Assembly: GCA_947305705.1 (NCBI GenBank)
Contig: CAMZEB010000005.1
Location: 1-46,597 of the forward strand
Reading direction: 5' to 3'
Source: an uncultured Candidatus Saccharibacteria bacterium
Lineage (GTDB): Bacteria > Patescibacteriota > Saccharimonadia > Saccharimonadales > Saccharimonadaceae
DNA: 46,597 nucleotides
Numbering within the stretch: position 1 is the first letter of the stretch; the number at the start of each line of letters is the position of its first letter. Shown piece by piece: positions 1 through 46,597 of the stretch. A program made the position numbers and the translations under genes. The notes below the pieces were generated by a model, which was not told where the DNA came from, did not search any database, and saw only the letters and a program-made list of their open reading frames with translations.

Positions 1-3000
1 GTAGTGGTAGCCGTGTGGAGTTCACAGAAGGCGACCAAGTTCTTCCAATACCAAACCTAACCGAGCATCAGACCAAATCCTGGAAAGAATTCGTGGATTA
101 TGGTCTACAGGAGGTCTTCAACGAGCTCAACCCGATCGATGATTACACCGGTCAAAAGATGAGCCTTCGTTTCAAGGATTATTTCTTCAAAGATCCTGTC
201 GAAGACGACCGTACTGCAAAAGATAACCTTACATCTTATGAGGCTGCTTTGCATGTCAATATTGAGCTCGAAAACAAAGTTACTGGCGAGAAAAAGGAAC
301 AGGAAATCTATTTTGGCGATTATCCATGGATGACCGACCGCGCCAGCTTTATTATCAACGGTACTGAGCGCGTAATCGTTTCGCAGCTTATTCGTTCTGC
401 GGGCGTATTCTTCTCAGCTGATACGGTTTCTGGCCATAATTATTATGGCGCAAAAATCATTCCAGGCCGTGGCGCTTGGCTTGAATTTGAAACTGATACC
501 AAAAATGTTATTTACGTTAAGATTGATCGTCGCAAGAAAGTTCCTGTAACGACCTTCCTTCGTGCTCTCGGCATGAAGAAAACTGAGATTGTTGCAGCTT
601 TCAAGGGAATTGATAACGGCGAAGTAAAATATATCGACAATACGCTCGATAAAGACCCAGCCAGCAATACGAGCGAAGCTCTTCTTGAGATTTATCGCCG
701 TCTCCGCCCAGGTGATCTCGCAACTGTCGAGAACGCAAAGAGCATGATTGAGCGCACCTTCCACGATTATCGTCGTTATGACTATTCTCGTGTCGGTCGC
801 TACAAAATCAATCAGCGCCTTGGTTTTGATACTCCAAATGATGAGGCGCATCGCACTCTTCAGATGGAAGATCTCATCGCTATCATCAGCGAAATTATCC
901 GTTTGAATAATACTCAGGAACCAGCAGACGATATCGACTCGCTCGCAAACCGCCGCGTGAAACTCGTTGGCGAGCTTGTTCAGCGCCAATTCCGTCTTGG
1001 TATGCTTCGCCTCCAGCGCAACATCCTCGACCGTATGTCGATGGCTGATCCTCAAACCGTTACTCCATCTCAGCTCGTCAACTCACGCCCAGTAGTTGCC
1101 GCTGTTAAGGAATTCTTTAGTAGCTCTCAGCTTAGCCAGCTTATGGATGAAACAAACCCATTCTCCGAGCTTTCGCATAAGCGCCGTCTGAGCTCGATGG
1201 GCCCTGGTGGTCTTACCCGCGAACGTGCCGGCTTTGATGTTCGCGATGCTCACCCTACACACTATGGCCGCATCTGTACCGTCGAAACGCCAGAAGGTGG
1301 TAACGTCGGTCTCGTGCTTAACCTCGCAACTTATTCTCGTATTAATGAATATGGCTTCATTGAAGCTCCATACCGTGTTGTAAAAGACGGCAAAGTCACT
1401 GACGAGATTGTCTATGTTGACGCTGCTGCAGAGGAAAATATGGTAATTGCCGATACGAGCGCTAAGCTTGATAAGAACGGCAAGTTTGTCGATGAGTATG
1501 TATCTGCTCGTAAGCATCTCCAGCCAACTCAGGTTATGGCGAGCGAAGTGACACATATGGACGCTGTTCACAAAGAGATTCTTGGTGTGGCCGCATCAAT
1601 GATTCCATTTGTTGAAAAGAACCGTGTCGACCGCTCTTTGATGGCCTGCGCAATGCAGAAACAGGCAGTTCCACTTATTAAGCCTGAATCCGCAATTGTT
1701 TCTACTGGTATCGACTCAGAGGTCGCTAAGAATCTTTCTCAAATTGTCTTTGCAGAAGGTGATGGTGAGGTCGTAAAGGCCGACTCTGTCTCTGTAGAAG
1801 TTAAATACAAGAAAGAAACTAAGACTTACAATCTTATTCACTTTATGAAGACAAACGATGACCGCTGTTACGATGAGCGTACAGTTGTCAAACGTGGCCA
1901 GAAGGTAAAATATGGCGATGTCCTTATTGAGGGCGCATCTATCGCGGGTGGCGAACTTGCACTTGGTAAGAATATGCTTGTTGCCTTTATGCCATGGCGT
2001 GGTTATAACATGGATGATGCTATCGTTATTTCTCGCCGTCTCGTTGAAGACGATGAATTGACTAGTATTAATATTCGCGACTTCGATGTTGAGGTCCGCG
2101 AAACTAAGCTTGGCCCAGAACAAGTTACCCGCGATATTCCAAATGTTAGCGAAGCTGCTCTCCGCCACCTCGGCGAAGACGGTATCGTAACTGTCGGTTC
2201 CGAAGTTAAGAATGGCGATGTTCTCGTCGGTAAGATTACGCCAAAGGGCGAACAGGAGCTTAGCTCTGAGGAACGCCTCCTTCGCGCAATCTTCGGTGAA
2301 AAGGCAAAAGATGTCCGCGATACTTCCGTTCGTATGAATGGTTCTGATGGTGGTAAGGTCGTCGGTGTCCGTGTTTACACCCGCGAACAGGGCAACGAAC
2401 TCAAATCTGGCGTCATTATGCAGATCAAGATTTACGTTGCTGAAATGCGCAAGATTAGCGTCGGCGATAAGCTCGCTGGTCGTTATGGTAACAAGGGTGT
2501 CGTCGCACGTATTCTCCCAGTTGAGGATATGCCATTCATGGAAGACGGTACTCCAGTCGATGTTCTCTTGAACCCAATGGGCGTGCCTTCTCGTATGAAC
2601 CTCGGTCAGCTCTTTGAAACTCACCTTGGTATGGCTGCTCGCGCACTTGGTTACAAAGTTACAACCCCATCCTTCAACTCCGTCCCTGACGAAGTTATCT
2701 CGAAGGAGCTTGAAAAGGCTGGTTACCAGCGCGATGGTCGCGTCAAACTTTACGATGGTCTCACTGGTGAGCCATTTGAAGAACGCATTACCGTCGGTGT
2801 TATGTATATGCTCAAGCTACATCATATGGTCGCTGACAAGATTCACGCTCGTTCAACTGGTCCATACACGATGGTTACTCAGCAGCCACTTGGTGGTAAA
2901 GCTCAGAACGGTGGCCAGCGCTTCGGTGAAATGGAGGTCTGGACGCTTGAGGCTTACGGTGCAGCATCGACTCTTCAGGAAATGCTCACAATTAAGTCTG

Positions 3001-3398
3001 ATGATGTCTATGGCCGTGCTAAAGCTTACGAATCTATCATTAAGAACGAACCAATCGAAGGTCCAAAACTCCCAGAAGGCTTCAACGTCTTGGTTAAGGA
3101 ACTTCAAGGTCTCGGCCTCAAAGTTGATCTTCTCGATAACGGCGACGCAAAAGATGCAGACCGCGTAATTGAGAAAGCAACCGAGGAAGTCGAACGTATG
3201 CGCGACGATGCTGTCATCTACGCAAATACCGAGAGTGGTAATCCACCAGATGAACTGGACGATGAAGATATCGAAGGCTTCGAAACGCTCGATAGCGAAG
3301 GTAACGTTGAAGAAGAATTCGACGAGCCTTCTGAAGACGATTTCGAAGATGCATCTGACGACGAAGATATAACAACTGATTTAGGGGAGGACCTATAA
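1..3398 (+). CDS. rpoB: RNA polymerase subunit beta, 5' end outside window
   Basis: Beta subunit of DNA-directed RNA polymerase, which forms the catalytic core with beta-prime. The reading frame is already open at base 3 and reads SGSRVEFTEGDQVLP, so the true start probably lies upstream; the GTG at 15 is only the first in-window start-like codon. Diagnostic blocks are the rifampicin-pocket segment near 1119-1215 (SQLMDETNP, HKRRLSSMGPGG), the ETPEGGN motif near 1282-1302, GDKLAGRYGNKGVV near 2465, and the C-terminal GGQRFGEMEVWTLEAYGA near 2911. About 1,130 residues, short compared with the E. coli subunit (about 1,340), with a strongly acidic C-terminal tail of about 60 residues. One base separates its stop from rpoC, the standard rpoBC arrangement. 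Confidence 0.98.
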   Translation, partial: SGSRVEFTEGDQVLPIPNLTEHQTKSWKEFVDYGLQEVFNELNPIDDYTGQKMSLRFKDYFFKDPVEDDRTAKDNLTSYEAALHVNIELENKVTGEKKEQEIYFGDYPWMTDRASFIINGTERVIVSQLIRSAGVFFSADTVSGHNYYGAKIIPGRGAWLEFETDTKNVIYVKIDRRKKVPVTTFLRALGMKKTEIVAAFKGIDNGEVKYIDNTLDKDPASNTSEALLEIYRRLRPGDLATVENAKSMIERTFHDYRRYDYSRVGRYKINQRLGFDTPNDEAHRTLQMEDLIAIISEIIRLNNTQEPADDIDSLANRRVKLVGELVQRQFRLGMLRLQRNILDRMSMADPQTVTPSQLVNSRPVVAAVKEFFSSSQLSQLMDETNPFSELSHKRRLSSMGPGGLTRERAGFDVRDAHPTHYGRICTVETPEGGNVGLVLNLATYSRINEYGFIEAPYRVVKDGKVTDEIVYVDAAAEENMVIADTSAKLDKNGKFVDEYVSARKHLQPTQVMASEVTHMDAVHKEILGVAASMIPFVEKNRVDRSLMACAMQKQAVPLIKPESAIVSTGIDSEVAKNLSQIVFAEGDGEVVKADSVSVEVKYKKETKTYNLIHFMKTNDDRCYDERTVVKRGQKVKYGDVLIEGASIAGGELALGKNMLVAFMPWRGYNMDDAIVISRRLVEDDELTSINIRDFDVEVRETKLGPEQVTRDIPNVSEAALRHLGEDGIVTVGSEVKNGDVLVGKITPKGEQELSSEERLLRAIFGEKAKDVRDTSVRMNGSDGGKVVGVRVYTREQGNELKSGVIMQIKIYVAEMRKISVGDKLAGRYGNKGVVARILPVEDMPFMEDGTPVDVLLNPMGVPSRMNLGQLFETHLGMAARALGYKVTTPSFNSVPDEVISKELEKAGYQRDGRVKLYDGLTGEPFEERITVGVMYMLKLHHMVADKIHARSTGPYTMVTQQPLGGKAQNGGQRFGEMEVWTLEAYGAASTLQEMLTIKSDDVYGRAKAYESIIKNEPIEGPKLPEGFNVLVKELQGLGLKVDLLDNGDAKDADRVIEKATEEVERMRDDAVIYANTESGNPPDELDDEDIEGFETLDSEGNVEEEFDEPSEDDFEDASDDEDITTDLGEDL

Positions 3399-3399
3399 T

Positions 3400-6300
3400 A
3401 TGGCTTGGCAAGATAATTTCATTAGCGCCAACGATTTCGACTCTATTCGCCTCTCCGTTGCAAGTGAGGAAGATATCCTCAACTGGAGCTACGGTGAAGT
3501 TCTAAAGCCGGAAACAATTAACTATCGTACGCAAAAACCAGAACGCGATGGCTTGTTCTGTGAGCGTATCTTCGGACCAGTTAAGGATATTAATCCTAAT
3601 GATCCAAAACTCAAAGGCGTCCGCTCTCGCGAAGCTGCTGTTGATAAAGAAGGCAACCTCGTCACAAAGAGCATCACTCGTCGTGAGCGTATGGGGCATA
3701 TCTCATTGGCTGCTCCAGTCGCACATATCTGGTTTATGCGTGGTACTCCATCCGCATTAAGCCTACTTCTTGATATTACTGTCAAGAATATTGAAAAAGT
3801 TACCTACTTCGCTTCTTACGTCATCATTGACGCTGATAAAGAAGCAATCGACAAACGTCTCGAGGATCTTGAAGCACAGACCGATATTGCCCGTCAAGCT
3901 ATCCAAGCTCGCTACGCCGAGGAATCCAAAGCTGAAGGTGCAGACGTTAAGGCTCTAGCTGAAGCTCAGACGAAGGAACTCGAAGAGCTCGAAGAAAACT
4001 ATCGCAACGAGAAGAATATTCTCACTGGCTTTGTTAAAGGCGCAGTTATTTCCGAAGTTGACTACCGCAACCTCGAAGACGAAGATAAGGGCTACGAAGA
4101 CCTCATTACCGTCGAAATGGGTGCAAGTGGTATTGAAAAGCTCTTGAAGGAAATTGACCTTGATAAGCTTATTGATGATCTTCACGCTGAAGCCGAAGAA
4201 TCAAAGGGTCAGAAGCAGAAGAAGATTATGAAGCGCCTCAAGATTCTAGAGGGTATGCAATCTGCTGGCATTAAGCCAACTGATCTCGTTCTCAACGTGA
4301 TTCCAGTCATTCCTCCAGATCTACGTCCGATGATCTCACTCGCTGGTGGTCGCTTCGCAACCTCCGATTTGAACGATCTTTATCGCCGTGTTATCAACCG
4401 CAATAACCGCTTGAAGAAGCTTATCGACCTCAACGCGCCAGAAGTCATCTGCCGCAACGAGAAACGTATGCTTCAGGAAGCAGTTGATGCTCTTATCGAC
4501 AATAACGCTAGCCGTGGTGGTCGTGCAGCAGCATCTCAGAATGGCCGTCGCAAGCTGAAGAGCCTTTCTGACCTTCTCAAAGGTAAGCAAGGCCGCTTCC
4601 GCCAGAACCTTCTTGGTAAGCGTGTCGACTACTCTGGCCGTTCCGTTATCGTCGTCGGTCCAGAACTCCGCATTAATCAGTGTGGTCTTCCAAAGCAGAT
4701 GGCACTCGAACTCTTTAAGCCATTCGTCGTTTCTTGGCTCATTAGCCACGAGCATGCGAATAACATTCGTTCCGCATCTCGCCTAATCGAGCAGGGCGAA
4801 ACGGTTGTCTGGGATGCACTCGACGAGGTTATCGAAGGTAAATATGTTCTCCTTAACCGTGCACCATCCCTCCACCGTCTATCTGTTCAGGCCTTCCAGC
4901 CAAAGCTTATCGAAGGTAAAGCAATCCAGCTCCACCCACTCGTAGCTAACGGTTTCAACGCCGACTACGATGGTGACCAGATGGCAGTCCACCTTCCACT
5001 CTCTGCTGAGGCGCAGGCTGAAGCACGCGAGCTTATGGCTGCAGGTAAGAACCTCTTGAAGCCAGCTGATGGCGCTCCAGTTCTTTCTATTACGCAGGAC
5101 GTCGTTCTTGGTAGCTACTATCTCACTTATGACAAGCCATCCGCACAGGGCGAACGCAAGTCATATACTAGCGTCTACGAAGCTGAGCTCGCTTATGATA
5201 TGGGTCTCATTCAGCTCCAATCCCCAATTCGTGTTCATACGAAGGGCATTAAGCGTGATACTACTCTTGGTCGCGTCTTCTTCAACGAGATTCTTCCAAA
5301 GGAATATCCATACGATAACGAAGTTCAGAATAGCAAGCACCTAAAGAAGGTTATGGCAAACATCCTCGACCAGTTTGGCGATGAGGTTGCCGTTCAGACC
5401 GCAGATGCAATCAAGGATCTCTCCTTCAAATATGAAACTATCGCTGGTATCTCCACTTCAAAGGATGATTACCCAGATTACCCAGAAGTCGAAGCGATGA
5501 TTGCCGAAGGTGAAGGTCGCGCCGCTGCGATTTCTCAGCAGTTTGACGAAGGTCTCCTCACTGAAGATGAGCGCTATCGCCTCACGGTTGATTCTTGGCG
5601 CAAGGTCGACGATGAAGTCGCAAAGCACGTTAAGGATAACCTTGCTGAGCTCGATACAAACATCTCCATTATGACCAACTCTGGTGCTCGTGGTTCCGCA
5701 GGCAACATTAAGCTTGCTTCCGCAACGATTGGTATTCAGGTGGATGTCTTTAACCGTGAGATTGAGCTTCCAGTTAAGTCTTCCTTCAAGAAAGGTCTTA
5801 ACACTCTCGAATCCTTCATTGCAACCCGTGGTGCACGTCAGGGCCAGGTTTCTACGGCTCTCCGTACTGCTGACTCTGGTTACCTTACTCGCCGTCTCGT
5901 CGATGTTTCTCAGGATGTCTTTACTGTCGAAACTGAAGCGAACGACCCAGGCTTCCGCATCTACAAGAGCGAAACCGAAATTACCGGTATCGGCTTTGCA
6001 GATCGTATCTATGGTCGCTATAGCGCTGAAGCTGTCGAGAAATATGGTCTCGAAGCTGACGAACTCATTAGCCGCGAAGTTGCTAACCAACTCGAAGCCG
6101 ATGCTGATATTGATAGCCTCAAGATTCAGAGCATTCTCACTACCGAATGTGCTGATGGCGTACCACGCAAGGCTTACGGTATTGATATGTCAACCCGCCA
6201 GCCAGTCGCTTATCACGAACCAGTCGGCGTTATTGCCGCTCAGTCTGTCGGTGAGCCAGGTACTCAGCTTACACTCGATACTAAGCACTCCTCTGGTCAG

Positions 6301-7251
6301 GCAGGTTCTGGTGCTATCTCCCGCGGTCTTCCACGCGTTGAGGAGCTTCTCGAGGCCCGCTCACCAAAGGGTCAAGCCTTCATCGCAACTATCTCCGGTC
6401 TCGTTTCGACTTGGGAAGAAGGCCGCTACAATGTCGTCCAAGTTACGCCAGAAGCAGGCAAGACTGAGCATTTCGCTCTCGATGGCCGCAAGGCTAAGGT
6501 TAAAGATGGCGCAAGCGTTAAGGTCGGTACAATCATTGCCAGCAAGGCAAAGGGTGCAGAACCAATCGTTGCTCCATTTGATGGCATTGCAGAGCTAACA
6601 GATAATGAGATTGTTCTCGTTGCTAATGCTGGCACGCCAGTCAAGGTTTCTGTCCCACAAGACTACGCTCTTGCTGTTAAAGATGGTGACCACGTCGAGC
6701 CAGGCGATCGCCTCTCTGAAGGTTCTTTGAACTTGCAAGATCTTATGAAATATAAGGGCATCGAAGAAACAGAGCGCTATATCCTTAACGATATTCTCGC
6801 CATCTACGCTGCTCAAGGTCACGAAATCTCTGCAAAGCACCTCGAGGTTATCATTCGCCAGATGTTCTCTCGTGTTATGATTGAGGAACCAGGCGACACC
6901 GAGTTCATTACCGGCGATATCGTCTCTCGCGCTGCAGTCGCAGAAGCGAACGACAAAGCAATCGCTGCCGGCAAGACTCCTGCCACCTACGAACAGATGC
7001 TTCTCGGTATCTCGAAGGTCTCTATCTACTCTGATTCCTTCCTATCGGCTGCGTCCTTCCAGGATACGACTCGCGTCCTTATCTCGAGCGCAATCTCTGG
7101 TCGCGTCGATCGTCTCCATGGTCTCAAGGAGAACGTCATTATTGGTCGCAAGATTCCAGTAGGCACAGGTGTAGAATCTCTCGCTGAATATGCTGGTATC
7201 GAAAACGAGCCAACTGAGACCGATATTGAGACAGATCTAGAGAATATCTAA
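3400..7251 (+). CDS. rpoC: RNA polymerase subunit beta-prime, zinc ligands missing
   Basis: Beta-prime subunit of RNA polymerase, 1,283 residues. A Shine-Dalgarno GGGGAGGA at 3384-3391 precedes the ATG. The active-site motif NADYDGDQM is intact with Asp522, Asp524 and Asp526, as are the bridge-helix region ([19 protein letters not shown]) and [16 protein letters not shown]. Three departures from the family are visible. The N-terminal zinc-binding segment after [10 protein letters not shown] (residues about 62-90) has no cysteine. The second zinc site, normally around GVCxxCYG, reads GVPRKAYG, and its upstream partner cysteine is also absent. The trigger loop, normally TMRTFH, reads TLDTKH at residues 958-963. 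The rest of the frame is uninterrupted and well conserved, so this is not a pseudogene. A terminator follows directly. Confidence 0.98.
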
Positions 7252-7263
7252 TCTGTTATCGGT

Positions 7264-7298
7264 AAAAAAGTAGCCCCATCCAAAGGGGTTACTTTTTT
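7264..7298 (+). terminator. rho-independent terminator after rpoC
   Basis: Inverted repeat AAAAAAGTAGCCCC / GGGGTTACTTTTTT with a 7-base loop, ending in a T-run. It closes the rpoBC unit just before the next promoter. Confidence 0.9.
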
Positions 7299-7330
7299 GT
7301 TGGCGAAATGAGAAAACAGTGGTATAACTA

Positions 7331-7359
7331 TTGACTTTTTAACTCGCTTGTGCTATAAT
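7331..7359 (+). promoter_or_regulatory. strong sigma70-type promoter
   Basis: TTGACT at 7331-7336 and TATAAT at 7354-7359 with a 17-base spacer and an extended -10 TG (TGC-TATAAT). It drives the membrane protein at 7417 through a leader of about 50 bases. Confidence 0.85.
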
Positions 7360-7416
7360 AAAGGCATAACCATTGTTTTACTATAAAACAAAGTACATTA
7401 TCAGGAGGTGTAGGCC

Positions 7417-8025
7417 ATGAAAAAGGTGTCTCTCAGAGAATTTAACATTCTCACAGGTATCGTGATGCTTTGGGGTATAGTTTTAGCCTCAGTCACGGCA
7501 ATGTTCGGTGGAGATTATTTCTCCAAGTGGAACGTTTGGCTGTTTATGCTGGCTTTTCTCGCGGTATTTATCGTGGGGTTGGCTGTGATGAACAGATCTG
7601 ACGAGCCGCTCATTAGTTTCCTGGGCTATTCGCTCGCAACCGCAGCGGTCGGCTCGCTTCTTGGCGTCGCATTAAAAGGCGCTGAAGTTTGTATCGAGCA
7701 CACGCTTGCAATTATAGCTATCGCAATACTGGTTATGATTGTAGTTGTAGCGTTTATCCCGGAAATCCTTCTTGTGAAGGAAAGAGCAATCACCCTGGCC
7801 CTTCTTGCCGCAGCAGCAGCCGTAGTCCTCGCTTGGATATTTAAGTTGGGAACATTCAGTTGGTGGGACGCTATTATAGCGGCCGGCTTAACTGTATGTA
7901 TTGGCTATGTTTGGGCAAAAGGACAGCGGCGCCAACGCACTATTGATCAGGCAGTCGACTCTGGAGCTGGCTTGTATTTAGGGGTATTAAAGTTATTCCT
8001 TAAAGCAGTAGGAGCCGAAGGCTAA
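7417..8025 (+). CDS. Bax-inhibitor-1-like (YccA/YbhL-type) membrane protein
   Basis: A 202-residue, very hydrophobic protein with about six or seven predicted transmembrane segments, beginning near residue 10. The C-terminal pattern WWDAIIAAGL, then TIDQAVDSGAGLYLGVLKLF, resembles the end of the BI-1/UPF0005 family, where an acidic helix is followed by LYLDFINLF; members are stress-related membrane proteins, some with calcium-leak activity. Family membership is inferred from that tail and the topology, so it is moderate. The Shine-Dalgarno AGGAGG lies about 8 bases before the ATG. It is a single-gene unit between its own strong promoter and its own terminator. It uses AGA arginine codons (residues 7 and 60), unlike the CGC/CGT-dominated neighbours. 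Confidence 0.6.
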   Translation: MKKVSLREFNILTGIVMLWGIVLASVTAMFGGDYFSKWNVWLFMLAFLAVFIVGLAVMNRSDEPLISFLGYSLATAAVGSLLGVALKGAEVCIEHTLAIIAIAILVMIVVVAFIPEILLVKERAITLALLAAAAAVVLAWIFKLGTFSWWDAIIAAGLTVCIGYVWAKGQRRQRTIDQAVDSGAGLYLGVLKLFLKAVGAEG

Positions 8026-8031
8026 AACCTC

Positions 8032-8062
8032 TGCTCTCGCGTTAAGCGAGAGCATTTTTTTT
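8032..8062 (+). terminator. rho-independent terminator
   Basis: TGCTCTCGC / GCGAGAGCA hairpin with a 5-base loop, followed by eight T. It ends the single-gene unit at 7417. Confidence 0.92.
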
Positions 8063-8063
8063 G

Positions 8064-8077
8064 TGGTAAAATATAAT
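8064..8077 (+). promoter_or_regulatory. extended -10 promoter for the desulfurase unit
   Basis: TGG-TAAAAT at 8064-8072, overlapping a second possible hexamer TATAAT at 8072-8077, starts right after the previous terminator. The leader of about 20 bases carries GGAG at 8089-8092 ahead of the ATG at 8099. Confidence 0.65.
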
Positions 8078-8098
8078 AAACAAATAGTGGAGAGCATT

Positions 8099-9262
8099 AT
8101 GGAGGATTTTGATTATCTGCGTGACGGTGATGTTTATCTAGATTCGGCTTGCCAATCTCTACGTCCGCGTCCTGTCATTGAAGCATTGAACAAATATTAT
8201 ACTGAGCATAATTCCTGCGGCGAACGCGTCAAATACGCTTGGGGTCGCAAAACTGACGAGCTTGTCGAAGATACGCGCGCCGCGATTTTGAAGTATCTCA
8301 AGCTCAAGAGCAAGGATTATTCGGTTTCTTTCACTCTAAACACCACCTATGGCATTAATCTTCTCCTCTCCCAATTCAAATCTGACATCTTCAAAAAAGT
8401 CATGACCTCAGACATCGAGCACAACTCGCCATTTCTCGCCACGATGACCTTCGCGAAGCGCCAAGGTATCCCGCGCGAAATTATGACACGCGAGCGCGAC
8501 GGCTCAATCGATGTTAGCAACTACGATTTTACGAAAGCGCTAGTTGTCGTGAACTCCGCTTCGAATATTGATGGCCGCAAGCTATTAAATATCAAAGAAA
8601 TCGTCAAAAAAGTCCACCAACAGGGCGGAATTATCATTATCGACGCTGCTCAAGCGCTCGCTCATTCTTCGGATATTCTCGAGAAGACCGAGGCCGATGC
8701 TATCTGTGCTTCCGCGCACAAGATGTATGGCCCGTCGCTCGGCATTATGATTGTCTGCCGCAAGCTCTTTGATCTGATCGAGACGAGCTTCATTGGTGGT
8801 GGCATGGTCGACGATGTCGACGCGGACCGCTATCAGTTGTCGGCCGATTCGCCAAATCACGCCTATACGAAGTTTGAATCTGGGCTTCAGGCCTGGGGTG
8901 AAATTGTTGCTTTTGGCGAGGCGATTAAGTGGCTCGAGAGCCGCACGAAGGCCGACAAGGCGAACCTTGCCAACTGCGTGGAGCGTCTCTACGATTTCCT
9001 CAAATCCCAGCCGAAGGTGCATCTTATTAATGACACACCAAACCCGACGATGTCCTTTTATATCGAAGGGCTCGATTCTCATATGCTTGGCGCCGCACTG
9101 AGCAACGAAGGCATTATGGCGCGTACTGGCTATTTCTGTGCCCATTATTATCTCGACCATGTTATGCATTATCCGCCACTTATCCGTTTCTCATTCGGTT
9201 ACCATATTCGCCCAGCGGATATTGATAAAACTATTAAAATTCTCGAAAGGATTCTAGGCTAA
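8099..9262 (+). CDS. SufS-like cysteine desulfurase (class V aminotransferase fold)
   Basis: PLP enzyme that would take sulfur from cysteine and hand it on as a persulfide for Fe-S clusters or tRNA thiolation. I place the start at ATG 8099 (387 residues) because the longer frame from GTG 8063 runs through the promoter, while 8099 has GGAG just upstream. The protein begins MEDFDYLRDGDVYLDSACQS, a typical opening of the family. The PLP lysine is in SAHKMYGP (Lys208), the aspartate region is IIIDAAQALAH, and the persulfide cysteine is in RTGYFCAHY (Cys347). No SufU, SufBCD or IscU partner is next to it. The stop overlaps the next start by one base (TAATG), so it is co-transcribed with a thioredoxin-fold membrane protein. 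A related class V aminotransferase activity cannot be excluded, but Cys347 supports desulfurase. Confidence 0.85.
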   Translation: MEDFDYLRDGDVYLDSACQSLRPRPVIEALNKYYTEHNSCGERVKYAWGRKTDELVEDTRAAILKYLKLKSKDYSVSFTLNTTYGINLLLSQFKSDIFKKVMTSDIEHNSPFLATMTFAKRQGIPREIMTRERDGSIDVSNYDFTKALVVVNSASNIDGRKLLNIKEIVKKVHQQGGIIIIDAAQALAHSSDILEKTEADAICASAHKMYGPSLGIMIVCRKLFDLIETSFIGGGMVDDVDADRYQLSADSPNHAYTKFESGLQAWGEIVAFGEAIKWLESRTKADKANLANCVERLYDFLKSQPKVHLINDTPNPTMSFYIEGLDSHMLGAALSNEGIMARTGYFCAHYYLDHVMHYPPLIRFSFGYHIRPADIDKTIKILERILG

Positions 9263-10362
9263 TGGTCTGTATTGCTGCATTCATTATTCTATGTCTTATG
9301 TCGGTCGTCGTCGGCTTTCTGTCGATTTTTCGCCGCGATATTGGTAAGCGCTGGTGGAAGACCTTCAAAAAGGCTTGGGGCTGCGTCGGCAAGCGTGTCA
9401 GATTGCAAAAATGCGAAACCGGCTTTAAAGATGACATTAAGAATTCAATTCTCAGCAAAGTCATCGTCAAAAAACCAAAACTCGTCAAACCGATTTCCGT
9501 CGGCATCGAAGTCGTCTCTGTTCTTGTCGTGCTCGTAACGGTTTGGTCAATCGTCGAAGGCGCCAAAGCCGGCCTCGCTCTCTGGTCGCTCGGCACCTGT
9601 AATGTTCAGCGCCCAGAAGCCTGCTCGCTCGGCGCAGAAGTCTGTTCTATTGACGGCGATTCTGGCCCAAAGAATCCTATCGAAGCAGTCGGTTATTGGT
9701 TTTCGGACTGGGGCGAAATCTTCTCGGCAATTCCAGACAAATTCCGTGACTGGGACAAAGAAACACTCGATTTCACTGGCTTAGTTGTGAAAGAAAAACC
9801 AGATGCTAAAAAAGCGATTGATATTTTTGACCCAGGCTGCCCAATATGCCTTAGTTCATATCGCGCCCAAAAGGAATCCGGTTTCTTTGATAAATATAAT
9901 GTCACGCTCGTTCCGTTCCCAATTCAGGACGCAGAAGGAACGTTTAAATATAAGAATTCAAAACTTATTGTGAGCTATATTTTGGCTGCCGATAAGCAAG
10001 GGACGCCAGAAGATTATTCTGGCAATCATTCGCCAGCCTTTGATATTATTGACCGAATTTTTATGGAGAAAGCCAAGATAGAAGATAAGACTAGGCAAAG
10101 TGGCTATAAAGAGATTAACTATCAGAATATGTTTAATGACGAATATTCCGCCGAAGAGGCTGAGGAAGTCTTGATTAGCTGGCTGAAAGAATTTGGCTAC
10201 CATCACGACGATCGCGACGCGATTAAAGCGCGCGCGCATTCGCAAGAAATTGAAGACATCATCAATAAAAACAATGACATCGTCGTCAATAATATCCACG
10301 CCAAAGGCATTCCAACGATGATTTATGACGGCAAAAAACATACTGGCACCTATAAAGAATAG
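9262..10362 (+). CDS. membrane-anchored DsbA/thioredoxin-fold protein with a CPIC site
   Basis: 366 residues. One hydrophobic segment at about residues 3-22 and another at about 80-103 give two membrane passes, with a positively charged loop between them. The C-terminal domain has the redox pair C193-P-I-C196 in FDPGCPICLSSY and a probable cis-proline motif GIPTMIYDG near residue 350, with a long helical insertion between, which is the DsbA-like layout. It would act in thiol-disulfide exchange; the side of the membrane is inferred, not shown. A separate cluster of cysteines lies at about residues 112-128, just after the second membrane segment. The one-base overlap with the desulfurase gene suggests coupled translation. 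Exact function is unknown. Confidence 0.7.
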   Translation: MVCIAAFIILCLMSVVVGFLSIFRRDIGKRWWKTFKKAWGCVGKRVRLQKCETGFKDDIKNSILSKVIVKKPKLVKPISVGIEVVSVLVVLVTVWSIVEGAKAGLALWSLGTCNVQRPEACSLGAEVCSIDGDSGPKNPIEAVGYWFSDWGEIFSAIPDKFRDWDKETLDFTGLVVKEKPDAKKAIDIFDPGCPICLSSYRAQKESGFFDKYNVTLVPFPIQDAEGTFKYKNSKLIVSYILAADKQGTPEDYSGNHSPAFDIIDRIFMEKAKIEDKTRQSGYKEINYQNMFNDEYSAEEAEEVLISWLKEFGYHHDDRDAIKARAHSQEIEDIINKNNDIVVNNIHAKGIPTMIYDGKKHTGTYKE

Positions 10363-10380
10363 CGCACGCTATTGACAATG

Positions 10381-10389
10381 TGGTAAAAT
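10381..10389 (+). promoter_or_regulatory. extended -10 promoter, apparently leaderless lepA
   Basis: TGG-TAAAAT ends 6 bases before the GTG start at 10396. There is no Shine-Dalgarno, so transcription would begin at or next to the start codon. A TTGACA at 10372-10377 is too close to serve as the -35 box. Confidence 0.7.
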
Positions 10390-10395
10390 ATTGTT

Positions 10396-12174
10396 GTGAA
10401 TATAGATAAGATTCGAAATTTTTGTATCATTGCGCACATCGACCACGGCAAATCAACGCTGGCCGATCGTATGCTTGAGCTCACTGGTACCGTTGAGAAG
10501 CGCGAGATGAAATCGCAGCTTCTTGATTCAATGGAGCTTGAGCGTGAGAAGGGCATTACTATCAAACTTACCCCTGCGCATATGCATTACAAAGGTTATA
10601 CGCTTAATCTGATTGACACTCCAGGCCACGTTGATTTTTCTTATGAAGTTTCGCGCAGTCTTCAGGCGGTTGAGGGTGCGATTCTTGTCGTTGATGCCAC
10701 GCAGGGCATTCAGGCGCAGACGCTTGCGAATGTTTATCTCGCCCTTGAGCAAGATTTAAAAATTATCCCTGTTATCAATAAAATTGACCTCCCGGCGAGT
10801 GACGTCCCGCGTGTGTCGGCCGAAATCGTGAATTTGCTCGGTTGCGACGAATCGGAAATCATCAAAGTCTCCGCCAAAACGGGCGAAAATGTCGACCAAG
10901 TCCTCGATGCAATAATCGAGCGCGTGCCAGCACCAAAACACGCTGACTCGAACGAGCTAAAAGCCCTCATTTTTGATTCATATTTCGACGATTACCGCGG
11001 TGTCGTGCTGTATGTCCGTATCTTTGAAGGCTCTTTGCCGAAAAATGCCAATATTCGTATGATGGCCACTGGTTCTAATGATATTGCGCTCGAAGTCGGC
11101 GTTCTAAATCCGAAAATGTCCCCGCGCGACGAGCTAACGACTGGCGAAATCGGCTACATCGTTACGAACCTCAAGGCAACGCGTGAGGCGAAAGTTGGCG
11201 ACACGGTCACGCTCGCAAAAGCGCCCGCCGCTACTGCACTTCCTGGCTACAAGAACGTCCGCCCATTCGTCTACGCCGGCTTCTTCCCAGTTAGTAACGA
11301 CCAATACAAAGACCTCAAGGAAGCCCTCGAAAAGTTATCGCTCAGCGACTCGGCACTTCAATATGAGCCAGAGAATTCGCCTGTGCTTGGTTTTGGTCTC
11401 CGCATCGGCTTCTTGGGCCTACTGCATATGGATATTATTCGCGAACGCTTGGAGCGCGAATTCAAACTCGACCTTATCGTTACGAACCCATCTACTGACT
11501 ACCACGTCTTATTGACTGACGGGGAAGAACTAGATATTCGCACTGCCTCAGATTTACCGGACGTTAGCCGTATCGCCGAGATTCGCGAGCCGTGGGCCAA
11601 AGGCGAGATTATTACGCCAAAAGAATATATCGGCGCAATTCTAGAGCTCATCGTCAGCAAGCGCGGCGTTCAAAAGAACATTTCTTATATCGATACGCGC
11701 GCGCTTATTGATTTTGAAGCACCGATGGCAAACCTACTCACGGATTTTTACGACCAGCTCAAATCTGCCACGAGTGGCTACGCTTCGTTTAATTATGAGC
11801 TCGGCGGCTATCACGCTGAAGATCTCGTTCGTATCGATTTCTTGGTCGCAGGCGAGCGAATCGATGCCCTGAGTGTAATGGCGCACCGCAGTGAAGCTGA
11901 CGGCATCGGTCGCACCGTCACGAAGAAGCTCAAAGAGGTAATCCCGCGCCAGAACTTCGAAGTTGCGCTCCAGGCAGCTATAGGCGCGCGCATTATTTCT
12001 CGCGAAACAATCGGCGCATATCGCAAAGATGTTACGGTGAAGATTCATACTGGCGACCGCGATCGCAAAGCAAAGCTCATGGAAAAACAGAAGCGTGGTA
12101 AAGCACGCCTCAAACGCTTCGGAAAAGTCGATATTCCGAGCGACGCCTTTACTGTAATGTTGAAACGAGATTAA
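10396..12174 (+). CDS. lepA: elongation factor 4 (LepA), ribosome-associated GTPase
   Basis: 592 residues, near the usual length (about 600). The translational GTPase domain is complete: P-loop AHIDHGKST, the GITIK switch, DTPGHVDF and NKIDLP. The LepA-specific C-terminal part is present, including GYASFNYELGGY and the end KAKLMEKQKRGKARLKRFG. LepA acts on stalled or back-translocating ribosomes. The start is GTG at 10396, giving MNIDKIRNFCIIAHIDHGKST, which matches the short N-terminus of the family; no upstream Shine-Dalgarno is seen. It forms its own unit and converges with the kinase gene on the minus strand, one base apart. Confidence 0.96.
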   Translation: MNIDKIRNFCIIAHIDHGKSTLADRMLELTGTVEKREMKSQLLDSMELEREKGITIKLTPAHMHYKGYTLNLIDTPGHVDFSYEVSRSLQAVEGAILVVDATQGIQAQTLANVYLALEQDLKIIPVINKIDLPASDVPRVSAEIVNLLGCDESEIIKVSAKTGENVDQVLDAIIERVPAPKHADSNELKALIFDSYFDDYRGVVLYVRIFEGSLPKNANIRMMATGSNDIALEVGVLNPKMSPRDELTTGEIGYIVTNLKATREAKVGDTVTLAKAPAATALPGYKNVRPFVYAGFFPVSNDQYKDLKEALEKLSLSDSALQYEPENSPVLGFGLRIGFLGLLHMDIIRERLEREFKLDLIVTNPSTDYHVLLTDGEELDIRTASDLPDVSRIAEIREPWAKGEIITPKEYIGAILELIVSKRGVQKNISYIDTRALIDFEAPMANLLTDFYDQLKSATSGYASFNYELGGYHAEDLVRIDFLVAGERIDALSVMAHRSEADGIGRTVTKKLKEVIPRQNFEVALQAAIGARIISRETIGAYRKDVTVKIHTGDRDRKAKLMEKQKRGKARLKRFGKVDIPSDAFTVMLKRD

Positions 12175-12175
12175 T

Positions 12176-12802
12176 TTAACGTTCTTTTTCGGCGATTTTC
12201 GCAAGTTCGTCAATCACGTTCGCAAAAACTTCGTCGCGGCTACCGGTCGCACGAATAGGAACAAGTAGATGTTGTCTGCGATAAGTCTCAATCACTGGCA
12301 TTGTTTTTTGCATAAACTCATTGATGCGGTTGTCTAGGATGTTCTTTTCCTTGTCATCGCTGCGCTCGCCTCTATCGCCAAGTATCTGCGCTGCTTCCCA
12401 GCGTTTCTTTGCTTCGTTTTCGGAAATATTCAAAAGAATAACAGCCTTGATTTCGTGGTCACCGGCAATTGCTGCGCCCATAATATCAAGTTCCTCGCCA
12501 GACCAACGTCCGACACTACTCAAAATGAGCGGATAATCTGCTAACTCAGGGCGGCTAAAATACGGAAGGATGATTCGTTTAAAAGTATCAGTTGGCGCAA
12601 GATTACCTGCTGCAAGTTCCTTTGCGAGAGTTTTATCTTCCTTCTCGGCGGCGCGCAAAATCAGACCAGAGCTCAAAAATTTCGCACCAAGCATTTCTGC
12701 TAGGCGTAGGCCAACAGTGTCTTTTCCAGAAAAAGGCAAACCAAAAATGTTAATACTTCCAGTGCCGAGCCATTCTTTGATGATTTCGATTTTTTGTTCC
12801 AT
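12176..12802 (-). CDS. adenylate-kinase-like nucleoside monophosphate kinase
   Basis: 208 residues. The P-loop is GLPFSGKDT at residues 20-28, followed by FLSSGLILRA, which corresponds to the STGDMLR segment of adenylate kinases, and SVGRWSGEELD where GFPR normally occurs. The C-terminal DNRINEF resembles the DDxxxxxxxR region. The lid is short and has no zinc cysteines. It probably transfers phosphate between ATP and a nucleoside monophosphate, but the altered substrate motifs leave the acceptor uncertain, so I do not call it adk. Single gene, tail to tail with lepA and divergent from the membrane protein at 12834. It has no clear Shine-Dalgarno. Confidence 0.75.
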   Translation of the reverse strand: MEQKIEIIKEWLGTGSINIFGLPFSGKDTVGLRLAEMLGAKFLSSGLILRAAEKEDKTLAKELAAGNLAPTDTFKRIILPYFSRPELADYPLILSSVGRWSGEELDIMGAAIAGDHEIKAVILLNISENEAKKRWEAAQILGDRGERSDDKEKNILDNRINEFMQKTMPVIETYRRQHLLVPIRATGSRDEVFANVIDELAKIAEKER

Positions 12803-12821
12803 GATTATCCCGTAATTATGT

Positions 12822-12834
12822 TAATATTGTAGCA
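12822..12834. promoter_or_regulatory. overlapping divergent -10 elements
   Basis: Plus strand: TAATAT at 12822-12827, six bases before the ATG at 12834. Minus strand: TGC-TACAAT, with the hexamer at 12826-12831, about 23 bases before the start of the kinase gene at 12802. The two hexamers share bases, so the promoters should exclude each other. Confidence 0.5.
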
Positions 12835-13913
12835 TGGATGGGAATAATCTAGACAGCCAAAAACAGCCTGACGACGATATTTCCGTATTGGATAAAATCA
12901 TCCAAAACAACCCTTTTGTAAATAAGAATGACAAATACCAAAACATCCAAACGAAAAGCGTAGTAGAATCTACCCGCGAAGGATTAAATGGCGAATATTC
13001 AGCACTGAATGCTCGCGTAGCGAAGCAAAAAAATGCCGAGAAAGCAGAAAAGGCCAAACATACGCTCATATATGTCCTGATTACTATCCTAATTGCTGCG
13101 ATTATCGGTGTAGGCGCTTGGATTGGCATTAGTATCTATCTCTCCTCGCAAAATCCTGCAAATCCGGGCCAAGATTCTGAGCAAAATGACAACAACAAAA
13201 CCACTTCTCTTGGTGATTATAAGTGCGATAATTCTGACTGCGTGAAGCTTGCTGACACTACAATAGAATCGACGATTCTTATTCGTGATGGTAAACAGTA
13301 TTACCTATATGACACTAGTGCAAAAGCTAGGATTCTGACTACGATCCCAGAAGAGGAGTATAACGGATTCTTACCTTTTAAATGGGGTGAAAAAGATTAT
13401 ATCGTGTTGAGTTCTAGCGCTTCCAAAAAAGCCCTATTTTCACTAAACGATAACCGTCTGATTACAGATTTCTTTTATGATTCTTTCTATATCAACATTG
13501 ATTCAACTGAATATAGCGATATGACTTGGGTGGAAGGCAAGTATATTGTTGCCTACGCGATTACATCTTATCGTCTAATCGACATTAATACTGGCAAGGA
13601 GCTTGTTCAGGCAACAAAGCACGTCTTTGCCCACGATGACTTCCTCTTTGCTTATGAGGGCAATAGTACAATTCATGTTTACTCAGATGACGCAAAGGTC
13701 CTTATCGTTAAGTCGGATGAAGTCCTCTATACAAGAGGCGCACATCTAGTAACCGTAAGCAAGCAGTTTGCAAATGTCTATAATAGCGACGGTACGTCTT
13801 CGACGGATACTGAGCTGAATCAATATATAAAATCTATAAAAATCAACCAACTAGAGACTACTCTGGATAATAATAGTGATTTTTATCGTTTACCGAACCA
13901 GGGCAAAAACTAG
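12834..13913 (+). CDS. single-pass membrane protein, unknown function
   Basis: 359 residues, not recognised. An N-terminal cytosolic-looking segment of about 75 charged residues (with DSQKQPDDD) precedes one transmembrane helix at about residues 78-103. After it comes a polar linker (QNPANPGQDSEQND) and a domain of about 230 residues rich in short beta-type hydrophobic stretches, such as KQYYLYDTSAK, DYIVLSSSA and LIDINTGKE. This suggests a beta-propeller-like or sandwich fold outside the membrane, which is inference only. The start lies six bases after a -10 element with no Shine-Dalgarno. Its stop codon lies inside the operator of the next unit (hrcA). Confidence 0.75.
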   Translation: MDGNNLDSQKQPDDDISVLDKIIQNNPFVNKNDKYQNIQTKSVVESTREGLNGEYSALNARVAKQKNAEKAEKAKHTLIYVLITILIAAIIGVGAWIGISIYLSSQNPANPGQDSEQNDNNKTTSLGDYKCDNSDCVKLADTTIESTILIRDGKQYYLYDTSAKARILTTIPEEEYNGFLPFKWGEKDYIVLSSSASKKALFSLNDNRLITDFFYDSFYINIDSTEYSDMTWVEGKYIVAYAITSYRLIDINTGKELVQATKHVFAHDDFLFAYEGNSTIHVYSDDAKVLIVKSDEVLYTRGAHLVTVSKQFANVYNSDGTSSTDTELNQYIKSIKINQLETTLDNNSDFYRLPNQGKN

Positions 13914-13936
13914 CAGACCTTGCCAAAGAGTGCTAA
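13910..13936 (+). promoter_or_regulatory. CIRCE-type operator of HrcA
   Basis: CTAGCAGAC at 13910-13918, a 9-base spacer, then GAGTGCTAA at 13928-13936. The right half is a perfect match to the CIRCE consensus TTAGCACTC-N9-GAGTGCTAA; the left half matches at 6 of 9 positions with the exact spacing. It overlaps the -35 box of hrcA and the stop codon of the upstream gene. Confidence 0.8.
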
Positions 13937-13948
13937 AAAGCGTAAAAT
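13920..13948 (+). promoter_or_regulatory. hrcA-grpE-trmD promoter
   Basis: TTGCCA at 13920-13925 and TAAAAT at 13943-13948 with a 17-base spacer. The -35 box lies in the CIRCE spacer, so bound HrcA would block RNA polymerase. The -10 ends nine bases before the ATG, leaving almost no leader. Confidence 0.75.
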
Positions 13949-13957
13949 ATAACCAAG

Positions 13958-14695
13958 ATGACAGATCGTCAAAGAGAGATTTTATACGCAATTATTGAAG
14001 AATATGCCGAGTTAGCTACACCGGTCGGATCAGTGACGCTCGCTAAACTTTTTGATTGTTCATCGGCCACGATTCGCGCAGAGATGGGGCGCCTTGAACA
14101 GATGGGCTATATTATGCAGCCACATACTTCGGCTGGCCGTATTCCAACTGATGCCGGCTATCGTCTCTATGTTAATTCGCTTCAAGATAATCTTACACAC
14201 GAGCCGAAGCCTAACACGGAGCAGGCTGAGGAAAAGGGCGATCGCACTACTAAGGCTCTTACGACTCGTATTCAAGCGCAGACTCGCGCAGATTACGCTA
14301 TTCGTACGGCAGTCGATAGCCTTGTCGAACTTACTGGCAACCTTGGTCTAGCCACGATTGGTGACCAGCTCTATATTTCTGGCTTCGGTGGTTTATTCTC
14401 GCAACCAGAATTTGTTCAAAATACCCAGGTTCAAGCTGTTGGCAAACTGCTCGATAATATCAAACCTTGGTTACAGGAAGTCCGCCCAAATGAGACGATC
14501 AATGTCTATATCGGTTCCGAGAATCCTGTCGGCAAGGCTTCAAATGTTTCTTTGATTATTTCTCGTTTTCGTTCGCCATACTCCGATAGTAGTTATATCG
14601 GGGTACTTGGCCCGACTCGTCAATCATATAAACGCGTCATGTCGCTCGTGCGCCATGCCGGATTAATGTTGGAGGATATAATTTTCGATGAATAA
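13958..14695 (+). CDS. hrcA: heat-inducible transcription repressor HrcA, short form
   Basis: 245 residues against about 340 for typical HrcA. The N-terminal winged-helix region is clear: [16 protein letters not shown], the recognition part [18 protein letters not shown], and the wing [17 protein letters not shown]. The C-terminal region keeps [14 protein letters not shown] and the ending [17 protein letters not shown], but the middle is reduced. HrcA represses chaperone operons by binding CIRCE, and a CIRCE-like site lies directly upstream, so the gene is probably autoregulated. It overlaps grpE by 8 bases. The usual dnaK and dnaJ do not follow. Confidence 0.95.
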
Positions 14696-15158
14696 GGATG
14701 AAGCAAACAAGCCAGTAGAAGAGCCAGTCGCACAGCAAACAGATGAAGCCGCTACCGCAGAGGCTAAAATCACCGAACTAACGAACGATCTCCAGCGCAC
14801 TCGTGCCGATTTTGAGAACTATCGCCGCCAGGCAGAAGCGCAGCGCGAGCATTATGGTAGTGTTGTAAAAAATACAACAGTTATGAAGCTGCTTCCACTC
14901 ATCGACGATATTGACCGCGCGATTGCTGTGAACGAATCTCTGAAACCGCTCGAAAAAAGCCTCGAAAAAACGCTCAAAGAGCTAAAACTCGAGCGAATCG
15001 AAAGCAAGGCTGGCACAGTTTTTAACCCAGATTTTCACGATGCTGTTATGGTAGAAGGCGACGGCGAAAAAGAGGTCGTTTCAGAAACTTTGCGCTCTGG
15101 CTATAAATATGAGGGTGAAATTATCCGTCCCGCTCTGGTAAAAGTTGAGAAGAAATGA
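14688..15158 (+). CDS. grpE: nucleotide exchange factor GrpE
   Basis: 156 residues. An acidic, disordered N-terminus is followed by a long coiled-coil helix ([24 protein letters not shown]) and the beta-domain with [13 protein letters not shown] and [19 protein letters not shown], which are GrpE signatures. It would release ADP from DnaK. GGAGG upstream lies inside hrcA. It overlaps trmD by ATGA, and its stop is TGA. DnaK must be encoded elsewhere. Confidence 0.95.
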
Positions 15159-15811
15159 AAATTTCCGTTATCACGCTATTCCCTGAGATGTTCGACAAAG
15201 TTTTCAACCAGTCGATGCTCTGGAAGGCTCAAGACAAAGGTCTAGTCGAATTTGAACTTATTGATTTACGCCAATTCGGCCTCGGTCCGCGTCATCAAGT
15301 CGACGACACGCCATATGGTGGTGGCGATGGCATGTTGCTCAAGCCCGAGCCGATTTTTGCTGCTGTCGAAGATGCCAAAACGCGCAACCCGGACGCAAAA
15401 GTCGTTCTAATGACGCCAAAGGGCGCAATTTGGAACCAAGCGCGCGCAAAAACTCTCGCCGAAGCCGGCAACAATTACGTTTTTATTTGCCCACACTATG
15501 AAGGCTACGATGAGCGCATATTGACGTTAGTAGATTATCAAGTCTCGATTGGAAAGTTCATTTTAACCGGCGGGGAATTGCCAGCAATGACGGTAATCGA
15601 CTCGATTGTCCGCCTTATCCCAGGCGTGCTTGGCGGCGAAACCTCTGCCGAGATCGAAAGCTTTTCGGAAGGTGATAATTACGAATACCCTCAATATACA
15701 CGCCCAGCGGAATTCCGCGGTATGAAAGTTCCAGATGTGCTCCTAAACGGCAACCATGGTGAAATCGCCAAATGGCGCGCCGAAAATGCTCCGACCGCAC
15801 CTGCCGACTAA
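15155..15811 (+). CDS. trmD: tRNA (guanine37-N1)-methyltransferase TrmD
   Basis: 218 residues against about 250 for E. coli, missing part of the C-terminal domain. It starts [13 protein letters not shown]. The trefoil-knot SAM site is visible in PYGGGDGMLLKPEP, FICPHYEGYDERI and SIGKFILTGGELPAMTVID. It methylates G37 next to the anticodon, preventing frameshifts; the tRNA-Leu(TAG) in this window has G at position 37 and is a plausible substrate. Placement after hrcA-grpE under a heat-shock operator is unusual, as trmD normally sits with rpsP, rimM and rplS. Confidence 0.96.
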   Translation: MKISVITLFPEMFDKVFNQSMLWKAQDKGLVEFELIDLRQFGLGPRHQVDDTPYGGGDGMLLKPEPIFAAVEDAKTRNPDAKVVLMTPKGAIWNQARAKTLAEAGNNYVFICPHYEGYDERILTLVDYQVSIGKFILTGGELPAMTVIDSIVRLIPGVLGGETSAEIESFSEGDNYEYPQYTRPAEFRGMKVPDVLLNGNHGEIAKWRAENAPTAPAD

Positions 15812-15819
15812 GCCCTTTC

Positions 15820-15847
15820 TTGACAAACCGATAAAGAGTGTTATAAT
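15820..15847 (+). promoter_or_regulatory. sigma70-type promoter with long leader
   Basis: TTGACA at 15820-15825 and TATAAT at 15842-15847, spacer 16. The leader of about 70 bases ends in AAAAGGAGGG before the ATG at 15924. Confidence 0.85.
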
Positions 15848-15923
15848 CACAAGCATATACCTTGGCGTGTTGTACTTTAATAGCGCTTAGTCTTCTATTT
15901 TTTACCAAAAGGAGGGTAAAACC

Positions 15924-16643
15924 ATGAGATTATGGATAGAAGAAGTAACATTTAGCGGCAACGATGAAAAAGAGACCTGCGATAAGATTAAGTTCTTTTT
16001 CGATGGTCCAACTCGAGTCGGCCAGACGCTTTCGGCTGACTTCGTCTCCTATGTCTCGTCGGATGATGAAACCGATAGTCGCGAGATGCGCAGTTATTAT
16101 CTCGGCCATTGGAAACCGCAGACGTGGAACGAAGATTTGGTTTGTTTTTCAATTCTTCGCATTAAAGAAGGTTTCGTAATTGCAGCGCGTTACGACTTTG
16201 ACTACAAGAACTTTCCGGAAACCGCAGCTTATCTAGTTGAAGGGAATCCGGTCGGCCAATATGCTCCAGTCGTAAGGACTTATTCGTTTAGTGAATGGTG
16301 TAAGATGCTGGCAGATGAGGCAGTTTTTGATACGAGTTATGTTGATTGCTTCTATAAGCTTATTCTTGTGCGCGAATATCGCTCTCAGTTCGAGCCAGAC
16401 GATGCCTTGATGCTGGATTATGATTTTATGAACGACAATTCGTTTATGGAAGTCATAAATTTCTTCAAGAATTCGCAGGATTACCAGTTGCTCGGTAGTT
16501 TATGGAGCATCGCCGTCTGGACTAATGAAAAATGGAAGGTTTTTAACGGCACGAACTATTTTATCAAAGCTGGCGAGTATATCATCTGTCATACCGGCGA
16601 AGGCATTCTCCTTCTTGATCCAAAAATGTTCATCGTTTGCTAA
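15924..16643 (+). CDS. orphan cytosolic protein, unknown
   Basis: 239 residues, soluble, acidic and aromatic-rich, with no signal peptide or membrane segment. I recognise no family. Visible stretches include LWIEEVTFSGND at the N-terminus, a central VRTYSFSEWCKMLADE, and a C-terminal beta-like part (AGEYIICHTGEGILLLDP). It is a single-gene unit with a consensus promoter, a strong Shine-Dalgarno and its own terminator, placed between trmD and recG. This resembles the organisation at 7417, 22471 and 26898. Confidence 0.75.
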   Translation: MRLWIEEVTFSGNDEKETCDKIKFFFDGPTRVGQTLSADFVSYVSSDDETDSREMRSYYLGHWKPQTWNEDLVCFSILRIKEGFVIAARYDFDYKNFPETAAYLVEGNPVGQYAPVVRTYSFSEWCKMLADEAVFDTSYVDCFYKLILVREYRSQFEPDDALMLDYDFMNDNSFMEVINFFKNSQDYQLLGSLWSIAVWTNEKWKVFNGTNYFIKAGEYIICHTGEGILLLDPKMFIVC

Positions 16644-16649
16644 GCGCTC

Positions 16650-16676
16650 CCCGCACCGAAAGGTGCGGGATTTTTT
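16650..16676 (+). terminator. rho-independent terminator
   Basis: CCCGCACC-GAAA-GGTGCGGG hairpin with a stable GAAA tetraloop, then ATTTTTT. Confidence 0.93.
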
Positions 16677-16690
16677 ATGTTTAGATACGC

Positions 16691-16696
16691 TATAAT
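16691..16696 (+). promoter_or_regulatory. -10 element, apparently leaderless recG
   Basis: TATAAT ends six bases before the ATG at 16703; no Shine-Dalgarno is present. Confidence 0.65.
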
Positions 16697-16702
16697 ACAG
16701 TT

Positions 16703-18703
16703 ATGGATTTAGCGGCGCCCGTTGAGGATGTGAAGGGGGTCGGCCCAAAAACGACCGAAATACTACATAAGGCTGGCATTTTTACGCTCCGCGATCTAAT
16801 CTATTTTTTACCTCGCGATTATGAAAACTATCAGCAAGCGCAGAGTATCGCTGGAATCAAACCTGGCAAAGTTACGGTCCGTGCTCGTATTGAAAGCATC
16901 ACGACTCGTCGTATGAAACGCCGTTTAACTTTGACGGAAGCGACCTTGCGTGACAAATCTGGCGCTATTAAAGCAATTTGGTTTAATCAGCCGTATCGCG
17001 CCAAGCAGTTTAGTGAACATACGGAATACTACTTTAGTGGCGAAATGAAGTTGAGTTATGGCCGCTATCAGCTTCAGAACCCATCCGCAATTAAAGCTGA
17101 TGATTACGACTCGACCAACACTGATAAAATTCAACCAATTTATCCCGCCCGTGGTGCGATTAAATCTCTCGAATTCAAAAAATTCATCAAAACGATGCGC
17201 AACCAAATCGCACTCGTCCCAGATATGATTCCGAATTTTAGGGGTAGGGCAGACGCTCTTTTGAATGTTCATTTTCCAGAAACAATTGATCAGGCAAAAG
17301 CCGGTCGTGAATATTTGGCGGTCGAAGAGCTGTTTTCACTGATTCTTGCCGCTCGTCTCAATCGCGAAGAAAATCAAAAATTACGCACTTTGCCGATTGT
17401 TGCCGATATGACGGTATTCAAACAATTCGTCGAAAAACTGCCGTTCAAGCTGACGAATGCGCAGCGCCTAGCGACTTGGGAAATCATCCAAGATATGAAC
17501 GATGAAATCCCGATGAATCGACTCCTGCAAGGCGATGTTGGCTCTGGCAAAACTATGGTTGCGGCGCTTAGTAGCCTCGTTGCGGCTAAAGCTGGCTTCC
17601 AGACGGCAATTATGGCACCGACTGAGGTTCTCGCGAGCCAGCACGCTGAATCGCTCGGTAAACTCTTTGGCGACGAACTGAATATCGCTCTTCTAACCGG
17701 CTCTACTAAGCATAAGGCGGAGCTCAAGAAACATATCAAAGCGGGCGACGTTGATCTTGTGATTGGTACTCACGCCCTAATTACGGACGATACCGAGTTT
17801 AAAAATCTCGGCCTTGCGATTATTGATGAGCAACATCGCTTTGGCGTCGCACAGCGTCAAAAACTCCTTGCGAAGGCCCGCACGATGCCGCATCTTCTCT
17901 CGATGACCGCTACGCCAATTCCACGTTCGTTGCAACTTACAATATTTGGCGACTTGGCCGTTTCGGTGCTCGATGAGCTCCCAGCTGGCCGTCAGCCGAT
18001 TACGACGAAAATTATTTCTCCGGCCAGCACAAAGCAGATGTGGGATGCCGTAGAGCAAGAATTAAAAATGAAGCATCAGGCCTATTATATCTGCAAAAAA
18101 ATCGACGACAAGGGTGAGAGCGAGCTAAAATCCGTCAAGGCAGAAGTTCAAAAAATATCTCATCGTTTCCCAGACTACAATGTCGCCTTCCTTCACGGCA
18201 AAATGAAACCAGCCGAAAAAGACGAGATTATGAATCTATTTTCAAATGGCGAAATCGATATTTTGGTGTCTACTACGGTTGTGGAAGTCGGCGTAAACGT
18301 TCCAAATGCTACTGTGATGGTTATTGCAGATGCTGATCAGTATGGCTTGTCGCAGCTGCATCAGCTACGCGGTCGCGTTGGTCGCGGCAGTGCCTCGAGC
18401 TATTGTTATTTAGTGAACAGCACGACTGACGCTCCAACTCGTCGTCTCCGCGAAATTGAGCGTTCGCAGGATGGTTTTTATCTCGCCGAAGTAGATTTAA
18501 AACTACGTGGTCCTGGAGAAATTTATGGCGCTCTTCAGCACGGCGCAATGGACCTTCGCATTGCCACAATAACAGATACGAAACTTATTCATAAGGCTGA
18601 TCTTCTCGTGAAAGATTTCCTCAAATCTGGCTACAATATGCTAGAATATAAAGAGCTAAGCGCATCAATCCGAAAATATCAGCGCTTAACCACTTTGAAC
18701 TAA
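16703..18703 (+). CDS. recG: ATP-dependent DNA helicase RecG
   Basis: 666 residues, close to the family's 680-690. The N-terminal wedge/OB region follows the opening DVKGVGPKTTEILHKAGI and LIYFLPRDYENY. The helicase motor has the P-loop GDVGSGKT at residues 277-284, DEQH at 375-378, SMTATPIPRSL, STTVVEVGVNVPNA and QLRGRVGRG. RecG remodels stalled forks and branch-migrates Holliday junctions. It begins an operon with the gene at 18705 (one base after its stop) and rsmD. Confidence 0.97.
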   Translation: MDLAAPVEDVKGVGPKTTEILHKAGIFTLRDLIYFLPRDYENYQQAQSIAGIKPGKVTVRARIESITTRRMKRRLTLTEATLRDKSGAIKAIWFNQPYRAKQFSEHTEYYFSGEMKLSYGRYQLQNPSAIKADDYDSTNTDKIQPIYPARGAIKSLEFKKFIKTMRNQIALVPDMIPNFRGRADALLNVHFPETIDQAKAGREYLAVEELFSLILAARLNREENQKLRTLPIVADMTVFKQFVEKLPFKLTNAQRLATWEIIQDMNDEIPMNRLLQGDVGSGKTMVAALSSLVAAKAGFQTAIMAPTEVLASQHAESLGKLFGDELNIALLTGSTKHKAELKKHIKAGDVDLVIGTHALITDDTEFKNLGLAIIDEQHRFGVAQRQKLLAKARTMPHLLSMTATPIPRSLQLTIFGDLAVSVLDELPAGRQPITTKIISPASTKQMWDAVEQELKMKHQAYYICKKIDDKGESELKSVKAEVQKISHRFPDYNVAFLHGKMKPAEKDEIMNLFSNGEIDILVSTTVVEVGVNVPNATVMVIADADQYGLSQLHQLRGRVGRGSASSYCYLVNSTTDAPTRRLREIERSQDGFYLAEVDLKLRGPGEIYGALQHGAMDLRIATITDTKLIHKADLLVKDFLKSGYNMLEYKELSASIRKYQRLTTLN

Positions 18704-18704
18704 T

Positions 18705-19544
18705 ATGTACGCGACTTTAGACATTGTAAAAAACTCCAAACATTCAGGGAAGTTGATTGGAGTTCATCAAAAATTAGATAAATCTGCCCGCTATCTTTTG
18801 ACGCAGATATGCGGACGTGATGCGAAAAATTTTCCAAGTATTGAGAAGATTCTTTATTTTGAGGGCTCTCGTGGCCCAGACGGTATTAAAGTAAAATCGC
18901 CTGGGATTGATGAGCCTGAGCATTTTATTCAGCCCGACAAAGACGATGGTGTGCTTCGCAAAATGATTCTCGACCACCAATTCAACCTCACGCAGGCACT
19001 CATCAGACGCAACCACGAACGTGCCGCATTTGAAGCGGCTTGGATGGCGCACGCTATAACTGATGGTTTGACTCCGGCTCATCATTATCCATTCCGCCAG
19101 GTAGTCGATGAATTGATGACCGATAAAGACTATGCGTCAATTTTTGGCCACGAAATCAAGGGAATTATGCGCGGTAACAACTTGATGCAAACTGCGCGCA
19201 ATAACTGGCTTTATTGGGGTGCAGGCGGCGTGATGACGAAGCATATTGCCTATGAGTATGGTGTCGCATATATAATCGCGCCAATTGGCATTAAGCGACT
19301 TGCGCCAAAAAATATCAAAAAGTCCGAAGTTAAAGATATCGATTTAGAAAAAGAGTTTTATGCCGCATTGCATCGTGTCGATTCGCTCAAAATGTATGAC
19401 GAATTCCTGCAAAAAGGCTGGACGACAAAACTCGCCAAAGAAACGCGCGAAAAACTAATTCCAGAAATTATTCGCACAATTGCGCTTAGTTGGGCTTCGT
19501 GCATAGAACAAGCTAATAACAGTAGATATGGCAAGAAAAAATAA
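18705..19544 (+). CDS. unknown helical protein, possibly phospholipase-C-like fold
   Basis: 279 residues. Histidines and acidic residues sit in a pattern reminiscent of the zinc-dependent phospholipase C / S1-P1 nuclease fold: GVHQKLDKSARYLL near residue 22, and AAWMAHAITDGLTPAHHYPF around residue 110, comparable to the HxxxDxxxPxH metal-binding stretch of that family. A further His lies at LHRVDS. Other core features cannot be confirmed by eye, and there is no signal peptide, so the assignment is tentative. It starts one base after the recG stop and overlaps rsmD by 17 bases, so it is co-transcribed with DNA repair and rRNA modification genes. Confidence 0.6.
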   Translation: MYATLDIVKNSKHSGKLIGVHQKLDKSARYLLTQICGRDAKNFPSIEKILYFEGSRGPDGIKVKSPGIDEPEHFIQPDKDDGVLRKMILDHQFNLTQALIRRNHERAAFEAAWMAHAITDGLTPAHHYPFRQVVDELMTDKDYASIFGHEIKGIMRGNNLMQTARNNWLYWGAGGVMTKHIAYEYGVAYIIAPIGIKRLAPKNIKKSEVKDIDLEKEFYAALHRVDSLKMYDEFLQKGWTTKLAKETREKLIPEIIRTIALSWASCIEQANNSRYGKKK

Positions 19545-20055
19545 CCAAATCCGGATTATTTCTGGCCGCCTCGGTGGGCGTTTAATTGACACGCCGAAAA
19601 CCAGTGCAACTCATCCAATGGGCGACCGCGAGCGCTCGGCGATTTTTAATCGTATGCGTAGCGATATTCCAGGAGCCGTAGTTCTCGATGCGTTTGCAGG
19701 CAGTGGTGCAATTGGCATTGAAGCCCTTTCGCTCGGTGCGGCAGAGGTAGATTTTTTAGAAAACAACCGCAAAGCGGCTGATACGATTCGCGCTAATCTT
19801 GCCAAGCTAAAACTCGAGCCGCAGGGCAAAATTATCCGAAAACTTCGCGCCGAATATGACATTATTTTTGCTGATCCACCGTATGATAACCCGCAGTATG
19901 ATTACATCGAAGAAATAATCAAAAATCTCAAGCCAAGCGGTTATTTTATCTTGTCTCACCCCGAGCAGCCAGCGCCTTTTGATTTTAAAGGCTTTAGCTT
20001 GATTAGCGACAAAGCTTACGCTGCCGCCCGCATTAAAATCTATCAAAAAATATAG
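19528..20055 (+). CDS. rsmD: 16S rRNA (guanine966-N2)-methyltransferase RsmD
   Basis: 175 residues, near normal length (about 185-200). It opens IRIISGRLGGRLIDTP, typical of RsmD. The SAM-binding motif is LDAFAGSGAIGIEALSLGA and the catalytic motif is FADPPYDNP, the DPPY of N2-guanine methyltransferases. It would methylate 16S rRNA in the assembled 30S subunit. It overlaps the preceding gene, and the -10 element of the next gene begins one base after its stop. Confidence 0.93.
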   Translation: MARKNNQIRIISGRLGGRLIDTPKTSATHPMGDRERSAIFNRMRSDIPGAVVLDAFAGSGAIGIEALSLGAAEVDFLENNRKAADTIRANLAKLKLEPQGKIIRKLRAEYDIIFADPPYDNPQYDYIEEIIKNLKPSGYFILSHPEQPAPFDFKGFSLISDKAYAAARIKIYQKI

Positions 20056-20061
20056 TAAAAT
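20056..20061 (+). promoter_or_regulatory. -10 element, apparently leaderless
   Basis: TAAAAT directly after the rsmD stop and six bases before the ATG at 20068; no Shine-Dalgarno. Confidence 0.55.
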
Positions 20062-20067
20062 TGGCTT

Positions 20068-20739
20068 ATGAGCAAGAATACAAGTGGCCCAATCGATGGT
20101 GGGCAAGCTTCTGCTCCGAAGAGCAAAGGCGATAATACAGCAGTAAAAATTGTTTTAATTGTGGCGCTATTCCTTGTGGGGCTGCCGATTCTTTTGGCTA
20201 TCGCCGCCCTGATATTCGTTAGTGCCAATATGGATAAGATTCTAGATTGGGTCGATGAGCACGATTGGAGCGCAACTAGCTACTATGAGGTAGATAACGC
20301 TCGCGCAACTTCCGCATCGACTATTTATTCTATGACCAAAAACGAACGTATCCGTAAAAATTCCGGCCTCGCAAAGGTTGATTGTGAGAATATGAAGTTG
20401 CTTGCTGAACTTTCCGGCGCTTCTTTTGTTAGCGACAGTCTATGCGACGAAGAGACGATTTCTATCGGCTCCGAGACGTATGATTCGACCGTTCGCTTAA
20501 TGATTGCAGATAACGAAAAATGCTCGATCTATAGTTTCTCGGATACATTCAAGAAATACATTTCTTACGACAAAAAGGATGTGAGCGCTTGTAAAGAACT
20601 CTCTAGTGTTAAACTAACCGATACAGGTGAAACCGCGGAGCCAATTACGGGCAACTTCAAAAAATACCATAACGATTCGATAAATATCGAAGAAGACGAA
20701 AATGGTAAAGTTCGCAAATTCGTCTTGGAAAGGGGATAG
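20068..20739 (+). CDS. single-pass membrane protein, unknown
   Basis: 223 residues. A glycine/serine-rich N-terminus of about 25 residues is followed by one transmembrane helix at about 27-52 (IVLIVALFLVGLPILLAIAA) and an outer domain of about 165 residues. That domain holds four cysteines (CENMK, LCDEE, KCSIY, ACKEL) that could pair as disulfides outside the cell. No family is recognised. The stop is directly followed by the ATG of the dehydrogenase at 20740, so the two are probably translated from one mRNA. Confidence 0.75.
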   Translation: MSKNTSGPIDGGQASAPKSKGDNTAVKIVLIVALFLVGLPILLAIAALIFVSANMDKILDWVDEHDWSATSYYEVDNARATSASTIYSMTKNERIRKNSGLAKVDCENMKLLAELSGASFVSDSLCDEETISIGSETYDSTVRLMIADNEKCSIYSFSDTFKKYISYDKKDVSACKELSSVKLTDTGETAEPITGNFKKYHNDSINIEEDENGKVRKFVLERG

Positions 20740-21501
20740 ATGTTTGATTTAACCGGAAAAGTCGCAGTAGTTAGCGGTGCGAGCTCGGGTCTTGGCATCC
20801 AGATTGCAACCGCCTATGCAAAACAAGGTGCAGATTTGGTGATTGTTGCGCGCCGACTTGAGCGCCTAGAGGATTTAGCGATAAAACTTACACGTAAATT
20901 TGGCGTTAAGGTTCTTCCGCTAAAATGCGATGTCACGAGTACTGACGATATAGCGTCAGTCGCTGAACGTGCAGAAAAAGAATTTGGCCACATTGATATT
21001 CTTGTCAACTGCGCTGGCTCTGCCAAGAATGCTGGTGTCGTAGATATGACTGATGAGCAGTGGGAGTTCACGATTAATACTGATGAGACGAGCGTCTTCA
21101 AAATGACACGCGCTTTTGCGCGGATTATGCAGAAGCATAAATATGGCCGCATTATCAATATCGCAAGTATGTATGGTCTTGTGGGAAATACTGAGATTTT
21201 TACGACTGCCTACCACACTTCCAAAGGTGCCGTTGTAAACTTTACGCGCGCCGTGGCGGCCGAGCTTGCAACGAATGGCATTACTTGCAATGCTATCTGC
21301 CCAGGCTACTTTGAAACCGAGCTTACGCGCGATACACTCAATTCGCCTAGCTTCCAAGAATTTGCCAAGACACACGTCCCGATGCAACGCTATGGCAAAC
21401 CGGGCGAACTTGATGCTGCTGCTGTCTTCCTTGCTTCCGATGAGGCGCGCTATGTTACGGGCGTTATTCTACCTGTTGACGGCGGCTACACTTGCATCTA
21501 A
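20740..21501 (+). CDS. short-chain dehydrogenase/reductase (FabG-like)
   Basis: 253 residues. A classical SDR: cofactor motif SGASSGLG at residues 12-19, NCAGSA in place of NNAG, and the catalytic triad Ser143 (IASMYG), Tyr158 and Lys162 (YHTSKGA). Arginines in VARRLERL after beta-2 favour NADP(H). The C-terminus ending VTGVILPVDGGYTC is typical of 3-oxoacyl-ACP reductase and gluconate 5-dehydrogenase relatives. The substrate cannot be told from sequence, and no fatty-acid genes are adjacent. It starts immediately after the stop of the membrane protein gene, with AAAGGGGA as Shine-Dalgarno. Confidence 0.9.
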   Translation: MFDLTGKVAVVSGASSGLGIQIATAYAKQGADLVIVARRLERLEDLAIKLTRKFGVKVLPLKCDVTSTDDIASVAERAEKEFGHIDILVNCAGSAKNAGVVDMTDEQWEFTINTDETSVFKMTRAFARIMQKHKYGRIINIASMYGLVGNTEIFTTAYHTSKGAVVNFTRAVAAELATNGITCNAICPGYFETELTRDTLNSPSFQEFAKTHVPMQRYGKPGELDAAAVFLASDEARYVTGVILPVDGGYTCI

Positions 21502-21514
21502 AATAATAATCATT

Positions 21515-22165
21515 ATGAGGTTGTTTCTGGCTAGTAGTGAACTTGGTAATTACGCTAGCCGTCTGCGCAGACTTGCTGGTGGCAATCGGCGCGTTTTGAT
21601 TATTCGGAATGCTCGCGATTATCGCTCAGAAAGCTATGTCGCTGCTATTCTCGCTGATAAGATGCAACTTTTCGCGCAGAACGGTTTTGAGCCGCAGGTT
21701 CTTGATTTGCGCCAATTTTTTGACCATCCAGCCGAACTTGAGGATTATCTTGACCAATACGACCCTGGCGTAATCTATTGCCTTGGCGGAAATCCGTTTT
21801 TCTTGAATGCCGCCCTTCATCGTAGTGGACTTGATAAGATTATTCATAAAGCCTTGATTAATGATGCGATTGTCTATGCTGGCGAAAGTGCCGGCACGAT
21901 GGTTGCCGCCAAGAATCTTACACCGTATAACCGTGGAGATGACCGAACTCCAGAAGTGACGAAAGAGCTCTATGGTAAAAACGCGCCGTTAGACGCACTC
22001 GGCCTAATTGATTCCTACCCAGTTTGTCACGCCTATCGCGAAGATCACGCGGAACGAACCGACATTTATCGCCGCAATATTTCAAATTTCGGCGGCAAAG
22101 CTATTTTGCTAGACGATTCCGACGTCATTATTGTTGATGGTCGTCATTGCGAAGTGCTTAGGTAA
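21515..22165 (+). CDS. peptidase S51 family (dipeptidase E-like)
   Basis: 216 residues. The start at 21515 is chosen because the protein then begins MRLFLASSELGNYASRL, the expected family N-terminus; the longer frame from 21266 runs through the dehydrogenase gene. The nucleophile is Ser125 in YAGESAGTMVAA, preceded by YCLGGNPFFLN, and VCHAYREDHAERTD is a likely histidine region. S51 enzymes are cytosolic and cleave aspartyl dipeptides or cyanophycin-type substrates. A gene 13 bases upstream suggests co-transcription, but TAAAAT at 21499-21504 could also give a leaderless transcript. Confidence 0.85.
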   Translation: MRLFLASSELGNYASRLRRLAGGNRRVLIIRNARDYRSESYVAAILADKMQLFAQNGFEPQVLDLRQFFDHPAELEDYLDQYDPGVIYCLGGNPFFLNAALHRSGLDKIIHKALINDAIVYAGESAGTMVAAKNLTPYNRGDDRTPEVTKELYGKNAPLDALGLIDSYPVCHAYREDHAERTDIYRRNISNFGGKAILLDDSDVIIVDGRHCEVLR

Positions 22166-22170
22166 CAAAC

Positions 22171-22188
22171 GAGCGGCTCGAACCGCTC
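22171..22188. other. hairpin downstream of the S51 peptidase gene
   Basis: GAGCGG-N6-CCGCTC with no T-run on the plus strand. It may be a weak 3' end signal or an mRNA-stabilising stem. Confidence 0.4.
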
Positions 22189-22197
22189 CAGAACAGA

Positions 22198-22220
22198 TGA
22201 AAAAAGACCTCAAAGAGGAC
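22198..22220 (-). terminator. weak terminator of tRNA-Leu
   Basis: On the minus strand AGTCCTC-TTT-GAGGTCT (one mismatch) is followed by a T-run, just after the tRNA 3' end. Confidence 0.5.
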
Positions 22221-22232
22221 TTAATTTCACTT

Positions 22233-22317
22233 TGGTGCGCGAGACTGGACTTGAACCAGCACGCCGAAAGGCATATGCTCCTAAGGCATACGTGTATACC
22301 AATTTCACCACTCGCGC
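22233..22317 (-). tRNA. tRNA-Leu (anticodon TAG)
   Basis: Read on the minus strand: acceptor GCGCGAG / CTCGCGC, anticodon stem TATGC / GCATA with loop CTTAGGA (anticodon TAG, reading CTN codons), a long variable arm (TGCCTTTCGGCG) as expected of class II leucine tRNAs, and T-loop TTCAAGT. Discriminator A is followed by an encoded CCA at 22233-22235. G37 makes it a likely TrmD substrate. Confidence 0.95.
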
Positions 22318-22326
22318 AGCAATTAC

Positions 22327-22335
22327 ATTTTAACA
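22327..22335 (-). promoter_or_regulatory. extended -10 promoter of tRNA-Leu
   Basis: Minus strand TGT-TAAAAT about nine bases before the tRNA 5' end. Confidence 0.6.
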
Positions 22336-22360
22336 TATTTCACTCACCACAGGCAACTAA

Positions 22361-22388
22361 TTGTAAAATCCGCAAAGTATTATATAAT
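22361..22388 (+). promoter_or_regulatory. promoter of the orphan gene at 22471
   Basis: TTGTAA at 22361-22366 and TATAAT at 22383-22388, spacer 16. It starts an 80-base leader containing CTGAC...GTCAG and a second hairpin at the Shine-Dalgarno. Confidence 0.65.
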
Positions 22389-22445
22389 AGAAAGATAGCC
22401 TGACGAAATTGATGTCAGTTGTTTTATTCCCAAAGAGGGGGATTG

Positions 22446-22461
22446 TTCCTTTAGAAAGGAA
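22446..22461 (+). promoter_or_regulatory. hairpin covering the Shine-Dalgarno
   Basis: TTCCTTTAGAAAGGAA is a 16-base palindrome, folding as TTCCTT-TAGA-AAGGAA, placed 9 bases before the ATG at 22471. The AAAGGAAGG part is the ribosome-binding site, so the hairpin could hide it. The core CCTTTAGAAAGG recurs at 46435-46446 upstream of another gene. Confidence 0.55.
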
Positions 22462-22470
22462 GGTAATGCC

Positions 22471-22869
22471 ATGAGCAATTACTACGGACAGGCGCCGAAA
22501 AAGCCGGAAAGAATCGTGATTCTGAGAAAATGGTATTGTGTCTTTATGGACAATATCGACTCAGATATGAAACTGGGTGTGAACGATGCTTTTATGAAGC
22601 TTAAGAAAGATTCGGGGAGCAGCAATAAAGCAATAAGATTCCTTGGCTCTTTCTGTATTGTCGGAGAAGTGTACGGCGGCGATTATCCCGACGGCCATCG
22701 TATCGGCACACACATCATTAAAAGTATGCAAAAAGTCACGGATCCGGTCATCGTAGGAAAAATTAGGCGCTCAGGGAGCGACACTGTGCTCCGCGTCACT
22801 ACTGTAAGAGAAGAAAAGTATTATCTCTGTCTGAGTAGTAATGGTACTATCTTCGGCGGCAATAACTAG
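22471..22869 (+). CDS. orphan small basic protein, unknown
   Basis: 132 residues, no membrane segment, basic, with a GEVYGGDYPDGHRIGTHII stretch and a beta-rich C-terminus (VLRVTTVREEKYYLCLSS). I recognise no family. AGA and AGG arginine codons are common here (for example PERIVILRK, KAIRF, KIRRS and TVREE), unlike the neighbouring housekeeping genes. It is a single-gene unit with its own promoter, structured leader and strong terminator, inserted between tRNA-Leu and the FAD oxidase gene. Composition and isolation suggest transfer or rapid evolution, which is inference. Confidence 0.72.
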   Translation: MSNYYGQAPKKPERIVILRKWYCVFMDNIDSDMKLGVNDAFMKLKKDSGSSNKAIRFLGSFCIVGEVYGGDYPDGHRIGTHIIKSMQKVTDPVIVGKIRRSGSDTVLRVTTVREEKYYLCLSSNGTIFGGNN

Positions 22870-22879
22870 CCGTCAAAAA

Positions 22880-22911
22880 AATGCCCCGACTTTGGTTGGG
22901 GCAATTTTTTT
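22880..22911 (+). terminator. rho-independent terminator
   Basis: TGCCCC / GGGGCA stem with an inner 10-base loop, followed by ATTTTTTT. Confidence 0.9.
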
Positions 22912-22945
22912 GTGTTAAAATAAACATATACATTATGGGTGGTTT

Positions 22946-24544
22946 ATGAATCGCATAGCGATATATCTCAATAAGAGTATCGACGGCGTCGTTTATTCGT
23001 CGCCTACCATTTTGGAGCGCTATGCTACGGACCGTTCGATGCTAAAAATCAGCCCACGCATTGTTGCTGTGCCAGAAAATACTGCCGATATCCGACGTCT
23101 GGCGCGGTTCTCTTATCAGCTTTCGCAGAAAAAAGTTTCTCTCCCGATTACCGTTCGCGGATCCGGCAATAGTAAGACCGGCTCCGATCTTGGCAGCGGG
23201 CTTGTAATATCGACCGAGCGAATGGCAGCAATCCAGGAAATTGACGTCCGTCAGCGTCTCGTCCGTGTTCAGTGTGGCGTTAAGTTGGCGGAGCTAAAAA
23301 AGGCGCTCAGTCTTTGCGGTCTAGACTTACCTATTCAGGGCAATCAAACTGAAACGATTGGTGGCCTTATCGCAAAATCTGCCAGTGCCAGCAATAATAC
23401 TACCCCAAGCACGATTTGTGACTTCATCCAAAGCCTCGAAATCGTTTTGTCGGACGGAACTTTGCTCGAGCTAGACAGCTTGCCTAGCTATCAGTTCCAT
23501 CGCAAAAAAGCTGCCGAAGGTCGAGAGGGTGAACTATATCGCGCTATTGACGACCTAGTCGAAGAGAATTGGAATCATATCGCAAATATGCCTGATTACA
23601 AAAAAGACCGTTACGGCTATTCTAGCCTCAGCGCCGTCAAAGCGAAGCGCAACTTTAGCCTGATTCCTCTGATTTGTGGTTCGGAAGGCACTCTCGGCAT
23701 CATTTCTGAAGTCATTCTTCGCGTAGAGCCGGTTTTTGATGAGCCGGATTATGTCGCGATACCTTGCAAGACTGCGACTGACTATAATTTTGTCAGCCAC
23801 GAGCTCAAGCGTCTCAAGTTTACCGATATTATCGTTTATGATTCTGAGCTTTATAATGCTATCGATACGACCGGTAAGACGAGCCGTTTCCTCCGAAAAA
23901 TTACGAATGATGGCTATATAATTCTTGCAAATGCCAAGGACGACTCGCAACTTGAACGTCACCGCAAATTCTCAAAACTTCGTCGCGCATTGCCGGATAA
24001 TATTCGTATTATCAGACAGGATGAAGAAAATGCCCGAGATTTCGCAGAGCTTGAGGGCGCATTAAACGCTTATTTGAACGATAGTTCGCTCACTGCCTAT
24101 CATTTGCCGATTGTTGATGGCGTATATATCCCGTCCGAGCATCAGGAAGCCTTCTTGAATGGCGTGACGGCTCTTGCTGATTCTATGAAACTGCCGATGG
24201 CGGTTTATGGCTCGGTTAGTTTTGACACATTTTCGATTCGACCAAATTTGAATCCGACAACTCCAACTGGGCGCAAAAAAATCATTCAATTCTTAGGCGC
24301 GTATATTAAGCTCGTGGCGGAGAATAATGGGTATCCGTGCGGTGAAGCTCCAGAGGGGCGCTTTATGGCGATTTTTGCCAACAAATTTGAGTCGCCGCAG
24401 ACGATTGACCTCTATAAAAAAGTCAAAAAAATCTTCGATCCGACAAATATTCTCAATCCAAATATTAAGTACGACACGAATATAAAAACCACTCTCCAGC
24501 ATTTCCGTAGCGATTATAATACCGGCATTATAGATAGAGATTAA
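22946..24544 (+). CDS. FAD-binding oxidase (GlcD / D-lactate dehydrogenase-like)
   Basis: 532 residues. The N-terminal half is a PCMH/FAD_binding_4 domain: PRIVAVPENTADIRRLAR, the pyrophosphate loop TVRGSGNSKTGSDLG, VQCGVKLAELKKAL and NQTETIGGLIA, with LICGSEGTLGIISEVILRVEP later. The C-terminal FAD-oxidase domain ends KKVKKIFDPTNILNPNIKYD, the classic close of the GlcD family. It would oxidise a 2-hydroxy acid such as glycolate or lactate. No cysteine motifs for an attached Fe-S domain are seen and no GlcE/GlcF partners are nearby. The likely promoter is TAAAAT at 22916-22921; GGGTGG before the ATG may serve as a weak Shine-Dalgarno. Confidence 0.85.
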   Translation: MNRIAIYLNKSIDGVVYSSPTILERYATDRSMLKISPRIVAVPENTADIRRLARFSYQLSQKKVSLPITVRGSGNSKTGSDLGSGLVISTERMAAIQEIDVRQRLVRVQCGVKLAELKKALSLCGLDLPIQGNQTETIGGLIAKSASASNNTTPSTICDFIQSLEIVLSDGTLLELDSLPSYQFHRKKAAEGREGELYRAIDDLVEENWNHIANMPDYKKDRYGYSSLSAVKAKRNFSLIPLICGSEGTLGIISEVILRVEPVFDEPDYVAIPCKTATDYNFVSHELKRLKFTDIIVYDSELYNAIDTTGKTSRFLRKITNDGYIILANAKDDSQLERHRKFSKLRRALPDNIRIIRQDEENARDFAELEGALNAYLNDSSLTAYHLPIVDGVYIPSEHQEAFLNGVTALADSMKLPMAVYGSVSFDTFSIRPNLNPTTPTGRKKIIQFLGAYIKLVAENNGYPCGEAPEGRFMAIFANKFESPQTIDLYKKVKKIFDPTNILNPNIKYDTNIKTTLQHFRSDYNTGIIDRD

Positions 24545-24572
24545 GCTAACGGTTTGGCTTGTCATCTGTTCG

Positions 24573-24581
24573 TGGTATAAT
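24573..24581 (+). promoter_or_regulatory. extended -10 promoter, apparently leaderless tig
   Basis: TGG-TATAAT ends seven bases before the ATG at 24589; no Shine-Dalgarno. This also decides the start, since the earlier in-frame ATG at 24559 lies upstream of the promoter. Confidence 0.75.
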
Positions 24582-24588
24582 TTACTCT

Positions 24589-25866
24589 ATGAAATTTACT
24601 ACGAATAAGAAGAAGACCTCCGTCGAGTTTGACGTTGAGTTTACTAGCAAGGATTTTGAGCCTGCACGTCTAAAAGCACTTGCTCGCCTTGCCCGCAATC
24701 TAAAAATCCCTGGCTTCCGCAATGGTAAAGCCCCAGCAAACGTTGTTGAGCAGCACGTTAACCCAAATGAGCTAGCTATGCAGACGCTAGACATTATGGT
24801 TCGCGAAGCTATACCAAAAATCTACACCGAAGCCAAGCTTCAGCCAATTTCGGCACCAAATGTCGATATCAAGAAATTCGTTCCAGGCGAAACCGCTGAA
24901 GTTACGATTAGCTCCGACATTATGCCAGATGTAAAACTCGCAGACTATACGAAGCTCAAAGCTAAGTATGAGAAGCCAGAAGTTGGCGCAAAAGATGTTG
25001 ACGATGTCTTGAATCGCATCGCTGAGAGCTATGCTGAAAGCAAAGTCGTCAAGCGTGCCGCAAAATTAACCGACGAAGTGATAATCGATTTTGTCGGCAA
25101 AAAAGACGGCGTCGCTTTTGATGGTGGTTCGGCGAAAGATTTCAAGCTCAGACTCGGCTCTGGCCAGTTCATCCCGGGCTTCGAAGAAGGAATTGTTGGC
25201 CACGAATCTGGCGATAAGTTCGATTTGAATCTAAAATTCCCGAAAGAATACCATAGCAAAGAACTTGCTGGCGCAGCGGTCGTATTCGAAGTCCTCGTCA
25301 AACAGGTCAACGAAATGGCTACGCCAAAAATTGACGACGAACTCGCCAAGAAGACCGGTGCTTTCCCAACCCTCAAAGAGCTAAAAGCAGACATTAAGAA
25401 AAACCTCGAGGCTCAGGCGGAGCAACGCGCCGAGGAATCTTACCAAGATGCGCTCTTAAACGAATTAGTCCAAGGTTCTAAGACTGAGGCGCCAGAAGCC
25501 CTTGTTAAAGAGCAGGCTGAGCATATCAAAGGCGATTTACTTCAGAATCTCAAGGCGCGTGGTTCTAACCTTGAAGAATATTTGGCTCAAACCAAGCAAA
25601 CCGAAGAGCAGTGGGAGAAGAATATCACCGAGAATGCAGCTAATCGTGTTATTGGCCACATCGTCATCGCAAAACTCGGTGAAGAGCTAGATATTAAAGT
25701 TACCGACGAAGAGCTAAATAAGCAAGTTGCCGAAATGCAGGCTGTCTATGCAAAGAGCCCTGAAGCGCTCAAAGAGCTTCAGACTCCAGAGGCTGTTGCG
25801 TCAATTCGCAATCGTATGCGCATTGAGAAGACTATGAAGAAACTTGCCGACCTCAACCGCAAATAA
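24589..25866 (+). CDS. tig: trigger factor, ribosome-associated chaperone
   Basis: 425 residues, near the usual 430. The ribosome-binding domain has LKIPGFRNGKAPANVV, matching the GFRxGKxP signature. The FKBP-type prolyl isomerase domain follows (GSGQFIPGFEEGIVGHESGD, then GAAVVFEVLVKQV), and then the helical SurA-like C-terminal arm ending with RIEKTMKKLADLN. It holds nascent chains at the exit tunnel. It is a single-gene unit closed by a bidirectional terminator. Confidence 0.96.
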   Translation: MKFTTNKKKTSVEFDVEFTSKDFEPARLKALARLARNLKIPGFRNGKAPANVVEQHVNPNELAMQTLDIMVREAIPKIYTEAKLQPISAPNVDIKKFVPGETAEVTISSDIMPDVKLADYTKLKAKYEKPEVGAKDVDDVLNRIAESYAESKVVKRAAKLTDEVIIDFVGKKDGVAFDGGSAKDFKLRLGSGQFIPGFEEGIVGHESGDKFDLNLKFPKEYHSKELAGAAVVFEVLVKQVNEMATPKIDDELAKKTGAFPTLKELKADIKKNLEAQAEQRAEESYQDALLNELVQGSKTEAPEALVKEQAEHIKGDLLQNLKARGSNLEEYLAQTKQTEEQWEKNITENAANRVIGHIVIAKLGEELDIKVTDEELNKQVAEMQAVYAKSPEALKELQTPEAVASIRNRMRIEKTMKKLADLNRK

Positions 25867-25870
25867 ACAT

Positions 25871-25900
25871 AAAAATAGCCCAGCAATTGGGCTATTTTTT
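25871..25900. terminator. bidirectional terminator between tig and the alkD unit
   Basis: AAAAATAGCCCA / TGGGCTATTTTT with a 5-base loop. T-runs on both strands serve tig on plus and the small gene at 25892 on minus; the latter's last codons lie inside the hairpin. Confidence 0.9.
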
Positions 25901-26092
25901 GTTGGCGAGATGCCAGTGGTCGCCGTATTCGCATTTGTAGACGTCGAGCGAATTAACCGGTAGACCGTATTCGTATTCGACTAGGCGCGCAGAATCTTCC
26001 GCCGTCTCTCTGTCTGGGTAGCAAATTTTATGTTTGTCATTTACCCAGCATTTCTCTGGCTCGTAGGGAAGCGGTCTCTTTGAACGTGGCAT
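25892..26092 (-). CDS. small conserved-looking protein, unknown
   Basis: 66 residues, unrecognised. It has two cysteines and several aromatic/histidine residues (KCWVNDKHKICYPDRETAE, then YKCEYGDHWHLANKK), so a small metal-binding fold is possible; the pairs C..C and HWH are the candidate ligands. Its ATG overlaps the stop of the AlkD-like gene by one base (TAATG), so it is probably translated by coupling with that DNA repair gene. The stop TAG lies within the shared terminator. Confidence 0.75.
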   Translation of the reverse strand: MPRSKRPLPYEPEKCWVNDKHKICYPDRETAEDSARLVEYEYGLPVNSLDVYKCEYGDHWHLANKK

Positions 26093-26787
26093 TAGAATTC
26101 TCCCCTTAGAAACTGCTTGCGCTGGGCTTCTGGCATACGCTCAATCGCATAACGGAGTGTCGTGCGCGACATTTGGCTATAGTGGTCGATAATAAATGAT
26201 TCGACGAAATGCTTATCGACGCGCCAGTAGATTTCGCGCAACATCCAGCCGCAGGCCTTATGAATAAGTGGCTCTTTGTCGCCGAGCAACTGCTCAATAA
26301 TTTCAGGTCCATCGCCGAGTACTCCGTGCCGATAAAATGCCATATAACTCACGACCGCAATGCGGCGCTCCCAGAGATTTTTACTCTTGGCGAGTTTGTG
26401 AAAAATCTTCTCGTCGTGATGCTCGAGCGCCCACATCCCGAGGATTCGCCAAGTAATTACATCGACTAAATCCCAGTTATTGACGCCCTCGAGATTGTCT
26501 AGCAGAATTTGGCGGGATTGATCCGGGTTTTTCTTATACTGCGCAACCAGGATTTCTAGCGCCGCAAAGCGATGCTCGTGGACCTTAGAATGGAGCAGTT
26601 CGGCAATTTCGCCAGCCGGCATAGTTTTGTATTTTAACGCAATTTTTCGCGCCTCTGGCACGCTAACTCCGAGCAAAATATCGCCTTCGCCATAACCGCC
26701 CGGGCAGATGCCGAAAAAATGCGACGTCGCCTCGATACGTTCGGGGTTGATGTGCTTGTCGAATTCGGCAATCAGCTGCTCTTTCAT
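26092..26787 (-). CDS. AlkD-like DNA glycosylase (HEAT-repeat alkylation repair)
   Basis: 231 residues from the preferred start MKEQLIAEFD. The start at 26787 is chosen over 26805 because a TGC-TTAAAT element ends six bases upstream of it, so 26805 would lie in the promoter. AlkD features are VSVPEARKIA, SKVHEHRFAALEIL, NNWDLVDVITW, NLWERRIAVVS and KACGWMLREI. Trp105 and Asp109 have the same four-residue spacing as the base-excising Trp/Asp pair of Bacillus AlkD, and the later GW matches its third tryptophan. It would remove bulky or positively charged alkyl purines. Confidence 0.9.
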   Translation of the reverse strand: MKEQLIAEFDKHINPERIEATSHFFGICPGGYGEGDILLGVSVPEARKIALKYKTMPAGEIAELLHSKVHEHRFAALEILVAQYKKNPDQSRQILLDNLEGVNNWDLVDVITWRILGMWALEHHDEKIFHKLAKSKNLWERRIAVVSYMAFYRHGVLGDGPEIIEQLLGDKEPLIHKACGWMLREIYWRVDKHFVESFIIDHYSQMSRTTLRYAIERMPEAQRKQFLRGEF

Positions 26788-26793
26788 AGCTAT

Positions 26794-26802
26794 ATTTAAG
26801 CA
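26794..26802 (-). promoter_or_regulatory. extended -10 promoter, apparently leaderless alkD
   Basis: Minus strand TGC-TTAAAT, then ATAGCT, then ATG. The hexamer is weak (4 of 6) but has the TG extension. Confidence 0.45.
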
Positions 26803-26815
26803 CATTTACGCCGCA

Positions 26816-26843
26816 TTGACTACTGGCGATTTTATGCTATAAT
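26816..26843 (+). promoter_or_regulatory. strong promoter of the orphan gene at 26898
   Basis: TTGACT at 26816-26821 and TGC-TATAAT with the hexamer at 26838-26843, spacer 16. The leader of about 50 bases ends in AGAAAGGGGG. Confidence 0.85.
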
Positions 26844-26897
26844 TTTTATCGTTATGGTCCATTATGGGCTATGGTTCTTCACAGAAAGGGGGCGCTT

Positions 26898-27494
26898 ATG
26901 CGTAACAGATTACCAAAGAGATTTGAGTTCCGTATCCCGGAGCAGTTGATGCTTGATAGGCTGCAAAAAGGAGATGTGGGAGTTTTCGAAGACGAACTAA
27001 TCTTCCGTGACAGCGGCTATGTTGTCAGTGAGGTCGCTCGTGTCCGTGGCGGATATCTAGTAGGAATCAATGTTGATGCGCTGATCGATATCGACGATGA
27101 TTACTACGTCCAGATTGAAGACAGGCTTGAAAGCAAAATTCATTTCCTGTCGTTATTCGTCAAGGATTCGAAAATCTATAACCCTATCATCGTTACTGAT
27201 GATGAGGAAGGCTTGTCTGACGTAGAGGTGCTCCTGTATCTTATCGATGCAGAGAATACTCAAAAGGTCAAAAAACCAAAGTTTGATTTCGAAATAATTG
27301 ACCCAGACGAGCAAAAAGCCGTAAGAGCATTTTTCCGAGGCGAAAGACGATTCGTGATGCTGGACAATGATCTGGATATGACCTACGAGAGTACTGATGG
27401 CAATCCTATTGACTACGTGAGTGGTTTCATTCGCATCGGCAAGCGCGAGTATGCCTTGTATTTCGGCTTTATGATAGTCGAAATCATAAGGTAG
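26898..27494 (+). CDS. orphan acidic protein, unknown
   Basis: 198 residues from ATG 26898, chosen for the AAAGGGGG Shine-Dalgarno seven bases upstream; an ATG at 26871 is too close to the promoter and has none. Soluble, acidic, no recognised family, with stretches such as GDVGVFEDELIF, VDALIDIDDDYYVQ and FEIIDPDEQKAVRAF. AGA/AGG arginine codons are frequent, unlike neighbours. Single-gene unit with its own consensus promoter and terminator, like 7417, 15924 and 22471. Confidence 0.75.
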   Translation: MRNRLPKRFEFRIPEQLMLDRLQKGDVGVFEDELIFRDSGYVVSEVARVRGGYLVGINVDALIDIDDDYYVQIEDRLESKIHFLSLFVKDSKIYNPIIVTDDEEGLSDVEVLLYLIDAENTQKVKKPKFDFEIIDPDEQKAVRAFFRGERRFVMLDNDLDMTYESTDGNPIDYVSGFIRIGKREYALYFGFMIVEIIR

Positions 27495-27499
27495 CGCCA

Positions 27500-27526
27500 A
27501 AAACCCGCTATTAGTAGCGGGTTTTT
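27500..27526. terminator. bidirectional terminator
   Basis: AAAACCCGCTA-TTAG-TAGCGGGTTTTT serves the orphan gene on plus and the Erm-like gene on minus, whose stop is at 27525-27527. Confidence 0.92.
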
Positions 27527-28076
27527 ATTGGTCGCGGCGTTTTAGCTCTAGAAGAACCGTTGGGACGGCTGGCGGCGGAGTGAAATATTCAGGTTTTAAA
27601 GGCAGGCGAATGCGTGGCTCGTAATGGACAAATAATTGCTTACCGAGTTGCGACGTGTAATGCCTGTCGTTATTGAGCAATTTCAACGCAAATTGCTTCT
27701 GTAGTATCAGGTAAATCGCTTTTGGTGGGTTTTCAGCCTCGTCGAGCTTATGAAGAATTGCGGAACTTAGATGAAAAGGCGGATTCGCGAATATTTTGTA
27801 ATCGCCGTCTGGTAGCTCAAAGTTCATAAAATCCTGCTCGACAACTATGACGTTTTCATATTTGCTGACATTTTTGCGCAACTTCTCAGCGGTCTCATGG
27901 TCTGGTTCGATCGCGATAACTTTTTGACAACGACGCGCGAGCGCGGCCGTAATAACGCCAGAGCCGGCCCCAATATCGAGCACGATGTCGCGCTTCTTGA
28001 TATTGCTATGGCCGATCAAAAAACCAGCAAGCTTCGGCCCGCGCAAAAAATGTTGAGACAGCTGATATTTACGCAT
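27525..28076 (-). CDS. short Erm/KsgA-family rRNA adenine N6-methyltransferase
   Basis: 183 residues from ATG 28076. Family features are YQLSQHFLRGPKLAGFLI at the N-terminus, SAM motif DIGAGSG at 34-40, IAIEPDHETAEKL, QDFMNFELPDGDYKIFANPPF with the catalytic NPPF at 98-101, and the close EYFTPPPAVPTVLLEL. It lacks the C-terminal helical domain of typical Erm and KsgA (245-270 residues) and resembles the short mycobacterial Erm(37) in layout, for example the PPPxVxxVLL ending and the LQKQFALKLL block. The target is therefore probably 23S A2058 rather than the KsgA adenines, but this is inference. It overlaps the stop of the SpoU gene by 8 bases. Confidence 0.85.
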   Translation of the reverse strand: MRKYQLSQHFLRGPKLAGFLIGHSNIKKRDIVLDIGAGSGVITAALARRCQKVIAIEPDHETAEKLRKNVSKYENVIVVEQDFMNFELPDGDYKIFANPPFHLSSAILHKLDEAENPPKAIYLILQKQFALKLLNNDRHYTSQLGKQLFVHYEPRIRLPLKPEYFTPPPAVPTVLLELKRRDQ

Positions 28077-28617
28077 CTGGCAACAACCCGAGCTGGCGTA
28101 CAGCTTCATACATTGCGACGGCAGAAGCGCAACCGACGTTAATGGAGCGCGTTGAACCTAATTGTTCGATATAAAATGCCTGGTCGGACGCATCGAGCAG
28201 CTCCTGAGAAATACCGTCCGATTCGGAGCCAAACACGAGAATTGAATTTGGTGTGATTTTCGTTTTTGCGAGCGCCTTGGATTCCGGGCGATTATTGTCG
28301 ACCGCGACCACATTCATTCCGCGCGCGTGCGCATCGTCTACAAACTCTGCAACCGTAGCGAAATGGTCGATATGAAGATATTTGTCAGTTACCATTGCGC
28401 CGCGACGATTGTATTTGCGCTTGCCAATAATATGAACGCGCGCAACATTAAAAGCATTCGCATTGCGAACGACTGTCCCGATATTAAAATCGTGCGCCAA
28501 ATTTTCAATTGCAACCTCTATCGGGATGCGAGTTTTATCAAGCTCAGCGACAATCTCTTCGTTTGGAAGACCCTTAAACTTGTCTATAAGATTGCGCGTG
28601 TCAGTTTTTGTGTCCAT
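28069..28617 (-). CDS. SpoU/TrmH-family RNA 2'-O-methyltransferase
   Basis: 182 residues. The three SPOUT motifs are present: the Asn/Arg segment DFNIGTVVRNANAFNVARVHIIG, then SILVFGSESDGIS, then SINVGCASAVAMYEAVRQL. It would methylate a ribose in tRNA or rRNA; the exact position cannot be read. The start ATG 28617 is preferred, 13 bases after an extended -10. A TTG seven bases after that -10 is in frame and would give a leaderless start two codons earlier. It is co-transcribed with the Erm-like gene, making a two-gene RNA modification unit. Confidence 0.9.
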   Translation of the reverse strand: MDTKTDTRNLIDKFKGLPNEEIVAELDKTRIPIEVAIENLAHDFNIGTVVRNANAFNVARVHIIGKRKYNRRGAMVTDKYLHIDHFATVAEFVDDAHARGMNVVAVDNNRPESKALAKTKITPNSILVFGSESDGISQELLDASDQAFYIEQLGSTRSINVGCASAVAMYEAVRQLGLLPDA

Positions 28618-28630
28618 AATCAATAATTCC

Positions 28631-28679
28631 ATTATACCACAAAACGGGCTAAAAGTCAATAAAACGTATATGGTATAAT
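28631..28679. promoter_or_regulatory. divergent extended -10 promoters
   Basis: Minus strand TGG-TATAAT (hexamer at 28631-28636) for the SpoU unit and plus strand TGG-TATAAT (28671-28679) for the Mur ligase unit. The plus element ends seven bases before the ATG at 28687, with no Shine-Dalgarno. Confidence 0.75.
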
Positions 28680-28686
28680 ATAGCAA

Positions 28687-29955
28687 ATGGCAGTAATAGC
28701 TAAACTCAAAAAGAAATTCTATTTTGTAGCAGCAGGCTACTTTAAATTTTTCGCTAACATTTCTCTTAAGAAATGGCATCCGCGCATTGTTATTATTACT
28801 GGCTCGGCTGGCAAGACTACGATGCTGAACCTCGTCGAGAGTCAGCTCGGCGACAAGGCGCATTATTCGCATAATGCCAACTCTGCGTTCGGTATCGCTT
28901 TTGATATTCTCGGTCAAAAAGGTGTCACGGGGAGCCGACTCCATTGGGTTGGCCTTATCCTGAAAACTCCGTTTCTTGGTCTGTTTTATAAGCGTCGCGA
29001 AAAATTCTATATTGTCGAGTGTGACGGCGAGCGCCCGCACGAGGCGGAATTTGTCGCAAAATGGCTAAAGCCAGAAGTCTCCTGTTGGGTGAGCCTCGGC
29101 CGTTCTCACGCAGTTTTCTATGAAAAAGAAGTTACCAGTGGCCGCTTTATAAATATCGACGAGGCGATTGCTCACGAGTTTGCGACAATTCCAGAAAACA
29201 CGAAAAAGCTCGTCCTGATTGACGGTGACAATGAGACGATGCGCGAAAAATGCGCAAATCTCAAGGCGAAGGTCGTTGCTGTCGAGCGCAAGCAGCTCAA
29301 AAGTTACGAAGTTTATCCAGAAAAGGCGATTTTTGAGATCGGTCGTCATAAATTTGAATTTCACGAGCCGATGCCGCGCGACGTGACTACGCAGATTTTG
29401 ATGCTAGACAAATTGATGGATTATCTTGGCCTGAAGATTACTACTGACCTCGAGAATTTCAAGATGCCGCCAGCTCGTAGTAATTTTCTCCGTGGCAAGA
29501 ATGGAATTAAGATCATTGACTCGAGCTATAACGCACATATTATCAGTATGACGACGGTTCTAGATATGGTGCGCGAGCTTCACGCGACGCATAAGTGGCT
29601 CGTTATTGGAGACATTATTGATCAGGGCAATCTTGAGGGCGAGGAACATAAGAAACTCGCGCAATTGCTGCTCGATACAAAAGTCGAGAAGATTGTGATG
29701 ATTGGTCGCCGCACGAAAAAATACACCGCGCCGCTCCTAGAGGACAAATGTGATTACGAGTCTTTCGACAAGCCGCAGCAGGCGCTCAAATATCTCGAAG
29801 AGAACCTCACTGGCAAAGAGACGGTTATATTCAAAGGTAGTCAATATCTCGAATGGATTGTCGAGAAATTACTCGAAAATCCAGATGATGTCGTAAAATT
29901 AGCGCGTCAGGACGCTGCACACAAAAAGCGCCGCGCAAGTTGGGGATTAAACTAA
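28687..29955 (+). CDS. Mur ligase family protein (MurF-like)
   Basis: 422 residues. The ATP site is GSAGKTT at residues 39-45. NANSAFGIAFDILG follows, with the later blocks PPARSNFLRGKNGIKIIDSSYNAH (compare GR...DDAYNAN of MurF), KWLVIGDIIDQG and TVIFKGSQYLEWIVEKLL (compare LVKGSRxxxME). This points to the D-Ala-D-Ala-adding MurF type. It is shorter at the N-terminus than E. coli MurF (452), with a basic hydrophobic start rather than a full UDP-binding domain, so the substrate could be lipid-linked. First gene of the wall operon; TAATG overlap with the hydrolase. Confidence 0.85.
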   Translation: MAVIAKLKKKFYFVAAGYFKFFANISLKKWHPRIVIITGSAGKTTMLNLVESQLGDKAHYSHNANSAFGIAFDILGQKGVTGSRLHWVGLILKTPFLGLFYKRREKFYIVECDGERPHEAEFVAKWLKPEVSCWVSLGRSHAVFYEKEVTSGRFINIDEAIAHEFATIPENTKKLVLIDGDNETMREKCANLKAKVVAVERKQLKSYEVYPEKAIFEIGRHKFEFHEPMPRDVTTQILMLDKLMDYLGLKITTDLENFKMPPARSNFLRGKNGIKIIDSSYNAHIISMTTVLDMVRELHATHKWLVIGDIIDQGNLEGEEHKKLAQLLLDTKVEKIVMIGRRTKKYTAPLLEDKCDYESFDKPQQALKYLEENLTGKETVIFKGSQYLEWIVEKLLENPDDVVKLARQDAAHKKRRASWGLN

Positions 29956-30644
29956 TGAAAAAACTCTATATCATTCACGGTTGGACTTATCGACCAGAAC
30001 CGTGGCACGAAGTCATTGCTGAGCTTAAAAAACTCGGCGTCGAGGCAGAGCTGCTAAGAGTTCCTGGGCTTGGCACGAAATCCGACAAAGTCTTTACAAT
30101 TGAAGATTACGTTAAATGGGCGCGCGAAAAGCTGCCAAAGGGGAGCTACGCGTTGGGGCACAGCAACGGCGGCCGTATTTTGTTGAATCTACTCGAAAAA
30201 GAACCAGATTATTTGAGTGGCGTGATTCTACTTGATAGTGCTGGTGTTTGGGAAAAAGAGAACCGTCGCCTCGTACTAAAGGCACTTTCGAAGGCGTTTG
30301 CTCCTCTCAAGAAATCCAAGTTAATTCGCAAAGCGGTTCATCGTCTGATCGGTGCAAACGACTACGAAAATGCGCCAGAAAATATGAAGAAGACGCTCGA
30401 TAATATGATTAATTCCGATAAGACTCTCGATATTTCAAAAGTCACCACAAAGGCTTATATTGTCTGGGGCGAAGACGACCAAACCACGCCGCTCCGCCAA
30501 GGAAAGAAAATGCACGAGCAGCTGCCGAATTCCAAGCTAACCACAAAGCCAGGCTGGCGCCACTCGCACTACCTTGTTTCCTCTAGCGAACTCGCGGCCG
30601 AGATTGCAAAACAGTACAAAGAATTAGTGGGGGCGGATAAATGA
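29955..30644 (+). CDS. alpha/beta hydrolase
   Basis: 229 residues from ATG 29955, which overlaps the previous stop by one base. It opens MKKLYIIHGWTYRPEPWHEV. The nucleophile elbow is GHSNGGR, with a DSAG after the next strand, the acid region WGEDDQTTP and the catalytic histidine in GWRHSHYL. The substrate is unknown; its place between a Mur ligase and FemAB genes suggests cell-envelope esters or lipids. ATGA overlap with the next gene. Confidence 0.88.
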   Translation: MKKLYIIHGWTYRPEPWHEVIAELKKLGVEAELLRVPGLGTKSDKVFTIEDYVKWAREKLPKGSYALGHSNGGRILLNLLEKEPDYLSGVILLDSAGVWEKENRRLVLKALSKAFAPLKKSKLIRKAVHRLIGANDYENAPENMKKTLDNMINSDKTLDISKVTTKAYIVWGEDDQTTPLRQGKKMHEQLPNSKLTTKPGWRHSHYLVSSSELAAEIAKQYKELVGADK

Positions 30645-31657
30645 TGCGTCTTCAAGAAATATCGCCAGAAACGCTCGATTCCTATGTTCAGAAATCTCAT
30701 CCGGAGGCGAACTTTTTGCAGACCTCGACCTGGGGTAAAGTATACGAAAAAGACGGCAAAAAAGTGTTTTATTTTGGCCTCTATGACGACAAAAAACTCA
30801 TTGGTTCTAGCGTAGTTATCCTCAAGCCAGCAAAGCGTGGTCGTTATCTAGAAATTCCAGGCGGGCCGCTGCTCGATTGGGATGGCGATATCAAGACGCT
30901 TCGTTTCTTTTTGAAAGAAATTGCGAAAATTGCCGCACGAGAAAAATGTGTGTTTGTTCGTATGCGACCTAATATTCCAGATACTGAGCAGCACCGAAAG
31001 CTTGCCGAACGTCTCAATCTCGTCAAATCCCCAATGCATCTTCATGCTGAGCATACGGTGATGCTGGATATTACGAAATCCGAAGATGAATTGCTGACCG
31101 AGATGCGTCGCCAGACTCGCTACGAAGTGCGCCGCGCCGAAAAACTCGGCATAAAAGTGACTTACGATGACTCTGAAAAAGCCTTCAATGATTTTTACGA
31201 TTTGCAGCTGCAGACTGCGGAGCGCCAAGGTTTTATTCCGTCAACGCGCCACCTAATTCTTGCTCAGCACGAAGTGTTTGGTGAAAAGGCCCGCATCTAT
31301 ACGGCTACGCTTGATGGCAAAGTCCTCGCAAAAGGTGAGATTTTGCTTCAAGCTCCAGAGGCGATTTATCACGAGGCAGCATCGACACTTGACGGCCGCA
31401 AGCTTCCTGGCGCCTACGCGCTACAGTGGCAGGTGATAAAAGATGCGAAAGCTCTCGGCCTCAAGCGCTACAATCTATTTGGCATTGCACCACCAAATTC
31501 GCCACACCATCGCTATGCTGGCGTTACAACTTTCAAAACCGGCTTCGGCGGTGAGCAAGTTGCTTATCTGTCGGCGCACGACTTAGTGATAAAGAAATTC
31601 CGTTACCGATTCGTTCATCTATTAGAAACCATACGCAAGAAAAAACGCCACCTATAG
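30641..31657 (+). CDS. FemAB/FemX-like aminoacyl-tRNA-dependent peptidyltransferase, copy 1
   Basis: 338 residues. GNAT-type double domain: ANFLQTSTWGKVYEKDGKKVFYFGL at the N-terminus, YLEIPGGPLLDW, VRMRPNIPDTE, RRQTRYEVRRAEKLGIKV and the C-terminal HEAASTLDGRKLPGAYALQWQVIKDA and LKRYNLFGI. Fem proteins add amino acids from tRNA to the peptidoglycan stem to make the cross-bridge. It lacks the coiled-coil arm of staphylococcal FemA, as in the smaller FemX type. The following gene is a paralogue. Confidence 0.88.
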   Translation: MMRLQEISPETLDSYVQKSHPEANFLQTSTWGKVYEKDGKKVFYFGLYDDKKLIGSSVVILKPAKRGRYLEIPGGPLLDWDGDIKTLRFFLKEIAKIAAREKCVFVRMRPNIPDTEQHRKLAERLNLVKSPMHLHAEHTVMLDITKSEDELLTEMRRQTRYEVRRAEKLGIKVTYDDSEKAFNDFYDLQLQTAERQGFIPSTRHLILAQHEVFGEKARIYTATLDGKVLAKGEILLQAPEAIYHEAASTLDGRKLPGAYALQWQVIKDAKALGLKRYNLFGIAPPNSPHHRYAGVTTFKTGFGGEQVAYLSAHDLVIKKFRYRFVHLLETIRKKKRHL

Positions 31658-31664
31658 GAGAAAT

Positions 31665-32684
31665 ATGAGAATAATTGACGCAGATAATCAGAAAAAATGG
31701 GACGATTTTGTCACGTCGCATCCAGATGCGAATTTCTTACATTCTTGGGCTTGGGGTGATTTTCACGAAGCGCGCGGCAAAAAAGTCGTCCGCCGTATCG
31801 CTCTTGATGACAATGACGCTATTATTGCAGCCTATGTTGGCCAAGTGGAGACTGCGAAACGTGGAACTTATATGGCGATTGCGGGCGGTCCAATTATGGA
31901 TTGGTCCAAAAAATCGCTTCGTGAAGCAGTATTTCAAGATATTCGCTCCCAGGCAGAGGCGGCGCACTGCGTTTTTGTTCGCATCCGCCCACAGATAGAA
32001 GAAACGCCAAAAAACCGCGAATTATTTAAAAAATTAGGATTAAAACCAGCTCCGATTTATCTATCGGTTGAGTATGCTGGAATTTTGGACCTCAATAAGA
32101 CTGAGGAAGAAATACTCGCCGGTGCCGCGCAAGGGCTACGCCGCAAAATTCGCAAGGCAGAGAAAAACGATATTACAGTCGAAACTAGCACTAATCCAAA
32201 GGATATTCACGAATTCTATCAGATTGAGCTCGAGACGGCGAAACGTCACGGCTTCGTGGAATTTTCTGAAAGCTTCCTTACGAAGCAGTTCGAAGCCTTC
32301 GCAAAATATGATGAAGTTAAGCTATATACGGCAAAACTCGGCAAAGATATACTCGCGCAGAATTTTATGATTTTCTATGGCAACGAGGCGTCTTATCATT
32401 ATGGCGTTTCCACCGAACTAGGCACGAAGTATTCCGGCGCTCCGCTACTGCATATGCAGGCGATGCGTGATGCGCGTGAGCGTGGTATCAAGCGCTACAA
32501 TTTTTGGGGAATTACTGGTATTGACGAAACGAAACATCGTTTTTATGGCGTCAGTCAGTTCAAACGTAGTTTCGGCGTTGAAGAGTTAAAATATTTGCAC
32601 GCTCACGATATGGTGATAAATCCGCTAAAATACAAACTCGACTATATCGTAGAAAAAACTCGCGCAAAAATCCGCCACGTTTAG
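31665..32684 (+). CDS. FemAB/FemX-like peptidyltransferase, copy 2
   Basis: 339 residues, clearly paralogous to the gene before it (ANFLHSWAWGDFHEARGKKVV, YMAIAGGPIMDW, FVRIRPQIEETP, LRRKIRKAEKNDI, LLHMQAMRDARERGIKRYNFWGI). Shine-Dalgarno AGGAG, 7 bases between genes. With two transferases the bridge may be built from two amino acids added in order, or each may act on a different stem; this is inference. A hairpin near its stop may end the operon. Confidence 0.88.
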   Translation: MRIIDADNQKKWDDFVTSHPDANFLHSWAWGDFHEARGKKVVRRIALDDNDAIIAAYVGQVETAKRGTYMAIAGGPIMDWSKKSLREAVFQDIRSQAEAAHCVFVRIRPQIEETPKNRELFKKLGLKPAPIYLSVEYAGILDLNKTEEEILAGAAQGLRRKIRKAEKNDITVETSTNPKDIHEFYQIELETAKRHGFVEFSESFLTKQFEAFAKYDEVKLYTAKLGKDILAQNFMIFYGNEASYHYGVSTELGTKYSGAPLLHMQAMRDARERGIKRYNFWGITGIDETKHRFYGVSQFKRSFGVEELKYLHAHDMVINPLKYKLDYIVEKTRAKIRHV

Positions 32685-32696
32685 GGGTGGATTTCT
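32668..32696 (+). terminator. probable terminator at the end of the FemAB operon
   Basis: AAATCCGCCAC / GGGTGGATTT hairpin overlapping the stop codon, followed by a short T-rich tract (TTTCTT). Confidence 0.5.
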
Positions 32697-32752
32697 TGCA
32701 AAAAGCATAAGCTTGTTATATTCTATAAATAGACATATAAGGAGCTTTTTAA

Positions 32753-33379
32753 GTGAGTAACACAAAACGTAAATTTATCGAAAGTCATTGGCTTACATTT
32801 GCCTTGAAGGGTGCGATTTCGGTAGTAGCTAGCCTCTGCCTAATGTTTTCGCGCAGTAACGATACGCATACATTAACACATATTCTCGGTTGGACAATGT
32901 TTGGCCTCGCTTTTATTGAAATCGCGAACGTCGTCTATCGCAAAGTCCGTTCAAATAACTGGGGTTTCCCACTATTTCTTGGTATCCTTGAGCTTGCGAT
33001 TAGCATTGCCTTGCTTTATACGGTTGATCCAGAAGCAACCGATGAAAGTCTCATTGCGACACGCGTCGCAATCCTTGCCGGCTATGTCATTTTCGCTTCC
33101 GTCGTCACGATTGTTATGGGCTTTATGAGCTTCAATAATATAACTGACCGCTATATGTGGGTAATCAACGGTATGATTGGCTCGGTCTTGGCATTTCTAA
33201 TGCTCGGCGGCACTAGCTCAGCAAGCGACACTGCTGGCATCTTCTTTGGCACGAAGGTCCTCGTCTTCGGCGTCTATTTGCTCGTAAATGGTCTTACGGA
33301 CCTATTCTTCGGTATTCACGCTAGAGATATGGCAATCGAGCAGCGTGAAGCGCGCAGAAAAGCCAGAAGGAGTAAATAA
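32753..33379 (+). CDS. HdeD-like (DUF308) membrane protein
   Basis: 208 residues, GTG start with AAGGAG seven bases upstream. About six transmembrane helices in three hairpins: residues 15-34, 42-60, 72-92, 106-127, 135-152 and 165-188. Short loops and the pattern W...L.G..S...G......P, ending in a basic tail (EQREARRKARRSK), resemble the HdeD family, whose E. coli member is linked to acid stress. The function here is unknown. The stop overlaps the next start by one base. Confidence 0.65.
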   Translation: MSNTKRKFIESHWLTFALKGAISVVASLCLMFSRSNDTHTLTHILGWTMFGLAFIEIANVVYRKVRSNNWGFPLFLGILELAISIALLYTVDPEATDESLIATRVAILAGYVIFASVVTIVMGFMSFNNITDRYMWVINGMIGSVLAFLMLGGTSSASDTAGIFFGTKVLVFGVYLLVNGLTDLFFGIHARDMAIEQREARRKARRSK

Positions 33380-34326
33380 TGCTTTTTGACGCAAAAAGCA
33401 GAATTGAACGCTATTTTCGCCACAATCCGCAGGTGAAAACTATCGTTATCTGCGGTTCCTATGGACGTAAGTCTGCCATTCGCTGTATTGGTGTAATCCT
33501 TGGCCAGTCGCTGACTGTTACGATGGGCATCAACCCTAGCGCCGACCCAGATGTCGTGCTTCTAGACTACGGCTCAATGGCGAATTTCCCAGAAATCAAT
33601 CCAGACATCACGGTTATTACGAGTTGCGAATCTGACGAAGAGGCCAAGCACTTCTTTGAGATGGCAAATAAATCTCGCCATGTTCTCGTCAATTATAATG
33701 ATGTGCCTCAGCAGTACGCAAAATACCTCAGAAATCCAGAGGTGACGACTTATGGCGACGAGCTTCCTGCGGATTTTTATTTCGAGAATCACGAATCTGG
33801 CCTCGATGGCCAGTCTGGCGATATCGTTAATCCAGAGCGCGAACATATCCCTGTTCAGGTTAAACTAATCGGCGAGCATAATATGCGCCCAGTGATTATG
33901 GCTTGTGCGGTTGCGAAACTTTTCCAGATTGACCGCGAGAAGATTCTTGCCGGCGTTAGCGCGATTCGCCCGGTCCACGGTCGTATGTCGCCAGCGAAGG
34001 GGATTCATAATTCCGTAATTCTCGACGACTCTGCTTCTACCTCTGCTACTTCTCTAAAATATGGTATGCAGGCACTCTATAACATTCAGGCGCCAGATCG
34101 CATTCTTGTCACCGATGACGTCCGCAAGCTTGCCAAGATTGATTATGATTTAGTGTCCGAAGTGTTAATTCTCGGTTCAGGGGCGACTGAGAGCGCAAAT
34201 AATAAGATTAAATTTTTCTCGGACGAGATTGATCTAGTTAATCATCTCGGCAAGAGACTGGACGAAAATTGCCTAGTTTTGCTCGAGATTCCACTTCCTG
34301 AAATTATTGAGTCTTATATATGGTAA
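33379..34326 (+). CDS. Mur-ligase-like protein with altered P-loop
   Basis: 315 residues. The central and C-terminal Mur ligase blocks are recognisable: KLIGEHNMRPVIMACAVAKLF (the GxHNxxNxxAA block), a HGRMSPAKG block like GRxE/GRME, and ILDDSASTSATSLKYGMQAL in the position of DDYAHxPxS. The ATP-binding loop, normally GTNGKTTT, reads GSYGRKSA (residues 26-33), so the P-loop lysine is replaced or shifted by one. It lacks the N-terminal UDP-binding domain. It could be a ligase with unusual ATP binding or a non-catalytic relative. Its last codon and stop, TGG-TAA, are part of the parA promoter. Confidence 0.75.
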   Translation: MLFDAKSRIERYFRHNPQVKTIVICGSYGRKSAIRCIGVILGQSLTVTMGINPSADPDVVLLDYGSMANFPEINPDITVITSCESDEEAKHFFEMANKSRHVLVNYNDVPQQYAKYLRNPEVTTYGDELPADFYFENHESGLDGQSGDIVNPEREHIPVQVKLIGEHNMRPVIMACAVAKLFQIDREKILAGVSAIRPVHGRMSPAKGIHNSVILDDSASTSATSLKYGMQALYNIQAPDRILVTDDVRKLAKIDYDLVSEVLILGSGATESANNKIKFFSDEIDLVNHLGKRLDENCLVLLEIPLPEIIESYIW

Positions 34327-34329
34327 AAT
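34321..34329 (+). promoter_or_regulatory. extended -10 promoter of parA, overlapping a stop codon
   Basis: TGG-TAAAAT ends six bases before the parA ATG. The same bases encode the final Trp and stop of the upstream gene. No Shine-Dalgarno lies before parA. Confidence 0.7.
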
Positions 34330-34335
34330 AGTCTT

Positions 34336-35115
34336 ATGGCAAAGGTGATTACGATTACCAATCAAAAAGGAGGTGTTGGCAAGACAACGACATCTGTTAA
34401 TCTTGCTTATTATCTCGCAAAAGCCGGCAACAAGACTTTGCTTATTGATTTTGACCCTCAGGGCAATGCTAGCTCTGGCCTCGGCGTAAAAGAGAAGAAT
34501 CTTTCGAAGACTATTAGCGCCGTTATGCTGGGCGAAGTTGAGCTAAAAGATATTATTGTTCAACCAGACAAGAAGAAGTGCAAGAAACTCTATCTTGTCC
34601 CGACGAATGTTGAGCTCGCTGATGCTGAGATTAATATGAACGCAAAGGACATTCCAGATAAGTTCTTTGTGTTAAAACAGGCCATCCTTTCTGTCGCAAA
34701 AGATTATGATTACATCATCATCGATAGCCAGCCTAGCCTTTCGCTCTTAACTGTCAACGCAATGGCAGCCGCGAACTATCTACTACTCCCAGTCCAGACT
34801 GAGTATTATGCACTAGAAGGCGTCGCTGAGCTCCTTCGCACTGTGAATGATATCAAGAAGGGTATAAACCCGAAGTTGAAGCTACTCGGCGTCCTAGCGA
34901 CGATGTATGATAAGCGCACTAGCTTGAGCTCACAGGTGCTTGCCGAAGTTAAGCGTTATTTCAAAGATAAAGTATTTGATACGACTATTCCGCGCAATGT
35001 GCGCCTTGCAGAAGCTCCTAGCCACGGCGTGGCAATTGGTCAATATGACCGCTTCTCAAAGGGCGCCAAGGCTTACAAATCGCTAGCTGACGAAGTAATG
35101 GAGCGCGTCAAATGA
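34336..35115 (+). CDS. parA: chromosome partitioning ATPase ParA/Soj
   Basis: 259 residues. Deviant Walker A KGGVGKTT at 11-18 with signature Lys11 and Lys16, the A' motif LLIDFDPQGNASSGLG and Walker B YIIIDSQPS. Length and N-terminus match Soj-type chromosomal ParA without a DNA-binding extension. It moves the origin region together with ParB. The stop TGA overlaps the parB ATG (ATGA). Confidence 0.96.
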   Translation: MAKVITITNQKGGVGKTTTSVNLAYYLAKAGNKTLLIDFDPQGNASSGLGVKEKNLSKTISAVMLGEVELKDIIVQPDKKKCKKLYLVPTNVELADAEINMNAKDIPDKFFVLKQAILSVAKDYDYIIIDSQPSLSLLTVNAMAAANYLLLPVQTEYYALEGVAELLRTVNDIKKGINPKLKLLGVLATMYDKRTSLSSQVLAEVKRYFKDKVFDTTIPRNVRLAEAPSHGVAIGQYDRFSKGAKAYKSLADEVMERVK

Positions 35116-35990
35116 GTTTACCACGCGGATTAGGACGTGGGCTCGGAAAATTAATTCCAACAGATGAAATTGAAGACTTTTTTGATCCAACCGCAGAGGA
35201 GGACAAAAAAGAAAGCACTCTTCGTGACATAAAATTAGACGATATTATTCCAGACAAGAACCAGCCACGTCGTGAGTTTAATGAAACTCAGCTTGCAGCT
35301 TTGGCGGATTCTATCCGTGAGAACGGCGTAGTTCAGCCTATTGTTGTCGTAAAAGAGGGCAATAAATACAAGATTGTTGCAGGTGAACGCCGTTGGCGCG
35401 CAAGTAAAATTGCTGGCCTAGATAAGATTCCTTCTATTGTTCGCACGCTCGACGCACAAAAACGCCTTGAAATCTCACTTATTGAGAACGTCCAGCGTGA
35501 AGATTTGAATCCAATCGAGATCGCTACTGTTTACGCAAAATTCCGCAATCAATTTAACCTTTCGAATGCTGAGATTGCTAAACGCGTCGGCAAAAGCGAA
35601 TCTGCGGTCGTAAACACGACGAGATTATTGAATCTTCCAGATAATGCTAAGCACGCGATGGTCGAGCATAAACTGTCCGAAGGTCAGATGCGCCCGCTTG
35701 TTACACTTTCGCAAGAACAGATTGATGCCGTATTGCCGAAGATTATCGAAGAAGGATGGTCTGCCCGCAAGGTTGAGCAGTACAAAGTCAATCTTACGAA
35801 TAACAAGAAAGCGCTGAAGACCGAGCTGCCACGCGAACGCCAAGATACTGATATTTACGTCGAAAGCATCCGCGATCGCTTAGGAGTAAAAGCGTCTATC
35901 AAGACGAGCGCTCGCGGCACCGGTGAAATCGTGTTAAAATTTAAGAATAAAGAGGAGCTAGAGAAACTATGTTCGATACTAACGGCGTAA
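35112..35990 (+). CDS. parB: chromosome partitioning protein ParB/Spo0J
   Basis: 292 residues. It opens SLPRGLGRGLGKLIP, the ParA-contacting box. The CTP-binding fold has PRREFNETQLAALADSIRENGVVQPI and AGERRWRA, followed by ENVQREDLNPIE and the helix-turn-helix part (LSNAEIAKRVGKSESAVVNTTRLL). It loads onto parS and slides as a clamp. I did not find a parS-type palindrome in this window. It overlaps frr by 22 bases, tying segregation to a translation factor. Confidence 0.95.
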   Translation: MSLPRGLGRGLGKLIPTDEIEDFFDPTAEEDKKESTLRDIKLDDIIPDKNQPRREFNETQLAALADSIRENGVVQPIVVVKEGNKYKIVAGERRWRASKIAGLDKIPSIVRTLDAQKRLEISLIENVQREDLNPIEIATVYAKFRNQFNLSNAEIAKRVGKSESAVVNTTRLLNLPDNAKHAMVEHKLSEGQMRPLVTLSQEQIDAVLPKIIEEGWSARKVEQYKVNLTNNKKALKTELPRERQDTDIYVESIRDRLGVKASIKTSARGTGEIVLKFKNKEELEKLCSILTA

Positions 35991-36511
35991 AAGCCAAAAT
36001 GACCGCAACCGTAGAGCGTTTCAAAGAAGAAATGAAAAAAGTCCGCACAGGACGTGCGCACCCAGATATGTTGGCGAACGTAAAAGCCGAAGTATATGGC
36101 CAATATACCCCGCTCAACCAGATCTCAAATATTACCGTATCTGGCGCTACTATGCTTTTGATTACGCCTTATGATATGTCGAATATCGATAAGATTTCTA
36201 GCGCAATCCGTGCCGACCAGGCGCTTGGCCTAAATCCTTCCGATGATGGCCGCGTTATTCGTGTTCCTATTCCACCTCTTACCGAAGAGCGCCGTAGGGA
36301 AATTGTCAAAACTGCTAGCGGCAAAGTTGAGGAGGCGAAAATCTCTCTCCGCCAAGTTCGTGACGATGCGCGCAAAGATATTAAATCTCTCGAACTTCCA
36401 GATGACGCAAAGAAACGCGCTGAAAAGGCCGTTGATGATATGATAAAAGATTTCAATTCTCAAATCGACCAGCTCTTTGCTGAAAAAGAATCTGAGATAA
36501 TGAAAATCTAA
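35969..36511 (+). CDS. frr: ribosome recycling factor
   Basis: 180 residues, slightly short of E. coli (185). Signatures are KVRTGRAHPDMLANVKAEVYG, ITVSGATMLLITPYD, RVPIPPLTEERRREIVK and the C-terminal helix EKAVDDMIKDFNSQIDQL. It splits post-termination ribosomes with EF-G. It begins inside the 3' end of parB in another frame, so expression probably depends on translational coupling. frr normally follows tsf-pyrH, so this position is unusual. Confidence 0.96.
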   Translation: MFDTNGVKAKMTATVERFKEEMKKVRTGRAHPDMLANVKAEVYGQYTPLNQISNITVSGATMLLITPYDMSNIDKISSAIRADQALGLNPSDDGRVIRVPIPPLTEERRREIVKTASGKVEEAKISLRQVRDDARKDIKSLELPDDAKKRAEKAVDDMIKDFNSQIDQLFAEKESEIMKI

Positions 36512-36535
36512 CAAAACCGCAAAAAGGGAGGCAAT

Positions 36536-37162
36536 ATGACAGACGAGCAAAAAGAAATCGAGTCGAATAATATCAAGATAATCATCACCGCGATTTTTGG
36601 TGTATTGATTGGCGTAGTTTTTATTTTGGCGCTAATCAATTTTGGAATGGGCATTCAGAGAAAACTTGATTCCAATAAAACCAGTGACGAACCAGAGAAA
36701 ATCGTATCAATCATTGCGGTCGACTATAGCTCTGCCTCTTTTGACTACAAAGTCAAAAATGAGCTCGGCGGTGGCGCAAGTCTAGATAATTATCTAATAT
36801 CGCTCTACGACAGTAGTCTCAATCAAAACTATCTAGTTATAGAAAGCCAAGATATGCTTGATACAGTGTTGGGTGATATTCGTATAGCATCTGGCAATGA
36901 GAGTATCACATATGACGTTGATGAAAAATTCTTCTATTCTGGGTCGATTGTGATGGTCACTTCCGAAGAAGATGATCTCTATGACTTCAAAATTGCCTCT
37001 GTTACGCGCGACGAAAACTACAATATTCAAGTTGACGCCAAAAAGAGCCTAAAAGAAGACAACTGCGAAAGCGTCTGTAACGGCAAAGCTATTTTCATCA
37101 AGATTCGAAACATTCAGCCAAAAAGCGTCTCCGTTAATATAACTAAGGAAGATAATGTCTAA
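36536..37162 (+). CDS. single-pass membrane protein, unknown
   Basis: 208 residues. Short charged N-terminus, one transmembrane helix at about residues 15-38, then an outer domain of about 165 residues with two close cysteines (NCESVC) near the C-terminus. AAAGGGAGG lies 5 bases before the ATG. No family recognised. It follows frr by 24 bases and overlaps the next membrane protein gene by 8, so the two probably work together. Confidence 0.75.
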   Translation: MTDEQKEIESNNIKIIITAIFGVLIGVVFILALINFGMGIQRKLDSNKTSDEPEKIVSIIAVDYSSASFDYKVKNELGGGASLDNYLISLYDSSLNQNYLVIESQDMLDTVLGDIRIASGNESITYDVDEKFFYSGSIVMVTSEEDDLYDFKIASVTRDENYNIQVDAKKSLKEDNCESVCNGKAIFIKIRNIQPKSVSVNITKEDNV

Positions 37163-37574
37163 AAAACAAATCAATACCCGTAGAATTATTATCGCAATAG
37201 TCGGCCTAGTAATTATTGCGCTAATTACGCTCGGCGTAGTATTTGCAATCCAGCAAAGTGCAATTCCGGAGTTTAATGACGGCAGCGAACTGGGCGTAGT
37301 TAACCTCTTATCCGAGGAAGGCCAGACTAATGAATGGAGCGTAAAGATAGACGATGAATCTATCGCGAGCGTGTATGATAAAACTAGCTCGACTATCAAT
37401 AAGGATGAGGGTGGTGTTGCTATTGAGTCGCACTATATCTTCAAGGGCAAGAAGCCAGGCAAGACAAAAGTTACCTTCAAATACGGCAGTTTTGCAGATG
37501 GCCAAGTAAAAGAGCAGCGCACTTACTGCATAGAAGTAAATCGCGAACTCCAAATCAAAGTTATCGAAGAATAA
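37155..37574 (+). CDS. membrane-anchored protein with possible chagasin-like (I42) domain
   Basis: 139 residues. A basic start and one transmembrane helix at about 10-31 are followed by a domain of about 100 residues. Its pattern, EWSVKIDDESIASV, then HYIFKGKKPGKTKVTFKYG and TYCIEVNRELQIKVIEE, resembles the chagasin/inhibitor-I42 immunoglobulin-like fold, where NPTTGYxW, a GxxxFxFxxxxPGxxxLxFxY strand pair and a final V-V strand occur. The inhibitory loop NPTTGY is not well preserved. It could be a surface-tethered cysteine protease inhibitor or simply an Ig-like adhesive domain; the call is tentative. Confidence 0.6.
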   Translation: MSKKQINTRRIIIAIVGLVIIALITLGVVFAIQQSAIPEFNDGSELGVVNLLSEEGQTNEWSVKIDDESIASVYDKTSSTINKDEGGVAIESHYIFKGKKPGKTKVTFKYGSFADGQVKEQRTYCIEVNRELQIKVIEE

Positions 37575-37602
37575 AAAAATACGGCTTATCGCCGTATTTT
37601 TT
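37574..37602. terminator. bidirectional terminator
   Basis: AAAAAATACGGC-TTATC-GCCGTATTTTTT between the plus-strand membrane protein genes and trxB on minus. Confidence 0.93.
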
Positions 37603-37603
37603 G

Positions 37604-38509
37604 TTACACCTTTTTACTTAGAAGTTTTAAGACTTCGTGCACTGCGACAGCGCCATCTGCTGCGGCTGTCACTAGTTGTCGCACCTCTTTGTTGCGGCAA
37701 TCGCCTGCCACGAAAACGCCAGGAATATTCGTATGGCAAAATTCGCCATCGATATATCCGTCGTCAGATGTTTTGACTAGGCCGGCAAACGCCTTGGTTG
37801 CAGGCACGCGTCCAATAGCGATAAAGAGAGCGGCAACTGGGAGAGTTTTTGTTATGCCGTTATTGTCTGTCACTTCGATCGAGTCGAGTTTTTTATCATA
37901 ATTTAGCTTTGTGACGCGAGAACTGAGTACTAGCTCAACATTTGACTTTTCTTTTATCTTATTGACGGTTTCCGCATCGCCACGGAATTCGTCGCGGCGG
38001 TGAATTAGATAGACTTTTTCGGCAATGTTCGATAAGAAGAGCGCGTCATCTAGGGCAGTGTTGCCGCCGCCATTAACCGCCACATCACGTCCGCGATAAA
38101 AAGACCCGTCGCACGTTGCGCAATATGAAATGCCGTGGCCAACGAGCGTATCTTCGCCGTCGAGTCCCAACTTGCGTGGATTTGTGCCGGTTGCGATGAT
38201 GATAGCTTTGCCAGTATAGCTTCCGCTGTCGGTATAGACGATTTTTTCTAAGCCATTATCTTGGATTCGCGTCGCTTCCTCAAATTTGATTTCTGCGCCG
38301 AGTTCATTCGCCTGTGACTCGAGACGACTTGCGAAATCTAGGCCAGAAATATGCATCGCGGCAGGGTAATTCTCGATATCTGGAGTAATGATGATTTGTC
38401 CACCGCACGCGGTTGCCTCTAACACGAGGGTTTTTAGGCCAGAGCGGCGCGCATAGATTGCTGAAGTTAATCCGGCAGGACCGCCGCCAATAATAATTAC
38501 ATCGTACAT
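37604..38509 (-). CDS. trxB: thioredoxin reductase
   Basis: 301 residues. FAD motif GGGPAG at 8-13, redox-active CATC at 130-133, NADPH-binding GGGNTALDDA and HRRDEFR (arginines for the 2'-phosphate), and the closing FVAGDCRN. It reduces thioredoxin with NADPH. The gene starts right after trxA on the same strand, an obvious reducing pair. It is relevant to the thioredoxin-fold membrane protein at 9262, though that pairing is inference. Confidence 0.96.
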   Translation of the reverse strand: MYDVIIIGGGPAGLTSAIYARRSGLKTLVLEATACGGQIIITPDIENYPAAMHISGLDFASRLESQANELGAEIKFEEATRIQDNGLEKIVYTDSGSYTGKAIIIATGTNPRKLGLDGEDTLVGHGISYCATCDGSFYRGRDVAVNGGGNTALDDALFLSNIAEKVYLIHRRDEFRGDAETVNKIKEKSNVELVLSSRVTKLNYDKKLDSIEVTDNNGITKTLPVAALFIAIGRVPATKAFAGLVKTSDDGYIDGEFCHTNIPGVFVAGDCRNKEVRQLVTAAADGAVAVHEVLKLLSKKV

Positions 38510-38824
38510 TTATTTTGCTCCTAGAATTTTTTCTAATCGTTTTCGTGGCTGCAGCCCCACGCGGCGGTCGGTTTCTTCGCCTCCGTTGAAGAATACTAAG
38601 CAGGGAATCGAACTCACATTGTAGGCGGCGGCAAGGGCGGCCTCAGCATCTATATCGACAGTAACAACCTTAAATCCATCAGAATCAGCAGCCATTGCCT
38701 CGAGAATTGGGTGCAAAGCTCGGCACGGTGGGCACCACGTGGCGTTAAAATCGACTAAAACCGGTACGGACGACTGCAGCACTTCGGCTTCGAAGTTCTC
38801 GCTAGTTCCTTCGATAATCTTCAT
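38510..38824 (-). CDS. trxA: thioredoxin with WCPPC active site
   Basis: 104 residues, standard length. Active site [15 protein letters not shown] with Cys31 and Cys34; the usual sequence is WCGPC, so Pro replaces Gly32. The cis-proline segment is SSIPCLVFF with an extra Cys after the proline, where Thr is common. AAAGGAGG lies 4-5 bases before the ATG. It is the first gene of a two-gene unit with trxB. Confidence 0.93.
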
Positions 38825-38842
38825 TTAACCTCCTTTTCTTCT

Positions 38843-38851
38843 ATTATAACA
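38843..38851 (-). promoter_or_regulatory. extended -10 promoter of trxA-trxB
   Basis: Minus strand TGT-TATAAT, followed by a short leader with a strong Shine-Dalgarno. Confidence 0.7.
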
Positions 38852-38880
38852 GCTCCTCTGTTGCAGAGAAATAAGATTTG

Positions 38881-38889
38881 TGATAGAAT
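38881..38889 (+). promoter_or_regulatory. extended -10 promoter of rpmG
   Basis: TGA-TAGAAT ends ten bases before the ATG at 38900, with no Shine-Dalgarno. Confidence 0.6.
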
Positions 38890-38899
38890 AGTACCCAAT

Positions 38900-39109
38900 A
38901 TGGCAAAGAAAAATAATACCAAGCGCAAGCTTGTCGGTCTAGTTTCTGAAGAATCTGGTATTCGCCTTTATTACACAAAGAAGAATACTATGAATACTCC
39001 TGACAAACTCAGCCTTCGTAAGTACGATCCAGTACTCCGCAAGCACGTTGTCTTCACCGAGACTAAGAAAAACCTCGGCCGCAACGAAGTCAAGGAAAAG
39101 AAACGCTAA
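38900..39109 (+). CDS. rpmG: ribosomal protein L33, cysteine-free form
   Basis: 69 residues from ATG 38900; an upstream ATG at 38861 precedes the promoter. The L33 core is clear ([32 protein letters not shown]). In zinc-binding L33 the first CxxC precedes the strand and a Cys follows KKY; here these positions read SEES and KYDP, and the whole protein has no cysteine. It is therefore a zinc-independent (C-minus) paralogue. The N- and C-termini are longer and more basic than usual. Own promoter and terminator. Confidence 0.93.
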
Positions 39110-39143
39110 ATACGCCTCTCGCTCCACGCGGGGCGTATTTTTT
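39108..39143 (+). terminator. terminator after rpmG
   Basis: AAATACGCC / GGCGTATTT with a large loop, followed by T's; it overlaps the rpmG stop codon. Confidence 0.8.
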
Positions 39144-39165
39144 ATTCCAAAAATTATTCAGCTTA

Positions 39166-39174
39166 TGGTAAAAT
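39166..39174 (+). promoter_or_regulatory. extended -10 promoter with leader
   Basis: TGG-TAAAAT followed by a 21-base leader with AAGGAGAA before the ATG at 39196. Confidence 0.7.
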
Positions 39175-39195
39175 TGAAATAAGGAGAACTTTTTA

Positions 39196-40269
39196 ATGAG
39201 CGACGAAGAAAAATTTAAGCGTAGCGAAACCGGGCAGAGCGCTAACGACTTACATCAGTTAGGTGGGTCAATGAGTGCTCGTGGCGAAGGTTCAGAACGC
39301 GAAGATCTAGAGAACGCCATCGAGGCGTTAAATAATTTTGACGACAGCAATAATAGCGATATTGAGCCAGTTGAAACAGCTCCAGAAGAGCCGAAAAACG
39401 ACGCTATGCTCGATATTGATTCTGTCTTGGAGAATGAAGCTCCGGTAGAAGAGAAAACTGAAGCCGCCCCTGCTCAAGACGCCCAGCCTGAGCCGGAAGT
39501 TGCGCCAGCTCCAGAAGAACAGCTAAATAACAATTGGAAAATTGAGAAAGATAACCAAATAGATATGGATAACACTAATACTACCCCTAATACTAATGCT
39601 TTTGCCGCTGCGCCAAAGGCGAAAAAATCTGGCGGCGCTGGCTGGAAGGTCGCTACCTTCGTATTCCTCGCGCTCGCAATTCTCGGTTGCGGTTTTGCCG
39701 CATTCCTAGTCTTTAGTGATGGCAAGACTCAGTTTATGAACCGCACGATTTCGTCATATGCTACGGAGAAAGCGCCAGTGAATTGTTCCGCGCCTGGCGC
39801 CCCAGCTTCCGGTAGCGACGTAAGCCAGACTTACAAAGGTCAGCGTGTTATCGTGCTCGATGGTTACAATCTAGCGCTCAAGATCCCAGATACGCTCGAG
39901 AATTTGAGCTTTGAATATCATCGCTTCAACGAACCATTTGAGAACAGTACGTTTGAGTATGTCTGGAGCACCCTAAGTATCAATGCTTCAACCGTTAAAG
40001 AAGGAGCTCAGAGTGCACCGTCGTTTATTGGCCAGGATAGCACTGGCAGAATTATTTCGCTCGGCAGTATTACTATCGGTAAAATCCGTGATGAATATCT
40101 AGATGATAATAATCTCGGCGATCCAGTAATGACGGCTGATGAATCTGGTCGCAAAATCTATGTCGGAATGCCACAAGCAGCGGTAAGCACCGACATTGAA
40201 TGGGAAAACGAAACAGTAACTGCAATTCACGAGTGGCTCTCTAACCCAGATAACTACATCAAGCTCTAA
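39196..40269 (+). CDS. acidic, proline-rich single-pass membrane protein
   Basis: 357 residues. About 145 cytosolic residues are low in complexity and rich in Glu, Pro and Ala (EPVETAPEEPKND, APEEQLNNN), followed by one transmembrane helix at about 152-175 and an outer domain of about 180 residues with a single cysteine (VNCSAPGAP). No family recognised. The long acidic cytosolic tail is unusual among the window's membrane proteins. Single-gene unit; terminator shared with rplA on the other strand. Confidence 0.75.
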   Translation: MSDEEKFKRSETGQSANDLHQLGGSMSARGEGSEREDLENAIEALNNFDDSNNSDIEPVETAPEEPKNDAMLDIDSVLENEAPVEEKTEAAPAQDAQPEPEVAPAPEEQLNNNWKIEKDNQIDMDNTNTTPNTNAFAAAPKAKKSGGAGWKVATFVFLALAILGCGFAAFLVFSDGKTQFMNRTISSYATEKAPVNCSAPGAPASGSDVSQTYKGQRVIVLDGYNLALKIPDTLENLSFEYHRFNEPFENSTFEYVWSTLSINASTVKEGAQSAPSFIGQDSTGRIISLGSITIGKIRDEYLDDNNLGDPVMTADESGRKIYVGMPQAAVSTDIEWENETVTAIHEWLSNPDNYIKL

Positions 40270-40274
40270 ACAAT

Positions 40275-40306
40275 AAAAAAAGTTCCGGTCAGACCGGAAC
40301 TTTTTT
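40275..40306. terminator. bidirectional terminator
   Basis: GTTCCGG-TCAGA-CCGGAAC flanked by A7 and T6, between the membrane protein gene and rplA (minus). Confidence 0.93.
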
Positions 40307-40317
40307 GATGGCTCTAA

Positions 40318-41220
40318 TTAGTTGTAGAGGTTCTCAACTTCGATGCTTGGACCCATCGTAGTAGAGATGAAGACGCTCTTGACGTATTGGCCTTTGATAG
40401 AAGCAGGCTTTTGTGCCTTTAGGCTATCGATGAAGGCATTGACGTTCTGGGCAATCTTGTCAGCGCCAAAGGAAACTTTGCCGAGGCCAACGTGAATGAT
40501 GGCTTGCTTATCGACGCGATATTCGATCTTACCAGCTTTTGCTTCTTTGACAGCTTTCTCGATGTCGGTCGTAACGGTACCGGCCTTTGGATTTGGCATA
40601 AGACCTTTTGGACCGAGGAGACGAGCGTACTTACCAAGTTTTGGCATATACTGTGGCGTAGAGATGAGAACGTCGAAATCGAGCTGTTCCTTATCTAGGC
40701 GCTTGGTGAATTCTTCGTCTTCGGCGATATCTGCGCCAGCAGCTTTAGCGGCCTTTGCGATATCGAGTGGAGCAAATACAGCTACGCGGACAGTCTTACC
40801 AGTACCAGCTGGAAGAGTGACGGTTGCGCGGATGTTCTGGTCAGCTTGGCGTGGATCAACACCTAGGCGGAAATGCATTTCGACGGTTGCGTCAAACTTG
40901 ACAGGGCTAGTCTCAATCGCGAGCTTAATTGCGTCGTTGAGGTTGTAAACTTTGCCTTTTTCAATCTTCTCAGCGGCCTTGCGGTAGTTTTTACCACGGC
41001 GCTCAAGACGAGTACGAGTAACTGGCTTTGGACCAACTTTCTTTTCTGGTTCAGCGGCAGCTTCAGCCTTGCGAGCCTGGCGCTCTTCTTCAGCCTTAAC
41101 TTCCTCTACGTGCTTCTTAGATTTTTTACCAGCTTTGGCGAATTTTTCTTCGGTAGCTGGGGTTTCTTCGACTACAGCTTCTACTGGAGTCTCAAGATCT
41201 TTGGCTTCTTCTTTTGCCAT
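40318..41220 (-). CDS. rplA: ribosomal protein L1 with N-terminal extension
   Basis: 300 residues from ATG 41220, chosen because AAAGGAAT lies just upstream; an ATG 60 bases earlier lies in the leader. Usual L1 is about 230 residues. The first 70 or so residues are a charged Ala/Glu/Lys-rich extension ([19 protein letters not shown]). The core follows with [56 protein letters not shown] and KIEYRVDK. L1 forms the E-site stalk and often represses its own operon. It is separated from rplK by an unrelated gene. Confidence 0.95.
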
Positions 41221-41281
41221 TTGAATTCCTTTCGCGGTACAAACGAGTTTCCTCTCCCGACATAAAAATTTAACTTCCAAT

Positions 41282-41311
41282 ATTATAACAAAAAAGCACC
41301 CCTATAGTCAA
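41282..41311 (-). promoter_or_regulatory. rplA promoter overlapping an upstream terminator
   Basis: Minus strand TTGACT (41306-41311), 18-base spacer, TGT-TATAAT (hexamer 41282-41287). The -35 box lies in the loop of the terminator of the gene at 41327. A leader of about 55 bases precedes rplA. Confidence 0.8.
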
Positions 41312-41319
41312 GAGGTGCT
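41289..41319 (-). terminator. terminator of the gene at 41327
   Basis: Minus strand AGCACCTCT-N7-AGGGGTGCT (one G-U pair), then TTTTTT. Confidence 0.85.
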
Positions 41320-41326
41320 AATTGTA

Positions 41327-41965
41327 TTAGTTTGAAGATTTATAGTAATCGTTATCTAGTGCTTCGGTTAGACTTACGACGGTTGTCGTTTCCGTTCCGC
41401 TCATACTGGTAGATTTATGCGAGCATTTTAGCTCAACGTTGCCTGCGCCAGAGAAAGTCACGCCCTTGAACGCATATAGTTCCTCTTCTTCAATTTCTTC
41501 ACAGATAGCGTTTTCGCCAGTACTGTTGAGTGTGGAGTGTTTCCAGCTGCCGCTTGGAAGCGAACGATACGTATATCCTAATGTTTCGCCAGACTTGACT
41601 TCGCCAAGCATATAAGTGCCGTCAGCGTTAGTCTTGAGTGTTAAGATGGAGCCATAATTGAAACCAGCGCCATTTACGAGTCCGCCAATGCTTACGTCGA
41701 AACTCTTTAGGGCTAAATCGTCTTTATCGGAACTTTGGCTGCTCGATGAGCTGCCAGAATTATTGCTAGATTGCTGGCTCCCTTTATTATTGCTGGATCC
41801 GCCGTCGCCAGTGCTAGAATTGCTCTTGCCACTTCCGCCAATCGCGAGACCGACGATAAAAGCGATAATCGTGGTAGCAACGAAGGCGCCAGTAAGGATT
41901 TTCCAAACCATATCGCCAGTAGCGCGCTCTGGCTCCTGAATTGGTTCTTGTTCAATAACTTCCAT
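41327..41965 (-). CDS. single-pass membrane protein with Ser-rich linker, unknown
   Basis: 212 residues. A short acidic N-terminus (VIEQEPIQEPERATGD), one transmembrane helix at about 22-43, a serine/asparagine/glycine-rich linker at about 46-80 and an outer domain of about 130 residues with two cysteines. The linker looks like a wall-spanning spacer. GGAG lies 6 bases before the ATG. It has its own promoter and terminator and interrupts the normal rplK-rplA pair. No family recognised. Confidence 0.75.
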   Translation of the reverse strand: MEVIEQEPIQEPERATGDMVWKILTGAFVATTIIAFIVGLAIGGSGKSNSSTGDGGSSNNKGSQQSSNNSGSSSSSQSSDKDDLALKSFDVSIGGLVNGAGFNYGSILTLKTNADGTYMLGEVKSGETLGYTYRSLPSGSWKHSTLNSTGENAICEEIEEEELYAFKGVTFSGAGNVELKCSHKSTSMSGTETTTVVSLTEALDNDYYKSSN

Positions 41966-41991
41966 CTGTTACTCCTATATAACTTATGCTT

Positions 41992-42000
41992 ATTATAGCA
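41992..42000 (-). promoter_or_regulatory. extended -10 promoter
   Basis: Minus strand TGC-TATAAT, about 26 bases before the ATG at 41965, directly after the rplK terminator. Confidence 0.7.
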
Positions 42001-42001
42001 C

Positions 42002-42031
42002 AAAAAAGAGCCACCGATTTCTCGGTGGCTC
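42002..42031 (-). terminator. terminator of rplK
   Basis: Minus strand GAGCCACCGA-GAAA-TCGGTGGCTC followed by TTTTTT; perfect 10-bp stem with a GAAA tetraloop. Confidence 0.95.
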
Positions 42032-42041
42032 CGCGTTGATT

Positions 42042-42467
42042 TTACTCAACAACCTCTACGCCCATTGAGCGTGCAGTGCCTGCGATAACTTTACAAGCGC
42101 CAGCCTCGTCAACGGCATTGAGTTGGTCTTTCTTGATGGCTGCGATTTCTTTGATCTGTGCCATCGTGATTTTCCCGACCTTTTCGGTATTTGGGCGACC
42201 GCTACCTTTTTCGAGTTTGATCTTTTCGCGGATCAAATCATCTACTGGTTGACCAAGGCACTTCCAATCGAAAGTATGATCTTCGTAGACGGCGATATGA
42301 ACGATAACGTTCTTGCCCATGTATTCCTTCGTAGCTTCGTTGAATGGGTTGATGAAGTCCATCATATTTAGACCCCACTGACCGAGCGTGCTACCTACTG
42401 GAGGCCCTGCTGTTGCTTTGCCGCCAGGAATACGCAACTTCAAGTTGCCGATAACCTTTTTTGCCAT
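42042..42467 (-). CDS. rplK: ribosomal protein L11
   Basis: 141 residues, full length. It opens AKKVIGNLKLRIPGGKATAGPPVGSTLGQWGLNMM, the PPVG and proline-helix region being diagnostic, and closes VIAGTARSMGVEV. It forms the GTPase-associated centre with 23S rRNA. It is a single-gene unit with a 75-base structured leader, unlike the usual nusG-rplK-rplA co-transcription. Confidence 0.97.
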   Translation of the reverse strand: MAKKVIGNLKLRIPGGKATAGPPVGSTLGQWGLNMMDFINPFNEATKEYMGKNVIVHIAVYEDHTFDWKCLGQPVDDLIREKIKLEKGSGRPNTEKVGKITMAQIKEIAAIKKDQLNAVDEAGACKVIAGTARSMGVEVVE

Positions 42468-42542
42468 TATATTTTTTCCTCTGCCGGCATTTGAAGCGCT
42501 TCGCCGGCGTATTACGATTAATAATCGTGCGTAACAGCGACA
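42468..42542 (-). promoter_or_regulatory. structured leader of rplK
   Basis: Contains GCCGGC repeated at 42483-42488 and 42503-42508 (a stem of at least 6 bp) and a second palindrome ACGATTA...TAATCGT near 42513-42528. A ribosomal-protein autoregulatory site (L1 in other bacteria) is possible; no consensus was confirmed. Confidence 0.4.
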
Positions 42543-42551
42543 ATTATATCA
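42543..42551 (-). promoter_or_regulatory. extended -10 promoter of rplK
   Basis: Minus strand TGA-TATAAT immediately upstream of the leader. Confidence 0.7.
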
Positions 42552-42578
42552 CAAGTGCTAGCGTTTGCCAAGCGGACA

Positions 42579-42612
42579 AAAAGCGCGCTCCGATTTAGCA
42601 AAGCGCGCTTTG
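42579..42612 (-). terminator. terminator of nusG
   Basis: Minus strand AAAGCGCGCT-N12-AGCGCGCTTTTT just after the nusG stop. Confidence 0.85.
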
Positions 42613-42618
42613 AGGTGA

Positions 42619-43170
42619 TTAGTCGTCAATCTTCTTAACCTGAAGAGCGTCAAGCTCGACAGCGGTCTCACGACCAAACATAGAAACGAGGACTTTGAGC
42701 TTACCTTTGTTGGTATCGATTTCGGAAATCGTACCTTCGAAGCCCTTAAATGGACCATCGACAACAGAGACAACTTCTCCAGTAGCGTAATTGACGGTGA
42801 ACTTTGGATCTTCGACGCCCATACGTTTCTTGATTTTTTCAATCTCTTTCTTAGAAACAGGGGTTGGCTGGGTGCCAGTACCGACGAAGCCGGTGACACC
42901 TGGCGTGTTGCGGATAATATACCAAGTTGCATCAGAGAGTTTCATCTCGACAAGGACGTAGCCCTGGAAAATCTTTTTATCAGCGATGCGGCGCTTGCCG
43001 TTCTTAATCTCGATTTGTTTTTCCTTTGGAACCATGACGTCAAAGATTTTATCTGCAAAATCTACGCCATCAAGACGTTGGCGGATAGAATCTGCAACTT
43101 TGTCTTCGTAGCCAGAATAGGTGCTAATTGCGTACCAAGCGCGGCTACCATCATAACGGTTAACTGCCAT
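42619..43170 (-). CDS. nusG: transcription antitermination factor NusG
   Basis: 183 residues from ATG 43170, with GGGAGGAAA upstream. NGN domain: RAWYAISTYSGYEDKVADSI, IFQGYVLVEMKLSDATWYIIRNTPGVTGFVG. KOW motif: VVDGPFKGFEGTISEIDTNKGKLKVLV. It binds the RNA polymerase clamp and couples transcription to translation or Rho. It follows secE by one base, the classic pair. Confidence 0.97.
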   Translation of the reverse strand: MAVNRYDGSRAWYAISTYSGYEDKVADSIRQRLDGVDFADKIFDVMVPKEKQIEIKNGKRRIADKKIFQGYVLVEMKLSDATWYIIRNTPGVTGFVGTGTQPTPVSKKEIEKIKKRMGVEDPKFTVNYATGEVVSVVDGPFKGFEGTISEIDTNKGKLKVLVSMFGRETAVELDALQVKKIDD

Positions 43171-43171
43171 A

Positions 43172-43543
43172 TTAGTTTCCTCCCAAGAGTTTATTAAAGA
43201 TAAATTGAAGCAGGGCATCAAGCAACATAATCGCAGTTGCTAGAATAACGACGTAGATGATGACAGATAGAGTCATCTTCCAAGTCTCTTTACGATTTGG
43301 CCAGCGAACTTGGCGGATTTCCTGGAAGGAACCGCGAACGTAGCCGACTTTCTTTTCTTTCTTTGCAGCAGCTTTGTCTGCTTTTTTGGTTGCCTTGACT
43401 TTGGCGCTCTCGGCGGCTTTTTCTTTCTTGCTTTTGCTACCTTTTGCTTTGACGCTAACTTTGCGCGTTACGATCTCGTCGTCTTCGCGGGTCGTCTTTG
43501 GGCCGTCGTCTTTGGCCTTGATGCGTGTGACTTTTGTTGCCAT
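43172..43543 (-). CDS. secE: preprotein translocase subunit SecE with basic extension
   Basis: 123 residues. The SecE core is C-terminal: FQEIRQVRWPNRKETWKMTLSV and one transmembrane helix at about 93-116. The first 65 residues are a Lys/Ala-rich, highly basic extension absent from single-helix SecE proteins (about 60-75 residues). SecE clamps SecY in the translocon. GGAG precedes the ATG. Confidence 0.94.
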   Translation of the reverse strand: MATKVTRIKAKDDGPKTTREDDEIVTRKVSVKAKGSKSKKEKAAESAKVKATKKADKAAAKKEKKVGYVRGSFQEIRQVRWPNRKETWKMTLSVIIYVVILATAIMLLDALLQFIFNKLLGGN

Positions 43544-43585
43544 TGCTTACTCCATTAAAAATAGTCCTGCTTCGGACTTGTCAAT

Positions 43586-43594
43586 AGTATAACA
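43586..43594 (-). promoter_or_regulatory. extended -10 promoter of secE-nusG
   Basis: Minus strand TGT-TATACT, followed by a 40-base leader. The leader holds a small hairpin (AGTCC / GGACT) followed by ATTTTT, which may attenuate or end read-through from the phosphorylase gene. Confidence 0.55.
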
Positions 43595-43620
43595 AATCCG
43601 CAAGCAGGACGCAAGGGCTT

Positions 43621-45372
43621 TTAGAATAAATAATTCAGATAGTCGCGCATCATTCGGGTGCCCGAAATAATATCTAGGTAAGCGATGAGCTCTTTGTGAA
43701 TCCAATATTCTAGGTCGAAATCGTTGTTCCAGGCGTCGGCAGCAACTTCCATCTGGCGGTAAAGTTCCTCACATTCCTCAGCCTCGGTCTTGCCGCTAAT
43801 CGTCAGATAATTATCTGCTGGCATATCGGCAACACCGCCATCGTGTGTCGAGATGAGCAGGCCCATATTCGCGATATCTTTCATCCAGCTTGTGCCGCAC
43901 GCCTCAAGCCCGACAATTGGCGTATTGATGGAGCTGTTGGCGCCAAGACTTAGCGCAAGGCCAAGCTCCTCATCGTAATCTGGCAAGTAATGGACGCGCT
44001 CTTTGAGAATCGGGTTGCGGTCGATAACGTGGAGTAGATCCATCAGCTTGTTGAACATCGTCGTATCACCCATATGAACACGGCCGGCTAGAATATAGTG
44101 GGCATTATGCTTCTCGAGGATACTCGCCAAACGTTCAGGATTCGAAAAAGGCAACCACGGGCGTTTGTAATCTACGAAACGCCGCTTAAAGTCGAACAAA
44201 ATCGCGTTTTCTGGAATATGGACAGGATTGCCATATTGGTCGGTGCGATTCGCAAGAATTTCGTTCAGGCGTTTGCGCCCAGTCATCTTTAGCTCACGAA
44301 TATCGTCGGCCGTAATCTTGGAGACATTTTCTTCGAAATTCGGCGTCGCTGGCAGGTCAAAGCGGTCCAAGATTCCGTGTTCGTAGTAATAATTCATAAT
44401 CTCTGGAAGCGTCCAAGTTCGCATATGGATACCGTTCGTGACAGATTTGAATTTAATCTTTGTCCCGTTGATATCGCGATAATTTGCAACACGCGCGTGC
44501 AATTTGCTGACACCGCTTCGAAGCTCGGCAATTTCTACCGTTGGCGTAGATAAACGAATTGTTCCGTCCGTAAATTTGTCAGATAGCCAACGCTTTACCG
44601 CAGTACTTTTAATGTTCGGGAAGACATATTGCTCGAATTGCGAATAATGGAACGTTGCTTCTGCGGCCTGCACTAGGGTATGGTTTGTATAGAGAGTGTG
44701 TTTGCGCGTATAGACGACCGCTTCATAAAAATCCATACCAGAGCTGACGAGCTCGTCTAGGCGAGCGACAGCGGCAAAAAAGGTTGCAACTTCGTTTAGC
44801 TGGATTACAGCCGGGCGAAGACCGACGATTTTGAGCGCCTGATAGCCGCCAAAACCGAGTGCTACCTCTTGATAGAGACGATGATCGGAGCCGGATTCGC
44901 CAGAATATAATTCGCCAAAGTTCGGCTCTGTAACGCAAAGAAAGCGCGAAGAACCCATCTTTTTCTCAACAACGTCGAGCTCGACGGAAGTTGTCGCGGT
45001 TTTGATGCGGATTTTATCGACGAAACTAAAGCCAAAATCTCGGTAATTTATCTCAGTATGATAATCAATCTGCTCAAGATTGACCATTTTTTGGTGAGAC
45101 TCCCAAGGGTAAAATGGCGTCACAAGCACGAAGGGAACTTGAAGCTGCTCCGCGACGCGGCGCATATCGGCTGCAAGCACGCCAAGACCACCGCCGCCTC
45201 TGATACCATTCGCCTTGTCGTAGGTCTCGATTGTCCAATAACAATACGGCCTATCCGGCGATAGTTTATGTGTCAGTTTCTCTCGGCTAATCGCTTGGTA
45301 AAATTCCTCAACATCTTCAACGCTCTCTAATGGCTGAAAGTCTGGAGAAAGATTAATAATTTGGTCGTCCAC
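43621..45372 (-). CDS. alpha-glucan phosphorylase (GT35), compact form
   Basis: 583 residues, GTG start with AAGGAA upstream. Glycogen phosphorylases are 720-850 residues, so this is a compact form. Features are GGGGLGVLAADMRR near the N-terminus, KFKSVTNGIHMRTWTLPEI, FDFKRRFVDYKRPWLP and the PLP-site region GLEACGTSWMKDIANMGLLIS followed by THDGGVADM. It releases glucose-1-phosphate from maltodextrin or glycogen. The substrate could also be a host-derived glucan. No other glycogen genes are in the window. Its -10 is TGT-TACAAT. Confidence 0.9.
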   Translation of the reverse strand: MDDQIINLSPDFQPLESVEDVEEFYQAISREKLTHKLSPDRPYCYWTIETYDKANGIRGGGGLGVLAADMRRVAEQLQVPFVLVTPFYPWESHQKMVNLEQIDYHTEINYRDFGFSFVDKIRIKTATTSVELDVVEKKMGSSRFLCVTEPNFGELYSGESGSDHRLYQEVALGFGGYQALKIVGLRPAVIQLNEVATFFAAVARLDELVSSGMDFYEAVVYTRKHTLYTNHTLVQAAEATFHYSQFEQYVFPNIKSTAVKRWLSDKFTDGTIRLSTPTVEIAELRSGVSKLHARVANYRDINGTKIKFKSVTNGIHMRTWTLPEIMNYYYEHGILDRFDLPATPNFEENVSKITADDIRELKMTGRKRLNEILANRTDQYGNPVHIPENAILFDFKRRFVDYKRPWLPFSNPERLASILEKHNAHYILAGRVHMGDTTMFNKLMDLLHVIDRNPILKERVHYLPDYDEELGLALSLGANSSINTPIVGLEACGTSWMKDIANMGLLISTHDGGVADMPADNYLTISGKTEAEECEELYRQMEVAADAWNNDFDLEYWIHKELIAYLDIISGTRMMRDYLNYLF

Positions 45373-45406
45373 CCTATTTCCTTAATTCTTATGCTTTGCT
45401 CTTATA

Positions 45407-45415
45407 ATTGTAACA
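45407..45415 (-). promoter_or_regulatory. extended -10 promoter of the phosphorylase gene
   Basis: Minus strand TGT-TACAAT, directly after the terminator of the preceding minus-strand gene. Confidence 0.6.
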
Positions 45416-45416
45416 C

Positions 45417-45446
45417 AAAAAATGAGCCGCAAATAATTGCGGCTCA
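45417..45446 (-). terminator. terminator of the gene at 45451
   Basis: Minus strand TGAGCCGCAA-TTAT-TTGCGGCTCA followed by TTTTTT. Confidence 0.94.
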
Positions 45447-45450
45447 AAGA

Positions 45451-46425
45451 TTAGGGTGAAACGAGTCTGCTTTCGTCAAGTTTATGCATTTCGTTTGCAA
45501 TTCTCTCGAGAAAGTAATGTTCGAACTTTCTATCTTTCGTAATTGAATCGCGCGTATGACAAAGCTCGTCGGCCGTCTTTGATGTAATCCAATCACAAAC
45601 CGACATCTTATAAGCCTTGAAAAGATTGAGCTTATTATCTGCTTTGATAGGCGGCACTACTGCGAGCGGAACGAAATAGAACGACCAATTTTTCAGTCTG
45701 AGCAGGCTCATTGCGATTAGAGTCATCGTTTTTGGCTCGATGCTAGACAAGCTGAAACGCTCAGATGGCGAGCGATAGACAGTAGCCTGCCTAGTTGCGC
45801 TCTGAGCGACGACGATAATGTCTTCGCTTATTACGAATTTTTTGCAATTTTCTAGATAAGAAAACACGAAATTTTTTTCGATTTTGTCGATTAGTCTCAT
45901 TGTTTCTTCATTATCTATGCGACGGGCGATTTTATCTCTAGTAGAGGGAGAGATGATCGGAACAATATAGATGTGCATCCTCTCAAGACGCCTGGCGACC
46001 GGAGCAAGCTCCTCGTACCACGCTAAATTTACGGGGAAGAGATATTTATGCTCTGGGTATTCGTTCAAGCAGATTGCAATAATTCGAATAATTTCACCAA
46101 GTGACGGGTGATTAAAGCCAAATACGATGCCTCCGCGGAAATGCGGAAATGTGCCAAAAATCGTAGTCGGTGCACCCCAATTGAGAATATTCGCCATCGA
46201 AATCTGCAGGTTTCGGTTGTAATTGCCGCGCTTTCTTCTAGCTCGCCTTTCGGCGGTTTTTAAAATAAAGCGGCAGGCTTTGCCGGTTTTTACCATTTCC
46301 TGCCGCAAATCGTGACAGCCAATGCTTTCAAGAATAGAGTAACGCTCGTGGCGCAAATCGAAGATAATCTCCTCGGACGTCTTTCCCGATAACTCCTCTA
46401 GAGTTATTGTTTTGACTTTTTTCAT
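45451..46425 (-). CDS. unknown, possibly PlsC-like acyltransferase
   Basis: 324 residues. A region around GGIVFGFNHPSLGEIIRI has His106 and Glu111 in an HX4E arrangement similar to the HX4D of glycerolipid acyltransferases. It is followed by KYLFPVNLAWYEELAPVARRLERM and a later VVAQSATRQATVYRSP and YFVPLAVVPP, in the order of PlsC motifs. The acidic residue is Glu rather than Asp, and the EGTRS motif is not clearly kept, so the call is tentative. A basic RRARRKRGNYNRN stretch lies near residues 60-72. No signal peptide or clear membrane helix. Single-gene unit with a structured leader. Confidence 0.5.
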   Translation of the reverse strand: MKKVKTITLEELSGKTSEEIIFDLRHERYSILESIGCHDLRQEMVKTGKACRFILKTAERRARRKRGNYNRNLQISMANILNWGAPTTIFGTFPHFRGGIVFGFNHPSLGEIIRIIAICLNEYPEHKYLFPVNLAWYEELAPVARRLERMHIYIVPIISPSTRDKIARRIDNEETMRLIDKIEKNFVFSYLENCKKFVISEDIIVVAQSATRQATVYRSPSERFSLSSIEPKTMTLIAMSLLRLKNWSFYFVPLAVVPPIKADNKLNLFKAYKMSVCDWITSKTADELCHTRDSITKDRKFEHYFLERIANEMHKLDESRLVSP

Positions 46426-46434
46426 AAAAAGACC

Positions 46435-46446
46435 CCTTTCTAAAGG
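46435..46446 (-). promoter_or_regulatory. Shine-Dalgarno hairpin, shared 12-mer
   Basis: Minus strand CCTTTAGAAAGG, identical to 22448-22459, with the ribosome-binding AGAAAGGGG in its 3' arm, about 9 bases before the ATG at 46425. Confidence 0.5.
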
Positions 46447-46456
46447 TACAAAACAA

Positions 46457-46478
46457 ATTGCTCCCCTGAGGAAGCAAT
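46457..46478 (-). promoter_or_regulatory. leader hairpin of the gene at 45451
   Basis: Minus strand ATTGCTTCC-TCAG-GGGAGCAAT, a 9-bp stem (one G-U pair) within the 65-base leader. No T-run follows, so it is not a terminator; it may protect the 5' end or bind a factor. Confidence 0.5.
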
Positions 46479-46492
46479 AGCTACATATCTAT

Positions 46493-46501
46493 ATTATAGC
46501 A
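46493..46501 (-). promoter_or_regulatory. extended -10 promoter of the gene at 45451
   Basis: Minus strand TGC-TATAAT, back to back with the tRNA-Gln promoter. Confidence 0.75.
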
Positions 46502-46505
46502 CATT

Positions 46506-46534
46506 TTGCAAAAAAAATCTAGTAGTGCTATAAT
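46506..46534 (+). promoter_or_regulatory. tRNA-Gln promoter
   Basis: TTGCAA at 46506-46511 and TGC-TATAAT (hexamer 46529-46534), spacer 17, about 15 bases before the tRNA. Confidence 0.85.
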
Positions 46535-46548
46535 AGGCGTTGTCCGAT

Positions 46549-46597
46549 TGGGGATTCGCCAAGTGGTAAGGCAGTGGGTTCTGGTCCCACCATTCGG
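46549..46597 (+). tRNA. tRNA-Gln (anticodon CTG), cut by window end
   Basis: 5' acceptor TGGGGAT, D-arm GCCAAGTGGTAAGGC, anticodon stem GTGGG / CCCAC with loop TTCTGGT (anticodon CTG, reading CAG). The T-arm and 3' acceptor lie beyond the right edge. The unusual U1 start is typical of tRNA-Gln. Confidence 0.92.

Follow-up and report, generated by a model that had tools for sequence, protein, structure and literature searches.

The gene at positions 33379–34326 of the window, by which we mean the whole 46,597-nucleotide stretch of Saccharibacteria DNA analysed, encodes a Mur ligase homologue that has lost most of its catalytic features, occurs across its genus, and evolves under strong purifying selection. 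We consider it probable that this protein, hereafter the target, is a dead, shortened descendant of a short MurF, whose reaction was taken over by a second MurF-like ligase, and that, having been retained, it most likely works by binding. MurF is the D-Ala-D-Ala-adding ligase (UDP-MurNAc-tripeptide--D-Ala-D-Ala ligase). The ancestor would have been the short MurF that is normal in this Saccharibacteria family, and its reaction would have passed to a different MurF-like enzyme, MurF6 (28687–29955). Active-site residues for ATP and metal, and those of the C-domain, would have disappeared from the old MurF, whose gene now adjoins one for a DUF308 membrane protein. Kept as a folded two-domain protein, the old MurF could then act with the DUF308 protein at the membrane as a scaffold or regulator, keeping the enzymes of cell-wall precursor synthesis in place or adjusting their work.

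Homology, predicted fold, and active site of the target

The gene and its parts are as follows.

33379–34326, + strand: pseudo-MurF gene (the target), 315-residue Mur-ligase-fold protein, ATG start, from the open reading frame and profile matches
33454–33474, + strand: degenerate P-loop GSYGRKS, residues 26–32, with Arg at the Walker-lysine position
33565–33567, + strand: Asp63, replacing the active-site Glu of Mur ligases (Asp in 29/29 copies; Glu in 29/29 of the standard-MurF group)
33619–33663, + strand: residues 81–95, site of the deleted metal-binding His segment
33871–33882, + strand: kept GEHN block, residues 165–168
33979–33987, + strand: kept GRM block, residues 201–203 (Arg in 27/29)
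34024–34032, + strand: kept DDS block, residues 216–218, followed by Ala or Ser where MurF has Tyr
34279–34323, + strand: C-terminal motif LLEIPLPEIIESYIW, family-specific, in place of the MurF KGS loop

The Pfam Mur_ligase_M profile matched the target with 27.6 bits (curated cut-off 24), over profile positions 107–200 only. NCBIfam murF matched it with 55.5 bits (E = 4.6e-15), far below the cut-off of 288.6; short MurFs from the lineage that are intact score under this value as well (G181, 165.7; L178, 220). Sequence matches in the PDB at E ≤ 1e-3 were one MurE and two MurFs. At the sequence level, the homology of the target to Mur ligases is above chance, and by descent and fold it falls within the Mur ligase superfamily (on the Pfam match and on a model Z of about 18, obtained with other Mur ligases in the alignment). 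An earlier note, made from the DNA letters, had described a Mur-ligase-like reading frame here with an odd ATP loop, GSYGRKSA (residues 26–33), and with HN, GRM, and DD-S blocks kept. Both descriptions were confirmed, the blocks being GEHN, HGRM (residues 200–203), and DDS.

An AlphaFold2 model built from five near orthologues only was too poor to use (pLDDT 49.7). With rows of other Mur ligases in the alignment, the model reached a pLDDT of 67.9 and a pTM of 0.55, and its best PDB match was the MurF 1gg4 (Foldseek E = 4.5e-11, TM 0.53). Comparison with MurF, MurT, and pMurE gave Z values of about 18 over about 290 residues. The rmsd among the top 15 structural matches was large (5.6–9.6), as with domains set at different angles. 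The target is predicted to be a two-domain, folded protein of the Mur type.

Six proteins of the genome match Mur_ligase_M, namely MurE, MurD, MurT, MurC, MurF6, and the target. MurE (418 aa) and MurT (428 aa) carry the loop GTNGKTT, and MurF6 (422 aa) carries GSAGKTT. MurE and MurD exceed their NCBIfam cut-offs; MurT and MurC are best matches to their own models, below the cut-offs. The UDP-binding N-terminal domain is missing from the target, as the earlier note had said, but that note over-read the absence as something special: MurE, MurT, and MurF6 of the same genome lack the domain too, so its absence is not diagnostic of function. The sole other MurF candidate seen in the genome is the following.

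28687–29955, + strand: MurF6, a MurF-like ligase with eight of nine catalytic features kept

The names MurF6 and, for the standard short MurF of about 430 residues with the loop GSVGKTS, MurF427 were coined in this analysis. MurF6 occurs in 28 of the 80 family genomes searched (G223 and G232 left out). Eight of the nine features are kept in 12/12 MurF6 rows, the one loss being the second Asp of DD, which is Ser. MurF6 is most likely the working MurF of the genus, a role that we infer, since it scores only 110 bits against NCBIfam murF (cut-off 288.6), has Ser for the second Asp, and has a GEHN block that fails to align.

Catalytic features were scored on an alignment of 29 target copies, 29 rows of the MurF427 group, 11 of other MurFs, 12 of MurF6, and 7 of MurE. 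The Walker-lysine position was read in 37 distinct target copies and held Arg in 35, Asn in one, His in one, and Lys in none; G320 and the second copy in G019, which were matched only, are left out of the 37, and G006, with a split reading frame, stands outside the target counts. In all 29 scored copies, the active-site Glu is Asp, the metal His is gone (deleted in 28, Gln in one), the Tyr of DDxYN is Ala or Ser, the His of the EH block is deleted, and KGS is missing. DD and the Asn of GEHN are kept in 29/29, and the Arg of GRM in 27/29. Each copy has lost six to eight of the nine features (seven in 27 copies), compared with one in each of the 12 MurF6 rows. The distance from the Walker position to the acidic strand is 33 residues in the target versus mostly 72 in standard MurF, about 39 shorter, and the active-site loops of the C-terminal domain are shortened. 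The GKT loop expected of a MurT is absent from the target copies. The family also has invariant or near-invariant features of its own, such as the C-terminal LLEIPLPEIIESYxW.

In passages of a study of Mpl, compared with MurC, motifs of this kind are assigned to the ATP phosphates, the metal, the adenine, and the ribose (PMC3060825), and excerpts on MurE describe the same Walker loop plus a carbamylated lysine (PMC3829189). According to part of the MurT literature, MurT is active although its metal histidine is absent (PMC6085368), so that loss of this residue alone need not be fatal, and the case rests on the summed losses. On these, a catalytically dead target is a well-supported reading. 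The MurE lysine that is carbamylated in other species aligns, by eye, with a Glu in the saccharibacterial MurFs L050–L070 (QEEL versus AAKA). A permanent acidic residue may stand in for the carbamate in those MurFs.

The earlier note had offered a ligase with a new substrate as one of two readings, and the active-site losses in 29/29 copies leave that proposal unsupported. Ligase or ATPase activity through a rearranged P-loop, with Lys31 taking the part of the Walker lysine, would fit the invariant Gly26 and a loop conserved across most of the genus. We regard it as highly unlikely, however, with Glu, the metal His, the EH His, and KGS all changed or deleted in every scored copy and K31 absent from 5/37.

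The kept residues could instead serve a ligand sensor, which would bind a wall precursor or nucleotide through HN, GRM, DD, and the basic GRKS loop and report supply to DUF308, FemX, or ParA. Consistent with this are the retention of DD, of the GEHN Asn, and, in nearly all copies, of the GRM Arg, together with a loop that stays basic (Arg at position 30 in 35/37). On the other side, K31 is missing in five of the 37, two copies read GTRDRTP and GTRGHAS, and the roughly 39 residues gone after the P-loop probably took many ligand contacts with them. We consider a sensor unlikely.

Distribution and selection

Of the 45 genus genomes, 40 gave a target match, including 23/23 with a completeness of 90% or more and a contamination of 5% or less. 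The five genomes without a match are 69–88% complete, and two of them (G017 and G020) also lack a parA match; being incomplete in this way, they make the absence mean little. The genome of the window itself is 885 kb and 99.5% complete. When 294 genomes were drawn evenly from the order, nine members of the genus scored at least 484 bits and every other genome at most 154 bits, the weaker matches including MurF427; 138 of the 294, not listed by name, gave no match. A search of viral contigs returned no relative. One genome (G019) holds two divergent pseudo-MurF copies (G019:C12 and G019:C27), through duplication or a mixed bin.

Four close pairs of target genes (dS 0.27–0.44), three of them from one trio, gave dN/dS values of 0.017–0.028. 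The corresponding values for intact MurF were 0.012 and 0.020 in two pairs. Remoter target pairs had high or saturated dS, with dN/dS at most 0.085 where defined. The target is under strong purifying selection, near that on intact MurF, and therefore is not a pseudogene. A decaying pseudogene or a sequencing artefact would account for the broken active site and for the reading frame of G006, which is split at undetermined bases. This explanation is ruled out by the dN/dS values and by the presence of the gene in all 23 near-complete genomes; no internal stops occur among the matches listed, the gene is found in 40/45 genomes, and we give the idea next to no credence.

Loop conservation in relatives had been set as a test by the earlier note. 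The orthologues are without GKT (0/37 with the Walker lysine), which rules out an isolated mutation, and the paralogous standard MurFs have GKT. The same note had suggested a "regulatory pseudoenzyme". The second word holds, given the lost Walker lysine, the loss of six to eight of nine features, and the purifying selection; the first names a role that the protein may have. By sequence, the protein is a pseudoenzyme in the sense of being conserved under selection with its catalytic residues lost. With the active site lost and the gene still strongly selected for in each well-sequenced genome, a non-enzymatic job is probable.

Gene neighbourhood and possible partners

The gene order is MurF6–hydrolase–FemX–FemX–DUF308–target–parA–parB–frr, in line with the placement in the earlier note of the gene after a cell-wall operon and before parA.

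29940–30644, + strand: alpha/beta hydrolase in the MurF6 run
30641–31657, + strand: FemX-like aminoacyltransferase 1
31665–32684, + strand: FemX-like aminoacyltransferase 2
32753–33379, + strand: DUF308 membrane protein, whose stop overlaps the pseudo-MurF start
34336–35115, + strand: ParA-type ATPase, the adjoining gene downstream of the target

The DUF308 gene lies immediately 5' of the target in 30/30 distinct loci, with a stop/start overlap in 25 (longest-ORF starts). Because of this constant position, we read a role as a membrane binding partner or scaffold as probable; both the role and the partner are proposals from gene order, and the DUF308 protein may itself belong to a membrane complex for wall precursors.

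A partner in chromosome partition, working with ParA/ParB and coupling wall growth to segregation, would be suggested by parA being the next gene in 28/30 loci (G006, with its split reading frame, among the 28). It would also fit the survival of the DUF308–pseudo-MurF–parA block in two genomes (G155 and G161) in which the MurF6–hydrolase–FemX–FemX run is absent and two other MurF-like ligases are found instead. The two exceptional loci point the other way: two CoA-dehydratase-activase-like genes separate the target from parA in G013, and the same pair follows the target in G002, where parA is not in view, but in both DUF308 is still attached. We consider a role in partition improbable and prefer the scaffold with DUF308. 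The names CoA-dehydratase-activase, ligA, leuS, and those of other neighbours at the leuS locus come from our reading of the sequences.

The MurF6 run of three g19 genomes stops at DUF308, no target follows, and parA lies on a different contig. A strict pairing of the target with MurF6 is ruled out by these three genomes (MurF6 only) and by G155 and G161 (target only). The DUF308 protein closing the MurF6–FemX run in the three g19 genomes shows 25–27% identity. Within the same run, these genomes have an extra gene of 362–391 residues (7344–8429 in L161, and the same place in L162 and L163); the L161 product, as we read its sequence, resembles a PLP-dependent aminotransferase.

Origin of the target and known systems

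In a quick tree, the target copies formed one clade (support 100) that joined the short MurFs, MurF427 included, with support 94, and MurF6 formed a separate clade (support 100). All three trees of this study were quick, and the target/MurF6 and g30 trees carried warnings of long rows or joined long branches. MurF427 of relatives sits near leuS, and often ligA. No MurF was found within 1.5 kb of leuS in 6/6 genomes of the genus, a test that is not exhaustive because one or two genes may intervene between MurF and leuS in relatives. We infer that the target gene moved from the leuS site.

Decay of the standard MurF was compared across family genomes of other genera: 53 had a match and 52 were aligned, with G248 left out for an assembly gap; G246, cut by a contig end, was dropped as well. 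At least two of the nine features were lost in 5/5 outside-genus genomes with MurF6 versus 2/46 without it; the Fisher p of 9e-6 was obtained without regard to kinship (two of the five belong to one genus) and on genomes selected by the presence of a match. The link between MurF6 and decay was proposed from one of the five (G215) before the remaining four were inspected. The 46 genomes without MurF6 comprise 42 that lost none of the features and four that lost at least one (G132, G236, G137, and G299), two of these at least two (G132 and G236). G132 and G137 have a second MurF with intact motifs, and G299 has a second murF match that is the stronger of the two. The MurF of G236 is partly degraded, and a search for a second one there found none. 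MurF decay and a second MurF co-occur. That the first MurF is dead wherever a second exists does not hold as a rule, since G146 has an intact MurF427 alongside another MurF-like protein.

That all degraded MurFs go back to one origin was neither established nor rejected (AU p = 0.248, on a tree without five long or doubtful rows). The degraded MurF of G173 falls inside its own genus, g30 (support 100, in the g30 tree that carried a warning). The full-length MurFs with damaged motifs in the five outside-genus MurF6 genomes (L218–L221 and L182, from G090, G173, G276, G291, and G215) form a natural gradation between a live and a dead enzyme. A further MurF-like group (L030, L032, L034, L106, and L159; 414–483 aa) has GSYGKT and a C-domain QN replacing KGS. 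It occurs alongside other MurFs (G146 and G031) and is perhaps a different ligase.

More broadly, and tentatively, the standard saccharibacterial MurF may have a second, non-catalytic function that is hard to lose, such that it often stays as a dead scaffold after replacement. The target would then be the most reduced form, locked to DUF308 and usually to parA. If so, a dead MurF scaffold may couple the making of wall precursors to the membrane or to segregation.

As textbook enzymes and drug targets, Mur ligases have been viewed chiefly for their catalysis. A bacterial Mur ligase that lost its active site, yet is about as constrained as its working counterpart and sits in very small genomes with little to spare, argues for a structural Mur role. 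The open-access PubMed Central listings and abstract openings searched contained nothing on point about a bacterial Mur pseudoenzyme or about the Mur ligases of Saccharibacteria.

Four known systems invite comparison. PAP11/MurE-like, a Mur-ligase relative, is found among the subunits of a different machine, the plastid RNA polymerase (PMC9456514, PMC4080259). It matches the target weakly in sequence (E = 0.0075) and by Foldseek (8r6s_Q), but it is MurE-type, longer, from plants, and part of a transcription complex, with no sign that the repurposing shares an origin. MurT, which with GatD makes up the lipid II amidotransferase, resembles the target in having a Mur fold without the UDP-binding N-domain and in lacking the metal histidine (PMC6085368); the model matches it with a Z of 18.2 (9sqj). 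The genome's own MurT, in contrast, retains GTNGKTT, and MurT/GatD is described in the same study as an active enzyme (PMC6085368). The MurFs degraded in place (G090, G173, G215, G276, G291, G132, and G137) are standard MurFs that, like the target, have damaged motifs and occur with another MurF. They differ in being full length (426–463 aa) and more mildly damaged, and in lying near leuS in the six loci examined (all but G137). Intact, degraded, and shrunken forms of MurF in one family offer a natural series for tracing which surfaces are kept. The nearest relative by both sequence and tree is the short saccharibacterial MurF, which has the same succession of central and C-terminal domains, whereas the target is about 110 residues shorter and has lost the P-loop, metal, acidic, and C-domain catalytic residues.
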